Below are positions 1 to 64,000 of a DNA stretch of 64,000 nucleotides, in pieces. The position numbers were made by a program, and so were the translations under genes. A model generated the notes under the pieces. The model saw only the letters and a list, made by a program, of their open reading frames with translations, was not told where the DNA came from and searched no databases. How positions within the stretch are numbered: the stretch's first letter is position 1; each line of letters starts with the position of its first letter. The DNA is taken from NCBI RefSeq assembly GCF_023231945.1, contig NZ_JAJLJH010000004.1:248001-312000 (forward strand), read 5' to 3'. Source of the DNA: Scleromatobacter humisilvae. Its GTDB lineage: Bacteria > Pseudomonadota > Gammaproteobacteria > Burkholderiales > Burkholderiaceae_C.

Positions 1-587
<587 letters not shown>

Positions 588-887
588 TTGGGGTCGTGAG
601 TCTGGGTTGCGGGAGTGCAAAGTTACGTGCAGTGTTGCGTCGCACCAAGCAATCTCTTCGTCTGTCGATATGAAGGAATCGACAGCTCGCGGCGCGCAAT
701 GCGCATTCGCGCGCCTGCCTGCATCGAATGCAGCAGCCTGTCGCTTGCGCGCGCTTCATTCGCAGCAGAACCGTCGCGCGGCCTGCGTTTCGCGCTGGCG
801 CGCGGCTTGGAACGCGACGCGGATGAACAACACACGCCCCCGTCGGCCACGTGCTGGCCGCCGTGCAGCGGCTGGCGCATGAGCGAT
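588..887. other. Gap of 300 bp without a convincing gene
   Basis: Lies between the start of the sigma-54 activator and the 3' end of the cytochrome b gene, both on the minus strand. Short open frames exist on both strands but none has a credible start signal, recognisable protein features or a ribosome site. I see no clear promoter consensus. It must contain the promoter of the activator gene. Confidence 0.5.
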
Positions 888-1685
888 CTACCAGGCGGGC
901 GCTGACGCTGCCGGCTTCGCGCCCGCCGCGGCGCTGGCCGTCGCGACCGGCGCCTCGCCCGCGCCCGCGAGCGCGAGCACGGCCACCGCGGCGAGCGACA
1001 CCGCCGCCAGCAGCCCGAAGCGACCCAGGAGGCTGCGCGCCGGCCTCGGCAACGGCGTGCCGGGCTCGACGTCCTGCAGTCCCGTGATCATCGGCCGGAT
1101 CAACCGGTGGCGCTTGACGACCACGTGGAACGCGACCGCCAGCAGATGCAGCGCCAGCAGCACGAACAGGCCGTCGGCCAGCAGGCGGTGCCAGCCCGTC
1201 GCGCGCGAGCCGGCGCCGTCGCCGACGAGATGGTTGAGCGGGCCGGCGAAGGCGATGTCGTCGTTGCCGAACAGGCCCGTGGCGGCCTGCAGCGACAGCA
1301 GGCCCAGCAGCGCGAACACCGACAGCGCGCCGAGCGGGTTGTGGCCGACGCCGCGCCACCGTCCGCGCAGGTAGGCGATCACGCTCGAGGGCGACGGCGC
1401 GAAGTGCGCGAAGCGCGAGGTCGCCGATCCGACGACGCCCCAGACGATGCGAAACACCAGCAGGCCGACGATGGCCAGCCCGGCGCGGCCGTGCCACGGC
1501 ATCCACGCGCCGCCGAGCTCGCCGGTGACGATCGCGGCGGTGACGGCCACGACCAGCGACCAGTGGAACACGCGCAGCGGCAGGTCCCACAACAGGAAGC
1601 GCCGCGCGCCCGCGCGGGACGCGGGCGCGAGGTCGACGGCGCCATCGACGGCGCCGAAGTCGGACAGCAGCTCGGGCGGGGTCAT
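888..1685 (-). CDS. Cytochrome b561-type membrane protein (cytochrome b/b6 domain)
   Basis: A 265-residue integral membrane protein expected to bind two b-type haems and pass electrons between the quinone pool and periplasmic partners, like the cytochrome b subunits of Ni-Fe hydrogenases and thiosulfate reductases. The start has the typical LLWDLPLRVFHWSLV helix. Further histidines that could ligate haem occur in MPWHGRAG, GWHRLLADG and LALHLLAVAFHVVVKRH. The N-terminus and the last 30 residues are Ala/Pro-rich. It lies 18 bp after the rhodanese-like gene and is probably co-transcribed with it. With three small c-type cytochromes encoded divergently, it could be their membrane electron partner (inference). 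Confidence 0.85.
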   Translation of the reverse strand: MTPPELLSDFGAVDGAVDLAPASRAGARRFLLWDLPLRVFHWSLVVAVTAAIVTGELGGAWMPWHGRAGLAIVGLLVFRIVWGVVGSATSRFAHFAPSPSSVIAYLRGRWRGVGHNPLGALSVFALLGLLSLQAATGLFGNDDIAFAGPLNHLVGDGAGSRATGWHRLLADGLFVLLALHLLAVAFHVVVKRHRLIRPMITGLQDVEPGTPLPRPARSLLGRFGLLAAVSLAAVAVLALAGAGEAPVATASAAAGAKPAASAPAW

Positions 1686-1703
1686 GCCGGCCTCCGCACG
1701 GCT

Positions 1704-2240
1704 TCAGGAGCGCGGCGCCGAAGCGGCACCGGCCACGCGCCGCGGCCGCGGCACGATGTGCGCCACCGCGGTGCCCCCCTCCACTTCGTACTCCTCGGCG
1801 CCGGTCGCGCCGACGACGTTGAAGCCCTTGGCCGCCAGCAGGTCGGCGGCCGCGCCCGCGCGCTGCGAATGGTTCGAGACCGTGACGATCGCGCGATCCT
1901 TCGGCAGCCACGCGAGTTCCTTCTCCAGATCCTTGTTCTGCACGCTGAGGAACACGGGGAAGCTGCCGAACTCGATGAACTCGGCCGGCGCGCGCAGGTC
2001 GATGAACAACACCGAGTCGGGCCTGGCCAGCAGCGCATCGACGTCGGCCTTGCCGAGTCGCTTCGCCTTGAACTTCCAGGGCTGCGCGAGGAACTGCTGC
2101 ACGCGCTTGACGGCCGCCGGATCGGACGCGCCGCCTGCGACATGGATCGGCGGCGCCAGCGGGGACTCGGCGTCCTGCGCCGAAACGGAGACGAAGGCGC
2201 CGGCGAACAGCGCGGCGAACAGAAGACGATGGGCGGTCAT
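1704..2240 (-). CDS. Exported rhodanese-fold protein lacking the catalytic cysteine
   Basis: A 178-residue protein with an N-terminal signal peptide (AALFAGAFVSVSAQ) and one rhodanese domain (about residues 60-150). The CDC25/rhodanese signs VLFIDLRAPAEF and the helix after the active-site loop are present. The loop itself reads VTVSNHSQRAG, with Ser122 where active rhodaneses have the persulfide-forming Cys. Sulfurtransferase activity is therefore unlikely, and a binding or phosphate-recognising role is more plausible. The ATG at 2240 is chosen because it gives the signal peptide; longer in-frame extensions are open but have no signal sequence. It is first in a two-gene unit with the cytochrome b gene, preceded by a sigma-54-type promoter. 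Confidence 0.82.
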   Translation of the reverse strand: MTAHRLLFAALFAGAFVSVSAQDAESPLAPPIHVAGGASDPAAVKRVQQFLAQPWKFKAKRLGKADVDALLARPDSVLFIDLRAPAEFIEFGSFPVFLSVQNKDLEKELAWLPKDRAIVTVSNHSQRAGAAADLLAAKGFNVVGATGAEEYEVEGGTAVAHIVPRPRRVAGAASAPRS

Positions 2241-2312
2241 GTCGGAAGCTTTCTCTGGAAGGAAGTGGACGTCGCGCAATGCCGCGAGACGGCACGCACT
2301 GGGCCATCCATC

Positions 2313-2328
2313 TGCAGCAAGCGTGCCA
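2313..2328 (-). promoter_or_regulatory. Candidate sigma-54 promoter for the rhodanese-cytochrome b unit
   Basis: Read on the minus strand the sequence is TGGCAC-GCTTG-CTGCA. The invariant GG and GC dinucleotides are separated by exactly ten bases, as sigma-54 requires. One base departs from the -12 consensus (C for T). It lies about 73 bp before the ATG at 2240. Confidence 0.6.
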
Positions 2329-2542
2329 GCGGCCTGCGCCCCGCATCGGGCTGGCGGCGAGTTCGATGTCCACCAACCCGCGCTGCATTCCGCGCAATGC
2401 TTCATCGAACGTGCTGCACCTTCAACAGCGCCGCGCCGCGCGATCGCATGCGGCCCGGCGCGCAGGCCGCCTTGCTCGATCCGTCGACCGCGCAGGCGGC
2501 CGCGAGTTCGATCACGCAACGCATTTGTTTATCCGACGCCGA

Positions 2543-2559
2543 TGGCACAGGCGCTGCAT
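2543..2559 (+). promoter_or_regulatory. Candidate sigma-54 promoter for the TonB-dependent receptor
   Basis: Reads TGGCAC-AGGCG-CTGCAT, with GG-N10-GC spacing and a perfect -24 element. The predicted start site is near 2570, leaving a leader of about 37 bases before the GTG start at 2607. Between this promoter and the divergent one at 2313-2328 lies an inverted repeat, GTTCGATG at 2361 and CATCGAAC at 2403, that could be an activator site (inference). Confidence 0.62.
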
Positions 2560-2606
2560 TGGAGGGGCATCACCCTTTCCAGTTCCAACGCCATCGAGGA
2601 GTCTCA

Positions 2607-5249
2607 GTGAGCCGATCGTTCCTTCGCCTGCAACAACAAGAACACGCCAAGACCCGCTTCACCATCGCGCCCGTCGCGGCCGCGATCATCGCGCTTACCA
2701 TGACCGGCGCGTCCAACGCGCAATCCGCCGCCGCCGCCGCGGCCGCGCCAGCCGCCAGCAGCGCCGAGGCCGCGAACGAGGCCCCCGCGCTCGACGCCGT
2801 CACCGTCCACAGCCGCAACCGCATCGAACGGCTGCAGGACGTGCCGATCTCGGTGTCCGTCACCACGGGCGCCGAGCTCGCGCGGCTCGATGCCTACGGC
2901 GTCGACGCCATCGCCAAGCGCGCGGCCAACGTCTCGTGGAACCAGGGCAACCAGCGCACGAGCAGCCTGTCGATCCGCGGCATTGGCAAGATCGGCCAGA
3001 CCGAGGCGCAGGACCCCAGCGTCGGCGTGATCGTCGACGGCGTCAGCTATGCCTACAACGCGCTGACCTCCAGCTTCGACTTCGTCGATGTCGACACCGT
3101 CGAGGTCGCGCGCGGCCCGCAGGGCACGCTGCAGGGCAAGAACGCGAGCGTCGGCAGCATCACCATCAACTACAAGCGGCCGTCGTTCACGCCGACCGCC
3201 GACTACACGCTGGCGTTCGAGAAGAACAACGGCGTGCTGGGCGTCGCCGCGATCGGCGGCCCGGTGATCGACAACCTGCTGGCCTGGCGCGGCACGTTCT
3301 CGGTCGACCGCCAGCAAGGCCCGCGCGCCAACGCCTACAACCGCGACCAGACCTACACCAACACCGATCGCGTCTCGGGCCGCGTGCAGCTGCTGCTGAC
3401 GCCCAGCGACGACTTCAGCGCCCGCCTCGAAGGCGACGTGCAGCCGCGCGCCGGCGAGACCACCAACGGCAACACGATCAACACGCCCACGCCGGCGAAG
3501 TACGCCGACGGCGCCGCCAATCCGCTGACCACCGACGCATCCACCCGGCTCGCGCGCAGCTGGTTCGCCAACAACACGGGCTACAGCCTCGCGTCCTGGT
3601 ACGGCGCCATCAACAACGACGCGCAGCACGCGCTCGTCACCGGCAGCAACGGCGCGAGCACCGAGCTGGACTGGAAGCTCGCCAGCGGCCACACGCTGAC
3701 GTCCATCACGGCCTGGCGCTCGTACCACTTCGACGCGGTCAACGACGAAGGCACGCCGTTCGACGTCTACCGCAACTCCGGCGGCTTCTGGAACGACTAC
3801 CACCAGGCCAGCCAGGAGCTGCGCATCAGCTCGCCCACGGGCGGCTTCGTCGACTACCAGGCGGGCCTCTACTTCATCAAGGTCAACATCTCGGCCACGT
3901 ACAACCGGTCGTGGGGCAACGACGCGGGCGCCTGGTTCGCCAGCAACTCGCAATACTCGACGCTCGCCGCGACGCCCGCGGGCCAGCTGCTGATGGAGGA
4001 CTCGCTGGCCAACGCCTCGACCGCCTACAACTCGCCGGCCGGCAAGCAGACGATCGAGAACAAGAGCGGCGCCGCGTTCGCGCAGGCCAACTGGCACCTG
4101 ACCAGCGACTTCACGCTGACCACCGGCGCGCGGTTGACGCACGAGAACCGCACCAACGTCAGCAGCTCGTACGTGATCAACCCGGGCGACGGCGTCGACC
4201 TCGCCAACTTCAGCACCGGCACGACCGCGCAGCGCGACGCCGCAGCCGCGAAATACTTCGGCCCCGGCCGCACCTACGCGAGCCTGACGACGGCGGAGCT
4301 GGCGCAGGTCTCGGCGGCGCAAGCGATCCGCAAGGCCAACTTCGGGGTGCTGTTCCCCAGCACCGCGGCCAAGCCCTATCGCGCCAACCAGCCCGCGTTC
4401 GTGCTCAGCCCCAGCCTGAAGCTGACGCCCGACATCACCACCTACGCGTCCTACCAGCACGGCGAGAAGGCCGGCATCGCGCAGCTCGTCAACGGCATCT
4501 CGACGCCCGCGGCGGCCGAGAAGACCAACTCCTTCGAGCTCGGATTGAAGTCGGCGCTGCTGGACAAGACGCTGATCCTCAACGCCGACATCTTCGACAC
4601 GCTGATCCACAACTACCAGCAGGCGGTGCAGGTCGTCGACCAGTACACGACGGCGTTGAACCAGGCCGCGGGCAGCAACGTCGTGGCCTACACGTCGGCC
4701 ACGGGCAACGCGCCCAAGGTGGGCGTCTCCGGCCTCGAGGTCGACGGCGTCTATGCCGGCATCCCGCGCACGACGCTGCGTTTCTCGGGTGCCTACAACA
4801 GGGCGGTCTACAAGGACTTCCCGAACTCCGCGCAACCGGTGGAGAACGGCGACCTGACCGCGGCGTCCACCGTCACGGGGTTCGTGCATCCGGCCGAGCC
4901 GTATCGCAGCGTCAACGGCAAGACGCTGGCGGGCGCGCCGCGCTTCACGTTCAACGTCGGCGCCGACTATGCGCAGCCGGTCAGCGCCGACAAGGACGCC
5001 CACGTCAGCGCCAATCTCGCGTACAGCACCAGCTACAACACGGACGTGGCGCTGTCGAAGTACGCGGTCGTCGGCGCGCAGGCGCTGGTCGACCTCGCGG
5101 TGGGCGCCGGCAAGCACGACAAGAGCTTCGACGTCAGCGTGATCGTCAAGAACCTGTTCAACAACGAGACGCCGCAGGCGCGCACGTGGAACAGCGTCAC
5201 GCCGGCGAATCCGCGCACCTGGGGCATCCAGTTCACCGGCCGACTCTGA
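2607..5249 (+). CDS. TonB-dependent outer-membrane receptor
   Basis: An 880-residue receptor for energy-dependent uptake through the outer membrane. After a signal peptide (AAAIIALTMTGASNAQS) and an Ala-rich linker comes the plug domain, with VPISVSVTTGAEL, SIRGIG and VEVARGPQGTLQGKNA. The rest is a barrel rich in aromatic and Asn/Thr strands. The start is a GTG preceded by GAGGAG at ideal distance; upstream frame extensions lack a signal sequence. The last residues are FTGRL rather than the usual terminal Phe. The substrate is not evident: no siderophore-, cobalamin- or SusC-like signature is recognised. It is the first gene after a sigma-54-type promoter, and an ExbB/ExbD/TonB set at 13-15 kb could energise it. 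Confidence 0.92.
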   Translation: MSRSFLRLQQQEHAKTRFTIAPVAAAIIALTMTGASNAQSAAAAAAAPAASSAEAANEAPALDAVTVHSRNRIERLQDVPISVSVTTGAELARLDAYGVDAIAKRAANVSWNQGNQRTSSLSIRGIGKIGQTEAQDPSVGVIVDGVSYAYNALTSSFDFVDVDTVEVARGPQGTLQGKNASVGSITINYKRPSFTPTADYTLAFEKNNGVLGVAAIGGPVIDNLLAWRGTFSVDRQQGPRANAYNRDQTYTNTDRVSGRVQLLLTPSDDFSARLEGDVQPRAGETTNGNTINTPTPAKYADGAANPLTTDASTRLARSWFANNTGYSLASWYGAINNDAQHALVTGSNGASTELDWKLASGHTLTSITAWRSYHFDAVNDEGTPFDVYRNSGGFWNDYHQASQELRISSPTGGFVDYQAGLYFIKVNISATYNRSWGNDAGAWFASNSQYSTLAATPAGQLLMEDSLANASTAYNSPAGKQTIENKSGAAFAQANWHLTSDFTLTTGARLTHENRTNVSSSYVINPGDGVDLANFSTGTTAQRDAAAAKYFGPGRTYASLTTAELAQVSAAQAIRKANFGVLFPSTAAKPYRANQPAFVLSPSLKLTPDITTYASYQHGEKAGIAQLVNGISTPAAAEKTNSFELGLKSALLDKTLILNADIFDTLIHNYQQAVQVVDQYTTALNQAAGSNVVAYTSATGNAPKVGVSGLEVDGVYAGIPRTTLRFSGAYNRAVYKDFPNSAQPVENGDLTAASTVTGFVHPAEPYRSVNGKTLAGAPRFTFNVGADYAQPVSADKDAHVSANLAYSTSYNTDVALSKYAVVGAQALVDLAVGAGKHDKSFDVSVIVKNLFNNETPQARTWNSVTPANPRTWGIQFTGRL

Positions 5250-5362
5250 GGCTCGCTGCCTCGTTCCCAACAGCGCGTGGAGCGCGCTGTTCGCCAGGCA
5301 ACAGTCCGCCGCCTCCACTGCCTCGAAAGCATCGAAACCTGCCTCTGCGCACGCCGGAAAGC

Positions 5363-5378
5363 TGGCGCGCCATTTGCG
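5363..5378 (+). promoter_or_regulatory. Candidate sigma-54 promoter for the DUF1549 gene cluster
   Basis: Reads TGGCGC-GCCAT-TTGCG with GG at 5364, ten bases, then GC at 5376. It has one mismatch in the -24 box and a perfect TTGC -12 box. It lies 47 bp before the ATG at 5425. As the third match in one locus beside a sigma-54 activator it is more credible than it would be alone. Confidence 0.55.
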
Positions 5379-5424
5379 TAAGCACCCACGGCATGTCCGC
5401 TTCTTCACCGACACCGAGTCGCCC

Positions 5425-8025
5425 ATGAACAAATCCCTCACCGCCGCCCTTCTCTCACTCGGATTCGTCTCGCTCGGATTCGTCGCCGCCGGCTCGACCG
5501 CCGCCGACGCGCCGGGCGTCCCGGCATTGCCGGCCGCGCATCCCACGCTGCCGTCGACCGCCACCGCCGCCGTGCTCGCCGCCGCCTCGCCGGCCAGCGC
5601 CGCGATCGCGCGCGCATGGGCGTACACGCCCGTGAACCGGCCCGCGCTGCCGACCGTCAAGGCCAGGGCCTGGGTGCGCACGCCGGTCGACGCGTTCGTG
5701 CTTGCCAGGCTCGAGGAGAAGGGCCTCGCACCCTCGCCCGACGCCGACCGCGCCACCTTCATCCGCCGCGCGACGCTCGACGCGTGGGGCCTGATCCCGA
5801 CGCCCGAGGACGTCCACGCCTTCGTCAACGACAAGTCGCCCAAGGCCTACGAGAAGCTCGTCGACCGCCTGCTCGCGTCGCCGCACTACGGCGAGCGCCA
5901 GGGCCGGCGCTGGCTCGACCTGACGCGCTACGCCGACTCCGACGGCTACAACGCCGACGGCACGCGGCCCAACATCTGGCGCTACCGCGACTACGTGATC
6001 GCGGCGTTCAACAGCGACAAGCCCTTCGACCGCTTCGTCAAGGAACAGATCGCCGGCGACGAGCTCTGGCCCGATCGCAACGAGGCGCTCGTCGCCACCG
6101 GCTTCCTGCGCAACTTCCCCGACGAGATCAACGCGCGCGACCTCAACCTGAAGAAGCAGGAGGTCGCCAACGACCTCACCGACACGGTCAGCTCCGTCTT
6201 CCTCGGAACCACGCTCGGCTGCGCGCAGTGCCACGACCACAAGTTCGACAAGATCTCGCAGAAGGAGTACTACCAGTTCCAGGCCTTCTTCGTGAACGCG
6301 AGCTGGAACGACGACGTCAAGGCGCTCGAAGGACCGACGCGCGCCGAGTGGATCGTCAAGCAGGCGAAGTGGGAGGAGGCGACCAAGGACATCCGCGCGC
6401 AGCAGGACGCGCTGCTCAAGCCCGTCATCGAGAAGCTCGAGAGCGACCGCCTGTCCGGCTTCGTGCCCGACACGCGCACGTCCATCACCAAGCCCGAGGC
6501 CGAGCGCGACGCCTACGACCGCTGGATCTACCACCGCAACCTGTGGACGCTGTCGGGCCGCACGCGCAACGCGGTCGCCGACCTGAAGAAGAAGGACAAG
6601 GACGGCTACGCGAAGTACCAGGCGCTCGAGGAACAGCTGAAAGCCTTCGACGCGATCAAGCCGCAGGATCCGGGCAACATCTCGACGATGTCCGAGCTCG
6701 GACATTCGGATGCCCCACCCACGTATGTGCTGTTCAAGGGCATCTACGACCGCAAGCTCGACGAGGTGCAGCCCGGCTTCCCGGCGCTGCTGACCAGCGC
6801 CAAGCCGAACATCGTGCCGACCGCGACGTCCTCGGGCCGCCGCACCGCGGTCGCAGAGTGGATCACCTCGCCGGACAACCCGCTGACCGCGCGCGTGTTC
6901 GTCAACCGCCAGTGGGCGCAGGTGTTCGGCAACGGCATCGTCGAATCGGTGAGCGACTTCGGCAAGATGGGCGTCAAGCCGACCAACCCCGAGTTGCTGG
7001 ACTGGCTGTCGGCCGAGTTCGTGCAGGACGGGTGGAGCGTGAAGAAGCTGCAGCGCGAGATCCTGCTGTCGCACACCTACCGGCAGGCCTCGGCGCCGCG
7101 CTCCGAGGCCGAGAAGATCGACCCGACCAACAAGCTGCTGTGGGCCTTCCCGCGCCAGCGCCTGGAGGCCGAGGAGATCCGCGACTCGCTGCTCGAGGCC
7201 TCGGGCCTGCTCGAGGACAAGCTGGGCGGCCCGTCCGTCTTCCCGCCGCTGCCGGCCGGCACCACGGCGCCGAACCGCAACTTCTGGATCACGTCGGACA
7301 ACCCGCACGACGTCAACCGCCGCAGCGTCTACGTCTTCATCCGCCGCAACCTGCCCTACCCGCTGCTGGACACCTTCGACTGGGCCAACCCGCAGATCGT
7401 GCACAACAAGCGCGATGTGACGACGACCGCGCCGCAGGCGCTGGCGCTGATCAACAGCGACCTGGTCTACAGCTGGTCGAAGTCGCTCGCCGGCCGCGTG
7501 ATCAAGGAAGTGCCCAAGGGCGGCGACGCGGCGCGCATCGCTCGCGTCTACGAGATCCTCTACGCGCGCCAGCCCGACGCGTTCGAGAAGACGCGCCTGC
7601 TGGCCTTCCTCGAGAGCCAGCAGGACGTGCAGGCCAGGCAGATCGCGGCCGGCAAGAAGGTGAACCTGCCGGATGGCTTCGGCGTCGCTCCGCCACTCGA
7701 GTCGGAGGTCGCCAGGCTCTACAAGGTCGCCTACGGGCGCGCGCCGGATCGCTTCGAGCAGGCCGCGCTCGTCGAGTTCATCGACAAGCAGAAGGCCAGG
7801 GAAACGAGGTGGGCCACCGCGCCGAACCCGAACTACGACCCGGTGGCGCTGGCCTCGGCCGCCGCGGCCGCGAACGCCGCCGCCAACACGCCGCCGCCCG
7901 CCGACGACGCCACCTCCGCCAGCGACGACAGCCTGAGGAACGACCCCGAGGCCGCGCACGCCGCCGCCTTCGTCGACCTCGTGCACGCGCTGGCCAACGC
8001 CAACGACTTCCTCTACCGCTTCTGA
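5425..8025 (+). CDS. DUF1549/DUF1553 domain protein with a c-type haem motif
   Basis: An 866-residue exported protein of the family usually seen in Planctomycetes and Verrucomicrobia and almost always encoded beside DUF1501. It has a signal peptide, then the DUF1549 region (about residues 80-290) with RRWLDLTRYADSDGYN and LGCAQCHDHKFD. The latter is a CxxCH motif at C266-C269-H270. DUF1553 occupies the C-terminal part (about residues 480-760), with FVNRQWAQVFGNGIV and NLPYPLLDTFDWANP. The molecular function of the family is unknown; covalent haem is expected from the motif. The ATG at 5425 gives the signal peptide. It is followed 14 bp later by the DUF1501 gene, so the two are probably translated together. 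Confidence 0.9.
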   Translation: MNKSLTAALLSLGFVSLGFVAAGSTAADAPGVPALPAAHPTLPSTATAAVLAAASPASAAIARAWAYTPVNRPALPTVKARAWVRTPVDAFVLARLEEKGLAPSPDADRATFIRRATLDAWGLIPTPEDVHAFVNDKSPKAYEKLVDRLLASPHYGERQGRRWLDLTRYADSDGYNADGTRPNIWRYRDYVIAAFNSDKPFDRFVKEQIAGDELWPDRNEALVATGFLRNFPDEINARDLNLKKQEVANDLTDTVSSVFLGTTLGCAQCHDHKFDKISQKEYYQFQAFFVNASWNDDVKALEGPTRAEWIVKQAKWEEATKDIRAQQDALLKPVIEKLESDRLSGFVPDTRTSITKPEAERDAYDRWIYHRNLWTLSGRTRNAVADLKKKDKDGYAKYQALEEQLKAFDAIKPQDPGNISTMSELGHSDAPPTYVLFKGIYDRKLDEVQPGFPALLTSAKPNIVPTATSSGRRTAVAEWITSPDNPLTARVFVNRQWAQVFGNGIVESVSDFGKMGVKPTNPELLDWLSAEFVQDGWSVKKLQREILLSHTYRQASAPRSEAEKIDPTNKLLWAFPRQRLEAEEIRDSLLEASGLLEDKLGGPSVFPPLPAGTTAPNRNFWITSDNPHDVNRRSVYVFIRRNLPYPLLDTFDWANPQIVHNKRDVTTTAPQALALINSDLVYSWSKSLAGRVIKEVPKGGDAARIARVYEILYARQPDAFEKTRLLAFLESQQDVQARQIAAGKKVNLPDGFGVAPPLESEVARLYKVAYGRAPDRFEQAALVEFIDKQKARETRWATAPNPNYDPVALASAAAAANAAANTPPPADDATSASDDSLRNDPEAAHAAAFVDLVHALANANDFLYRF

Positions 8026-8039
8026 ACACGGAGATCACC

Positions 8040-9467
8040 ATGAGCCATTCATCGCGTCGCGACTTCCTCGGCCACGCCGGCCTCGGCCTCGGCGCCGCCG
8101 CTCTCGGCGGGCTGGGCCTGCAGCTCGACGTGGCCTCGGCCGCCGAGCTGGAGGATCCGCAGGCCCCGCGCCAGCCGCATTTCCCGGCCAAGGCCAGGTC
8201 GGTCATCTGGCTGCACATGGCCGGCGCGCCCAGCACGCTGGACCTGTTCGACTACAAGCCCGAGCTGGTCAAGCTGGCCGGCAAGCCGCTGCCCGACTCG
8301 TTCGCCAAGAACCTCAAGACGGCCACCGATGGCGGCGTCGGCAACCTGCTGGCCACCAAGCGCACGTGGAAGCAGTACGGCGAGACGGGCGCGTGGGTGT
8401 CGGACTTCCTGCCCAATCTCTCGAAGCAGGTCGACGACATCGCCTTCCTCAAGGGCTGCAAGACCGAGGGCGCGACGCACATCATCTCGTCGCTGAAGCT
8501 GCACACCGCGGGACTGGTGCCGGGACGTCCGGCGCTGGGCTCGTGGGTGCAGTACGCGCTCGGCTCGGCCAACCCCGACCTGCCAGCCTTCGTCGTGCTG
8601 CCCACCGGCACCGGCGCGGCCGGCGGCGGGCGCGGCGCGGTGATCTGGAGTTCGGGCTTCCTGCCCGCGGCCTACCAGGGCACGGCCTTCCGCAAGGGCG
8701 ACTCGCCGATCCTGCACCTGGCGCGGCCCGAAGGCGTCATCGACACCGAGCAGCGCAACACGCTGGACCTGATCGCCGCGCTCAACGAACACGGCGCGAT
8801 CACGCGCACCGGCGACACCGAGCTGGCCGCGCGCTCGAAGTCCTACGAACTCGCGTACCGCATGGAGAAGTCGGCGCCGGAGGCGGTCGATCTCGCCAAG
8901 GAGACGGCGGCGACGCGCGAGCTCTACGGCATCGGCGCCAAGGAGACCGACGAGTTCGGCACCGCGCTGCTGCGCGCGCGCCGGCTGGTCGAGCGCAACG
9001 TGCGCTTCATCCACGTGATCTCCGGCGCGCCGGACAACTCGGTCGACAGCTGGGACGCGCACAACAACCTCGAGAAGAACCACGCCGTGATGAGCCGGTC
9101 GGTCGACAAGCCCATCGCCGGCCTGCTGGCGGACCTGAAGTCGCGCGGGCTGCTCGACTCGACGCTGGTCGTGTGGACGTCCGAGTTCGGCCGCACGCCC
9201 TACGGCCAGAGCGGCAACGGCCGCGACCACAACCCGTGGGGGTATACGAGCTGGCTCGCAGGCGGCGGCATCAAGCCGGGCAGCTACGGCTCGACCGACG
9301 AGATCGGCCTGCGCGCGCAGACCGGCATCGTCGACACCTACGACCTGCAGGCAACCATCCTGCACCAGCTGGGCCTGGACAACCGCAAGGTCACGTTCCA
9401 GTACCAGGGCCGGCAGGAGCGTCCGACCACGGTGTTCGGCGACGTCATCAAGGAGATCGTCACCTGA
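8040..9467 (+). CDS. DUF1501 family protein, Tat-exported
   Basis: A 475-residue protein starting with the twin-arginine signal SSRRDFLGHAGLGLGAAALGG, so it is probably folded in the cytoplasm and exported to the periplasm. DUF1501 proteins share the alkaline-phosphatase/sulfatase fold; here DNSVDSWDAH, VVWTSEFGRTPYGQSG and GRDHNPWGYTSW match the conserved family blocks. No reaction is firmly known for the family. It follows the DUF1549/DUF1553 gene, as is typical, and its stop codon overlaps the start of the next cytochrome gene (TGATG). I infer that it works with the DUF1549 protein on a substrate brought in or released by the TonB-dependent receptor. Confidence 0.9.
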   Translation: MSHSSRRDFLGHAGLGLGAAALGGLGLQLDVASAAELEDPQAPRQPHFPAKARSVIWLHMAGAPSTLDLFDYKPELVKLAGKPLPDSFAKNLKTATDGGVGNLLATKRTWKQYGETGAWVSDFLPNLSKQVDDIAFLKGCKTEGATHIISSLKLHTAGLVPGRPALGSWVQYALGSANPDLPAFVVLPTGTGAAGGGRGAVIWSSGFLPAAYQGTAFRKGDSPILHLARPEGVIDTEQRNTLDLIAALNEHGAITRTGDTELAARSKSYELAYRMEKSAPEAVDLAKETAATRELYGIGAKETDEFGTALLRARRLVERNVRFIHVISGAPDNSVDSWDAHNNLEKNHAVMSRSVDKPIAGLLADLKSRGLLDSTLVVWTSEFGRTPYGQSGNGRDHNPWGYTSWLAGGGIKPGSYGSTDEIGLRAQTGIVDTYDLQATILHQLGLDNRKVTFQYQGRQERPTTVFGDVIKEIVT

Positions 9468-9844
9468 TGCGCCGACTGATCATCGCCGCCGCGCAACTCG
9501 CGCTCGCGGGCGGCGCGCTGTGCGCCACGTTCGACGTCGACGGCGACCTGATGCGCGGCATCGACGACACCGCCAAGAGCCTCGACTCGAACGTCGCGCA
9601 GAAGGACGCCAAGGCCGCGGCCGCCGACGCGCGCTCGCTGGTCGACACCTTCGCGCACGTCGAGTCGCACTACGGCGAGAAGCCGGAGACGGCCGACGCC
9701 GCGGCCTTCGCCCACCACACGCAGGAGCTCGCCGCGCAGTCCCTCAAGGCCATCGAGGCCAACGACTTCGACGCCGCCGGCGATGCCGTGGCCCGACTCA
9801 CCCGCTCGTGCAAAAGCTGCCACGAGGTCTACAAGAAGGATTGA
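9467..9844 (+). CDS. Small monohaem c-type cytochrome (cytochrome c'-like), first of three
   Basis: A 125-residue periplasmic protein with a signal peptide ending near GGALCA and a C-terminal haem site CKSCHEVYKKD. A haem motif at the extreme C-terminus of an otherwise helical protein is the layout of cytochrome c'/c556. The ATG overlaps the stop of the DUF1501 gene by one base, indicating translational coupling. The middle is Ala/Asp-rich and helical. Its expected role is electron transfer for the DUF1549/DUF1501 pair; no enzymatic partner is proven. Confidence 0.82.
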   Translation: MRRLIIAAAQLALAGGALCATFDVDGDLMRGIDDTAKSLDSNVAQKDAKAAAADARSLVDTFAHVESHYGEKPETADAAAFAHHTQELAAQSLKAIEANDFDAAGDAVARLTRSCKSCHEVYKKD

Positions 9845-9845
9845 C

Positions 9846-10256
9846 ATGCGATCCAGTTCGCGCGCCCGCGCGACGTTCGCCGCCGTCGTCGTCATCCCGC
9901 TCGCCGCGACCGTCGTCACGGCCGCGCGCGCCGCGAGCGTGCTCGACTTCGACGTCTGGATGCGGGCCATCGACAAGCACAGCGTCGACGTGCAGAAGAA
10001 CATCGCCGCCAACAGGACCGACGCCGCGGTCGCCGACGCGCAGGAGCTCGCGCGCCTGTACGGCCTGATGGAGGCGTACTTCGTCGACGACGGCCACGCG
10101 CCGGACGCGGTGACGATGTCGCAGAGCGGCAAGGCGCTGGCCGCCGCGATCCCGACCGCGCTCGCGGCCCGGGACGTCGACGGCGCGGCGAAGTCCGCGC
10201 TCGATCTCGCGCACGCCTGCAACGACTGCCACGACAACCACAAGCCGTTCCAGTGA
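9846..10256 (+). CDS. Small monohaem c-type cytochrome, second of three
   Basis: A 136-residue protein with an N-terminal hydrophobic export signal (FAAVVVIPLAATVVTAARA) and a haem motif CNDCHDNHKPF near the C-terminus. It begins one base after the previous stop codon. The body is helical and shows only weak similarity to its neighbours, so the three cytochromes are not recent copies of each other. The export signal and haem motif place it in the periplasm. Its role is inferred from context only. Confidence 0.8.
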   Translation: MRSSSRARATFAAVVVIPLAATVVTAARAASVLDFDVWMRAIDKHSVDVQKNIAANRTDAAVADAQELARLYGLMEAYFVDDGHAPDAVTMSQSGKALAAAIPTALAARDVDGAAKSALDLAHACNDCHDNHKPFQ

Positions 10257-10276
10257 CCCTCAACCATCGTCCCCAC

Positions 10277-10756
10277 ATGACATCGATTCCGAGATCCCTT
10301 CGCCTCGCCGTGATCGCGGGCGCGCTCGTCGGCGCCGCCGCCGCAATCGCGCAGCAGGCGCCCAAGCCCGAGAACCTCATCAAGTGGCGCCAGTCCGCGT
10401 TCCAGGTCGTCGCCTGGAACTCCGGGCGCATCAAGTCCAGCCTCGACTCGGGCTACAACAAGGAGCAGGTGCTCAAGGCCGCGACCGCGATCGCGGCGAT
10501 CGCCAACTCCGGCCTCGGCAGCCTGTTCCCGGCCGGCACGGAGACCGGCAAGGGCTGGCACGACACGACGGCCAAGGCCGAACTGTTCGCCAACAGCGCG
10601 AAGTTCGCCGAGCTGGGCGGGGACTTCGGCAAGGAGTCGGGCGAGCTGGTGCGCGTCGTGTCCTCGGGCGCGGACGCCGCGGCCGTGAAGGACCAGTTCG
10701 GCAAGCTGCAGAAGACCTGCAAGTCCTGCCACGACGAATTCCGCAACGCCAATTGA
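10277..10756 (+). CDS. Cytochrome c' family protein, third of three
   Basis: A 159-residue periplasmic cytochrome with signal peptide (AVIAGALVGAAAAIA) and the best match to cytochrome c' in the cluster: IKWRQSAFQVVAWNSGRIKS at the N-terminus and KTCKSCHDEFR at the C-terminus. The ATG at 10277 gives a normal signal peptide. A GTG at 10253 that overlaps the previous stop is possible but adds nothing useful. Cytochromes c' have one five-coordinate haem and bind NO or CO, or pass single electrons. It is part of the polycistronic run that begins at 5425. Confidence 0.85.
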   Translation: MTSIPRSLRLAVIAGALVGAAAAIAQQAPKPENLIKWRQSAFQVVAWNSGRIKSSLDSGYNKEQVLKAATAIAAIANSGLGSLFPAGTETGKGWHDTTAKAELFANSAKFAELGGDFGKESGELVRVVSSGADAAAVKDQFGKLQKTCKSCHDEFRNAN

Positions 10757-10761
10757 ACGCC

Positions 10762-11472
10762 ATGAAAAACACGACACGATTCACCCTCGCCGCCGTCGCG
10801 CTCGCGGCCCTCGCGGGCGCGCACGCGCAGAACGCGCCCGCCGCCGCGGCCGCGGCGCCCGCGCCGCGCGCGCTGCCCAAGGACTTCAGCTTCTTCGTCA
10901 CGAGCCAGCCCATCGGCCAGGGCGGCAACCTCGGCGGCCTGGCCGGCGCCGACGCGCATTGCCAGAAGCTCGCCACGGCCGTGGGCCACGGCGAGCGCAC
11001 CTGGCGCGCCTACCTCAGCACGCAGGCGGCCGACGGCCAGCCCGCGATCAACGCGCGCGACCGCATCGGCGCCGGCCCGTGGACGAACGCGCGCGGCGCG
11101 GTCATCGCGCGCGACGTCGCGCAGCTGCACGGCGACACCGTCGAACTCGCGCAGCTGGGCAACAACCTCAGCAAGGCTACCGCCTACACCGAGACCGGCG
11201 AGATCCGCCCCGGCTTCGGCGACAAGCCCAACCAGCACGACATCATCACCGGCTCGCTGCCCGACGGCCGCGCGTACACCGACGCCGCCGACCACACGTG
11301 CCACAACTACACCAGCAGCGCCCCGGACGCGTCGACCCAGCTGGGCCACTTCGACCGCGCCGGCGGCGGCAACACGTCGTGGAACTCCGCGCACAAGAGC
11401 CGCGGCTGCAGCCAGGACAACCTGGTCAGCACCGGCGGCGCGGGCGACCTCTACTGCTTCGCGGCGAATTGA
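10762..11472 (+). CDS. Secreted lectin-like protein (DUF1554/C-type-lectin-like fold)
   Basis: A 236-residue exported protein: signal peptide ending near GAHAQ, an Ala/Pro linker, then one domain from about residue 40. The domain has FFVTSQPIGQGGNLGGLAGADAH, CQKLA, TWRAYLS and DRIGAGPW. It ends with a cysteine-containing block (TCHNYTSS, SRGCSQDN, LYCFAAN). This arrangement is that of the DUF1554-type lectin-like domain found in secreted proteins of many Gram-negatives; the cysteines probably form disulfides. It is the last gene of the cluster starting at 5425, 5 bp after the cytochrome c' gene. A binding role on the cell surface is an inference. Confidence 0.75.
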   Translation: MKNTTRFTLAAVALAALAGAHAQNAPAAAAAAPAPRALPKDFSFFVTSQPIGQGGNLGGLAGADAHCQKLATAVGHGERTWRAYLSTQAADGQPAINARDRIGAGPWTNARGAVIARDVAQLHGDTVELAQLGNNLSKATAYTETGEIRPGFGDKPNQHDIITGSLPDGRAYTDAADHTCHNYTSSAPDASTQLGHFDRAGGGNTSWNSAHKSRGCSQDNLVSTGGAGDLYCFAAN

Positions 11473-11520
11473 ACGCGGTCGTTGAGGCGCCGCCACCGGA
11501 GACCGTGAGCGATTGACGAC

Positions 11521-11930
11521 CGGATTGGGGTCTCGGACTGGGGTCACACGGATTGGGGTCAGTCGCGGATTGGGGTCAGGTCTTGCCTTTTGCCCATTTA
11601 CTGGGGTCAGGTCTTGCCTTTTGCCCGGGGCGCCCGCGGAAAAGAGGACGAATTCACCTCTGCGAAATCGCCGCTCAGTCGCATGAGCAACTGCAAGGTA
11701 CGGAGCAACGAGCTTGCGTGAGGGCCTCGAACGCGACCAGCAAGTACCGGCTGACAGCCCCCATTCGCACGACTGTGGCGCTCTGAAAACTGCAGGCAAA
11801 AGGCAAGACCTGACCCCAACGAGGAGGCAAAAGGCAAGACCTGACCCCAACGAGGAGGCAAAAGGCAAGACCTGACCCCAACGCGAACGCGTGTGACCCC
11901 AACGCGTGACCCCAACGCGTGCCTGCAACG
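11521..11930. repeat. Inverted array of 31-bp REP-like repeats
   Basis: Two plus-oriented copies of GGGGTCAGGTCTTGCC followed by TTTTGCC (units at 11570 and 11601) face three reverse-complement copies (11795-11819, 11826-11850, 11857-11881). In both arms the unit repeats with a 31-bp period. Shorter degenerate TTGGGGTC and GACCCCAA pieces extend both ends. The arms enclose about 170 bp of unique sequence with no recognisable gene. The core TCAGGTCTTGC resembles repeats seen around REP-associated tyrosine transposases in proteobacteria (from memory); no such transposase is present here. Confidence 0.85.
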
Positions 11931-11976
11931 CGTGCGCCCCCAACGCGAACCCGGGCGGAGCCAGATCCCTCGGCCT

Positions 11977-12891
11977 TCAGCGATTGGCGACGACTTCCTT
12001 GTAGACCCACGTCACGAAACGATCGCGCGTCGCCGGCGTGCCCTGCGGCACGTGCGCGTCGAAGTCCGCCGTCGGATGCGCGGCGATGATCTCGTCCAGC
12101 GTCTTGCCCTCCTCGACGAGCTTCTGCACGCGGCCGCGCAGCGCCACGATGAGGTCGCGCTGCGCCAGCACGGCGTCGCGGGTGACGATCGGGCCGTGGC
12201 CGGGGATGATCTTCGTGGTCGGACCTGCGCGGTCGACGATCTCGCTCAGGCCCTCGAGGATGCCGGCCAGCGAGCCGCCGTTGGCGAGGTCGGCGTAGGG
12301 ATAGCCGACGCTGCGGTAGATGTCGCCGACGGCGAGGATGTCGTGGCGCGGGAACGAGATCACCGTGTCGCCGTCGGTGTGCGCGGCCTCGACCGGCAGC
12401 AGGCGCACGTCCTCGCCATCGATGTGGATCGACAGCGACGCGTTGTACGTGACGACGGGCAGCGCCTCCTCGGCCGCCGGCTTGCCGGGCGTGCCGTCGG
12501 CGGCCGCTGCGGGGTGCTCGAGGCGCCAGCGCAGCTGGTCGCGCGCGAAGATCGTCGCGCCCAGCTTCGCGAAGTTGGCGTTGCCGCCGACGTGGTCGGG
12601 GTGCACGTGCGTGTCGACCAGGAAGCGGATCGGCTTGTCCGAGACGCGGCGGATCGCGGCGACGAGCTTGTCGGTCAGCGGCGCGAACTGCGAGTCGACC
12701 AGCAGGATGCCGTCGGGCCCGGCCAGCACGCTGATGCGGCCGCCCAGGCCCTCGAGCGTCCAGAAATCCGGTGCGAGCTGCGTCGTCTTGATCTCGATCT
12801 TGCTGTAGTCCGGGTCGGATTGCGCCAGGGCCGGCAGCGCGGCGCAAAGTCCCAGGGTCAAGGCGGCGAACGAATGAGCGAGGCGTGTCAT
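11977..12891 (-). CDS. Exported MBL-fold metallo-hydrolase
   Basis: A 304-residue periplasmic protein with signal peptide ALTLGLCAALPALAQ and a metallo-beta-lactamase fold. The zinc motif THVHPDHVGGN gives the HxHxDH signature, with later ligands in AAHTDGDT and IIPGHGPIV. It belongs to the large group of exported MBL hydrolases that includes class B beta-lactamase relatives and quinoprotein-relay proteins. The substrate cannot be read from sequence. The gene stands alone between the REP-like repeat array and tonB, on the same strand as tonB, 67 bp after the tonB stop. Confidence 0.88.
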   Translation of the reverse strand: MTRLAHSFAALTLGLCAALPALAQSDPDYSKIEIKTTQLAPDFWTLEGLGGRISVLAGPDGILLVDSQFAPLTDKLVAAIRRVSDKPIRFLVDTHVHPDHVGGNANFAKLGATIFARDQLRWRLEHPAAAADGTPGKPAAEEALPVVTYNASLSIHIDGEDVRLLPVEAAHTDGDTVISFPRHDILAVGDIYRSVGYPYADLANGGSLAGILEGLSEIVDRAGPTTKIIPGHGPIVTRDAVLAQRDLIVALRGRVQKLVEEGKTLDEIIAAHPTADFDAHVPQGTPATRDRFVTWVYKEVVANR

Positions 12892-12958
12892 GTCGAAAGC
12901 GTGTTGGCGGACGGGACGGCCATGCTACGGCAGTCCGCGTCCGCGGTCAGCACAGGGT

Positions 12959-13726
12959 CTATCTCGCGAAGTTGACGTCCAAGGGCACCTGCACTTCCTC
13001 CGCGCCGCCCGCGGAGCAATGCATGCGCTTGACGGCCGCCTGCACATACTTCGTGTATTCCTTCGGCCCGGACAGGAACGCGACGTCCGTCACCTGCCCG
13101 CCGCGTACCGTCAGCCGCGTGCGCACCGTGCCGGCGATGCCGACGCGGTCGATCGCCTCTTCGAGCACGGCGGCCAGCACCGACTGGTAGCCGGGACACG
13201 CGAGGCTGACCTCCTGACGCACGACCGCCGGCGGCGCGGGCGCCGGGGCCGGCGTCGGGGCCGGCGGCGCCGCGACGACCGGCTCGGGCGGCGGCACCGA
13301 GGCCGTCGCGGTGATCGTCGGCGCGGGCGGCGCGGGCGGCGGCACCACCTCGGGCGGTGGCACGTAGGCCGGCGGCGGCGTCGCGGCCTTCGGCCGGTCG
13401 ACGACCTTCTCGATCTTCGGCGGCGGCGGTGGCGGGGGCGGCGGTGTCTCCGCAATGATGGCCATGTCGATCGGCTTGCGGACCGCGTCGACGACGTGCT
13501 GCGCGAGGCCCGACACCAGCGCCCAGCCGAACAGCACGTGGATGCCCGCGACGATGGCCAGGCCCGTGCCGCGCCCCCTGGCTTGCGCCTTCGCGCGCGC
13601 GGCCGGGCGCGCCAGCCGCGGGAACGCCAGCACCTCGGCGGGCTCGTGCGGCGCGCGCACGGGGATGGGCAGCGGCGCACGCAGCGCGACGCCGCGCGGC
13701 TCCAGTGAATCGAGTACAGCGCTCAT
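12959..13726 (-). CDS. tonB: Energy transducer TonB
   Basis: A 255-residue TonB. It has a cytoplasmic basic N-terminus, one membrane helix (GLAIVAGIHVLFGWALVSGL, about residues 54-73), then a long Pro-rich periplasmic spanner with a run of nine prolines. The C-terminal domain (about residues 170-255) is of the TonB/TolA type, with GTVRTRLTVRGGQVTDV. It couples the proton-motive ExbB/ExbD complex to outer-membrane receptors. It is last in the exbB-exbD-exbD-tonB unit, 7 bp after the second exbD. Likely clients in this window are the receptors at 2607 and 63276. Confidence 0.92.
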   Translation of the reverse strand: MSAVLDSLEPRGVALRAPLPIPVRAPHEPAEVLAFPRLARPAARAKAQARGRGTGLAIVAGIHVLFGWALVSGLAQHVVDAVRKPIDMAIIAETPPPPPPPPPKIEKVVDRPKAATPPPAYVPPPEVVPPPAPPAPTITATASVPPPEPVVAAPPAPTPAPAPAPPAVVRQEVSLACPGYQSVLAAVLEEAIDRVGIAGTVRTRLTVRGGQVTDVAFLSGPKEYTKYVQAAVKRMHCSAGGAEEVQVPLDVNFAR

Positions 13727-13733
13727 GACGTCC

Positions 13734-14180
13734 TCATTTCGGAATGAATTGCTCGCTGCCGGTGACGCCGACCCTGGTCAGCCCGGCCTGGTTGGCCGCC
13801 ACCATCACGGCGGCGAACGCGTCGTACTTCGCGCCCTGGTCGGGACGCACGTGCATCTCGGGCTGCTCCGGCTGCGCCGCGGCGGCGACGAGGTGCGCCT
13901 CGAGGTCGGCCGCGCCGGCCAGCGGCGTGCCGTTCCAGCTCAGCGCCCCGCCCGGCGCGATGTCGATCTGCACCACCTCGGGCTTGCGCGCGGCCGGCGG
14001 CGGATCGCCCACCGGCAGGTGCAGGTTGACCGCGTGCAGCTGCACGGGGATCGTGATGATGATCATCACCAGCAGCACCAGCATCACGTCGATCAGCGGC
14101 GTGGTGTTGATGTCGGCCACCGGCAGGTCGTCGACGACGGCGCGGCGGCGCGCGCGAGTCCTGTTGGGCATCGCGGTCAT
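13734..14180 (-). CDS. exbD: Biopolymer transport protein ExbD (second copy)
   Basis: A 148-residue protein with one N-terminal membrane helix and the conserved INTTPLIDVMLVLLVMIIITIP block, which holds the membrane Asp that carries protons. The periplasmic domain follows. It overlaps the first exbD by four bases (ATGA) and precedes tonB. The start ATG at 14180 lies within the overlap. It differs clearly from the first ExbD, so the pair is an old duplication, possibly forming a mixed ExbD dimer or a spare for another receptor. Confidence 0.92.
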   Translation of the reverse strand: MTAMPNRTRARRRAVVDDLPVADINTTPLIDVMLVLLVMIIITIPVQLHAVNLHLPVGDPPPAARKPEVVQIDIAPGGALSWNGTPLAGAADLEAHLVAAAAQPEQPEMHVRPDQGAKYDAFAAVMVAANQAGLTRVGVTGSEQFIPK

Positions 14181-14602
14181 CCCTTGGGCGGCGGTTCGGT
14201 GATGAAGCCGACGTGCCGGATGCCGGCGCGCTGGCAGGCGTAGAGCACGCGGCCGACGGGCGCGTAGTCGCTGTGCGCGTCGCCACGGATGTGGATCTCG
14301 GGCTGCGGATCCTGCACGGCGACGGCCTTGAGCCTGTCGGCCAGGGCCTCGTCGCCGGCGACGCGGCTGTCGAACCAGAACGTGGCGCCGCGGGCGTCCA
14401 CCGAGATCACGATGTCCCGGGGCGTGCTCTCGCGCACCTGGTTGCGCAGCTTGGGCAGCGCCACCGGCACCGAGAAGTTCGCGACGGGAATCGTGATCAG
14501 GAAGATGATCAGCAGCACCAGCATCACGTCGACCAGCGGCGTGGTGTTGATCGTCGACACCGCCTGGTCTTCGCCGCCGGCCGACGGCAGGTTCATCGCC
14601 AT
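14177..14602 (-). CDS. exbD: Biopolymer transport protein ExbD (first copy)
   Basis: A 141-residue ExbD with the motif STINTTPLVDVMLVLLIIFLITIP near the N-terminus (proton-carrying Asp in the single membrane helix) and a periplasmic domain with PEIHIRGDAHSDY. The start MAMNLPSAGG is chosen because it begins one base after the exbB stop and fits the ExbD N-terminus. Tandem exbD genes after one exbB are common in Xanthomonas and Burkholderiales. It works in the inner-membrane ExbB-ExbD motor. Confidence 0.92.
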   Translation of the reverse strand: MAMNLPSAGGEDQAVSTINTTPLVDVMLVLLIIFLITIPVANFSVPVALPKLRNQVRESTPRDIVISVDARGATFWFDSRVAGDEALADRLKAVAVQDPQPEIHIRGDAHSDYAPVGRVLYACQRAGIRHVGFITEPPPKG

Positions 14603-14603
14603 G

Positions 14604-15401
14604 TCAGGCCGCCGCTGTTGCCGCGACGCCCGCGCCGGCGTTCGCAGGCGACCCCGCGGCGGCGCTCGAGCCCAGCAGCACCGCATGCAGCTCGCTCGAG
14701 AAGTCGCGCACCTCGTCCAGCACCGCGCTGTTGCGCCGCAGGAGGAAGTTGTAGCCCAGCACCGCGGGCACGGCCACGGCCAGGCCCAGCGCCGTCATGA
14801 TCAGCGCCTCGCCCACCGGCCCCGCCACCTTGTCGATCGACGCCTGCCCCGCCAGGCCGATGGCCGTCAGCGCGTGGTAGATCCCCCAGACCGTACCGAA
14901 CAGGCCGACGAACGGCGAGGTCGAGCCGACCGTCGCCAGGAAGCTCAGCCCGACCGACAGCCGGCGCTGCACGCGCTCCGTGGCGCGATGCAGCGTCAGG
15001 TCGACCCAGTCGTTGAAGTCGACCTTGGCATGCAGGCCGCCGTGGCGGCGCGTCGCGTCCAGGCCGGCCTCGGCGATGTCGCGGAACGGGCTCGTCTCGT
15101 GCAGCTTGCCGGCGCCCGCCTGCACGGTGCCGGCGTCCCAGAACGTCGTCGAGGCCTTCTTCGCATGGCCGGCGATGCGGAACTGCTCCAGCACCTTGGT
15201 GACGATGACGTACCAGCTGCCGGCGCTGAACGCCGCCAGGATCAGCAGCACCGAGCGGGCGACGACGTCGCTGCCCTGCCAGAGGGCGCCGACGCCGTAC
15301 GGGTTGTCGGCGCCGCCCTGGGCATGCGCCAGCGGCCAGGCGAGCAAGGCCGCGACGGCCACGAGGCCGCGGGCGGATGGGGAGGAGAAGGTCGTGGTCA
15401 T
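14604..15401 (-). CDS. exbB: Biopolymer transport protein ExbB
   Basis: A 265-residue MotA/TolQ/ExbB family protein. An exported N-terminal segment (ARGLVAVAALLAWPLAHAQ) is followed by a membrane helix near residue 55 and the conserved pair of helices VGLSFLATVGSTSPFVGLFGTVWGIYHAL and GEALIMTALGLAVAVPAVLGYN. The ATG at 15401 (MTTTFSSP) is preferred over upstream in-frame codons because it gives a normal ExbB N-terminus. It is the first gene of the exbB-exbD-exbD-tonB operon. Confidence 0.92.
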   Translation of the reverse strand: MTTTFSSPSARGLVAVAALLAWPLAHAQGGADNPYGVGALWQGSDVVARSVLLILAAFSAGSWYVIVTKVLEQFRIAGHAKKASTTFWDAGTVQAGAGKLHETSPFRDIAEAGLDATRRHGGLHAKVDFNDWVDLTLHRATERVQRRLSVGLSFLATVGSTSPFVGLFGTVWGIYHALTAIGLAGQASIDKVAGPVGEALIMTALGLAVAVPAVLGYNFLLRRNSAVLDEVRDFSSELHAVLLGSSAAAGSPANAGAGVAATAAA

Positions 15402-15632
15402 GGAACTGCGCAATGCCTGCGTCGAGGTGGTTGACCCCTTCGCAGGTCGCAGCTTCCGTGCCACGCGAAGTGCATGAGCTTCTGCGCTCTTGCGGTCGCG
15501 CACGCGCCCTCGGGCGATGCGCGCCGCGAACCTGCGGCGCGCGCGCGTCAGGCCGTCACGACGCCGGCCGGATGTTGGATCGGCAACCGCCGCTGCTGCA
15601 ATCGGCGCAGTGGCCTGTTGCGCCGCTCGATA

Positions 15633-16529
15633 TCAGTCCGCGCGCAGGGTCTGCGCGAAGAACGCCAGCGTGCGCTGCCACGCCAGCGCCGCGGCCCTGG
15701 CGTCGAAGCGCGGCGTGGTGTCGTTGTTGAAGCCGTGTTCGACACCCGGGTAGACGAAGGCCTCGTACCTGACGTGCGCCGCCTTCAGCGCGGCCTCGTA
15801 GGGCGGCCACGTGGCGTTGACGCGGTCGTCGTTGCCCGCGAAGTGCAGCTGCAGCGGCGCGCGGATGCGCGGCACCGCGTCGAGTTCGGGCGCGACACCG
15901 TAGAACGGCACGCCGGCGTTGAGGTCGTGCCATTGCGTGGCGAGCCAGTTCACCACGCCGCCGCCGAAGCAGAAGCCCACCGCGCCGACGCGGCCGTTGG
16001 TGCCGGCGTGCGTCTTCAGCAGCTGCGCCGCGGCGAGGAAGTCGGCCTTGACCCTGGCCGGGTCGAGCTTGCCGAACAGCTCGCGCGCCTTGTCCTCGTC
16101 GCCGGGATAGCCGCCGAGGGAGAACAGCGCGTCGGGCGCGAACGCGAGGTAGCCCTCGAGCGCGAGCCGGCGGGCGATGTCCTCGATGTGCGGATTGAGG
16201 CCGCGGTTCTCGTGGATGACCAGGATGGCCGGGATGTCCTTGCCCGCCGCCTGCGCCGGCTTGACGAGATAGCCGCTGCCCTTGCCGTGGCCTTGCGGCG
16301 AGTCGAAGCCGAATGTCGAGCCGACGATCCGCGCGTCGCCCGGCGACACCTGCTGCGCCTGCGCGAAGTTGGGCGACAACGCCTCCAGCAGGCCCGCCGC
16401 GGTCATGCCGCCCACCGCGTACTTGCCGGCGCCATCGAGGAAGCCGCGGCGCGAGATGCCGCCGTGGACATACTGGTCGAAGAGCTTGAGGACTTCAGGG
16501 GCGAAATCGCCGGCGGTCTGCGTGGGCAT
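15633..16529 (-). CDS. Dienelactone hydrolase family protein, Tat-type N-terminus
   Basis: A 298-residue alpha/beta hydrolase. The N-terminus carries a twin-arginine motif (ISRRGFLDGAGKYAVGG), suggesting export. The catalytic triad typical of dienelactone hydrolases is visible: Cys in GFCFGGG, Asp in GNDDRVN and His in GVEHGFNN. The start at 16529 is preferred over the ATG at 16544 because GGAG stands nine bases before it. Family members open lactone rings such as dienelactone, but many have other ester substrates, so the exact reaction is open. It lies 92 bp from the end of the LysR gene on the same strand. Confidence 0.87.
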   Translation of the reverse strand: MPTQTAGDFAPEVLKLFDQYVHGGISRRGFLDGAGKYAVGGMTAAGLLEALSPNFAQAQQVSPGDARIVGSTFGFDSPQGHGKGSGYLVKPAQAAGKDIPAILVIHENRGLNPHIEDIARRLALEGYLAFAPDALFSLGGYPGDEDKARELFGKLDPARVKADFLAAAQLLKTHAGTNGRVGAVGFCFGGGVVNWLATQWHDLNAGVPFYGVAPELDAVPRIRAPLQLHFAGNDDRVNATWPPYEAALKAAHVRYEAFVYPGVEHGFNNDTTPRFDARAAALAWQRTLAFFAQTLRAD

Positions 16530-16621
16530 GGATCGTGTCTCCATCGTGAGTCGATGCGCGTGTGTTTATACCTGGGCGTGGGTGCACGTCGCGACCAGGG
16601 GCACTTCGCGGGCCCGCGCGG

Positions 16622-17479
16622 TCAGAGCGTCGGCAGGATGCGGCGCAGGTGCTCGTGGAAGGCCGCCACCAGCGGCGGCGGGCGCGGCAGGTCGAACTTC
16701 ACCATCAGTCCGACGGCCGGCAACGCGGGCAGGCGCCGGCCGGGCGCGAGCACCTGCAGGTCGTCCGGCACGGCCGCCTGCGTGAGCACCGCGATCGCCT
16801 GCCCCGATCGCACGACCGCCAGCAGGCCGGCCATGCTGCCGCTGGCGAAGGCCACGCGCCAGGGCCGGCCGATCGCGGCCAGGCCCTCGCAGGCGGCGCG
16901 GTGGTCCAGCGTGTCCGGATCGGACAGCGCGAGCTGCAACGGCTCGCGGCCGATGGCGTCGTCCTGCCGGTTGCCCACCCACACCAGCGGTTCGCGCCGG
17001 ATCACGCGGCTCGCGTCGGCGGCCTCGTTCGTCGACACCAGCGCCAGGTCGAGCGCGTGCTTGCGCAGCCGCTCGACCAGCCGCGGCGTGGGCGCGCACA
17101 GCACCTCCACGAGCACCTGCGGATGCTGGCTCGCGAAGCTGCGCAGGATGTGCGGCAGGAAGGCCGCGGCGTAGTCGTCCGGGCAGCCGAAGCGCAGCGT
17201 GCCGGTCAGGCCGGAGCCCGAGATGTCGGCCAGGGCCGCGTCGTGGTGGCGCAGGATCGTGCGCGCGTGGGCCAGCAGGCGCTCGCCGTGCAGCGTGAGC
17301 GTCACGCCGCGCCCGGTGCGATTGAGCAGCGGCTGGTTCAGCAGGCCCTCGAGCTTCTTGACCTGCATGCTCACCGCAGCCTGCGTGCGGCCGATCTTCT
17401 CCGCGGCCCGCACGAGCGTGCGCGCCTCCGCGATCGCCACGAAGGTGCGCAGCAGGTCGATGTCGAGGTGGCCGCTCAC
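16622..17479 (-). CDS. dgdR: LysR-type regulator, probably DgdR
   Basis: A 285-residue LysR protein: N-terminal winged helix (IDLLRTFVAIAEARTLVRAAEKIGRTQAAVSMQVKKLE) and a periplasmic-binding-like effector domain from about residue 90. It is divergent from dgdA with 97 bp between the starts, the arrangement known in Burkholderia, where DgdR controls the decarboxylase. The start is a GTG; no ATG in a suitable place exists upstream. In Burkholderia cepacia dialkylglycines relieve DgdR control (established knowledge); here the function is assigned by synteny and family. Confidence 0.85.
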   Translation of the reverse strand: MSGHLDIDLLRTFVAIAEARTLVRAAEKIGRTQAAVSMQVKKLEGLLNQPLLNRTGRGVTLTLHGERLLAHARTILRHHDAALADISGSGLTGTLRFGCPDDYAAAFLPHILRSFASQHPQVLVEVLCAPTPRLVERLRKHALDLALVSTNEAADASRVIRREPLVWVGNRQDDAIGREPLQLALSDPDTLDHRAACEGLAAIGRPWRVAFASGSMAGLLAVVRSGQAIAVLTQAAVPDDLQVLAPGRRLPALPAVGLMVKFDLPRPPPLVAAFHEHLRRILPTL

Positions 17480-17486
17480 GCCATAA

Positions 17487-18878
<1,392 letters not shown>

Positions 18879-18985
18879 GCAAGGAGCGCAGGTCCCGTCG
18901 CGACGCTGCCGATCCCGGGCTGTCGTTCGCCGCCCCGGGGCAGCGTCGCATCCTTGACGGCGGCGTCCGTGCGCCTGGATCCAGG

Positions 18986-19258
18986 TCAGTGGCCAGTCGC
19001 GCCGTTCGGACCGGCAGCGGGCGCGCCCGGTCCTGCCATGGCGCGGACCGCATCTCGGGCGTCCATGTGGTCGAACGCCGTGGCGGGCGGGGCGCAACGC
19101 GTCACCAAGCGGTTCGATCCGGTGGGTGAGATGCGTTCGCAGACCACCTGGGCGGCGGGAACTGACGCGACCTCCGTAGCCGGTTGCGCGCTCGTTTCAG
19201 GCTGGTCTGCACAGGCCGCCAGTCCCATGAGCAGGACAGTACACAGTGACCATTTCAT
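18986..19258 (-). CDS. Small lipoprotein of unknown function
   Basis: A 90-residue protein with a lipoprotein signal ending in the lipobox LMGLAAC, so the Cys should be lipidated. The mature part is short, rich in Ala, Pro and Thr, and has two more Cys (VVCERI, VTRCAPP). The start MKWSLCTVLLMG is supported by AAGGA upstream. Similar small exported proteins carrying a CExxxPTGSRL-like phrase are common in proteobacteria, with no known function. It is convergent with dgdA. Confidence 0.72.
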   Translation of the reverse strand: MKWSLCTVLLMGLAACADQPETSAQPATEVASVPAAQVVCERISPTGSNRLVTRCAPPATAFDHMDARDAVRAMAGPGAPAAGPNGATGH

Positions 19259-19616
19259 TCCAGGAATCCTTGTCGATTGATGGAAAGACGAGCCCTTCGG
19301 GGGCGCCCTTGTCGACATCAAGAGGAGCCCCCGGGCCGACCATCGCCGCCAGGACTTGCAGGGCGCAGCGCCTCGACCGGATGACCGTGCGCCTCATGGC
19401 AGCATGGGTCCTGGTGAAGCACGACCTGGGCGAACCGTCGTTGCCTGGCTCTCGTCGCGATTCGCGAGATCGCCTGCACCCGCACGTGGGATCGATTCGA
19501 CGAACCAGCCAGCGATCGAACAATTTGAGCAGAGAACCCGCGCCAAGCCAGCGAAATGACGCCGCGTGGTATCTAAAGAGTTCCTCGCCTGGCGCTGCAC
19601 AGCGACGATCGCCATC
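19259..19616. other. Noncoding stretch between the small lipoprotein gene and the dgdA remnant
   Basis: About 360 bp with no recognisable gene on either strand. The frames open here are short and give low-complexity or basic translations. It holds the promoter of the small lipoprotein gene. It may contain debris of whatever carried the second dgdA-like 3' end that follows. Confidence 0.45.
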
Positions 19617-19750
19617 CTCGGGCCGGGGCTCGGCATGAAGGTCGTGCTGTTGCCGGCATGGGGCTGCGAATTCCGGATCGTGCCGCCGTTGACGGTCCGT
19701 GATGCGGAGATCGACCTCCGGCTCAGCCAGATGAAGCAGGGGGTAGCGTC
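19617..19750 (+). pseudogene. Degenerate second copy of the dgdA 3' end
   Basis: This segment aligns without gaps to 18735-18868 inside dgdA at a constant offset of 882 bp. CCGCCGTTGACGGTC and GCGGAGATCGACCTC are identical in both. The translation FRIVPPLTVRDAEIDLRLSQMKQ parallels [23 protein letters not shown] of DgdA. No PLP-binding region or other upstream part is present. It is the last fifty or so codons of a lost paralogue, or of a duplicated dgdA, and cannot encode an enzyme. Confidence 0.8.
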
Positions 19751-19877
19751 GACGCGCCTCGCACACAGAAATCCTGACATCCCCTGGTCATCCAATGCCT
19801 CGGACACAGAAATTCTGACAGGCTCCGGCTGGTGGAACGGACTGCACTCGGGAGGCAACTCGTTGGTGTTTGAGTGA

Positions 19878-20087
19878 AACCAGTTCGACTCGGAGATCAA
19901 CCAGTTCCACTCAGGCACCAACCAGTTCCGCTCAGACACCAATCCGCTCCACTCAGACACCAACCAGTTCGACTCGAACACCAACCAGTTTCACTCAAAC
20001 ACCAACTGGCCTCGCTCAGACACCAACCAGTTCCACTCGGAGTGAAACTGATTGGTCTCGCGGTGGAACTGGTTGCCATTGGAGTGA
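19878..20087. repeat. 21-bp tandem repeat, ten units
   Basis: Ten contiguous 21-bp units beginning at 19878 with the pattern AACCAGTTCCACTCAGACACC. The first eight are close copies differing at one to six positions; the last two (20046 and 20067) are diverged. Because the period is a multiple of three, all frames through it stay open with seven-residue periodicity. No frame has a start signal or recognised protein, so I treat it as noncoding. It lies between the dgdA remnant and a DUF3291 gene. Confidence 0.88.
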
Positions 20088-20189
20088 ACTCGACTCCCGC
20101 CAGGCGTCCGATCGCTTCTGGTGGGCGCCAGGTCTCGCCGGGTCGCACCTTGGCCGTTGCCCTCGCGGGCCGCCTCGCTGGCGTGGCGA

Positions 20190-20687
20190 CTAGGTCGCCG
20201 GACACTCGTCCCCGAATTCCCGAGCCGCTTCCGCCTTCGGTGCATCCGGCGGCGGGAATGCGCGGCGGAAGGTGAAGGCCGCCTCGGTCGACCCGGCCTT
20301 GCGCAGCAGTTCGAGCTTCGCGACCGCCTCCTGCACGGACGGACGATGACCCTCGGGAACCCACCAGAGCACGACCCAGGCGTCCTTCAGGCGCTGGAAC
20401 CACTCCTTGCGACGCCGCATGATCTCGACGTGCGCCGAGCCGTAGACGTAGTTGTTCAAGGACTCGACATCGCGCCAGACCGACATGTTGACCAGCACGT
20501 CGTCCCCCATCGGCCGCAGCGCCGTCGCATCCCCCTCCTCGGTCTGCAGCCGCCACACGAAACCCGGCGAACCTTCCGCCAACGCGTTGACGCGATCGAG
20601 GTTCGCCACGAAATCGGCCATGACCGGAGAGTCCAGCGGCCCGTTCACGACTCCGACATTCAGCTGGGCGAGTTCGTAGGCGGACAT
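20190..20687 (-). CDS. DUF3291 domain protein
   Basis: A 165-residue protein with MSAYELAQLNVGVVNGPLDS at the start and MGDDVLVNMSVWRDVESLNNYVY, WWVPEGHRPSVQEA and AFTFRRAFPPP further on. These are the conserved parts of DUF3291, a dimeric alpha-beta barrel fold like the antibiotic-biosynthesis monooxygenases. No reaction is known. The ATG at 20687 starts exactly at the domain. It is monocistronic by spacing and probably cytoplasmic. Confidence 0.85.
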   Translation of the reverse strand: MSAYELAQLNVGVVNGPLDSPVMADFVANLDRVNALAEGSPGFVWRLQTEEGDATALRPMGDDVLVNMSVWRDVESLNNYVYGSAHVEIMRRRKEWFQRLKDAWVVLWWVPEGHRPSVQEAVAKLELLRKAGSTEAAFTFRRAFPPPDAPKAEAAREFGDECPAT

Positions 20688-20907
20688 GGAGGGCTTTCGT
20701 GGATCGAATGCGGCGAGGCTAGCAGGATCGAAATATCCGCGCCCCTCGCGGACGGGCCTCGACGCGCGGCCGCTCGCACGGGGGGGCATGGGTTGGAATC
20801 TCGCGTTTCCGAGCCGGAGCAATGACTGCTTTGAAGTGATGTGGTGGACGGATGTCGACCCATCTGCGACATTCGGGTCGGTGCTCTCGACGCCGAAAAG
20901 CGGTCGT

Positions 20908-21528
20908 TCAGATCCGCCGCTCGAACGTCGAGCCGAATGCTGTCCGCAGGTTCGCCAGCCAAGTCAAGCCGATGGCACCAGAGTTATCACGATCAATCGT
21001 TCGAGCCTCTTGCACATTAGCAACCGCCGCGCCGATGTCTACTTCGGTCATGCCGTGCTCGGCGAGAAGTAGTTCTGCCAACGGGACAATCGACTTGAAG
21101 TAGGTCGAGCGATCGGACAACATCTGTAGCGCCTTCTTCGCAAACTCGGAGTCTACGTAGGCCGCAGTCGCGACCAACTGCGGGGATGTCCAACTTCCGT
21201 CGTGGATGCGCTGCCAAAGCGATGCCAACGACAGGTCAGTGACGAAGCCCGCCGCTATAACAGCACACGCGATGTTGTGGACACGCCAATTTACCGCGGC
21301 AAGCAGACACACAACATCCCGCTCAAGCACCTCGGCCGGGTGCTCAGAAAACAGTGCTCGCAACTTTTTGATCTCGCCCTCAACCTCCGCTCCTCGCATT
21401 GACAAGAAAGCGAGGTAGTTGGCCCTGCTTTTTCGAATTTGTCGTCCCTCGAACTCCGCGTCGGTGAAGAAAACCGTCTGGGCCGCAGCCGCTTCGGTCG
21501 CACGGTCAATCGGAGGGAATTCGCGCAC
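20908..21528 (-). CDS. Hypothetical protein, first of the accessory minus-strand series
   Basis: A 206-residue soluble protein that I do not recognise. It is mostly helical, with a charged N-terminus (MREFPPIDRATEAAAAQTVFF) and a C-terminal part rich in Ala and Leu. It starts at GTG. It has no signal peptide or membrane segment. GC content and codon use look lower than in the flanking core genes. It lies next to diverged hairpin repeats on both sides, like its neighbours up to 24.6 kb. Confidence 0.65.
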   Translation of the reverse strand: MREFPPIDRATEAAAAQTVFFTDAEFEGRQIRKSRANYLAFLSMRGAEVEGEIKKLRALFSEHPAEVLERDVVCLLAAVNWRVHNIACAVIAAGFVTDLSLASLWQRIHDGSWTSPQLVATAAYVDSEFAKKALQMLSDRSTYFKSIVPLAELLLAEHGMTEVDIGAAVANVQEARTIDRDNSGAIGLTWLANLRTAFGSTFERRI

Positions 21529-21649
21529 GCTTGACTCAGTTGGGTTTGATGTTCGGTCGTGAAGGATGCCTACTTGAAAGCGGACATTCGCCGATGACAG
21601 CTAGTGGCCGACAGCAGCGACTCGGTCCGCTCCTTGGCCGGTCCTGAGG

Positions 21650-22054
21650 TTATCGTGGCGGCACATTGGGCGACTTGGCGAGCAACTCGGCAGGATCGAA
21701 GCCGTAAGCCCACATGTTCAGCAGACCGCCCGAAGATTCGATCTCGAGCATGTCCATCACTTCCTCGACATAGCTGGCGGCGCGTTCGCGCTCCTCGGAG
21801 TCAGCAGACCCGAAATCCAGCATTGTCTGCGTCAGCTCCTTGGCGAATATACGTTGATCGACGGGTGCGTCAGCGAGAGGGATCAGCCTCTCCGCCAAAG
21901 CGTCGATCACCGCCTGGCACTTCTCGCGGGTAGCCTCGTTGGTTGCCCCGGGATACAGAGGCTCAGCGAGAAACTTTCTCTTGCCTATGAAAGCTCGCAG
22001 GGCCAACCGCTTCGGATGCTGATCAGATTCAGTTCGGTCTTGAGCCACGTGCAA
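21650..22054 (-). CDS. DUF4844-like hypothetical protein
   Basis: A 134-residue soluble protein. The phrases KFLAEPLYPGATNEATREKC, FGSADSEERERAASYVEEVM and LEIESSGGLLNMWAYGFDP look like the DUF4844 family, which is typically found as single small genes in accessory regions. No function is known. The start is a weak TTG; a GTG two codons later is an alternative. It is flanked by hairpin repeats at 21573 and 22086. Confidence 0.65.
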   Translation of the reverse strand: MHVAQDRTESDQHPKRLALRAFIGKRKFLAEPLYPGATNEATREKCQAVIDALAERLIPLADAPVDQRIFAKELTQTMLDFGSADSEERERAASYVEEVMDMLEIESSGGLLNMWAYGFDPAELLAKSPNVPPR

Positions 22055-22155
22055 CTTGTCCTGGCATGAAGAAGGTAGCTAGCCTACTCGATAGCAGCCA
22101 GTCGCGAGCGACTGGTTATGGCCGGTCAGCGACTTCCGCGCCGCCCCGCTCGATG

Positions 22156-22491
22156 CTACCGGCTCGCCGGGTTGTTCCCGCTGAAGAAGCTGACCATCGG
22201 GAAGTCGGTCGCCCAGAACCTGAATACGACGCAGCCGTTCTCGCTCAGCCACGGCTCTGCCTCTTTCGCGTCGACAACCGTTGCGGAGTAACGCAAGCCG
22301 TACCTTTGCACTGCGAGCGCAGAGCCTCGCGAAAGCCCTGACAAATCGGCTCGCGACAGTTCGAACACCTCACCCGGTGCTGAGTCCAGCAGACGCTTCC
22401 GCCAGTACGACGCTTGGGTTGCATCACTGGCGCACTCGGCCAGCCAGCGCCTATGCAGTTTCTTTCCGATTCGAGGAGCGCGCGTTGTCAT
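22156..22491 (-). CDS. Hypothetical protein
   Basis: A 111-residue protein with a basic N-terminal third (RIGKKLHRRWLAECASDATQ) and a C-terminal half that looks like a mixed alpha-beta domain (GLRYSATVVDAKEAEPW, CVVFRFWATDFPM). No family recognised, and no signal peptide. The start is ATG. The gene is flanked by hairpin repeats at 22086 and 22539. Confidence 0.6.
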   Translation of the reverse strand: MTTRAPRIGKKLHRRWLAECASDATQASYWRKRLLDSAPGEVFELSRADLSGLSRGSALAVQRYGLRYSATVVDAKEAEPWLSENGCVVFRFWATDFPMVSFFSGNNPASR

Positions 22492-22576
22492 GGGTCAATT
22501 CTCCGCCAGCATCGGGCTGTCGCGAGTTGCTAGTCTGCTCCGAAGCTGCCATTCGCAACCGGCAGCAAATGGCCGG

Positions 22577-22867
22577 CTACGGCCGCTCCGCACCGTCTTG
22601 CCGCGACGTAGCAGCACGTCGCGCTTTTGCTGTCAGTGCTGAGCCGCAATTTGGGCAGTAATGGATCGCGACTCCGCCGCCGCCAGCTTGTGGAGCGACA
22701 GCGACGAACCAACCGCGTGCCTTCGGCCACCATTCAAACCGCAGATCGAAGTAGCAAGCCCGTGTGTGTGCCTCGAAAAAATCGCAGCAGGCCCGGAAGC
22801 GGGACGGCAACAACGCCGTGCCCTCCGGGCATAGCGTCCCATCCGTATGCTTGTTCGTTCGCGCCAT
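22577..22867 (-). CDS. Hypothetical protein with a C-terminal zinc-ribbon motif
   Basis: A 96-residue protein. The N-terminal half contains DFFEAHTRACYFDLRFEWWPK and a WFVAVAP strand. The C-terminal part has YCPNCGSAL, half of a zinc ribbon, with further Cys at CPEG and ACCDFF that could complete a site. Such short CPNCG proteins are common single-gene accessory proteins. The start is ATG. The gene is flanked by hairpin repeats at 22539 and 22884. Confidence 0.62.
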   Translation of the reverse strand: MARTNKHTDGTLCPEGTALLPSRFRACCDFFEAHTRACYFDLRFEWWPKARGWFVAVAPQAGGGGVAIHYCPNCGSALTAKARRAATSRQDGAERP

Positions 22868-22930
22868 CGCTCGATTGTGCCTGCCCCAAAGCCGACCTTC
22901 GTGACCGACTGCTCATGGCCGCAATGCGAC

Positions 22931-23353
22931 CTACGCGCGCGCGGCCTCACGCTTCGATACCGCAGCAAATAACAGCCCTGTGAGGCCGAAAAGTGTCATG
23001 TAACCAAGCATCAGGCCCCAGTACGGGCCGTGCGTAAAGTCCGCCTCCGTTGGCGCCCATGCGAATTCCACGGGATTTGCCAGCGCATAGCCCATCGGGC
23101 CACCTATCAACGCGGCGACGAGCCATAGGGAGATGAGGCTTCGAATTCCAAAACGCCGACACAACACCAATACGGGGAGTGCGACGGCATACGAGATGAG
23201 CATGTCCCTGATTGCCCAAACGCACGGGCCACCGACAGAAATGGCATCGAAACCCGCGCCGTTGCGCAGCCAGAACCAGAGCGCCGGCGCGACGCCACCG
23301 ACCGCTGGCGACAACACCGCGGCGGCCTCTCGATCCCAGAAACAAGCCTTCAA
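22931..23353 (-). CDS. Hypothetical small membrane protein
   Basis: A 140-residue protein with about four hydrophobic segments (AVGGVAPALWFWLRN, MLISYAVALPVLVLC, LISLWLVAALIGGPMGYA, WGLMLGYMTLFGLTGLLFAAV), so it is probably in the inner membrane. No family recognised. The only start compatible with full length is TTG; an internal ATG at MLISYAV would give a three-helix form. It is flanked by hairpin repeats at 22884 and 23362. Confidence 0.55.
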   Translation of the reverse strand: MKACFWDREAAAVLSPAVGGVAPALWFWLRNGAGFDAISVGGPCVWAIRDMLISYAVALPVLVLCRRFGIRSLISLWLVAALIGGPMGYALANPVEFAWAPTEADFTHGPYWGLMLGYMTLFGLTGLLFAAVSKREAARA

Positions 23354-23399
23354 TTTGCTCTCCCGAAAGCAGACTCCAGCCGATGCCCGCTTCTGGCCG

Positions 23400-23801
23400 T
23401 TACCGGCGATCGCTGGCGACCCATTGTTCGAAGAATTCTCGCTGCTGGGAAACGCTGGCGGGAATCACATCCGGACCTTCCGAGAAGATGTCGACCAGGT
23501 CGGAAATTGACGCATGCCGACCATCGCGCATTTTGTAGGCCTTCCGGCCAGCGCCCATGTCACGCGCCATCGGCGATGGATAGACGTTGAGGCTAGAGCC
23601 GTAACAAAACAATCGCAGCCCCTCCGTCTCAAGTTGAAGCCGAATCTGGCACAACGCCTCGAAGAAATCGGAAGCGCTGGCGGAGACCTCCTTGCCACGG
23701 TAGCTGCAGGCCAGCTTGCACACTTCGTCCGCGTCATGCTCGACGATCGTGGCGACTTCATCGTCATCTCCACCGATGAGATAGATCTTGTGAGCCTCCA
23801 C
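23400..23801 (-). CDS. Hypothetical protein
   Basis: About 133 residues if it starts at the GTG preceded by GGAGGAG; the frame stays open upstream to 23978, so the start is uncertain. The protein is acidic and soluble: HKIYLIGGDDDEVATIVEHD, FFEALCQIRLQLETEGLRLFCYG, then MARDMGAGRKAYKMRDGR and a hydrophilic end. The middle resembles small immunity-type or ligand-binding proteins, but I cannot place it in a family. It is flanked by hairpin repeats at 23362 and 23850. Confidence 0.58.
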   Translation of the reverse strand: MEAHKIYLIGGDDDEVATIVEHDADEVCKLACSYRGKEVSASASDFFEALCQIRLQLETEGLRLFCYGSSLNVYPSPMARDMGAGRKAYKMRDGRHASISDLVDIFSEGPDVIPASVSQQREFFEQWVASDRR

Positions 23802-23896
23802 TTGCTCCTCCCAGAGCGAATACCGATCCAGTTCGCTGAAATTGCCGCGCCACAAAGCCGTCTCTGGTGAAGGACTGCTCCTGGCCGAAAGCTCGT

Positions 23897-24163
23897 CTAC
23901 GGAAGGTTTCGATGTTCGACAGCATAGCGCCCGCGTTCCTCGATCGTGACGACGTTGGGAAGCACTCGGCGATCGCACGCGCCGAAGGCTGCGAAGTTTG
24001 CCCGTGCCTGACGAAGCGTGATGTGATTGGGGCCTGACTCTTCGTCAGGCTCGCTGATTCCCAAGCCATCGTCCTCCCAGAAGCAAACCGGGCAGATCTC
24101 CCAATCGCCGTCGTCGAGGCTGAAATGGTCACAACAGGGGCACTGAAGCAGCGGAGAGGTCAA
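23897..24163 (-). CDS. Cysteine-rich CPCC family protein
   Basis: An 88-residue protein with the signature CPCCDHFSLDDGDWEICPVC, giving a CxCC...CxxC zinc-binding site, followed by FWEDDG and GPNHITLRQARANFAAFGAC. This is the Cys_rich_CPCC family, small proteins frequent in polymorphic-toxin and accessory gene clusters and suspected, but not shown, to be immunity proteins. The start is TTG. The gene is flanked by hairpin repeats at 23850 and 24197. Confidence 0.8.
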   Translation of the reverse strand: MTSPLLQCPCCDHFSLDDGDWEICPVCFWEDDGLGISEPDEESGPNHITLRQARANFAAFGACDRRVLPNVVTIEERGRYAVEHRNLP

Positions 24164-24275
24164 AGGTCGATTCTTCGTTTGGGGCCTGCCAGCCTACCCG
24201 ATAGCTGACTCTCGCGATCGTCAGCTGCTGGCCGGTTGCAGGCGAGACGGTACACGCGCGCCACAGTCGGGCGGC

Positions 24276-24626
24276 CTATTGGCCTCCAAGCCTGCCCTTT
24301 GCTCGGAGCCGCTCACCGCGCACCCAACCCGTGACTGGATCACCGTTCGGCTTCGTGAACATCACAGAAGTCCAGCCTTCGAACTCAGAATATCCAATTA
24401 GTGAATCGCCGGCGATCACAAACTTGTCTGCTAGCCTGCACGCTGCGTCCGGCGCTGAATAGAAGAAGAGGCGTGGCCCGTCTGTCACGGCGAAGTAGAC
24501 GCGTGGAACAAGTAGCGTCGGGTTAGCGCCGGCTCGCCTGGCAGCCTCTTCGCATGTTTCATCGCCCGCAAAGGCGCCCTTTGTGAGCATGGCCAACAGG
24601 AGGCAGGCAACAAGCGCTTTCGTCAT
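24276..24626 (-). CDS. Hypothetical exported protein with SH3-like core
   Basis: A 116-residue protein with a clear signal peptide (MTKALVACLLLAMLTKGAFA) and a compact beta-rich domain: PRVYFAVTDGPRLFFYSAPD, FVIAGDSLIGYSEFEGWTSV and GWVRGERL. The last phrase is typical of bacterial SH3-like folds. It is probably periplasmic, with a start at ATG. Of the accessory series this is the only member with an export signal. It is flanked by hairpin repeats at 24197 and 24639. Confidence 0.68.
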   Translation of the reverse strand: MTKALVACLLLAMLTKGAFAGDETCEEAARRAGANPTLLVPRVYFAVTDGPRLFFYSAPDAACRLADKFVIAGDSLIGYSEFEGWTSVMFTKPNGDPVTGWVRGERLRAKGRLGGQ

Positions 24627-24671
24627 CGAGCTAGGTTACCCGAAACCGGACGTTGGCCGAGGTCTGCTCCT

Positions 24672-25297
24672 GGCGGCGGATTCAACCGGTCGATGCAACA
24701 CACTAGCCACCGCGTAGGCGGTAGGAGTGTTGCAGATGAAGCGACGACCACGGATCTACTATTCAGACAGCCAGAAGGCGCAGATGTGGGAGCGCTGGAA
24801 AGAAGGCTGGACGCTGCAGGAGATCGGCAAGCTCTTCGATCGACCGCACACATCGATTCAGAAAATCCTCGCCCGAGCCGGCGGCATTCGGCCAGCTGAC
24901 CGACGTCGCGCAGCAACAGCATTGACGCCGGCCGAGCGCGAGGAAATCTCGCGATCGATCGTGGCGGGCGAATCTATCCGATCAATTGCTGCACCGCTTG
25001 AGCGAGCGCCATCGACGATCAGTCGAGAGATCAAACGCAACGGCGACCGTGAAGCTTATCGTGCAAGCCAGGCTGAGGAGGCCGCATGGGACCGAGCGCG
25101 TCGCCCAAAGCGCTGTAAGTCGACGAGGAACCGTGCGCTGGCCCGCATCGTGGCTGACAAGCTGAGGATGCTCTGGTCGCCAGAACAGATCGCAGGTTGG
25201 CTCAAGCATACTTATCCGAGCGACGAGACCCTCGGCTTCCAGACCCCGGCTGAGATGTTCAGCCAATGTGTTGCGTTGACCAGTTGAATCCGCCGCC
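24672..25297. mobile_element. IS30-family element, internally deleted
   Basis: About 626 bp bounded by imperfect inverted repeats of about 30 bp: left 24672-24701 and right 25268-25297, reading GGCGGCGGATTCAACYGGTC at the outer part and GCAACAC at the inner part. The transposase stop codon lies inside the right repeat. The left end sits directly against the hairpin repeat at 24639. Complete IS30 elements are about 1.0-1.2 kb, so roughly half the element is missing from the middle while both ends are kept. Confidence 0.82.
24736..25287 (+). pseudogene. IS30-family transposase, catalytic core deleted
   Basis: The frame is intact for 183 codons but is a fusion of the N- and C-terminal parts. 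Residues 1-155 contain the DNA-binding region: YYSDSQKAQMWERWKEG, a second HTH (REEISRSIVAGESIRSIAAP) and APSTISREIKRNG, then LWSPEQIAGWLKHTYPSDE. This is joined directly to LGFQTPAEMF, which is the extreme C-terminus of IS30 transposases. The DDE catalytic core of some 150-200 residues between these points is absent. The protein could still bind the element ends but cannot catalyse transposition. Confidence 0.85.
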
Positions 25298-25326
25298 GAA
25301 GGGCGACTCCAAGTTCAACGTCCAGT

Positions 25327-25640
25327 TCAATGAGCGCCGTTTTCCCTCTGTTTCTTGGCGTAGGTCGCAACGTACCGCACTGCAATTTCCTGGGCCGCTT
25401 GAAACTTGTCCGAAGGAAATTCCGCCATCAGTTTCGACAGCGAGTCGTTGGCGTCCTTCAGAATTTCCGCCTCGAGCTCTTGGTCGGTCCAGCGGCGCGC
25501 GAACTCGCCACTGCACACCTGCACCAAGCGTATGCCTCGATATCGCTCTTCGGTACGCCATTTCCAGTTTGATAGGCCTGGCCAAGATGCCAAGTCTCCT
25601 CCGGCTCTCCTTGCTTAAATTTGAAAACTGCTGAGGGCTC
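25327..25640 (-). pseudogene. Sel1-repeat protein remnant with a frameshift
   Basis: One minus-strand frame gives EETWHLGQAYQTGNGVPKSD and IEAYAWCRCAV, a clear Sel1 (TPR-like) repeat. About 40 codons later the sequence continues as SL1-type C-terminal helices (TDQELEAEILKDANDSLSKL, FQAAQEIAVRYVATYAKKQ) only in another frame. The shift lies near 25500. No start or signal sequence remains upstream, where the tRNA fragment lies. It is the 3' end of a broken gene of unknown role. Confidence 0.65.
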
Positions 25641-25678
25641 CCGCCCTCCGTGGGGTTCGAACCCCATGCCCTCCGCCA
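25635..25678 (+). pseudogene. 3' fragment of a serine-type tRNA
   Basis: Reading on the plus strand: a variable-arm-like hairpin GGGCTCCCGCCC, a T-arm GTGGGGTTCGAACCCCAT, and the acceptor end GCCCTCCG followed by CCA. This matches the 3' part of beta-proteobacterial tRNA-Ser with a genomically encoded CCA. The T-loop has one extra G, and no D-arm, anticodon arm or matching 5' acceptor strand is found upstream, so it cannot be a working tRNA. Such fragments are often left by integration at the 3' end of a tRNA gene. Confidence 0.5.
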
Positions 25679-25905
25679 GCCGCAATTGCGCTTGACACGG
25701 GTTAACCCGTTGTCGACCGAATTTACAGCGTGAACACACGCAATGCCAGCACTCGCAGCTAAACCGTTGATCTCGTTCACATTTGAATGCCTGGCACGGT
25801 AATCGCAATGCACGTCTCGGCGATTGCCAGTTGCTCGATCCGGACACCACCGACCTCGGAATTGGTCTTGGGCCGATGGCGGTGTCCCAACACGGAGAAT
25901 GAACC

Positions 25906-26532
25906 ATGGAAGTTGGGACATCGACGTCACGTGCCGCCGCTTGGGTCGCCGCGCTACTCGTTTGCGGGCCGGCCTTTGCCGGTCCAGTGAGCAACGGCGG
26001 ATTCGAAACCGGGGATTTCTCGAGTTGGACGACAACGATCGACCCAAGCTGGGACGCAGTCGATACACTCGCGCCTCAAGCCGGAACATATGCCGCTTAC
26101 TTCGGCAACGCTTCCGTCAGTTCGATCAGCCAATCCTTGGCCACGCAGGCTGGCCTGGCGTACACCATCTCGTTCTGGCTGATGAACGAAGCCGACGTCA
26201 ACGGTGTCGCGCAGCCCAATAGCTTCGAATTCGATTGGGGCGGCGCGACCGAGATGTCGCTGACCAATGCGCCTGTCTTCGGATACACGAACTACCAATA
26301 CACGCTCTTGGCCGGTTCACCATCGACCGATCTGACGTTCAAGTTCAGCCAGGCCGCTGCGTTCTGGGACTTCGATTCGGTCGACGTCGAACTCGCCGCG
26401 GGTGGAACGGTTCCGGAACCGGGCACCTTCGCATTGGTGGCCCTGGCCGGCGCGCTGGCCCTGGTCGTTTCCAAGCGGCGTTCGGCGATCGACGTGCGCC
26501 GCCATTCAGGTCAGCAAGGGAGCCGGAAATGA
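25906..26532 (+). CDS. PEP-CTERM protein
   Basis: A 208-residue exported protein. It has a signal peptide (AAAWVAALLVCGPAFA), then a single beta-sandwich domain starting NGGFETGDFSSWTT, a carbohydrate-binding-like layout common in this class. The C-terminal sorting signal is VPEPGTFALVALAGALALVV followed by SKRR. PEP-CTERM tails are cut and processed by exosortase, which is not encoded in this window. The start has AGAATG-type spacing behind CGGAGA. The gene overlaps the next one by four bases (ATGA), so the two are translationally coupled. Confidence 0.88.
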   Translation: MEVGTSTSRAAAWVAALLVCGPAFAGPVSNGGFETGDFSSWTTTIDPSWDAVDTLAPQAGTYAAYFGNASVSSISQSLATQAGLAYTISFWLMNEADVNGVAQPNSFEFDWGGATEMSLTNAPVFGYTNYQYTLLAGSPSTDLTFKFSQAAAFWDFDSVDVELAAGGTVPEPGTFALVALAGALALVVSKRRSAIDVRRHSGQQGSRK

Positions 26533-29500
26533 GAAGCTCTGTTCGCAATGCGGGGCTTTGCGCCGCAATGGTCGTGACGGGATCTACCGCTGGGGCCCAG
26601 TCGGCGGAGCTGTTCCAAGCGGTTCCCGCCAACACGCCGATCAAGCCCTTCGTGTCACGTTCTGCGGATTCGACGCCGGTCACCGTGGTCGTGCTGTTGA
26701 GCGGCGAGCCTGTGGCGCAGGTACAAAGACAACTCGGCAGAAAACTTGTCCAAGGCGAACGCGATTCGGTCATCGCCGCGCGCGCTTCGGAGCATGAAAC
26801 GCTGCGGCCGTCCATCGAACGTCTGGGGGGCAAGGTTCTCGCTCATTTCCACAGCGCGCTGAACGGCGTGAAGATCAAGATCCCGAGGAATCGGATCGCG
26901 GCCCTGCGCGCGCTTCCTGGCGTCGTCGACGTCCAGGCCGTGGGCACTTACCAGCGGCTCAACGTCAACGCCATTCCGCTGATCGGTGCGCCGCAGGTTT
27001 GGCAAGCGCCGGGCAACTATCGGGGCGAGGGGGTGAAGATCGCGATCATCGACACCGGTATCGACTATACCCACGCCAATTTCGGGGGGCCGGGTACGGT
27101 GGCCGCCTTCAACGCCGCCAAGGCGACGGATACCTTGCCCGCCGACCCGTCGATGTTCGGGCCCGGTGCGCCGAAGGTCAAAGGCGGCATCGACCTGGTG
27201 GGTGACGACTACACCGGAAGCAACACCCCCGTGCCGGACCCGAATCCGCTCGATTGCGCGTACACCTCCGGCAGCGTCGGCCACGGCAGCCACGTGGCGG
27301 GCACGGCCACGGGCTTCGGGGTCGCGGCCGACGGAACAACCTATACCGGGCCCTACACCGCCGCAGCCTACACGCCCGGCGCGTTCCGGATCGGCCCGGG
27401 CGTGGCGCCCAAGGCCGATTTGTATTCGGTTCGGGTATTTGGCTGCTCCGGCAATACCAATGTCGTTTCGGAGGCGATCGACTGGGCCGTGGCCCACGGC
27501 GTGGACGTGATCAGCATGTCGCTCGGGTCGGATTTCGGCAATGCCGGCGGTGTCGATGCGGGCAGCCTGGCAGAGAGCACCGCAGTCGCCAATGCAACTG
27601 CCGCCGGAATCCTGGTCGTCGCCGCATCGGGCAACTCCGGCCCGGTGCCTTACATCACGAGTGCGCCAGCGGTTTTCGAGGGCGCCATCTCGGTCGCCGC
27701 CACGGATGCGCTCCCCGGCCTTCCGACCGCCAGCTTGGCGCTTTCGGGAGGTCCCACGCTGACCGTGCAGAACTCGAACAGCGGTGTTTTTGCGAACGGC
27801 AGCAATTACCCGATTCGAGTTCTGCGAAATCCCGACGGGACGGTGTCGCTCGGCTGTAACCCGAATGAATACGACCCCGCGGTGACCGGCGTCAGCCTCA
27901 CCGGCAAAATGGTCGTGACTGTGCGGGGCAATTGTGCGCGCGTCTATCGCGCCGGTGCGGCCCAGCATTTCGGGGCCGCCGCCGCGGCGATGATCAACTC
28001 CTCAGCGGGGTTGCCGCCCTATGAAGGTCCGATCCCGGGAGGTGCCGCCGACCCCAGCGCCGGAAACGTCTACGAACCGGTGACGATTCCGTTCTTCGGC
28101 GTCGCATTGGCCGACGGCCCGTCGCTGAGTGCTCCCTCGGCGGTCAGCGCCATCGCCAACAACACCGCGACCCTCGCGAACCCCGGATTCGAAAGGATCG
28201 CCAGTTTCTCGTCGCAGGGTCCTCGGATCGGCGACAGCGTCTTGCGGCCAGGCGTCACGGCGCCTGGGGTCTCGGTGGCCTCGACGGCTTCGGGAAGCGG
28301 CAACGGGTTCGAAATCCTGTCCGGAACGTCGATGGCCACGCCCGGCGTCGCCGGCGTCGCCGCCCTGGCCAAGCAGGCCCACCCCACCTGGTCGCAGGCG
28401 GATCTGCGGGCGGCCATCGTGCAAACGGCAAGCCCGAGCATGATGCTGGACCTCCTGGAACGCAACGAGGGCGCCGGACTGGTGCAAGCGTTGGGCGCGA
28501 CCACCACACAAGCCGTGGTGCGCACGGCGGACGAAAGCGCGTCGTTCGGGTTCGCGGATCTCCTCGCCGACTTCAGCGGAACGAAGACCCTCACGCTGCA
28601 CAACACGGGCCCCAAGGCGGTCCAGTTCAATATCACGACCACCAAGGTCTCCGGGCCCGCGGGCGCGACCGTGACGACGCCGCCTTCCGTGATCGTGAAC
28701 GCCAACAGCGACGCCACGTTCCCGGTCAGCCTGAACGTGCCGGCCAGTTCGGTCGGTGGGGGTACAGGGTTCCAGGACATCGGGGGTTATGTCCAACTGA
28801 CGCCTTCCAGTTCGCGTCTCAACGGCAACGTCAAACTGTCGGTTCCGTACTACCTGGTCGCGCACAGCCGTTCCAACTTGGCAGTGAGTCAGAGTGGCGG
28901 CACGTTGAACTTCAGCAACGCGGGCGGGGCGATCGCGGGAACCCCGGGGTTCTATACCTTGGGGCTGTACCAGCCCACACCTCAAGGCGTCACCCAAGCC
29001 GATGTCAGGGCGGTGGGCGCGAGAATTGCGGGAAGCACTGTGATTTTCGGCGTCAACACGCACAACCGCACCTCGACCACCTTGGGATTCCAAGAGTTCG
29101 ACATGTGCATCGACACCAGCGGCGGGGCGGGATTCACGCCAAACATGATTCTGATCGGAATCAACGGCTCGTTGTTGAGCAGCAGCCTGGCCAAATCGAC
29201 TTTCGCGACGGCCATTTTCCCCACCGATGCCAACTGCACAATCACTGGTGGCGGCACCGTCTTGTTCACGATCACGCAGCCAACGGACAACTCCACCCTG
29301 CTGTTGCCCGTTCCGACAGGCACTCCCGGGCTGGGATTGACGTCGGCCAACCCTCGCTTCAAATACAGGATGAACTACTTCGGCCCCGACGGCACCGGCG
29401 CGTCGATGCCGGGAACCGGTTCGTTCAATGCGTTCACGCCGGCCGTCACCTTCAGCGCGGCGCCGACCGTGGCTCCGAACGGATCAGGGGTGGCGTCGTA

Positions 29501-29606
29501 CAGCGTGAACAGCGAAATCAACAACTCAACCGCGCTCGGCGTCATGGTGCTGGCACCGGACAACGTCTCGGGTGCGAGCCAGGCCGCCTTGCTGCCTTTC
29601 CAATGA
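26529..29606 (+). CDS. Subtilisin-like (S8) serine protease with PA domain
   Basis: A 1025-residue secreted protease. Signal peptide, then an I9-type propeptide (about residues 45-150). The S8 domain has catalytic D175 in IAIIDTGID, H252 in GHGSHVAG and S601 in GTSMATPGVAG. A PA insert lies between His and Ser (about residues 400-500, VTVRGNCARVYRAGAAQHFG). Beyond residue 680 come two beta-sandwich regions (LTLHNTGPKAVQFNI, FRFKYRMNYF-like part). It has no PEP-CTERM tail of its own. It is coupled to the PEP-CTERM gene just upstream; the protease may process it or share its surface location (inference). Confidence 0.92.
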   Translation: MRSSVRNAGLCAAMVVTGSTAGAQSAELFQAVPANTPIKPFVSRSADSTPVTVVVLLSGEPVAQVQRQLGRKLVQGERDSVIAARASEHETLRPSIERLGGKVLAHFHSALNGVKIKIPRNRIAALRALPGVVDVQAVGTYQRLNVNAIPLIGAPQVWQAPGNYRGEGVKIAIIDTGIDYTHANFGGPGTVAAFNAAKATDTLPADPSMFGPGAPKVKGGIDLVGDDYTGSNTPVPDPNPLDCAYTSGSVGHGSHVAGTATGFGVAADGTTYTGPYTAAAYTPGAFRIGPGVAPKADLYSVRVFGCSGNTNVVSEAIDWAVAHGVDVISMSLGSDFGNAGGVDAGSLAESTAVANATAAGILVVAASGNSGPVPYITSAPAVFEGAISVAATDALPGLPTASLALSGGPTLTVQNSNSGVFANGSNYPIRVLRNPDGTVSLGCNPNEYDPAVTGVSLTGKMVVTVRGNCARVYRAGAAQHFGAAAAAMINSSAGLPPYEGPIPGGAADPSAGNVYEPVTIPFFGVALADGPSLSAPSAVSAIANNTATLANPGFERIASFSSQGPRIGDSVLRPGVTAPGVSVASTASGSGNGFEILSGTSMATPGVAGVAALAKQAHPTWSQADLRAAIVQTASPSMMLDLLERNEGAGLVQALGATTTQAVVRTADESASFGFADLLADFSGTKTLTLHNTGPKAVQFNITTTKVSGPAGATVTTPPSVIVNANSDATFPVSLNVPASSVGGGTGFQDIGGYVQLTPSSSRLNGNVKLSVPYYLVAHSRSNLAVSQSGGTLNFSNAGGAIAGTPGFYTLGLYQPTPQGVTQADVRAVGARIAGSTVIFGVNTHNRTSTTLGFQEFDMCIDTSGGAGFTPNMILIGINGSLLSSSLAKSTFATAIFPTDANCTITGGGTVLFTITQPTDNSTLLLPVPTGTPGLGLTSANPRFKYRMNYFGPDGTGASMPGTGSFNAFTPAVTFSAAPTVAPNGSGVASYSVNSEINNSTALGVMVLAPDNVSGASQAALLPFQ

Positions 29607-29724
29607 GCCGAGGGGCGATCCGGTTGGCTCAGAACATCTCGATCGCCCCGACATCCTCGCAACGCGCCCTCGCGATCCAGCGGCTAGCAGCCGCAACTCA
29701 GTTGGGCGCGTTGCTCCCCGTTCC

Positions 29725-30400
29725 TCAGCGGTTCGCGTCCTCCGGAATCAGGTCAGTGTCGATTTTCAGGCGGAAGAGGCAACCGTGCCGGTCATCCGCA
29801 TCCGAGACGGGGTGGTAGAAGACAAGGATCTGTTCCTTCGAGCCCGCAACCTGCCGCTCGAACGTGCGGTGATGTAGGACGGCCAAGGCTTGCCGCTCCA
29901 GTCGTGGGTCTTCCCAAGATGGCCCCAGCCTGCGGCCGTGATGTCGACGCGCGCGCGATCGGCGTCGATGCACATGGGCAGCGCCGTGGTGCGGTGGACG
30001 GGCCATTCCATGGTGAAGGAGAAGCGCGCGCCTTGCCTCGTGCCCGTCGGGTCGGCATACGGAAGGTTGAGGTAGAAAGCCCAGCCTTGGTCGGGCCCGA
30101 GCACGTCGCCGCCGGGGTCGTCGCGACCGGGGTCGTCGCGACCGCTCGGCTCGATGTGACGGAAGCGGTCAGCAGGCACCCCGATCGCGGCGCCGGCGAC
30201 GGCCGGGTCGATTCGCAGGGACGGCGAGGCGACCACGAACGCGTTCGAGCGGTCGCCCCAGCGTGAGTTGGAAGCTGCCGAACACCAACGCGTCACAGCG
30301 GTGTTCGTACAAGCCGATCCCGTGCGCAGCCAGACCCTCCAGTAGCGCCGCAAGCTGAACAACGTGTTCGCAGGAGGATGAAACGATGGGGTCCGTGGGC
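29725..30400 (-). pseudogene. Unknown gene broken by two frameshifts
   Basis: Protein-like sequence runs through three minus-strand frames in succession. The first, near 30390-30265, has VVQLAALLEGLAAHGIGLYE and ALVFGSFQLTLG. The second, near 30260-29905, has GDRSNAFVVASPSLRID, WAFYLNLPYADPTGTRQG and RVDITAAGWGHLGKTHDW. The third continues to the stop at 29725 with QILVFYHPVSDADDRHG and LKIDTDLIPEDANR. Joined, they would give about 210 residues. I do not recognise the family. A 15-18 bp direct repeat (GGGTCGTCGCGACC twice) lies near 30115-30145 within it. Confidence 0.5.
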
Positions 30401-30411
30401 GAGGAGGCTAG

Positions 30412-30726
30412 CCGAAAGCGGCCCTTGGTCAAGGACAGCTTCTGGCCGTCAGCGGCGGTCGATGCCAGTTCAGGCAACCTTGGTCGCCTGCAGAAGCTCC
30501 CGAAGTCTGTTCAATCCTCGAACGAGCGTTTCGTCTTCGGTGTAGAAAACTTCAGCGCACGGGTTGGTGGGTAGGACAGCGTTCACGATCAACTGACCAA
30601 GCCGAAGGTCGGGTGATTCCGCCCATGCAGCGCGCAGCGCAGCCAGAACGTCGCCAATTCGAGCTGGATCTCTCATGACAGGTAGCCCACCCCAAAGCTG
30701 TCGTCAGCAACCGGCCGGTGCTGACC
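30412..30726. repeat. Two more copies of the intergenic hairpin repeat
   Basis: 30412-30447 reads CCGAAAGCGG ... CAGCTTCTGGCC and is one of the best matches to the family seen at 21.5-24.7 kb. 30689-30726 is more diverged (CCCCAAAGCTGTCGTCAGC ... GGTGCTGACC). They flank one small minus-strand gene (30470-30676), repeating the one gene-one repeat layout of the earlier array, 6 kb away. Confidence 0.6.
30470..30676 (-). CDS. Small hypothetical protein
   Basis: A 68-residue soluble protein: MRDPARIGDVLAALRAAW, then PDLRLGQLIVNAVLP and VFYTEDETLVRGLNRLRELL. The pattern MRD-xRI...PDxRLxQLxxN...FYxEDExL is one I associate with a widespread family of short proteins in accessory DNA without known function. 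Start ATG. It lies between two hairpin repeats and belongs in character with the series at 20.9-24.6 kb. Confidence 0.68.
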   Translation of the reverse strand: MRDPARIGDVLAALRAAWAESPDLRLGQLIVNAVLPTNPCAEVFYTEDETLVRGLNRLRELLQATKVA

Positions 30727-30756
30727 GCAATCCAACTTCACTTTGCCGCCAATCGG

Positions 30757-31332
30757 TCACCGCCCCACCACCCTGAAATCAAACCGCACCGCCAAGCGGT
30801 TGTCCGCCACCCGCACCGACTCGATGTTCAACGCCTGCACGTCGGCCTGCAACTGCCCACTCGCCCCCTGCAACATCGCGCGCACGGCCTTCAGCACGTC
30901 CAGATCCAACGCCCCCGGCAGCGTCGGCGCGAGGCCGGAGTTCAGCACGATGCGGGTGTTCGCATCGCCGACGTCCTCGACGCGGATGTCCGAGAGGCGG
31001 ATGCGCGTGCCCTGCGCGGCGGGTACGCCCGAGACCGTGGCCCAGGAGGCCAGGTCGACGCCGGCGCAGCTGTCGCCGAGGTCCATGCCGACTCGGGCGC
31101 TGAGGTGGGCGCGGATGACGACGCGGCCGTTGGCGAGCGTCACGGTGGGGTTGTCGAGCCAGGCGCTGCAGGCGCCGCCCTGCAGGACGTAGCGGCCGTG
31201 GTCCCGGAACAGCGATTCGACGACCAGCTTCTGGACGGCGGACTGCTCCAGCACGATCTCGGCGGCGTGGGCGCCGGCGGCCGACGCGACCGTGGCGGCC
31301 AGCACGGCCGCGCGAAGGAATGGGAGGTTCAT
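30757..31332 (-). CDS. Exported protein of unknown function
   Basis: A 191-residue protein with signal peptide (FLRAAVLAATVASAAGAHA) and a predicted beta-rich lipid-binding-like body: SAVQKLVVESLFRDHGRYVL, CSAWLDNPTVTLANGRVVIRAHLSAR and ADNRLAVRFDFRVVG. Two Cys at GGACS and DSCAGV may form a disulfide. Comparable to periplasmic TULIP/DUF1439-like proteins in overall pattern, but the assignment is uncertain. It marks the return to high-GC core-like codon use and lies 30 bp after livF on the same strand. Confidence 0.72.
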   Translation of the reverse strand: MNLPFLRAAVLAATVASAAGAHAAEIVLEQSAVQKLVVESLFRDHGRYVLQGGACSAWLDNPTVTLANGRVVIRAHLSARVGMDLGDSCAGVDLASWATVSGVPAAQGTRIRLSDIRVEDVGDANTRIVLNSGLAPTLPGALDLDVLKAVRAMLQGASGQLQADVQALNIESVRVADNRLAVRFDFRVVGR

Positions 31333-31362
31333 GCCGCGAGACTAGCACCGGCGCGTCGGCGG

Positions 31363-32058
31363 TCAGACCTCCAGCCACTCCTTGCGCACGCCCGCATCCG
31401 CCTTCAACGCCGCCGGAGTGCCCTCGAACACCACGCGTCCGTGCCCCATCACCACGCAGCGCTGCGAGATCTCGAGCGCGATGGTGAGCTTCTGCTCGAT
31501 CAGCAGCACCGACAGCCCGCGCGCCTTCAGCGCCAGCAGGTACTCGGCCACCTGCTCGACGATCTTGGGCGCGAGACCCTCGGTGGGCTCGTCGATGATG
31601 ATCAGCTCGGGGTCGCCCATCAGCGTGCGGCACAGCGTCAGCATCTGCTGCTCGCCGCCGGACAGCACGCCGGCCTCCGTGTGCTGGCGTTCGCGCAGGC
31701 GCGGGAACAGCGCGTACATGTCGTCGAAGGTCCAGCGCGGACTCTTCGCGCGCGACTTCTGGCCCAGCTGCAGGTTCTGGTGCACGGTGAGCTTGGGGAA
31801 GATGTCGCGGTTCTCGGGAACGTAGCCGATGCCGCGCTGCGCGATCTCGTACGGCTTCAGGCCAGCGAGCGACCGGCCCTGCCACGCGATGCCGCCCTGG
31901 GTATCGACCAGTCCCATGATCGCCTTCGCGGTGGTCGAGCGGCCGGAGCCGTTGCGGCCCAGCAGCGCGACGATCTCGCCGGGCGCGACCTGCAGGTCGA
32001 CGCCGTGCAGCACGTGGCTCTTGCCGTAGAAGGCGTGGAGCTTGTCGAGCTTGAGCAT
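31363..32058 (-). CDS. livF: Branched-chain amino-acid type ABC transporter, ATP-binding protein LivF
   Basis: A 231-residue ATPase of the HAAT family. Walker A reads GRNGSGRST, with Arg40 at the position of the usual Lys. The signature is LSGGEQQ, Walker B is LIIIDEPTEGLAP and the switch His is replaced in LLIEQKL, as in other LivF proteins. The start at 32058 overlaps the livG stop. It energises the LivH/LivM permease with LivG. The clustered binding protein at 35266 defines the ligand, which could be a branched-chain amino acid, an amide or urea. Confidence 0.88.
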   Translation of the reverse strand: MLKLDKLHAFYGKSHVLHGVDLQVAPGEIVALLGRNGSGRSTTAKAIMGLVDTQGGIAWQGRSLAGLKPYEIAQRGIGYVPENRDIFPKLTVHQNLQLGQKSRAKSPRWTFDDMYALFPRLRERQHTEAGVLSGGEQQMLTLCRTLMGDPELIIIDEPTEGLAPKIVEQVAEYLLALKARGLSVLLIEQKLTIALEISQRCVVMGHGRVVFEGTPAALKADAGVRKEWLEV

Positions 32059-32828
32059 CACGCCTCCGTCGCCTGCGCGAGCACGGAGCCGAGGTAGGCC
32101 TCCTGCACGCGCGGGTTGGCGCGCACGGCCTCGGGCGTGTCGAAGGCGATCACCTCGCCGTAGACCAGCACGGCGATGCGGTCGGCCAGGCCGAAGACGA
32201 CGCCCATGTCGTGTTCGACGGTCAGCAGCGTCTTGCCGGCGGTGACGTCGCGGATCAGCTGCACGAAGCGGCGCGTCTCGCTCTTGCTCATGCCGGCGGT
32301 GGGCTCGTCCAGCAGGATGACGTCGGCGCCGCCGGCGATGGTCAGGCCGATCTCCAGCGCGCGCTGTTCGGCGTAGGTGAGGTTCATCGCGAGCGCGTCG
32401 CGGCGGCGCTGCAGCTGCAGCATGGCCATGACCTCCTCGGCGCGTTCGTTGGCGTCGCGCAGGTTGGCCAGGAAGCGCCAGAACGCGTAGCGATAGCCGA
32501 GCGACCACAGCACCGCGCAGCGCAGGTTCTCGAACACCGACAGGTGCGTGAACAGGTTGCTGACCTGGAAGCTGCGCGCGAGCCCTTGCCGGTTGATGCG
32601 ATGCGGCGCGGCGCCGTCGATGCGCGCGCCGTTCAGCAGGATCTCGCCCGAGCTGGGCGCGAAGCGTCCGCTGATCAGGTTGAACAGCGTGGACTTGCCG
32701 GCGCCGTTGGGCCCGATGATCGCGACGCGCTCGCCGGCGTTCACGCGCAGCGACGCGCCGCGGATGATCTCCGTCTTGCCGAAGCGCTTGTGGACATCGC
32801 GCAATTCGAGGGCGACACGCTCGGTCAC
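32058..32828 (-). CDS. livG: Branched-chain amino-acid type ABC transporter, ATP-binding protein LivG
   Basis: A 256-residue ATPase with a normal Walker A (GPNGAGKST), signature region LTYAEQRALEIG in place of LSGGQ as usual for LivG, Walker B VILLDEPTAGM and the switch in TVEHDMGVVF. The stop codon overlaps the livF start and the start overlaps the livM stop by four bases, showing tight coupling across the operon. Confidence 0.92.
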   Translation of the reverse strand: MTERVALELRDVHKRFGKTEIIRGASLRVNAGERVAIIGPNGAGKSTLFNLISGRFAPSSGEILLNGARIDGAAPHRINRQGLARSFQVSNLFTHLSVFENLRCAVLWSLGYRYAFWRFLANLRDANERAEEVMAMLQLQRRRDALAMNLTYAEQRALEIGLTIAGGADVILLDEPTAGMSKSETRRFVQLIRDVTAGKTLLTVEHDMGVVFGLADRIAVLVYGEVIAFDTPEAVRANPRVQEAYLGSVLAQATEA

Positions 32829-34117
32829 GCGGCCTCCCGGCGCTTCAGCTCGCGCTCGATGTCGTGCTGCGCGGCGTCCCAGCGCACGCGGAAACGCCGG
32901 CGCGCCAGCTCGAAGGCGATGGCGCCGGCGACGAACAGCAACGCCGCGCCGACCCAGGCGCCGGCGCCCTTCGCGTTCAGCGACACGCCGCCGAACGTCA
33001 TCACCGGCCCGAGGGCCTCGTTCAATTGCAGGTGGTAAAGCATCTCGACCATCGCGCTCGCGCCCGTGAACGCGATCGCGCCCGCGACGAACAACGCGAG
33101 ATAGCCGGACAACAGCGGCCGCAGCCTGCCGAACGCCGCGAGCCGCAGGTTTGCGAGGACCAGCCCCGCGACCCCGGACGGCGCGTACATCACCATCAGC
33201 ATGAACGCGAGGCCCAGGTACAGCAGCCAGGCCTTGGTGATGTTGGACAGCACGACCGTCGCCAGCACCATCAGCACGCCGCCGATGATCGGGCCGAAGA
33301 ACGCGGTCGAGCCGCCCAGGAACGTGAACAGCAGGTAGGCGCCGGAGCGCTGTGCGCCGACGACCTCCGCCGTCGCCAGCTCGAAGTTGATCGCCGCGAG
33401 CCCGCCGGCGATGCCCGCGAACAGGCCCGAGATCATGAAGGCGAGCCAGCGCACGCGCTGCGTGTCGTAGCCGATGAAGGCGACGCGCTCGGGGTTGTCG
33501 CGCACCGCGTTGAGCATGCGGCCCAGCGGCGTGCGCGTGAACGCGAACATCAGGCCGGTGCAGACGAAGCAGTACAGCGCGATGAGGTAATACACCTGGA
33601 TCTGCGGGCCGAACGTGACGCCGAGGGTCGCCGGCGGCACGACGCGGTTGCTGTTGATGCCCGCCTCGCCGCCGAAGAATTCGGGCAGCATCAGCGACAT
33701 CGAATACACCAGTTCGCCGATGCCCAGCGTGATCATCGCGAAGGTCGTGCCCGACTTGCGCGTCGTCACGAAGCCGAACAGCGCCGCGAAGACGAGGCCC
33801 GCGAGGCCGCCCACCATCGGCACCAGGCTGACGGGCAGGTGCAGCGAGCCGTCACCCACCTTGTTGAGCGCATGGATCGCCAGGAAGCCGCCAAGCCCGC
33901 TGTAGACCGCATGGCCGAAGCTGAGCATGCCGCCCTGCCCCAGCAGCATGTTGTACGACAGGCAGGCGATGATCGCGATGCCCATCTGCGACAGCAACGT
34001 CTGCGACAGGCTGCTGTTGAACACGAGCGGCGCGAGCAGCAGGATCAGCGCGTAGCCGCCCCACACGATCCAGCGGCCGATGTCGATCGGCCGGAAATGA
34101 AAGACACGCTCAGTCAT
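32825..34117 (-). CDS. livM: Branched-chain amino-acid type ABC transporter, permease LivM
   Basis: A 430-residue inner-membrane permease with about ten or eleven membrane segments. LLGQGGMLSFGHAVYSGLGGF and SGTTFAMITLGIGELVYSM are the conserved LivM blocks, and the coupling loop lies in GRMLNAVRDNPERVAFIGYD. The last 90 residues add two or three extra helices and a basic tail, making it longer than classic LivM. It overlaps livH by eight bases. Confidence 0.9.
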   Translation of the reverse strand: MTERVFHFRPIDIGRWIVWGGYALILLLAPLVFNSSLSQTLLSQMGIAIIACLSYNMLLGQGGMLSFGHAVYSGLGGFLAIHALNKVGDGSLHLPVSLVPMVGGLAGLVFAALFGFVTTRKSGTTFAMITLGIGELVYSMSLMLPEFFGGEAGINSNRVVPPATLGVTFGPQIQVYYLIALYCFVCTGLMFAFTRTPLGRMLNAVRDNPERVAFIGYDTQRVRWLAFMISGLFAGIAGGLAAINFELATAEVVGAQRSGAYLLFTFLGGSTAFFGPIIGGVLMVLATVVLSNITKAWLLYLGLAFMLMVMYAPSGVAGLVLANLRLAAFGRLRPLLSGYLALFVAGAIAFTGASAMVEMLYHLQLNEALGPVMTFGGVSLNAKGAGAWVGAALLFVAGAIAFELARRRFRVRWDAAQHDIERELKRREAA

Positions 34118-35126
34118 CGCGCGTCCCGAACAGCCCGCGCGGCCGCACGATCAGCACCAGCACCAGCAGCAGGTACGGCAGGATGGGCGCGACCTGCGCC
34201 AGCGTGAGCTTCATCAGCGGCCAGGCGACGCTGTCGGTCGACACCGTCCAGCCGACCGCGGCCGCCACGTTGACCAGCGACTTGTCGACCGTCAACGGCA
34301 CCGTCTGCAGCAGCCCGATCAGCAACGAGGCGACGAAGGCGCCGACCAGCGAGCCGGTGCCGCCGACGACCACGACGACGAACAGGATCGAGCCGACGGC
34401 CGCGGCCATCGCCGGCTCGGTGACGAAGGTGGCGCCGCCGATCACGCCGGCCAGCCCGGCCAGCGCGCAGCCCGCGCCGAACACCAGCATGAACACGCGC
34501 GGCACGTCGTGGCCCAGCGCCTCGACCATCTCGGGATGGGTCAGCGCCGCCTGGATCACCAGGCCCACGCGCGTGTGCTTGAGCAGCAGCCACAGCGCGA
34601 GGAGCATCAGCAGCGCCACGCCCATCATGAAGGCGCGCGTTGCCGGGAACGTCGTGCAGACCGCGTGCGCGCAGGCCGCCGCGTCCGCATGGCCGAAGAC
34701 GAGCGACAGCCCCGTCGTCGTCGACTGCACCAGCGTGAACGCCGGTTGCGCGAGCACGGCCGGCGGATCGAAGGCCACCGGCGCGCGGCCCCAGACGACC
34801 TGCACGAGCTCCAGGATGAGGTAGCTGAGCCCGAAGGTGACGAGCAGCTCCGCCACGTTGCCGAAGCGGTGCACGCGGCGCAGGCAGGCGCGCTCGAACA
34901 CCGCGCCGAGCCCGCCCACCACGACCGGCGCGACCGCCAGCGCCGGCCAGAAGCCGACGATGCGCGACGTTGCATAGCCGACGTAGGCGCCCAGCATGTA
35001 GAAGCCGGCGTGCGCGAAGTTGAGCACGCCCATCATGCTGAAGATCAGCGTCAGCCCCGCGCTGAGCATGAACAGCAACAGCCCCGAGCTGAGGCCGTTG
35101 AGCAGGTTGATGACGACCTGGTCCAA
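34110..35126 (-). CDS. livH: Branched-chain amino-acid type ABC transporter, permease LivH
   Basis: A 338-residue permease beginning DQVVINLLNGLSSGLLLFMLSAGLTLIFSMMGVLNFAHAGFYMLGAY, the typical LivH start. Helices follow to the coupling loop around LTHPEMVEALGHDVPRV, with GAFVASLLIGLLQT near the end. It is first of the permease genes after the intergenic hairpin region that separates it from the binding protein gene. Confidence 0.9.
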   Translation of the reverse strand: MDQVVINLLNGLSSGLLLFMLSAGLTLIFSMMGVLNFAHAGFYMLGAYVGYATSRIVGFWPALAVAPVVVGGLGAVFERACLRRVHRFGNVAELLVTFGLSYLILELVQVVWGRAPVAFDPPAVLAQPAFTLVQSTTTGLSLVFGHADAAACAHAVCTTFPATRAFMMGVALLMLLALWLLLKHTRVGLVIQAALTHPEMVEALGHDVPRVFMLVFGAGCALAGLAGVIGGATFVTEPAMAAAVGSILFVVVVVGGTGSLVGAFVASLLIGLLQTVPLTVDKSLVNVAAAVGWTVSTDSVAWPLMKLTLAQVAPILPYLLLVLVLIVRPRGLFGTRDD

Positions 35127-35262
35127 CCGCCGCCTTCAGCGGCGCGAAGCGCCGCGCGCTGGCCGCAGGCCCAACCAAGCTCTCGGGCAGCGAGGCTCAC
35201 CACCCGAGCCAAACCGAGCTCCCCCTCGGGAGGCAGCGACCAGCGGGAGCGTGGGGATCAAC
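35127..35262. repeat. GC-rich hairpin region between the binding protein and livH
   Basis: About 136 bp with several inverted repeats, including CCCCCTCGGGAGG followed by CAGCGACCAGCGGGAGCGTGGGG. The latter phrase resembles a dispersed intergenic element of Comamonadaceae-type genomes (from memory). On the minus strand it lies between the binding-protein stop and the livH start, where hairpins commonly lower expression of the membrane genes relative to the binding protein. Confidence 0.55.
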
Positions 35263-35265
35263 ATT

Positions 35266-36498
35266 TCAGTGCTTCATCTGGCAGGACGTGGGCGTGCTCG
35301 CGACGTAGGCGTCGTAATGCGCGACCGGCGCGAACGTGTAGCCCGTGTTCTCGACCGAGTACGGATTCTTCGCGTCCGTCTTCTGCCAGACCGAGATCCA
35401 CAGGTCCTGCTGCAGCTGGTGGTCGGTCTTGCGCATCTCGATGTCGCCGTTGTAGCTCTTGAGCTTCAGGCCTTCCAGCGCCACGGCCACCTTGTTGGGG
35501 TCGGTCGACTTCGCCTTGGCCATGGCCTCGGACAGCAGCTGCAGCTCGGTGTAGAGGTCGGCGACATAGAAGTCGTCGTTGAACCTGGCCTTGAAGTCGT
35601 CCTGCAGCTTGCGGATCGGGCCGCCCATGTTGGGATGGCCATACCCCACGAAGTAGATGCGCCCGGCGCCGCCGGCGCCGAGTGACGTCGGCGTGCCGGA
35701 GTTGTTGGCGTAGTAGGTGAAGAACTTGACGTTGAGGCCGGCCTCGTTGGCCGCCTTGACCAGCAGCGAGAGGTCGGAGCCCCAGTTGCCGGTGATGATG
35801 GTGTCGGCGCCCGACGCCTTGATCTTGGCGACGTAGGGCGCGAAGTCGGTTACCTTGGCGAGCGGGTGCAGGTCCTCGCCGACGATCTCGATGTCCGGAC
35901 GCTTGCGCGCCAGGTCGGCCTTCGCGTACTTGGCCACCTGAACGCCGTGCGCGTAGTTCTGGCCGATGATGTAGACCTTCTTGATGTCCTTCTGGTCCTT
36001 GATGAAGGTGGTCAGCGCTTCCATCTTCATCGACGTGTCGGCGTCGAGCCGGAAGTGCCAGTAGCTGCACTTGCTGTTGGTCAGGTCGGGATCGACCGCC
36101 GCATAGTTCATGTAGAGCACTTCCTTGCCGGGATTGCGCTCGTTGTTCTTGTTGATGGCGTCCACCAGCGCGCCCGCCGAGCCCGAGCCGTCGCCCTGGG
36201 TGATGTAGCGGATGTTCTGGTCGAGGGCCGACTTCAGCGCCGTCAGCGACTCGGCCGGGCTCACCTTGTTGTCGAACGGCACGATCTCGAACTTCACGCC
36301 GGCCGGGTTGTTCTTGTTGAACAGCTCGGCGAGGTACTGGAAGCTCTTCAACTGGTTCTGGCCAATCGGGGCCATCAGCCCGGACAGCGGGTCGATCCAG
36401 GCGATCTTGACGGTCTCGCCCTTCTGCGCGAACGCGGCGCCGTGCTGCAGCGCCAGGGCGGCTAGTGCGAGGACGGCGAACTTCTTCGGGAAAGTCAT
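35266..36498 (-). CDS. ABC transporter substrate-binding protein (Leu/Ile/Val-binding family)
   Basis: A 410-residue periplasmic binding protein with signal peptide ([19 protein letters not shown]), then the type I fold: [60 protein letters not shown] and [13 protein letters not shown]. The start at 36498 gives the signal peptide; the frame is open further upstream without one. It is first gene of the unit that continues with livH, livM, livG and livF. The ligand cannot be read directly. Confidence 0.92.
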
Positions 36499-36595
36499 GG
36501 CTTTGTCTCCGTGGTCGCCGCGTGGCCCGCGGTCGTCGAGCGACGTTAGCGCAGTGCCGCGACGTCGCCTTGAGGGACTACCCCGAACAGCCGTG

Positions 36596-38260
<1,665 letters not shown>

Positions 38261-38359
38261 GCTTGTCTCCTTGTCGTTCGTCTCGCCCTCTCGCGAGCGT
38301 TGCCTTACTTTATAGCCCTTCGCCGGCCGCGCGCCAGGGGGCTCGCTAGACTGGCCGAA

Positions 38360-39922
38360 ATGACAGACACCGCTCCCATCGGACCCGACCCGTCGAACTG
38401 GATCAACCGCTTCGCGCGCTTCACGCAGGACGTGCCCGACGTCCGGCGCGACGACGAGACCGCGCCGTCGCCCGTGCGCCGCCACACCTTCGGCACCGAC
38501 CTGCCCGCCCAGGCCTTCCCCGACCCGCACTGGGTCGCCACGAGCGACGACTGCGCCGCGCTGCTGGGCTGGCCCGCCGACTGGGCCACGCGCGACGACT
38601 GGCGCGCGATCGACGTCCTCACCGGCCGCGCCACCTGGCCCGGCCTGCAGACGATGGCGACGGTCTACAGCGGGCACCAGTTCGGCGTCTGGGCCGGGCA
38701 GCTGGGCGACGGCCGCGCGCTGCTGCTGGGCGAATGGCAGGCTCGGCAAGGCGAGCCGTCGTTCGAGCTGCAGCTCAAGGGCGCGGGCCGCACGCCCTAC
38801 TCGCGCATGGGCGACGGCCGCGCCGTGCTGCGCTCGTCGATCCGCGAGTTCCTCTGCTCCGAGGCGATGCACGCGCTGGGCGTGCCCACCACGCGCGCGC
38901 TGGCGGTGGCCGGCTCGGCGCTGCCGGTGATGCGCGAGACGATGGAGACCGGCGCCGTCGTCACCCGCGTCGCGCCCAGCTTCCTGCGCTTCGGCCACTT
39001 CGAGCATTTCGCGCACACCGACCAGCACGACGCGCTGCGGCGCCTGGTGGACTTCACGATCGCAACCTGCTTCCCCGACTTGGCGGGCGGCCAGGACGGT
39101 CTCGACCCGCTGCACGCCTGGCTCGCCGAAGTGGTGCGCCGCACGGCCGCGATGGTCGCGCACTGGCAGGCTGTCGGCTTCGCGCACGGCGTGATGAACA
39201 CCGACAACATGTCCATCCTCGGCCTGACCATCGACTACGGTCCGTTCGGCTTCCTCGACGGCTTCGACCCCGGCCACATCTGCAACCATTCCGACACCGG
39301 CGGCCGCTACGCGTTCGCGCGCCAGCCCAACGTCGCGTGGTGGAACCTGCACGCGCTGGGCCACGCGCTCAAGCCGCTGTGCGACGACCCGGACACCACG
39401 CTGCCCGCCGTGCTCGACACCTTCGGCGACCACTTCGTCCAGGCCTACTCCGACCGCATGCGGGCCAAGCTGGGCCTGGAGCTCGCGCAGGACGGCGACA
39501 AGGCGCTGCTCGACGACCTGCTGGGCCTGCTGGCGGCCGAACGCGTCGACCACACGATCGCGATGCGGGCGCTCGGCGCCTTCGACCGCGGAACCGCGGC
39601 CACGCCGTCGGCGTTCCGCGACCACTTCATCGACCGCGGCGCCGCCGACGCCTGGGGCGAGCGCTACCTGCACCGGCTGGAATCGGAGACGCGCTCGGAC
39701 GCCGACCGCCGCGCCGCGATGGACCGCGTCAATCCGAAATACATCCTGCGGAACCATCTGGCCCAAAACGCGATCGATCAGGCCAGCAAGGGCGATTTCG
39801 GGGAGGTGCGTGCGCTGCACGAGCTGCTCCGGCGCCCGTACGACGAGCAGCCCGGCAATGCGCACTACGCCGCGCTTCCGCCCGATTGGGCGCGGCACAT
39901 CGAGGTGTCGTGCTCGTCCTGA
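38360..39922 (+). CDS. selO: Protein adenylyltransferase SelO (Cys form)
   Basis: A 520-residue pseudokinase-fold enzyme that AMPylates proteins (established for E. coli and eukaryotic SelO) and links to oxidative stress. Family blocks: MATVYSGHQFGVWAGQLGDG, LKGAGRTPYSRMGDGRAVLR, HGVMNTDNMSILGLTIDYGPFGF. It ends in SCSS, with Cys third from the end, exactly where human SelO has selenocysteine; this is the usual Cys version in bacteria. The start ATG at 38360 gives a family-typical N-terminus. Confidence 0.94.
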   Translation: MTDTAPIGPDPSNWINRFARFTQDVPDVRRDDETAPSPVRRHTFGTDLPAQAFPDPHWVATSDDCAALLGWPADWATRDDWRAIDVLTGRATWPGLQTMATVYSGHQFGVWAGQLGDGRALLLGEWQARQGEPSFELQLKGAGRTPYSRMGDGRAVLRSSIREFLCSEAMHALGVPTTRALAVAGSALPVMRETMETGAVVTRVAPSFLRFGHFEHFAHTDQHDALRRLVDFTIATCFPDLAGGQDGLDPLHAWLAEVVRRTAAMVAHWQAVGFAHGVMNTDNMSILGLTIDYGPFGFLDGFDPGHICNHSDTGGRYAFARQPNVAWWNLHALGHALKPLCDDPDTTLPAVLDTFGDHFVQAYSDRMRAKLGLELAQDGDKALLDDLLGLLAAERVDHTIAMRALGAFDRGTAATPSAFRDHFIDRGAADAWGERYLHRLESETRSDADRRAAMDRVNPKYILRNHLAQNAIDQASKGDFGEVRALHELLRRPYDEQPGNAHYAALPPDWARHIEVSCSS

Positions 39923-40037
39923 AATGCGCCTGCGCTAGACTTCGCCCCCGCGATCGCCGTTTCCCGTTCCTGCCGCGCTGCCTCCCGGCCGCCGCAAGCG
40001 CCCTCTGTTCGAACCTCACCCGGGCGCCCCGCCGACC

Positions 40038-40682
40038 ATGAAACTACTCTTCGACGTCCTGCCGCTGATCTTCTTCTTCGCGACCTACAAGTTCGCGGGG
40101 CACATGCCCGACCAGGGCGCGGCCTTCGCCACGCACTGGCTGGGCGCGATCGTCCAGGGCGGCGTCGTCGGCGCGACCGAGGCGCCCGCACTGCTGGCCA
40201 CGGTCGTCGTGCTCGCCGCGACGCTGGTGCAGGTCGCGTGGATGAAGGCCACCGGCCGCAAGATCGACATGGCACTGTGGATCAGCCTCGTGCTGATCGT
40301 CGTCTTCGGCGGCCTCACCGTGTGGTTCCACAACCAGATGTTCATCATGTGGAAGCCCAGCATCTACTTCTGGGGCACGGGCCTCGTGTTCTGGGCCAGC
40401 AAGACGCTGTTCAACAAGAACCTGTTCCGCGCCATGCTGGGCGCCGAGATCGAGTTGCCGGACCCGGTCTGGCAGCGCCTGAATTTCTCGTGGGTCGCGC
40501 TGTGCGCGCTGATCGGCCTGCTCAATCTCGCGGTGGTCTATTTCTGGCGCGACTACTGGGTGGCCTTCCACACCTTCGGCACCGTCGGCCTGATGCTGGC
40601 GTTCTTCGTCGGCGTGTTCTTCTACCTCGGCAAGCACCTCGAGCCGCACCCCGCCGCGGACGAGCCGGCACCGCGCGCATGA
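40038..40682 (+). CDS. yciB: Inner-membrane septation protein YciB (IspZ)
   Basis: A 214-residue protein with five or six membrane segments. MKLLFDVLPLIFFFATYKF is the conserved start; WFHNQMFIMWKPSIYFW and ALIGLLNLAVVYFWRDYWVAFHTFG are family hallmarks. YciB proteins influence septation and envelope homeostasis. The stop overlaps the start of the following bolA gene (ATGA), giving the common yciB-bolA-parvulin order. Confidence 0.93.
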   Translation: MKLLFDVLPLIFFFATYKFAGHMPDQGAAFATHWLGAIVQGGVVGATEAPALLATVVVLAATLVQVAWMKATGRKIDMALWISLVLIVVFGGLTVWFHNQMFIMWKPSIYFWGTGLVFWASKTLFNKNLFRAMLGAEIELPDPVWQRLNFSWVALCALIGLLNLAVVYFWRDYWVAFHTFGTVGLMLAFFVGVFFYLGKHLEPHPAADEPAPRA

Positions 40683-40951
40683 CCGCCGCCACGCTGCACG
40701 ACGCGCTGACACAGGCGCTGACCGAGCGGTTGCAACCCGTCGCGCTCGAGCTCGAGGACGACAGCGCCGCGCACGCGGGCCACGCTGGCGCGCGTTCCGG
40801 CGCGCATTTCAACCTGCGGATCGTGAGCGCCCGGTTCGCGGGATTGCCCCGGGTTGCCCGACATCGCCTCGTGTATGATGCCCTCCGCCCCTGGATGGCC
40901 GAGGGCGTCCATGCGCTCGCCATCGACGCCCGCACGCCGGACGAAGTCTGA
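40679..40951 (+). CDS. bolA: BolA family protein
   Basis: A 90-residue protein with the BolA fold: LQPVALELEDDSAAHAGHAG carries the conserved His, followed by GAHFNLRIVSARFAGLPRVARHRLVYDALRPWM. BolA proteins bind Fe-S clusters together with monothiol glutaredoxins and affect cell shape. The ATG overlaps the yciB stop, so translation is coupled. Confidence 0.92.
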   Translation: MTAATLHDALTQALTERLQPVALELEDDSAAHAGHAGARSGAHFNLRIVSARFAGLPRVARHRLVYDALRPWMAEGVHALAIDARTPDEV

Positions 40952-41135
40952 AAATCCCTTCCGCTTCGCATCCACGTCCCGGAACCTCGATAGAGTTTCT
41001 CGATGGGTGCCTTTTGATATGTCCCGGAGGTATCGGGTTTCTGCAACCTGAACTCCTCCGCGACATGGTGAAACCCCCCAGGAACTTGTTCGTCCCTGGT
41101 CACGTCCAAAACCGTTTGCTCGAAAGTCTCCCAGC

Positions 41136-41966
41136 ATGAATTTCAAATCCTCGGCCGCGTTGATCGGCATCCTCGCCCTGCCGCTGGCCGTGATGGCGCA
41201 GAACGTCGCCACCGTCAACGGCAAGCCCGTGCCGCAGGCGCGTGTCGACGCGCTGATCAAGTCGGCCACGCACGGCCAGGGCGACGCGCCGCCGGAACTC
41301 AAGCAGCAGGCCAAGGACACGGCCGTGATGCGCGAGATCTTCGCGCAGGCCGCCGAGAAGGACGGCGTCGCCAACTCGGCCGACTACAAGGCGCAGCTGG
41401 AGCTGGCCCGCCAGACCGTGCTGATCGGCATGCTGTTCCAGAACTTCGTCAAGACGCACCCGGTCACCGACGCCGACGCGAAGGCCGAGTACGACAAGAT
41501 CAAGGCCGAGCAGTCGGGCATGGAATACCACGCCCGCCACATCCTGGTCGACAGCGAAGACGACGCCAAGAAGCTGATCGCCCAGATCAAGGCCGGCGCC
41601 AAGTTCGAGGACCTGGCCAAGAAGAACTCGAAGGACACCGGCTCCGCCGAAAACGGTGGCGACCTCGACTGGGCCAAGCCGGGCGCCTACGTGCCCGAGT
41701 TCTCCACCGCGCTGCAAGGCCTGAAGAAGGGCCAGATGACCGAGACCCCGGTCAAGACGCAGTTCGGCTACCACATCATCAAGCTCGAGGACACGCGCCA
41801 GGCGCAGTTCCCGTCGTTCGATGAAGTCAAGGAAAAGGTCAAGCAGCAGATGGAACAGGTCAAGCTGCAGGAATACCAGGAAAGCCTGCGCAAGGCCGCC
41901 AAGACGGACTACAAGTTCGCCAGCGAGCAGCAGCAGCAGCAGGCGCCGGCTCCGGCCAAGAAGTAA
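41136..41966 (+). CDS. Periplasmic peptidyl-prolyl isomerase (parvulin)
   Basis: A 276-residue exported foldase. It has a signal peptide (LIGILALPLAVMAQN), a SurA-N-like helical chaperone part (about residues 20-130) and a parvulin domain (about residues 135-230) with YHARHILVDSEDDAKKLI, GDLDWAKPGAYVPEF and VKTQFGYHIIKLED. The last 15 residues are Gln/Pro-rich. It catalyses cis-trans isomerisation of prolyl bonds in outer-membrane and periplasmic clients. No strong SD is visible before the ATG. A terminator follows at 42009. Confidence 0.93.
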   Translation: MNFKSSAALIGILALPLAVMAQNVATVNGKPVPQARVDALIKSATHGQGDAPPELKQQAKDTAVMREIFAQAAEKDGVANSADYKAQLELARQTVLIGMLFQNFVKTHPVTDADAKAEYDKIKAEQSGMEYHARHILVDSEDDAKKLIAQIKAGAKFEDLAKKNSKDTGSAENGGDLDWAKPGAYVPEFSTALQGLKKGQMTETPVKTQFGYHIIKLEDTRQAQFPSFDEVKEKVKQQMEQVKLQEYQESLRKAAKTDYKFASEQQQQQAPAPAKK

Positions 41967-42008
41967 GCCTCCTTCGTCGCGGCGCCGCGTGCGCCGAGCT
42001 GAACCGCG

Positions 42009-42041
42009 AAAGCGCCCGCCTGCAAAGGCCGGGCGCTTTTT
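42009..42041 (+). terminator. Rho-independent terminator after the parvulin gene
   Basis: Stem AAAGCGCCCG, loop of eleven bases, CGGGCGCTTT, then a T run. It is a ten-base-pair perfect stem starting 43 bp after the stop codon at 41966. Confidence 0.88.
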
Positions 42042-42116
42042 CCTTGTGCTCGCGCGCTTTCCCTTGCGCGCACGAGCGAGGCCTAAGATGGGCGGCCGCC
42101 ACTTCGCCATGCCGCC

Positions 42117-43148
42117 ATGCGCCAATTCGCGCTGTTCGTTGCCAGCCTGCTGACCGCACTCGCCCTCGAGGCCCGTGCCGATCCGGTCACCTTCAGCATC
42201 GCCGCGCCGCAGGCCAGGCAGGTGTTCCTCGCCGGCGAGATGACCGACTGGGACGCCGGCAAGCGCGCGATGGAGCGCGACGACGCCGGCACCTGGCACG
42301 CGACGCTGGATCTCGAGCCCGGGCAGTGGGTGTACAAGTTCGTGGTCGACGGCCAGTGGGTGCACGATCCCGCCACGCCCGACCACGATGCCGACGGCCA
42401 GGGCGGCCAGCACTCGTTCGTGTTCGTCGGCGCGGGCCCATGGACAGTCGCGCCCGGCACGCCGCGCGGCGAGGTGCAGGTGCAGCAGGTCGCGTCGCGC
42501 GAGTTGGGGCAGACGATGTCGGTCAACGTCTACCTGCCGCCCGGCTTCAGGCGCGGCCAGGATCTGCCCGTGCTGTGGCTGCTGCACGGCAGCGGCATGG
42601 ACGCCGACCAGTGGTTCCGCACCGCCCACATCGAGCGCTACATGGATCACCTGCTCGCGGCCGGCAAGATCCGTCCGTTCGTGATCGTGATCCCCAGCGG
42701 CGCGCGCGGCGAGCACTCGTACGACGGCGCCAGCGAACGCTTCATCGCCACCGAGCTGCCGCTGTGGCTGCAGTCGACCTACGGCCTGCATCCGGGGCGC
42801 GCGAAGTCCGCGCTGGCGGGCATGTCGTTGGGCGGCTACGGCAGCGTGGCGCTGGCGGTGCGCCATCCGCAGCAGTACGGCTTCGGCGCCGGCCTCAGCG
42901 GCTGGTATCCGCCCGAACTGCTGCAGGAGATCGACAAGGCGCGCGGGCTGCCGACTCGATTCTTCCTGCGCTGCGGCGGCCAGGATCATCTGCTGCCGAC
43001 CAACCGCGACCTGGTCGCCGAGCTGAAGAAGCGCGACGTGCCCTTCGACTACGCCGAGGAGCCCGGCGGCCACACGTTCCATCTCTGGAGCCGCGAGACC
43101 GAGGCGATGCTGGAGGCGGTCGACGCCTACTTCGCGAGCGCGCGCTGA
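42117..43148 (+). CDS. Exported esterase with N-terminal E-set (CBM48-like) domain
   Basis: A 343-residue protein. Signal peptide, then an immunoglobulin-like E-set (about residues 22-105: VTFSIAAPQARQVFLAGEMTDWD, GQWVYKFVVDGQW). The second domain is an alpha/beta hydrolase of the putative esterase (D) family: SVNVYLPPGFRRG, LLHGSGMDADQW, nucleophile Ser in GMSLGGYGS, and the catalytic His probably in GGHTFHLW. E-set plus esterase architecture is known in ferric-enterobactin esterases and feruloyl esterases; the substrate is not settled. Convergent with ybbA eight bases away. Confidence 0.88.
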   Translation: MRQFALFVASLLTALALEARADPVTFSIAAPQARQVFLAGEMTDWDAGKRAMERDDAGTWHATLDLEPGQWVYKFVVDGQWVHDPATPDHDADGQGGQHSFVFVGAGPWTVAPGTPRGEVQVQQVASRELGQTMSVNVYLPPGFRRGQDLPVLWLLHGSGMDADQWFRTAHIERYMDHLLAAGKIRPFVIVIPSGARGEHSYDGASERFIATELPLWLQSTYGLHPGRAKSALAGMSLGGYGSVALAVRHPQQYGFGAGLSGWYPPELLQEIDKARGLPTRFFLRCGGQDHLLPTNRDLVAELKKRDVPFDYAEEPGGHTFHLWSRETEAMLEAVDAYFASAR

Positions 43149-43155
43149 GAGCCGC

Positions 43156-43839
43156 TCAGGCCGGCAACGCGTCCAGCAGCCGGCCCGCCTCGATGTGCAG
43201 CTGCCGATCGCAGCGCGCCGCGATCGACTTGTCGTGGGTGACGAGCACCAGCGTCGTGCCGATCTCGCGGTTCAGGTCGAACATCAGCTGCATCACGGTC
43301 TCGCCGGTGGCGAAGTCGAGGCTGCCGGTGGGCTCGTCGGCCAGCAGCACCTGCGGGCGCACGACGAAGGCGCGCGCCAGCGCCACGCGCTGCTGCTCGC
43401 CGCCGGACAGCACGCGCGGATAGTGGTTCAGCCGCTCGCCGAGGCCCACGCGCGCCAGCATCTCGGTGGCGCGCGCGCGGGCGTCGCGCGCGCCCGCGAG
43501 CTCGAGCGGCAGCATCACGTTCTCGAGCGCGGTGCGATGCGCCAGCAGCTGGAAGCTCTGGAAGACGAAGCCCACGCGCTCGGCGCGCACGGCGGCGCGC
43601 GCGTCCTCGCTGAGCGAGAACAGGTCGCTGCCGGCCATGCGGACCGAACCGGAGGTGGGAACGTCCAGGCCGGCGAGCAGTCCAAGCAGCGTGCTCTTGC
43701 CGGAGCCGGACGCGCCGACGATGGCGGCCGACTCGCGCGCGCTCAGGGTGAATGAGATGTCATGGAGAATCGTCAGGGTTCCGGTGGCGTCGCTCACCTG
43801 CCGGGTGAGGCGATCGACGACGATGATGGGCTCAGACAT
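43156..43839 (-). CDS. ybbA: ABC transporter ATP-binding protein, YbbA/LolD type
   Basis: A 227-residue ATPase with Walker A (GASGSGKST), signature LSGGEQQRVALARAF, Walker B VLLADEPTGSLD and switch VTHDKS. It belongs to the MacB/LolD group that drives lipoprotein or toxin export. The partner permease (YbbP) is not visible nearby. Its start codon lies within CATG, shared with the divergent tesA start, the same divergent tesA-ybbA order as in E. coli. Confidence 0.88.
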   Translation of the reverse strand: MSEPIIVVDRLTRQVSDATGTLTILHDISFTLSARESAAIVGASGSGKSTLLGLLAGLDVPTSGSVRMAGSDLFSLSEDARAAVRAERVGFVFQSFQLLAHRTALENVMLPLELAGARDARARATEMLARVGLGERLNHYPRVLSGGEQQRVALARAFVVRPQVLLADEPTGSLDFATGETVMQLMFDLNREIGTTLVLVTHDKSIAARCDRQLHIEAGRLLDALPA

Positions 43840-44512
43840 GCATTCACTTTTCGGGGCGCGGACGACGCGCCGCAGATTCCTGCACTTTAGCGCGAGCGTC
43901 GCGGCGGCGCTGACCCTCGGCCTTGCGGCCGCGCCGGCGAGCGCGGATGCCAGCCACGAGATCGTCGTCGTGGGCGACAGCGTCTCCGCCGAATACGGGC
44001 TGGCGCGCGGCGCCGGCTGGGTCGCGCTGCTGGGCCAGCGGCTGGCGGCCGAGAAGTCGCCCTGGTCGGTGGACAACGCGAGCATCAGCGGCGACACGAC
44101 GTCCGGCGGCCTCGCGCGCCTGCCCGCGGTGCTCAAGCAGCGTCATCCGAAGATCGTCGTGATCGAGCTGGGCGGCAACGACGCCTTGCGCGGCACGGCC
44201 ATGAGCGAGACGCGCAAGAACCTCGACGCCATGGTCACGCTGGCGACCGGCGCCGGCGCGCGCGTGGTGATCGCCGGCATGATGGTGCCGCCCAACTTCG
44301 GCCGCAAGTACCAGGCCGAGTTCGCGCAGATGTACGCCGACGTCGCCACCGCGCACCACGCCGCGCTGGTGCCGTTCATCTTCGCGGGCATCGCCGACCG
44401 CCCCGACGCGGACGACTGGTTCCAGGCCGACCGCATCCACCCGCTCGCCAAGGCGCATCCGATCATCCTCGACAACGTCTGGGCGCAGCTGAAGCCCTTG
44501 CTGAAGGCCTGA
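43838..44512 (+). CDS. tesA: Arylesterase/thioesterase I/lysophospholipase (TesA)
   Basis: A 224-residue periplasmic SGNH hydrolase. The N-terminus has a twin-arginine-like motif (TRRRFLHFSASVAAALTLG). Catalytic blocks: Ser in GDSVSAEYGL, Gly/Asn in GGNDALRG and Asp/His in DRIHPL. It hydrolyses aryl esters and acyl thioesters. The ATG at 43838 overlaps the ybbA start on the other strand by two bases, so the two promoters must lie within each other's coding sequence. Confidence 0.9.
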   Translation: MHSLFGARTTRRRFLHFSASVAAALTLGLAAAPASADASHEIVVVGDSVSAEYGLARGAGWVALLGQRLAAEKSPWSVDNASISGDTTSGGLARLPAVLKQRHPKIVVIELGGNDALRGTAMSETRKNLDAMVTLATGAGARVVIAGMMVPPNFGRKYQAEFAQMYADVATAHHAALVPFIFAGIADRPDADDWFQADRIHPLAKAHPIILDNVWAQLKPLLKA

Positions 44513-44515
44513 GCC

Positions 44516-45943
44516 TCAGCGCGCAGCGGCAGACGCGGCCTTGGCGGGCGCGATCGCCATCGACACCGTCGCGGCGCCCGCCGACAACGCCGTATGCCCG
44601 ACCGGCGCCGCCGGCGGCCCCATCGCCACGGACTTGTCGACCATGGCCACGAACGCCGGCTTGCGCAGCTCCGCGCCGCGCGGGCCCGGCATCGTCGACA
44701 CCGGCACATGCGGCAACAGCGCCAAAGAGCCGACCACCGTCAGCGCGCCCGGCACGGCGCGATTCGCGCCGGTGGCGGCGCCCGCGGGCGTCACGCGCGC
44801 GCGGCCGGGGATCGCGACCGGACGCCGGCTGGCCGGCGCCACGCTCGCGTCGGTCAGCGCGTTCCAGTATTTCGCCGACACGGCATAGCCCGGGAACACC
44901 GGCTCGTCGGGCGCGAGCGCGACCCAGCCGACAGCGGGCGCGCCGTCCAGCGTCAGCGCCGGCCCGCCCAACCAGCCCACCAGCGCCGGTGCGTAGACGG
45001 GCCGCGCCGCGCCCCATTGGCCAGGCGTCCAGGCCCAGTGGCCCTTCACCGACAGCCAGCGGCCGTAGTGGAACGGCGCGAAGCCCCAGGGCTCGTCGTC
45101 GATCCAGGTCCAGCCCCAGGGCGAGTTCCACGACCACGCGCCCTGCTGGTACGGCGCCCAGCCCGCCGGCAGCTTCGCCGGCGTCCACACGTTCAGCGCA
45201 CCCGACACGCTCCAGGCGCCGAAGCGCGCGAGGTCGGCGGCGCCGGTCATCTCGGGCGGGATCTTCATCGCCACGTTGACGGCCGCAAGCTTGTCGTCGG
45301 CCTGGTCGGCGGCGAGGACGGCGTCGCCAAACGCGTCCTTGACCGCGGGCACCGTGCGGTAGTGCGTGGCCTGCTGCGCGCCCGTGCGCCAGACCTCGGC
45401 GCGTTGCGGCGCCTTCACGGGCAGCGAACTGTCCGGCGCTTCCAGCAGCATGTCGCCCGACCAGGCCTGCGCCCCCAGCACGCCGCGCGCGACGCGGTCG
45501 AAGCGGTACTCGCCCTGGTGGTGCGGCACCCAGGCGCCCTCGTCCGTCTCGATGAACAGCTCGCCCGGGATGTCGTCCGAGCGCACCCGCACCGCCAGCT
45601 GGCCATGGTCGAAATGCAGGCGGATCTTCTGGTCGTCGAGCTGGGTGACGACGAGGTCGGTGTCGGGCCCCACGCGGACGACCGTCGAGCCGAACTCCAG
45701 CGTCGCCCGGCCGGTCTTGTCGGTGGAGACGCGGTCGCCGGTGGACAGCGGCTGGTTGCGCAGCAGCGTGTCCCAGGCGCCCTCGGGATTGATCGTGCGG
45801 ACCTCGCCTGCCGTCTCCGCAACGCGGCCGACGCGCGCCGGCGGATCGTCCTGCGCGTGCGCGGACGCCGCCACCAGACTGGAGACCAGCGCGAATGCGA
45901 ACCAGCGAACGGGACGACGGACGGGTGCGATCAAGGTGTGCAT
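44516..45943 (-). CDS. FecR-domain protein with DUF6600-type C-terminus
   Basis: A 475-residue exported protein. Signal peptide, then a FecR-like domain (about residues 38-140: GEVRTINPEGAWDTLLRNQP, GDRVSTDKTGRATLEFGSTV). The second region (about residues 235-350) contains the tryptophan-rich YGRWLSVKGHWAWTPGQWG and WIDDEPWGFAPFHYGRW repeats typical of DUF6600. The tail is Ala/Pro-rich and low-complexity. The function is unknown; such proteins are common in Burkholderiales envelopes. It is convergent with tesA with three bases between the stops. Confidence 0.85.
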   Translation of the reverse strand: MHTLIAPVRRPVRWFAFALVSSLVAASAHAQDDPPARVGRVAETAGEVRTINPEGAWDTLLRNQPLSTGDRVSTDKTGRATLEFGSTVVRVGPDTDLVVTQLDDQKIRLHFDHGQLAVRVRSDDIPGELFIETDEGAWVPHHQGEYRFDRVARGVLGAQAWSGDMLLEAPDSSLPVKAPQRAEVWRTGAQQATHYRTVPAVKDAFGDAVLAADQADDKLAAVNVAMKIPPEMTGAADLARFGAWSVSGALNVWTPAKLPAGWAPYQQGAWSWNSPWGWTWIDDEPWGFAPFHYGRWLSVKGHWAWTPGQWGAARPVYAPALVGWLGGPALTLDGAPAVGWVALAPDEPVFPGYAVSAKYWNALTDASVAPASRRPVAIPGRARVTPAGAATGANRAVPGALTVVGSLALLPHVPVSTMPGPRGAELRKPAFVAMVDKSVAMGPPAAPVGHTALSAGAATVSMAIAPAKAASAAAR

Positions 45944-46015
45944 GAGGATTCAACGCGTGACGAGAGTCGCAGGCCGACCGGCGTGGTCGCACGGGCCGCC
46001 GAGCAATCGGCGTGC

Positions 46016-46552
46016 TCAGTCGTCCGCGTTCGGATCCATGTCCGGAAACAGCACGCTGGTGTATCCGAACTGCGTGAGGTCGCGCATGCGCGTCGGGTAC
46101 AGCCGGCCGATCAGGTGGTCGCACTCGTGCTGCACCACGCGGGCGTGGAAGCCGTCGGCCTCGCGGGCGATGGCGTTGCCCAGTTCGTCGAAGCCGGTGT
46201 AGCGGATGCGCTCCCAGCGCGGCACGACGCCGCGCAGCCCCGGCACCGACAGGCAGCCCTCCCAGCCATCGACCTCGGTGTCGTCCAGCGGCGTGATCAC
46301 GGGGTTGATCAACACCGTCTTCGGAACGGGCGGCGCGTCGGGGTAGCGCACGTTGCTGTCGTAGCCGTAGATCACCAGCTGCAGGTCGACGCCGATCTGC
46401 GGCGCGGCCAGGCCGGCGCCGTTGGCGTGCTTCATCGTCTCGAACATGTCGGCGATCAGCTCGCGCATCTCGGGCGTGTCGAACTGCTCGACGGGCTTGG
46501 CGATGCGCAGCAGGCGCGGGTCGCCCATCTTGAGGATTTCGCGGACGGTCAT
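46016..46552 (-). CDS. def: Peptide deformylase
   Basis: A 178-residue iron enzyme that removes the formyl group from nascent proteins. The three conserved motifs are intact: [18 protein letters not shown] and QHECDHLIG. The ATG at 46552 is the family-typical start ([15 protein letters not shown]). It lies downstream of ligA on the same strand with 62 bp between them; def near ligA is not universal but both are housekeeping genes. Confidence 0.95.
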
Positions 46553-46614
46553 GGTGGGCTGAGCCTTGAAGAGTGTCTTGGCGTGATTCTGCAACGCGGC
46601 GAGCAGTCGCATCG

Positions 46615-49645
<3,031 letters not shown>

Positions 49646-49649
49646 GCGC

Positions 49650-50321
49650 TCAGGCTCCCGTCGCGACGAGGCGCAGGCGGCCGTCTGCGTCGACGCGCGG
49701 CGCCAGCTTCACGTAGTCGCCGACGCCGGGATGCGGCGTGTCCAGCGGATGCGCATGGGTCGCGGTGATCACCAGCACGCTCGCGCCGGCGGCCTCGGCC
49801 GCGGCGATGCCGGCCGGGGCGTCCTCGAACACGAGGCAGTCGCTCGCGCGCACGCCCAGGCGCGACGCGGCGAGCAGGAAGCAGTCCGGCGCGGGCTTGC
49901 CCTGCGCGACGTCGTCGGCCGAGACCAGCAACGGCGGCAGCGGCAACCCGGCCGCGACGATGCGGCGCGTTGCCAGCTCGCGCGGCGCCGACGTGACGAC
50001 CGCCCAGCGACCCGCCGGCAGCGCCGCCATGAACGCGGCCACGCCGGCTATCTCCGCGATGCCCTCGACGTCGTCCATCTCCTCGGCCGTGATCCGCGCG
50101 GCCTCGGCCTCGGCGTCGACCCCCGCGAGGTTCTGGCTGCGCACCGTCTCGATGGCGCGCATGCCGTGGATCGTCGGCAGGAACGCGGCGACGTCGAGGC
50201 CGTGGCGCAGCGCCCAGCGCGTCCACACGCGCTCGGCGCAGGCGATCGAGCTGAGGATCGTGCCGTCCATGTCGAACAGGAAGGCGGCGTAGGCGCGGTC
50301 AGGCAGGTCGGGTCGGTTCAC
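49650..50321 (-). CDS. HAD-superfamily hydrolase (sugar-phosphatase/beta-phosphoglucomutase type)
   Basis: A 223-residue phosphatase. Motif I FDMDGTILSS carries the nucleophile Asp; motif II VVTSAP; motif III lysine in GKPAPDCF; motif IV VFEDAPAGIAAAEAAG. The helical cap after motif I resembles the YfbT/PGMB branch, so the substrate is probably a sugar phosphate. Four bases separate its stop from the RDD gene start, suggesting co-transcription. Confidence 0.88.
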   Translation of the reverse strand: MNRPDLPDRAYAAFLFDMDGTILSSIACAERVWTRWALRHGLDVAAFLPTIHGMRAIETVRSQNLAGVDAEAEAARITAEEMDDVEGIAEIAGVAAFMAALPAGRWAVVTSAPRELATRRIVAAGLPLPPLLVSADDVAQGKPAPDCFLLAASRLGVRASDCLVFEDAPAGIAAAEAAGASVLVITATHAHPLDTPHPGVGDYVKLAPRVDADGRLRLVATGA

Positions 50322-50339
50322 GGCGATTCGGTCGTCAAG

Positions 50340-51221
50340 TCAAGGCGCCATCTTCGCATCGAGCGGCCTCACCTCGAACAGCCAGGCGATCGCACGCGGG
50401 AACTCGGCGCGCCAGGCCTTCTCGTCGTGCCGCGCGTCGGGCTCGATGTGAAGCGTGATGCCGCGCACCGCGTGGTCGGGCGTGGCCAGCAGCGGGATCA
50501 TGCGTTCGAGGTCGGGCACGGACTCGTCGCCCTCCTTGCCGCCGATGTAGAAGTAGACGCGCGTGTCCGCGGGCCACGGATGCGCCGCCGTCTGCGTGTA
50601 GGCCTCGTTCGAGATCCAGTACGACGGCGAGAAGATCGCCGCCTTGCCGAACACCTGCGGATAGCGCAGCAGCGCGTAGTGCGTGACCAGCCCGCCCAGC
50701 GAGCTGCCGATCATCGCGGTGTTGGCGCGATCGGGCCGCGTGCGGTAGTGCGCGTCGACGAAGGGCTTGACGACGTCGACGACGAAGGCCATGTACTGCG
50801 CGCCCTGCGCCGGATCGATCTTCGGATTGCTCCACGGCGACAGCTCGTGGTTGCGATCCGCGCCGCCGTTGTCGATGCCCACGACGATGGCCTCGAGGCC
50901 GCGCGTGCGGGCGAAGGCGTCCAGCGTCTCGTCGACGCCCCATTCGCCGGCAAAGGACGTCGCGTCGTCGAACAGGTTCTGCGCGTCGTGCATGTAGATC
51001 ACCGGATAACGCGCGTCCGGCGACGTCTCGTACGACGGCGGCAGGTACAGCCGCAGCGTGCGCTCGCGGCCGAGGCCGGGCATGGCCAGGCGCTGCGCGA
51101 GCACATGGACGCCGGGGCCGGCGGTCGACGGACGCGGCGTCGACGGGGACGGCGCCGGGGTGCTGCAGGCGGCGAGTGTCGCGGCGAGCGCCGCGAGCGA
51201 GAGCAGGAGCTTCATGCGCAT
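50340..51221 (-). CDS. Putative esterase lipoprotein (alpha/beta hydrolase)
   Basis: A 293-residue lipoprotein (lipobox LAAC after LLSLAALAAT). A Pro/Ser linker is followed by an esterase D-like hydrolase: LRLYLPPSYETSPDARYPVIYMHDAQNLFD, IDNGGADRNHEL, nucleophile Ser in IGSSLGGLVTHY, and His in ARHDEKAWR. This type includes ferric-enterobactin esterase-like and acetyl esterases. It is divergent from the hypothetical gene at 51288 with 66 bp between them. Confidence 0.87.
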   Translation of the reverse strand: MRMKLLLSLAALAATLAACSTPAPSPSTPRPSTAGPGVHVLAQRLAMPGLGRERTLRLYLPPSYETSPDARYPVIYMHDAQNLFDDATSFAGEWGVDETLDAFARTRGLEAIVVGIDNGGADRNHELSPWSNPKIDPAQGAQYMAFVVDVVKPFVDAHYRTRPDRANTAMIGSSLGGLVTHYALLRYPQVFGKAAIFSPSYWISNEAYTQTAAHPWPADTRVYFYIGGKEGDESVPDLERMIPLLATPDHAVRGITLHIEPDARHDEKAWRAEFPRAIAWLFEVRPLDAKMAP

Positions 51222-51287
51222 CCCGACAGCCTACCTCGAAGCGCCGCGTCCACGTATGCTGTGCACCCTGTCTCGCCACGACACCGC

Positions 51288-51674
51288 ATGACCGACGTCG
51301 AACGCCGAACCCTGCTGGGCCTGATCGCCTCGCCGCCGATCTTCGGCCGCTGCGCCGACGCCGGGCCGCCGTCCTTCGAGCCGATCCGCGCTCCAGGCTC
51401 GCACGGGGCGGGCCGAGCGGGCTGGCCGATGGTCGGCGATCCGGTCGCGACGACCGCGGCGGCGCGGGCCGGCGTCGATACGGCGGGCCGTATCGTCGAC
51501 AGCGCCGTCGATGCCGATCCCGGCCAGGTCGTGCTGCCGCCGGTCTCGCTGGAGGAGCGCGGCGACTTCGTCGTCGACACCGCCAGCGCGTGGCCCGCGC
51601 GCGTCGCGCACACGCGCACCATGCACGTGGGCGCGATGGCGCAGGTGGACTCGACCTCGTTCACGCTGACCTGA
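51288..51674 (+). CDS. Hypothetical protein upstream of the LanC-like gene
   Basis: A 128-residue protein of no recognised family. It begins MTDVERRTLLGLIASPPIFG, a hydrophobic N-terminal run that is not a clear signal peptide, and has one Cys (GRCADAG). The middle is Ala/Gly/Asp-rich and the end is VDSTSFTLT. It stops 13 bp before the LanC-like gene and is probably co-transcribed with it. With a single Cys and few Ser/Thr near it, it does not look like a classical lanthipeptide precursor. Confidence 0.55.
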   Translation: MTDVERRTLLGLIASPPIFGRCADAGPPSFEPIRAPGSHGAGRAGWPMVGDPVATTAAARAGVDTAGRIVDSAVDADPGQVVLPPVSLEERGDFVVDTASAWPARVAHTRTMHVGAMAQVDSTSFTLT

Positions 51675-51687
51675 AACGGACCACCCC

Positions 51688-52899
51688 ATGCTGCACGACC
51701 CCGCCCGCCATGAACCCTTGCTGGCCATCGCCTGGGACGAGGCCCGCGTGCGCGCGACGATCGCACGCATCGTCGAGGCCACCGTCGCCGCGTTCTCGCC
51801 CGAGACGCTGTGGCCGGTGCATCCGCGCGACCAGAATCCGGACGACGACCCCGACGCGCCCGCGACCTGCCTGTACTTCGGCGCCGCCGGCGTCGTCTGG
51901 GCGCTGGACTACCTGGACGCCGTCGGCGCCGCGCCGAGCCCGTCGCTCGCGTCGCACCTGGACGCGATCCGCGAGCGCAATCGCGCCTGGCTCGCCGCCG
52001 AGCCCGGCGACAACGCGGGCAGCTACCTGATGGGCGAGCTGCCGTTCGAGATGATGGCGTGGGGCCAGTCGCCGAGCGCCCAACGCGCCGACGCGATCGC
52101 CTCGCTGATCGAGGCCAACATCGACCACCCGTCGCGCGAGCTGATGTGGGGGGCGCCAGGCTCGCTGCTGGCGGCGGCGCTGATGCATCGCCGCAGTGGC
52201 GACGAGCGCTGGGCCGCGCTGTTCCGCCGCGTCGCGCAGCGGCTGCGCGAGCAGCTGTCGTGGTCGGAGCGGCAGTCCTGCCACTACTGGTCGCAGGACC
52301 TGTACGGCCGCCAGGTGCGCTACCTCGACGCCGTGCACGGCTTCGTCGCCACGGCCCGCGCGCTGATCATGGGCCGCCACCTGCTGCCCGCCGACGACTG
52401 GGCCGAGTGGCAGCGCTGCATCGAGACGACGATCGCCCACACCGCGATCCGCGAGGACGGCCGCGCGACCTGGCCCGTGTCGGCCGACGAGCCGCCCGGC
52501 ACGCCGCAGAAGTGGCTCATGCAGTTCTGCCACGGCGCGCCCGGCTTCGTCGTCTGCCTCGCCGACCTGCCCGGCCGGGTGCTCGACCCGTTGCTGGTCG
52601 AGGCGGGCGAGGCGACGTGGGCCGCCGGCCCGCTCGCCAAGGGGGGAAACCTTTGCCACGGCACGGCCGGCAACGCCTACGCGTTCATGGTGCTGCACGC
52701 GCGCACGGGCGACACGCGCTGGCGCGAGCGCGCGCGGGCCTTCGCGATGCACGCGATCGCGCAGTTCGAGGACGAGACCGCACGCACCGGCCGCCTGCGC
52801 CATTCGCTGTGGACGGGCGACATCGGGCTGGCGATCTTCCTGTGGGACTGCCTGCGCGAGCGCGCGGAGTTCCCGACGCTGGACGTGTTCTTCGGCTAG
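51688..52899 (+). CDS. Orphan LanC-like protein
   Basis: A 403-residue alpha-toroid protein of the LanC/LANCL superfamily. The zinc site is visible: Cys281 in QFCHGAPG and Cys323-His in LCHGTAGNA, plus repeated GxxG helices (YFGAAGVVWALDY, LMWGAPGSLLAAALM, TGDIGLAIFLWD). LanC cyclases form thioether rings in lanthipeptides; eukaryotic LANCL enzymes add glutathione to dehydroamino acids. No LanB or LanM dehydratase is present here, so a LANCL-like role is at least as likely. The stop overlaps that of the convergent GNAT gene. Confidence 0.85.
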   Translation: MLHDPARHEPLLAIAWDEARVRATIARIVEATVAAFSPETLWPVHPRDQNPDDDPDAPATCLYFGAAGVVWALDYLDAVGAAPSPSLASHLDAIRERNRAWLAAEPGDNAGSYLMGELPFEMMAWGQSPSAQRADAIASLIEANIDHPSRELMWGAPGSLLAAALMHRRSGDERWAALFRRVAQRLREQLSWSERQSCHYWSQDLYGRQVRYLDAVHGFVATARALIMGRHLLPADDWAEWQRCIETTIAHTAIREDGRATWPVSADEPPGTPQKWLMQFCHGAPGFVVCLADLPGRVLDPLLVEAGEATWAAGPLAKGGNLCHGTAGNAYAFMVLHARTGDTRWRERARAFAMHAIAQFEDETARTGRLRHSLWTGDIGLAIFLWDCLRERAEFPTLDVFFG

Positions 52900-53396
52900 C
52901 CGCGCTCGACCCGGTAGCGCTCGAACATCACGCCCGCGAACGGCGCCGTCACCGTCTCCGTCAGCGCGAAGCCCGCGGCCAGGAAGACGGGGCGGCTGAA
53001 CGGCGTGACCCAGGCGGCGAAGCGCGTGACGCCGTCGGCCTCGGCGCGCTCCAGCGTGCGGCACAGCATCTCGCTGCCCACGCCTCGACGCGTCATCGGC
53101 GGCGTCACGTACAGCGAATGCACCTCGCGCGGGTCGCCATCGGCAGCGATGCCGCAGAAGCCCAGCGCGCGACCGTCGGCCGCGCGTTCGGCGATCCAGG
53201 TCTCGGCCCCGAGCACGTACTTGCGGAAGCCGGGCTGGTCGTCCGCGAACGAGGCCCAGGCGCGGGCCTGCTCCGGCGTGTAGACCCGCGGCCCCAGGCG
53301 CAGCGCGGCGTCGCGATACAGCGCGGCCAGCGTGAACACGTCGGCGCCGGTGGCGCGGCGCCAGTCGAAGGCGATGGGTTCGGCGGCGGCCGGCAT
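52896..53396 (-). CDS. GNAT family N-acetyltransferase
   Basis: A 166-residue acetyltransferase. The GNAT core reads FCGIAADGDPREVHSLYVTPPMTRRGVGSEML, with the acetyl-CoA loop at RRGVGSEM, then GFALTETVTAPFAGVMFERY. The start MPAAAEPIAFDWRRAT is placed at 53396 because the domain begins directly after it. It lies five bases downstream of zipA on the same strand and is probably co-transcribed with it. The acceptor substrate is unknown. Confidence 0.85.
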   Translation of the reverse strand: MPAAAEPIAFDWRRATGADVFTLAALYRDAALRLGPRVYTPEQARAWASFADDQPGFRKYVLGAETWIAERAADGRALGFCGIAADGDPREVHSLYVTPPMTRRGVGSEMLCRTLERAEADGVTRFAAWVTPFSRPVFLAAGFALTETVTAPFAGVMFERYRVERG

Positions 53397-53401
53397 GGCG
53401 C

Positions 53402-54478
53402 TCAGCTGAAGAGTCGGCGCGCGCCCGGCGAGCCGGCGGCCAAGTCGTGCGCCATCAAGGCCTCGTACAAGCGCGTCAGCTCGGCGTGGATGGCGGAGAA
53501 CGCGTGCAGCGTGATCGTCTGGCCCTGGTCGTCGACGATCGCGGCGTCGAGGTCGTCGGCCAGCTTGCGCGCCGCGCCGTGCCAGGCCGCGAAGGGCTCG
53601 GCGAGTTCCTCGGTCTGCGCGACGTCCAGGCCCAGCGTCAGCTCGCGCACGGCGGCCTGGCCGGGGTCGTCGGCGAGCGCGGCCTGGCCGTCGAAGCCCA
53701 GCACGAGCACCGGCGGCGCGCCCTCCTCGATGGCCGGCAGCACGAGACGCCCCGGCACCGCGCCCGGCACGAAGCCGTGGCGCTGCGCGATCTGCGTGAG
53801 GTAGCCGACCGACCACGCGACCGAGTTGGCGCGCAGCAGCGCGACCAGCTGCGCGTCGTGCTGGCTCGCGAACGCGTCGAGCTCGCGCGCGCGGGCGACG
53901 CTCTCGAGCATGTCGGGCAGGTCGGTCGACGCGCCGATCGCCTGCGCGAAGGCCTCGAGCTTCTGCACGAATTCCGAGAACTCGATCTCGTTCAACGCGC
54001 CGTTGCGGTTGGCCATCTGCACGCCGGCCTGGAACTCGCCGTAGCGCGCGTTGGGCACGATGGCCTCCCACTCGCCGGTCTCGCTGTTGAGGCCTTCGAT
54101 GAAGAACGGCTTGGTGCCGACGCGATTGGCGCCGGGCACGTGCGCCAGCACGCGCTCGCCGGCGACGGGCGCGTCGACGGTCAGCGTGGCGATGGCGTCG
54201 ATCAGCGCATCGAGGCGCACGGAGCGGCGCACCGGCGCGAGGCGGCTGTCGGGACGCGGCGACGCGGCGGCGGGCAGGTCGGCGTCGGCCGGCGCGGGCT
54301 CGCCGCCCATCGCGGGCTCGCGGCGCGCGCCGGGCTCGTCGCCCACGACGACGTTGAGCCCGCCGCTGCGGGCCGTGCTCGCCTTGATGCGGCGCGCCTT
54401 CCACAGCCCCTGGGCGACGATGCCGACGAGGACGAGGACGGCGAGCGCGATGAGCGCGGTGGTCAGGTTGACGGACAT
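53402..54478 (-). CDS. zipA: Cell division protein ZipA
   Basis: A 358-residue inner-membrane protein that tethers FtsZ. One N-terminal helix (TTALIALAVLVLVGIVAQGL), a Pro/Ala-rich linker, then the C-terminal FtsZ-binding domain (about residues 140-350) with FIEGLNSETGEWE and YGEFQAGVQMANRNGALNE. The start at 54478 sits 14 bp after smc. The smc-zipA-ligA order is seen in many beta- and gammaproteobacteria; here the GNAT and other genes separate zipA from ligA. Confidence 0.9.
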   Translation of the reverse strand: MSVNLTTALIALAVLVLVGIVAQGLWKARRIKASTARSGGLNVVVGDEPGARREPAMGGEPAPADADLPAAASPRPDSRLAPVRRSVRLDALIDAIATLTVDAPVAGERVLAHVPGANRVGTKPFFIEGLNSETGEWEAIVPNARYGEFQAGVQMANRNGALNEIEFSEFVQKLEAFAQAIGASTDLPDMLESVARARELDAFASQHDAQLVALLRANSVAWSVGYLTQIAQRHGFVPGAVPGRLVLPAIEEGAPPVLVLGFDGQAALADDPGQAAVRELTLGLDVAQTEELAEPFAAWHGAARKLADDLDAAIVDDQGQTITLHAFSAIHAELTRLYEALMAHDLAAGSPGARRLFS

Positions 54479-54491
54479 CGAAGCGGCGCCT

Positions 54492-58010
<3,519 letters not shown>

Positions 58011-58256
58011 GAACGGTGGTGCGCCTGGGGAGCACGTCGAGGAGCGGATGTCAGTCCAGCCGCCGGGAGGCGCTCCCGGCGACGGCTTTGATGTGCGCTA
58101 ACGTGTTGATTTATATGAGGTTTCTTCGCGTCTTCAAGAGGCCGGCGAGCACCCCCGCGGACACGGGAAAAGGCCCGGGATGATACCATCGCGACCCTCC
58201 CCTTCCGCAGACTGGCGACCAGTCGCGCCCCCCAGAAATCCGCATCGCCCGCCGGC

Positions 58257-58799
58257 ATGCCCCAAGGCAAACCCATGGCCAAGAAGACCCCCGCCCCGAC
58301 CACCCCGAAGCGCGCCACCAAGGCCGCCGCGAAGACCGCGCTGAAGGTCGGTGCCCGCGACATGCCGCCCAACCCGCCGACCGCGCCGAGCAAGGAGCTG
58401 CACGTGTTCGCGAACCCGTCCGCGGGCCGCGACTACGTCATCCAGTTCCAGATCCCCGAGTTCACGTGCAACTGCCCGCTGACCGGCCAGCCCGACTTCG
58501 CGCACTTCACGATCGACATGATCTGCGACCAGACGTGCATCGAGTTGAAGAGCCTCAAGATGTACATGTGGAGCTACCGCAACGAGGGCTCGTTCCACGA
58601 GAAGGTCACCAACACGATCCTCGACGACATCGTCGCGGCCACCGACCCGCGCTTCGTGCGCATCACCGCGAAGTGGTACGTGCGCGGCGGCATCTACACC
58701 AACGTCGTCGTCGAGCATCGCAAGAAGGGCTGGACGCCCGCGCCGCGCGTCGAGCTGCCCGCCGTCGCCTCGCTGGGCCACGCGGTCGGCCTGCTCTGA
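58257..58799 (+). CDS. queF: NADPH-dependent 7-cyano-7-deazaguanine reductase QueF
   Basis: A 180-residue unimodular QueF that reduces preQ0 to preQ1 for queuosine synthesis. The catalytic Cys is in TCNCPLTGQPDF, the family motif is CIELKSLKMYMWSYRNEGSFHE, and the NADPH side ends TAKWYVRGGIYTNV. Compared with the short B. subtilis type it has a 40-residue N-terminal extension, AKKTPAPTTPKRATKAAAKT, which is Lys/Ala/Pro-rich and unrelated to the fold. It precedes the SET-domain gene by two bases, so the two are probably co-transcribed. Confidence 0.93.
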   Translation: MPQGKPMAKKTPAPTTPKRATKAAAKTALKVGARDMPPNPPTAPSKELHVFANPSAGRDYVIQFQIPEFTCNCPLTGQPDFAHFTIDMICDQTCIELKSLKMYMWSYRNEGSFHEKVTNTILDDIVAATDPRFVRITAKWYVRGGIYTNVVVEHRKKGWTPAPRVELPAVASLGHAVGLL

Positions 58800-58801
58800 G
58801 C

Positions 58802-59245
58802 ATGTCGAGACACGCTGCCGATCCGGTCGTCGTCCGCGCGCCGTACCAGAAGTTCGACGTCATCGTCCGCAGGAGCGAGATCGACGGCCACGGCGTGTTC
58901 GCGGCGGAGATGATCCCGCCGCGCCTGAAGATCGGCGAGATCCGCGGCGAGGCGATCACCTGCGCCGAAGGCCGGCGCCGGGCGGCGTCGCTGCAGCGGA
59001 TCATGATCGTGGAGGTGTCGCCGCGCACCGCGATCGACGCGTCGAAGTCCACCGATCCGATGCGCTTCACGAACCACTCCTGCCAGGCCAACGCCCGCCT
59101 GGCCATCATCGCCGGGCGCATCGAGTTCTATTCGCTGCGCGGCATCGAGCCGGGCGAGGAGATCACCGTGAACTACGGCGAGACGCACCATGAGGGCAAG
59201 CTGCGGTGCCGGTGCGGGGCGCCGAACTGCGTCGGGGCACTCTGA
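58802..59245 (+). CDS. Small SET-domain protein
   Basis: A 147-residue protein made almost only of a SET methyltransferase domain: IDGHGVFAAEMIPP, RFTNHSCQANARL (the NHSC pseudoknot motif), GEEITVNYGE and a post-SET CRCGAPNCVGAL with three Cys. SET domains methylate protein lysines using S-adenosylmethionine. Bacterial SET proteins are scattered and their substrates are mostly unknown. It begins two bases after queF and may be co-expressed. The basic tail of QueF is a possible but untested substrate. Confidence 0.88.
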   Translation: MSRHAADPVVVRAPYQKFDVIVRRSEIDGHGVFAAEMIPPRLKIGEIRGEAITCAEGRRRAASLQRIMIVEVSPRTAIDASKSTDPMRFTNHSCQANARLAIIAGRIEFYSLRGIEPGEEITVNYGETHHEGKLRCRCGAPNCVGAL

Positions 59246-59294
59246 AGCGCAAGCGGTCGGGCGCGGAGGCAGCGGCCCGGTTCGCCGGCAGTTC

Positions 59295-61148
59295 TCAGAG
59301 CGGCAGCTTCGCGATCGCCTTCAGCTGCTTCGCGAGCCGCTTCTTGTCGATGCTCGCGCCGGCCTGGGCCAGCAGTAGCGTGTGCAGCTCGGGGATCGTG
59401 CCCGCGCGCGGGGCCGCGCGCATGAGGATCTCGGGCGCCATGTCGCCGAAGTGTTGCGACAGCACGCGTGTCAGGCGGCGCAGCGCCTCGGCCGGGATGC
59501 CGACGCCGTCGCCGGCGAGCGGCAGGTCCAGGTGGTCGGTCTGCGCGTAGTCGCCGGCACCGCTGGACAGCGAGGGGTTCAGCGAGGACGTGGACTGTGC
59601 CACCGGCCCGCTGATGACGATGCCGGTGCCCGTGCCCACCGGCACCTCGTTGGGGAACGACATCAGCGTCGGGATGGTCGCGCTCGGCGGCGGCGCGCGC
59701 CGCGAATACGGCACCGCCGGCGGCTCGGCGGCGGCCGAGTCGGCGGCGGCGGTCAGCGCGGCGGTGGCGGCCGCGGCGGCGGCGCGGCGGTTGCGCTCGA
59801 TCTGGCTCTGCAGCGCCGCGGCATAGCCGTCGTCGTTGGCGACCAGGTCGGACGCCAGCACGCTCTCGCGGCGATCGACCGGAACGCCGGCAGCGGAGCC
59901 GCCATGTGCCCACGGGTCGTGCGAGGGCATGGACAGCACGCTGTCGGGAATGGCGATCGTCAGCGTCGGCACGCTCTTGCCGCTCGGGGCGGCGCGGCGG
60001 CCCGACATGGGTTCGTGGGCGATCTCGCCGAGCATCGGCGCGATGGTGGCGGCGTTGCTCGCGACCGCGGTGCCGGTCGAATCGATCGTCACCGCGCGCG
60101 TGCCGTGCTCGGGCACGCGCACCTGGGTGGCGTCACGCAAGGCGTCGCGGAACTCGGACGCCGTGCTGAAGCGCTGGCCCGGATCGAGCTTGAGCGCGCG
60201 CGACACCACGGCGTCGAACACCGGAGGACGCTGGGCCTCGGCGATCGTGCTGGGCAGGCGCAGCGTGCCGCCGAGCGCGTCGGCGGCGGTGTCGGCCAGC
60301 GCGTTGGCGTAAGGATCGCGCCCGACCAGCATGCGGTACAGGATCGCCCCGGCCGCGTAGATGTCGACGCGCTGGTCGATCAGGCGCCCGGTCTGGTACT
60401 CGGGCGCGACGCCGGCGAGCAGGCCCGAGCGGCCCTCCGCGCGGGCGAGGCCGAAGTCGGTCAGCTTGACCAGTCCGGCGCTGGTGACGATCACGTTGGT
60501 GAGCTTGAGGTCGCCATGGCGTACGCCGGCGTGGTGCGCGCACTCGAGCGCGTCGAGCAGCTGGTCCATCACCTGCAGCAGCGCGGCCTGCGGCGGCAGC
60601 GGCGTCACCGACAGCCACTGCGCCAGGTTCAGGCCGGCGACGTGTTCCATCGCGATGAAGGCGCGGCCGTCGGCCTCGTCGATCTGGTGGACGGTGACGA
60701 TGCTCGGATGGTTGACGCGCGAGATGGCCTGCGCCTGCTCGACCAGCCGGCCGGCGAACGCCCGCGCGGCGCGCGCGTCGGGGGGCACGTCGCGATGCAG
60801 CGACTTGACCGCCAGCACGCGCTGCAACGACGGATCAAACGCCTTGAAGACGACGCCGCTCAGGCCCGCGCCGATCACGCCGGTGATCCGGTACTTGCCT
60901 ATCTTGTCAGGCGCGTTCGTCACGATCGTCACTCTGCCCTCTCCACTGGATCCGGACATCGAGTCCACCAGCGCCTCGTCGAAGAAGCGCGGCACCGGAT
61001 CGTCGTTGTCGTGTCGGAAATCTGCCGGAGGTTGCCCTCCAGGGTCGGCGCCCGTGTTGCCCGGGTTGGCGCCCTCTCCGTGGTAACCCCAAGGGGTTGA
61101 CGACGGGAGTTCGTTGCTTCGGGCCATTCTCTCACGCGATGTGTTCAT
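59295..61148 (-). CDS. Serine/threonine protein kinase
   Basis: About 617 residues with a kinase domain (roughly residues 80-340): glycine loop GAGLSGVVFKAFDP, Lys in LAVKSLH, catalytic loop RHGDLKLTNVIV (HGD in place of HRD), and TDFGLARAEG. The APE-like end of the activation loop reads GVAPEYQTG. No transmembrane helix is seen, so it may be cytosolic. The C-terminal 200 residues are Ala/Pro/Ser-rich with a final helical piece (LRRLTRVLSQHFGDM). The start is uncertain; MNTSRERM at 61148 and MARSNELP at 61127 are both plausible. Confidence 0.9.
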   Translation of the reverse strand: MNTSRERMARSNELPSSTPWGYHGEGANPGNTGADPGGQPPADFRHDNDDPVPRFFDEALVDSMSGSSGEGRVTIVTNAPDKIGKYRITGVIGAGLSGVVFKAFDPSLQRVLAVKSLHRDVPPDARAARAFAGRLVEQAQAISRVNHPSIVTVHQIDEADGRAFIAMEHVAGLNLAQWLSVTPLPPQAALLQVMDQLLDALECAHHAGVRHGDLKLTNVIVTSAGLVKLTDFGLARAEGRSGLLAGVAPEYQTGRLIDQRVDIYAAGAILYRMLVGRDPYANALADTAADALGGTLRLPSTIAEAQRPPVFDAVVSRALKLDPGQRFSTASEFRDALRDATQVRVPEHGTRAVTIDSTGTAVASNAATIAPMLGEIAHEPMSGRRAAPSGKSVPTLTIAIPDSVLSMPSHDPWAHGGSAAGVPVDRRESVLASDLVANDDGYAAALQSQIERNRRAAAAAATAALTAAADSAAAEPPAVPYSRRAPPPSATIPTLMSFPNEVPVGTGTGIVISGPVAQSTSSLNPSLSSGAGDYAQTDHLDLPLAGDGVGIPAEALRRLTRVLSQHFGDMAPEILMRAAPRAGTIPELHTLLLAQAGASIDKKRLAKQLKAIAKLPL

Positions 61149-61277
61149 GTTGCACTGCGGCACGTCATTTGCTGACCCATTCTGGTGATCGCATCGACGC
61201 GCTGCACGACAGGCTTAGCCGCCAGCCGCAACAGCATCGACAACTTGTTTCAACGCCGCAGGCAGCAGGAACCGGCC

Positions 61278-62540
61278 ATGAACTTCTCCGCCGCGCACGC
61301 CACGTCCGCCCGTCCCACGCTGCAGGACGGCGCCGCGGAGCGGCCGCCCCTGGTCGTGTTCGCCGCCACGCGCTGGCGTTTCGACTGGCAGCGACCGCAA
61401 CAATTGCTGACCCGGCTTGCAAAGCATTACCGGGTGCTCTACGTCGAGGAGCCGCGCACCACGCACCAGGATCCGTGGCTCGAATGCGGCGAGGCCGCGC
61501 CCGGCGTCGAGGTGCTGGTCGCGCACACGCGCTGCGACGCCCGCGGCTTCCACGACGAGCAGCTGCCCGTCGTCGGCCGCCTGCTGGCGACGTTCATGCG
61601 CGAGCGCGGCATCGCCCGGCCGCTCGTCTGGCTGGACACGCCGGCCCCGCTGCCGCTGGCCGAGGCGCTGGATCCGCGCGGCATCGTCTACGACTGCCAC
61701 GACGACGCCGCGGCGACGTCGGACGACGACATCCTGCGCCACCGCGAGGCGAGGCTGATGCAGCTGGCCGACGTCGTCGTGGCCGGCGGCCCGTCGCTGT
61801 ACCAGTCGCATCGTGGCCGCCACGCCAACGTGCACTGCATCGCCAACGCGGTAGCCGCGACGCACTTCGCGCCGCCGGCGATGTCGGCCAAGTCGATCGA
61901 GGCCGTCTCGGCGCGCGCGATCCACGCGGCGATCCCGAATCCGCGGCTGGGCTTCTTCGGCGTCATCGACGAGCGCGTCGACCTCGACCTCCTCGCCCGC
62001 ATGGCCGACCTGCGCCCCGACTGGCACTTCGTGATGGCCGGCCCGCTGCGCGGCGTCGCGCCCGAGGCGCTGCCGCGGCGCGGCAACCTGACGTGGCTGG
62101 GCGCGCAGACCTACGCGATCCTGCCGCACCTGCAGGCGCACTGGGACGTGTGCCTGCTGCCGCTCAAGGTCGACGTCTGCGCGCACCGCGCGGCGCCGAT
62201 CGAGGCGCTCGAGTACCTGGCGGGGCAGAAGTCGGTGGTCAGCACGCCGGTGCACGACGTCGCCGCGCTGCATGGCCACACCGTGCGCATCGCCGACGGC
62301 GCGCATGCCTTCGTCGAGGCCTGCCGCGTCGCGATGTGCGAACGCGGGCCGCTGCGCCGCCAGCGCCGGATCGACGCACTGATCGCGGTGCATTCGTGCA
62401 CCTGGGAACGCGCCGCCGAACGCGTCCACAGGCTGCTGGTGGAGTTCGCGCACGAGCCCGCCGGGCTCCTCGTCGACGTGGCGCCGCTGCGGGTCGCCGG
62501 CGCGCCGCACAGGGATGCGTACCGGGCGTCGGCGAACTGA
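61278..62540 (+). CDS. Glycosyltransferase, GT4-like
   Basis: A 420-residue protein with WRFDWQRPQQLLTRLAKHYRVLYVEEP near the N-terminus, a phrase typical of polysaccharide glycosyltransferases that begin with a UDP-sugar acceptor fold. It continues with RLGFFGVIDERVDLDLLARM and IEALEYLAGQKSVVSTPV, the GT-B nucleotide-sugar region. No signal peptide. The start ATG at 61278 has GCAGGAA upstream. It is divergent from the kinase gene. The sugar and acceptor are not known. Confidence 0.83.
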   Translation: MNFSAAHATSARPTLQDGAAERPPLVVFAATRWRFDWQRPQQLLTRLAKHYRVLYVEEPRTTHQDPWLECGEAAPGVEVLVAHTRCDARGFHDEQLPVVGRLLATFMRERGIARPLVWLDTPAPLPLAEALDPRGIVYDCHDDAAATSDDDILRHREARLMQLADVVVAGGPSLYQSHRGRHANVHCIANAVAATHFAPPAMSAKSIEAVSARAIHAAIPNPRLGFFGVIDERVDLDLLARMADLRPDWHFVMAGPLRGVAPEALPRRGNLTWLGAQTYAILPHLQAHWDVCLLPLKVDVCAHRAAPIEALEYLAGQKSVVSTPVHDVAALHGHTVRIADGAHAFVEACRVAMCERGPLRRQRRIDALIAVHSCTWERAAERVHRLLVEFAHEPAGLLVDVAPLRVAGAPHRDAYRASAN

Positions 62541-62618
62541 GCGCGCGGGCATGCCGGATGCCCTTTGGCGGCTTGGCCGCGATCGCGGCGCCGCATTCAC
62601 TTCCAAGAGGAGTCCGCC

Positions 62619-62876
62619 ATGATTCGTTCGCTCTCGCTGTCCCTGACCCTCGCGGTCGCCCTCGCCTCGCAGTTCGCCCTCGGCGGCTGCAGCAAGAAGG
62701 AAGACGTCAGCAACACCCCGACGTCCGACACCGCCGCCAGCGCCCCCGACACGGGCGCCTCCAGCGCGATGGGCACCGCGTCGACGCCGATGGACAGCAT
62801 CAGCAGCGCCAGCGCCGTGGCCGGCTCCGATGCCGCGAGCGCCGCCATGTCGGCCAGCTCCGCCGCCAGCAACTGA
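62619..62876 (+). CDS. Small Ser/Ala-rich lipoprotein
   Basis: An 85-residue protein with a lipoprotein signal: LTLAVALASQFALGGC, the Cys being the lipidation site, followed by SKKED and a Ser/Ala/Thr-rich tail with several Met. The tail is low-complexity and could be a surface or periplasmic linker. A strong AAGAGGAG precedes the start. It stands after the glycosyltransferase gene, 78 bp away, with its own likely promoter, and before a terminator. Confidence 0.75.
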   Translation: MIRSLSLSLTLAVALASQFALGGCSKKEDVSNTPTSDTAASAPDTGASSAMGTASTPMDSISSASAVAGSDAASAAMSASSAASN

Positions 62877-62891
62877 TCCCGCGCAAGAGAA

Positions 62892-62918
62892 AAGGCCGCC
62901 TGATCGAGGCGGCCTTCT
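62892..62918 (+). terminator. Terminator hairpin after the small lipoprotein gene
   Basis: Stem AAGGCCGCC, loop of seven bases, GGCGGCCTT, followed by CTTGTTG. It is a nine-base-pair perfect stem. Its T run is short, and the upstream A-rich side (AGAGAAA) would provide the U tract for the opposite strand, so it probably serves the converging small gene as well. Confidence 0.7.
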
Positions 62919-62935
62919 TGTTGCGCTGACGATGT

Positions 62936-63133
62936 TCATTGAAGCGTCGGCGTGATGCCTTCCCATTGCCCGTTGGGCCCGGGCACCCAGACCTCGGTCG
63001 GGCGCGCCGGCTTCTTGTCGGGCGTGGGCCGCGCGGCGGGCCAGTTCAAGTCTTCGACATAGGAACAGCGTTGCGCGCGTCCGTGCGGAGGCAGCGGACG
63101 GATGACGGTACGGTTTGCAGCAAGCGGGTTCAT
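62936..63133 (-). CDS. Small hypothetical protein next to the TonB-dependent receptor
   Basis: A 65-residue protein, MNPLAANRTVIRPLPPHGRA, Cys-Ser-Tyr, then Pro-rich stretches with WVPGPNGQWEG near the end. It has no signal peptide or family I recognise. It follows the receptor gene at 63276 on the same strand with about 140 bp between them. The start ATG at 63133 is the first after a possible GGAGC. Its reality is moderately supported by composition. Confidence 0.5.
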   Translation of the reverse strand: MNPLAANRTVIRPLPPHGRAQRCSYVEDLNWPAARPTPDKKPARPTEVWVPGPNGQWEGITPTLQ

Positions 63134-63275
63134 CGGGCAAAGCTCCAGGATGCGCCGGCGACCCCATGTCGCCGATCGTTGCCCGGGCCGCCGCCTCCTG
63201 CGGCGACCCGTGGTCAACGAAACGGGCAAGACAGGTTCCCGTCAGCCGCCGTCGAGCCGGCGGCTTGCGTAAAGC

Positions 63276-64000
63276 TCAGAACGACTTCGTCACGCTCGCG
63301 TACACCGTGCGGCGCGGCCCGAACTGCGGCGCCCCGACGCCGATGCCGGTGCCGTCGCGCAGCTCGTAGACGTGGTCGAACACGTTGAGCACCGACAGCC
63401 GGCCGTCCACCTTGCCGAGCCAGCCGCCGAAGTCCCAGGCCTGCGACAGCGAGGCGTTGACCTGCGTGTAGCTGGGCAGGTGCTCGCTGTTGGCGAAGCC
63501 GCTCCGCAGGCCACTGCCGAACAGCGCGTCCGCGCCCAGCGTCGTCTGCGTCGCGAAGCGATACGACGCGCCGGCCGAGGCCGTCACCTTCTGGTCGTGG
63601 TCGAGATGCACCCAGTGCGAGGCGATGTAGGTGATCTCCTCCGGGTCGAAGTTGAACTGGCCGGTGACGATCTGCTGGCCCTCGGCCTTGGAGAACGCGA
63701 GGTTGCCGTACGCGGTGAAGGCGGCGAGCTTGTAGTTGGCGGTCAGCTCGAGCCCGCGCACGCGGCCCTTGGCGTAGTTGAACGCGGAATAGATCAGCGC
63801 GTTGCCGAACTGGCCCTCGTCCTGCAGGTTGCGCACCTCGCGGTCGTAGGCATCGACGCCCAGCGACAGGTTGGACGTCGCGTCCCAGGCCAGGCCCGCG
63901 TCGAAGTAGTTCGAGCGCTCCGACTTGACCGCCGTATCCGCGTCCGACGGCAGCGCGTTGGTCGTGCCGGCGAACTTCGCCACCGAGGTGGTGTCGATCT
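63276..64000 (-). CDS. TonB-dependent receptor, C-terminal part (cut by the window edge)
   Basis: The visible 240 residues are the end of an outer-membrane barrel: NYFDAGLAWDATSNLSLGVD, RGLELTANYKLAAFTAYGNLAF, ASYRFATQTTLGADALFGS and the end RRTVYASVTKSF with a C-terminal Phe, as usual for these receptors. VLNVFDHVYELRDGTG is the typical last-strand region. The N-terminus and plug lie beyond base 64000. Ligand class cannot be told. It is distinct from the receptor at 2607. Confidence 0.88.
   Translation of the reverse strand, partial: IDTTSVAKFAGTTNALPSDADTAVKSERSNYFDAGLAWDATSNLSLGVDAYDREVRNLQDEGQFGNALIYSAFNYAKGRVRGLELTANYKLAAFTAYGNLAFSKAEGQQIVTGQFNFDPEEITYIASHWVHLDHDQKVTASAGASYRFATQTTLGADALFGSGLRSGFANSEHLPSYTQVNASLSQAWDFGGWLGKVDGRLSVLNVFDHVYELRDGTGIGVGAPQFGPRRTVYASVTKSF

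Follow-up and report, generated by a model that had tools for sequence, protein, structure and literature searches.

The window, a 64,000-nt stretch of the Scleromatobacter humisilvae genome, carries a gene module that appears to form the regulon of a neighbouring sigma-54 activator. We consider it probable, at roughly three chances in four, that the regulon is under SfnR-type sulfur-limitation control. This reading draws on the conservation of the promoter sites, the kinship of the activator, a common candidate activator site and the co-occurrence of activator and module, all of which can be read in the sequences; responsiveness to sulfur is the most likely interpretation of the activator's kinship. 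The initial annotation had proposed a local sigma-54 regulon under the adjacent activator and a module that was probably nutrient-responsive. The first proposal is borne out by the recurrence of gene order and sigma-54 sites in several genera, by the presence of rpoN (two genes in the genome) and by the co-occurrence described below. The second holds in a sharper form, most likely as a response to sulfur limitation.

Sigma-54 promoters of the module

The three GG-N10-GC sites listed in the initial annotation are all present: TGGCACGCTTGCTGCA at 2313-2328 (minus strand), upstream of the rhodanese and cytochrome b561 genes; TGGCACAGGCGCTGCA at 2543-2558 (plus strand), upstream of the TonB-dependent receptor gene (the initial annotation had placed the end of this site one base too far, at 2559); and TGGCGCGCCATTTGCG at 5363-5378 (plus strand), upstream of the PSCyt2-PSD1 operon. 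A fourth promoter, TGGCACGGAAGCTGCG at 15448-15463 (minus strand), was absent from that list and heads an exbB-exbD-exbD operon. The promoter sites combine GG-N10-GC with TGGCAC/TTGC-like −24/−12 boxes.

Motif counting by itself was rejected as evidence. The loose GG-N10-GC pattern matched 25 times in the window versus 26.7 expected, a chance-level count, so the motif alone is no proof. The strict pattern TGGCAC-N5-YTGCW showed no enrichment across the 6.27-Mb genome, with 14 matches versus 32 for a backward control; two of the 14 are the divergent pair of the window, 230 bp apart. For the fourth promoter, 15448-15463 is the sole exact match to its pattern in the genome. When the window was scored with an approximate sigma-54 matrix, the three sites ranked second, third (tied) and eighth (tied).

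We regard conservation as the real evidence for the sites and, on this evidence from sequence comparison, take the three to be genuine sigma-54 promoters. The comparison with relatives that the initial annotation had called for came out in its favour, the sites being retained at the same position in three genomes of the genus and, for the most part, in other genera. In a four-genome alignment of the intergenic region, 35% of which is invariant, the longest invariant run is the 17 bases of 2313-2329; the other two promoters (2543-2558 and 5363-5378) are also kept in the four-genome same-genus comparison, and 15448-15463 lies inside a 25-base invariant run shared with the same-genus genome G139. 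Of 11 rhodanese upstream regions, 10 have, close to the start, a sigma-54 consensus with at most one mismatch; such a consensus is also present in 9 of the 12 readable TonB-receptor upstream regions, and GG-N10-GC with at most two mismatches precedes the PSCyt2-PSD1 gene in all 14 held-out regions. Chance values for the sigma-54 motif by itself ranged from 0.005 to 1.0 per region. Such values, together with the chance-level count in the window, would suit the view that the three sites are fortuitous GG-N10-GC matches and that the genes are served by other promoters. We find this hardly credible, as the sites are invariant within the genus, recur at the same place in several genera and are coupled to an activator palindrome that msu/sfn promoters were separately found to carry.

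The SfnR-type activator and its candidate binding site

A sigma-54 activator with an intact GAFTGA is encoded at 1-587 (minus strand), as the initial annotation had reported. These coordinates cover the 5' part of the gene (Pfam Sigma54_activat from residue 24), which extends 619 bp outside the window; the next gene downstream encodes a sulfate ABC substrate-binding protein (490 bits versus a cut-off of 288). According to a Pfam scan, the protein has an AAA+ domain, which carries GAFTGA, and lacks an N-terminal sensor domain. Over 375-384 residues, it shares 54% identity with the activators from two loci, one of Pseudomonas (msuE-ssuD-msuC) and one of Burkholderia (sfnG-msuE). With both it shares the HTH signature NQ...LG-[ILV]-[ST]-RN, which was absent from the six other activators recovered from its own genome (four others were not recovered). 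Its full-length kinship to msu/sfn activators, its sensor-less AAA+ domain with GAFTGA and its common candidate DNA site place it among SfnR-type activators. SfnR proper is defined by control of sfnG and dimethylsulfone use, and we do not apply that name because sfnG was not found in the genome in searches at E up to 1e-100. The genome's one alkanesulfonate monooxygenase gene has no palindrome at one mismatch or fewer nearby. Given this and the absence of sfnG, the activator does not appear to govern all sulfur genes.

The candidate activator site is the palindrome CTGYTG-N6-CARCAG. A copy at 2411-2428 (one mismatch) is common to both divergent promoters. A second, at 5287-5304 (one mismatch), lies upstream of the PSCyt2-PSD1 gene, with a weaker candidate (two mismatches) 31 bp from it at 5256-5273; a weak possible site upstream of exbB, at 15593-15610, also has two mismatches. 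This palindrome fits as the activator site much better than the inverted repeat GTTCGATG (2361) / CATCGAAC (2403), which had been suggested in its place. That repeat is present in the window, but it is not kept in the three same-genus genomes and was ruled out on this ground.

The palindrome accompanies the sigma-54 sites, often as tandem copies about 31 bp apart. With at most one mismatch, a threshold chosen once earlier match results were known, it occurs in 10 of 14 held-out PSCyt2-PSD1 regions; shuffled sequences predict about 1% each, and real, mostly coding 400-bp stretches from the loci themselves give a higher chance of about 1 to 7%. Held out of this count were the window and the three same-genus genomes, from which the motif was discovered, and also left out were two Zoogloea, two Methylobacter, one Methylocapsa and one Methylosinus region; some of the counted genomes had also supplied the rhodanese-TonB regions where the palindrome was first noticed. 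Adding the Zoogloea, Methylobacter, Methylocapsa and Methylosinus regions gave 11 of 20, a count in which the 400-bp limit and hand-set starts missed one Zoogloea copy with tandem palindromes 32 bp apart, upstream of a one-mismatch sigma-54 site. The palindrome was absent or weak at PSCyt2-PSD1 in G066, G096b, G033 and G067 and at the rhodanese or TonB gene in G227, G067, G033 and others, and the G154 copy is located on the downstream side of the sigma-54 site.

The same pair of elements was found at msu/sfn loci. We compared 15 SfnR/SfnG loci, comprising the best 9 of 231 matching plasmid records and 6 others, and excluded L194, which has no msu/sfn gene. A palindrome and a sigma-54 site precede an msu/sfn gene in 11 of the 14 msu/sfn loci, the pair being missing from L082 (a truncated locus), L083 and L085. 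The distance between the two elements is about 300 bp in L196 and 39 to 178 bp in the other loci with the pair. The spacing is 29-33 bp in 16 of the 26 palindrome pairs separated by 25-70 bp, in module and msu/sfn loci alike.

Taken alone and genome-wide, the palindrome was discarded as evidence: exact copies occupy 12 places versus 39 for a backward control, and the sigma-54-like matches near those 12 have one or two mismatches, the single one-mismatch case being without the GC. A recurrent one-mismatch palindrome within the activator gene was set aside as a coding false positive. Only 2 of the 14 strict sigma-54 sites in the genome have a palindrome with at most one mismatch inside 250 bp, and both are in the window. 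We take the palindrome to be informative only where it and a sigma-54 site together precede a gene.

Activator and module also co-occur. Among 299 family genomes, which are not phylogenetically independent, a search that scored six candidates per genome found the activator in 14 of 16 genomes with the PSCyt2-PSD1 gene versus 8 of 283 without it. G293 and G282 (a broken copy) have the module gene, and the activator was not detected in them. For the eight genomes that have the activator and lack the module gene, the few kb around the activator were inspected; in G008 (65% complete, without the module gene), genes for a cytochrome b561 and a sulfate-binding protein adjoin the activator. A gammaproteobacterial Methylobacter draft has a mismatch-free palindrome and a sigma-54 site before the rhodanese gene, as well as a close activator relative, and a Polaromonas draft has both sites, with no close activator found. 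For the alphaproteobacterial Methylocapsa and Methylosinus copies, neither palindrome nor sigma-54 site was found in the upstream regions, nor a close activator relative; the genes therefore also exist outside the regulon. Two betaproteobacterial carriers, Paucibacter sp. B2R-40 and Zoogloea sp. LCSB751, come from records without a metagenome-bin label.

SfnR is induced by sulfate starvation, under CysB control. Because the activator of the window has no sensor domain, it is probably controlled via its own expression on sulfate shortage. For the same reason, its signal is not readable from its sequence, and it might answer to another nutrient (nitrogen, carbon, phosphorus or a metal), with incidental sulfur neighbours. 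The alphaproteobacterial methanotroph copies without this activator would also suit such a role. However, the palindrome and its tandem spacing are those of msu/sfn promoters, and a sulfate-binding-protein gene adjoins the activator in the present genome and also at 5 of the 16 relative loci, and we judge another nutrient to be quite improbable. We favour sulfur limitation because the activator is SfnR-like and adjoins that gene.

Module genes and their possible role

The minus-strand unit next to the activator encodes a rhodanese-like protein with a signal-like N-terminus (1704-2240; Pfam Rhodanese) and a cytochrome b561-type membrane protein (888-1685; Pfam Ni_hydr_CYTB). On the plus strand are the TonB-dependent outer-membrane receptor (2607-5249, with an inferred GTG start; Pfam TonB_dep_Rec_b-barrel and Plug), the PSCyt2-PSD1 protein (5425-8025; DUF1549 and DUF1553 according to Pfam, one CAQCH haem motif), a DUF1501 protein with a Tat signal and a predicted alkaline-phosphatase/sulfatase fold (8040-9467), a cytochrome c'-like protein (9467-9844; CKSCH), a small protein with a signal-like N-terminus and CNDCH (9846-10256; no Pfam family), a cytochrome c' (10277-10756; CKSCH) and an endostatin/DUF1554-like, or lectin-like, protein with a signal-like N-terminus (10762-11472; weak Pfam match below curated cut-offs). 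The minus strand further encodes a metallo-beta-lactamase-fold protein (11977-12891; weak match to a SoxH-related quinoprotein relay family), a proline-rich TonB-like protein assigned from gene order, with no Pfam match (12959-13726), two copies of ExbD (13734-14180 and 14177-14602; Pfam ExbD) and ExbB (14604-15401; start codon inferred, ATG at 15401; Pfam MotA_ExbB).

In the mechanism that we propose, the activator would bind the CTGYTG-N6-CARCAG palindromes and switch on at least four sigma-54 promoters. Its targets would be the TonB-dependent receptor with a dedicated ExbB-ExbD-ExbD energiser, the rhodanese and cytochrome b561, and the operon of PSCyt2-PSD1, DUF1501, three small c-type haem proteins and the lectin-like protein. 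The receptor would import a sulfur compound whose size or scarcity rules out entry through porins, and the periplasmic DUF1501 protein and the haem protein PSCyt2-PSD1 would free sulfur from it. Electrons would pass via the c-type cytochromes and cytochrome b561, and the released sulfur would be taken in through sulfate uptake. We hold sulfur acquisition as the purpose of the module at slightly less than even odds, and offer its substrate and chemistry as hypotheses.

Sulfur shortage could instead induce the module for another purpose, namely to meet redox or sulfite/peroxide stress, or to reroute electrons, in starvation. The several c-type haem proteins, the cytochrome b561 and the rhodanese would suit this role, as would redoxin-type genes in relatives; further, a 2025 Pseudomonas paper ties antioxidant defence to sulfur starvation (PMC12581299). 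Nevertheless, a TonB receptor that comes with its own ExbBD system speaks for the uptake of a specific compound, and with the sulfate-binding-protein gene beside the activator here and in relatives, we consider a stress role unlikely. The same receptor and ExbBD could belong to a usual TonB-type module for acquiring or handling a metal (iron, copper or a lanthanide), incidentally under sigma-54 control. Consistent with this, the receptor has weak NCBIfam kinship to siderophore-type receptors, the module occurs in methanotrophs, the G156 stretch has an ORF that by eye resembles a metal P-type ATPase, and the G297 stretch encodes an HlyD/CusB-type protein. The regulator and sites are nonetheless of the sulfur type, and no Fur-type regulator or siderophore gene was found among the scanned proteins, which represent part of the neighbouring genes; a metal role seems very improbable.

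The predicted structure of the DUF1501 protein matched PafA, NPPs and sulfatases with VIA Z scores of 17 to 20 (rmsd 3 to 4.4 over 241-281 residues) and low Foldseek TM-scores (0.28-0.39). Ser65, Asp71, Asp339, His341, Asp396 and His397 are kept in all 46 aligned proteins. The protein is predicted to have an alkaline phosphatase superfamily fold with conserved Asp/His metal-type ligands, assigned from conservation and not from superposition. The formylglycine motif C/S-x-P-x-R is absent from the window protein and its C-x-P-x-R form from all 46 aligned rows, and a formylglycine (type I) sulfatase was rejected on this basis. No sequence match in the PDB was found for the DUF1501 or PSCyt2-PSD1 families. 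At E up to 0.001, the PSCyt2-PSD1 model (pLDDT 84.5), with its domains folded together, matched nothing in the PDB; its best VIA Z was 6.5 over 68 residues.

Returning to sulfur acquisition, we tentatively suggest, as a rather doubtful extension, that PSCyt2-PSD1/DUF1501 performs a periplasmic, haem-linked desulfurisation that relies neither on formylglycine nor on cytoplasmic flavin chemistry and acts on a sulfated or sulfonated molecule imported via TonB. In that case, a related function in processing sulfated organic matter might fall to the PSCyt/DUF1501 pairs of Planctomycetota and Verrucomicrobiota.

Comparison with known systems

Proteins of the PSCyt/PSD and DUF1501 types are found repeatedly in Planctomycetota, Verrucomicrobiota and Acidobacteriota. 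He et al. (2017) note that sulfatase genes are often near the PSCyt genes and that nothing is known of the function of the latter (PMC5615132); some of these domains are named in PMC5888151, PMC2754498 and PMC4960237. Within the open-licence PMC literature, we found, among the matches listed, no paper that connects SfnR or sulfur starvation with DUF1501 or PSCyt/PSD proteins. Placing PSCyt/PSD-DUF1501 under an SfnR-type switch in betaproteobacteria would yield a concrete function hypothesis, sulfur acquisition, and the first testable role for a large protein family of unknown function. It would also extend to import across the outer membrane a regulon that is known for its flavin monooxygenases, and the palindrome plus sigma-54 site may serve as a sequence rule to find more sulfur-limitation genes.

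One of the closest parallels is with the SfnR/sfnFG and msuEDC regulons of Pseudomonas and Burkholderia, which likewise have a sensor-less activator, 54% identical over its length, with the same HTH signature, and pair sigma-54 sites with the palindrome at a tandem spacing near 31 bp. By contrast, the targets in the window are an import and periplasmic haem/hydrolase module instead of flavin monooxygenases, and the genome has no sfnG. Related PSCyt2-PSD1 and DUF1501 proteins are encoded near each other in Planctomycetota, Verrucomicrobiota and Acidobacteriota, whereas the pair of the window is proteobacterial, accompanied by TonB/ExbBD and SfnR-type control, and its DUF1501 protein has His59, a residue seen in 10 of the 46 aligned proteins and replaced by Phe or Tyr in the rest. 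Finally, the DUF1501 protein resembles the alkaline phosphatase/sulfatase superfamily in its predicted fold and six invariant residues, but has no C-x-P-x-R formylglycine motif and no sequence match in the PDB.

Sigma-54 sites of the module

The three GG-N10-GC sites claimed by the initial annotation were all found in the sequence: 2313-2328 (minus strand), before the rhodanese and cytochrome b561 genes; 2543-2558 (plus), before the TonB receptor gene; and 5363-5378 (plus), before the PSCyt2-PSD1 operon. Taken alone, the motif says little about these sites. The loose pattern matched 25 times in the window, as compared to 26.7 expected, and the strict pattern matched 14 times in the 6.27-Mb genome versus 32 with the backward control. 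Rather, the sites are distinctive because of their place and conservation. The divergent pair, 230 bp apart, represents two of the 14 strict matches. The proposed comparison with relatives sharing this gene order showed all three sites to be retained in three same-genus genomes. Moreover, the 2313-2328 site lies within a 17-base invariant run, the longest in a same-genus intergenic alignment that is 35% invariant.

Upstream regions from other genera were compared using start positions set by hand from tblastn matches or ORFs. For rhodanese, 10 of 11 regions had a site within one mismatch of TGGCAY-N5-YTGCW, 46 to 88 bp upstream of the start; genome G033 was the exception. For the TonB receptor, nine of 12 readable regions had a site with at most one mismatch, those of G096, G227 and G297 being the misses; a thirteenth region was too short and was left out, and the best match in G067 lay farther upstream than in other regions. 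All 14 PSCyt2-PSD1 regions outside the genus contained one GG-N10-GC site with at most two mismatches within 400 bp of the start, a match whose chance probability per region is as high as roughly one in three.

Two observations concern neighbouring elements. A block at 2506-2534, GTTCGATC..CGCAACGCATTTG..TATCC, just upstream of the −24 box of the TonB receptor promoter, shows almost no variation among four same-genus genomes and is resembled by CATTTG..TATCC in G096; it may bind IHF or another factor. Elsewhere in the genome, which has two rpoN genes, a strict site (locus L022, G000:C2:231796-231811) starts 27 bp upstream of the first ATG in an rpoN-like open frame with an rpoN domain match at C2:232859, suggesting that one of the two genes may be self-regulated.

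The loose scan also listed a fourth site, TGGCACGGAAGCTGCG, at 15448-15463 (minus), 47 bp before the probable ATG (15401) of exbB, the first gene of an exbB-exbD-exbD series followed by a TonB-like gene with a proline-rich product. This site falls within a 25-base invariant run with respect to same-genus G139, the one comparable relative. Its pattern has no other match in the genome, and an identical 16-mer precedes the rhodanese gene in G030 and G156. Given this site before exbB, the module probably extends from the activator to about 15460. Within this span, at 11520-11640 and 11794-11947, the lectin-like and metallo-lactamase genes, which converge, are separated by a 31-bp unit, AGGCAAAAGGCAAGACCTGACCCCAACGAGG, repeated 2.9 times and by inverted copies visible by eye upstream of it.

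A palindrome as the putative activator site

The inverted repeat at 2361 and 2403, annotated initially as a possible binding site, was judged to be wrong. We propose instead the palindrome CTGYTG-N6-CARCAG, derived by reading divergent intergenic regions of relatives. In PSCyt2-PSD1 upstream regions not used in the derivation, the palindrome occurred with at most one mismatch in 10 of 14, five of these being perfect. The chance per region was about 1% according to dinucleotide shuffles and about 1 to 7% when actual sequence from these loci, most of it coding, served as the background. The palindrome was upstream of the sigma-54 site in nine of the ten matching regions and downstream in G154; adding six distant regions kept out of that count brought it to 11 of 20.

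As an independent test, we used loci carrying msu/sfn genes, the sulfonate and dimethylsulfone genes of known SfnR-regulated systems, none of which had contributed to the derivation. In 11 of 14, a sigma-54 site preceding such a gene was accompanied by a palindrome with at most one mismatch, at a distance of 39 to about 300 bp. Palindromes also occurred in tandem, with 26 pairs 25 to 70 bp apart, of which 16 were spaced by 29 to 33 bp (31 in the window, 31 in Pseudomonas, 30 in Variovorax and 30 in Burkholderia cenocepacia). Among the genome's 14 strict sigma-54 sites, only two, both in this module, have a palindrome with at most one mismatch inside 250 bp; that at the fourth site is weak (two mismatches). 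In Paucibacter sp. B2R-40 (L057 / L096), a single intergenic region contains three perfect palindromes, and one TonB receptor lies between two PSCyt2-PSD1/DUF1501 pairs.

The activator and its distribution

The SfnR-type activator gene (1-587, minus) runs on to L016:17382, giving 401 codons counted from the GTG at 587. Its AAA+ domain begins at residue 24, and the protein therefore lacks a sensor domain. Next comes the gene for a sulfate ABC substrate-binding protein. The HTH signature NQ...LG-[ILV]-[ST]-RN was absent from the six other activators recovered from this genome, four further ones falling outside the comparison. The activator shares 54% identity over 384 residues with a Pseudomonas relative and 54% over 375 with one from Burkholderia pyrrocinia. 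An msu or sfn gene was present within the fetched stretch of eight of the nine best-listed plasmid relatives, such as msuE-ssuD-msuC in Pseudomonas and sfnG-msuE in B. pyrrocinia and Azospirillum.

Among 299 family genomes, 16 carried PSCyt2-PSD1 relatives (E up to 1e-50; 12 of 141 genera) and 22 the activator (E up to 1e-115). The activator occurred in 14 of the 16 carriers versus eight of the 283 others (Fisher p about 1e-16, uncorrected for relatedness). In the 16 relative loci, some of which end at contig ends, the activator lay inside the fetched stretch in seven and a sulfate-binding protein in five. Among six distant carriers, close activator relatives, with 53 to 64% identity, occurred in Zoogloea and in one Methylobacter and one Cellvibrionaceae draft. 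Methylocapsa and Methylosinus had no close relative and neither sigma-54 site nor palindrome. Both sites were present in a Polaromonas draft without a close activator. In Methylosinus, an Rrf2-family regulator (L093:9204-9647) directly upstream of PSCyt2-PSD1 has possibly replaced the activator. In the window's own genome, no sfnG was found, and its one alkanesulfonate monooxygenase gene had no palindrome nearby with at most one mismatch.

Overall, the conserved sites and the activator–module co-occurrence bear out, at the level of sequence, the local sigma-54 regulon originally postulated. Its predicted response to a nutrient can be narrowed: the kin of the SfnR-like activator and the palindrome shared with msu/sfn loci indicate that the nutrient is most likely sulfur.

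Possible function and relation to known systems

The TonB receptor and dedicated ExbBD were read as import. PSCyt2-PSD1 has a single haem motif, CAQCH, and one CxxCH occurs in each of three small proteins whose N-termini are signal-like. DUF1501 (8040-9467) has a Tat signal, and its AlphaFold model (pLDDT 86.3) matches the alkaline phosphatase/sulfatase superfamily. The best Foldseek match of this predicted structure was a choline sulfatase, with an E of 1.8e-7 but a TM-score of 0.34; VIA Z was 17 to 20 with PafA, NPP enzymes and sulfatases. Ser65, Asp71, Asp339, His341, Asp396 and His397 were present in all 46 aligned proteins, none of which had a formylglycine motif. Residue 59 is His in 10 of the 46, Phe in 35 and Tyr in one; His59 is a possible extra ligand. 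We infer both chemistry and substrate: an organosulfur compound would be imported and its sulfur released in the periplasm.

Fetched stretches of some relatives contained nitrate/taurine/sulfonate-type ABC genes (below curated cut-offs), a gamma-glutamyltransferase or a luciferase-like monooxygenase. In two others, an ORF resembling a metal P-type ATPase by eye (L059:34-1479) and an HlyD/CusB-type protein (L057:3062-4642) were located near the cluster. Any of these may be chance neighbours.

A passage in He et al. 2017 (PMC5615132) describes PSCyt genes of some Verrucomicrobia as adjoining families of unknown genes, often with sulfatase genes nearby, and states that they have no known function. 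Our literature search found no report joining PSCyt2-PSD1/DUF1501 proteins with SfnR or sulfur starvation. Regulators of this type are already known; as far as this search shows, the target module is new to them.
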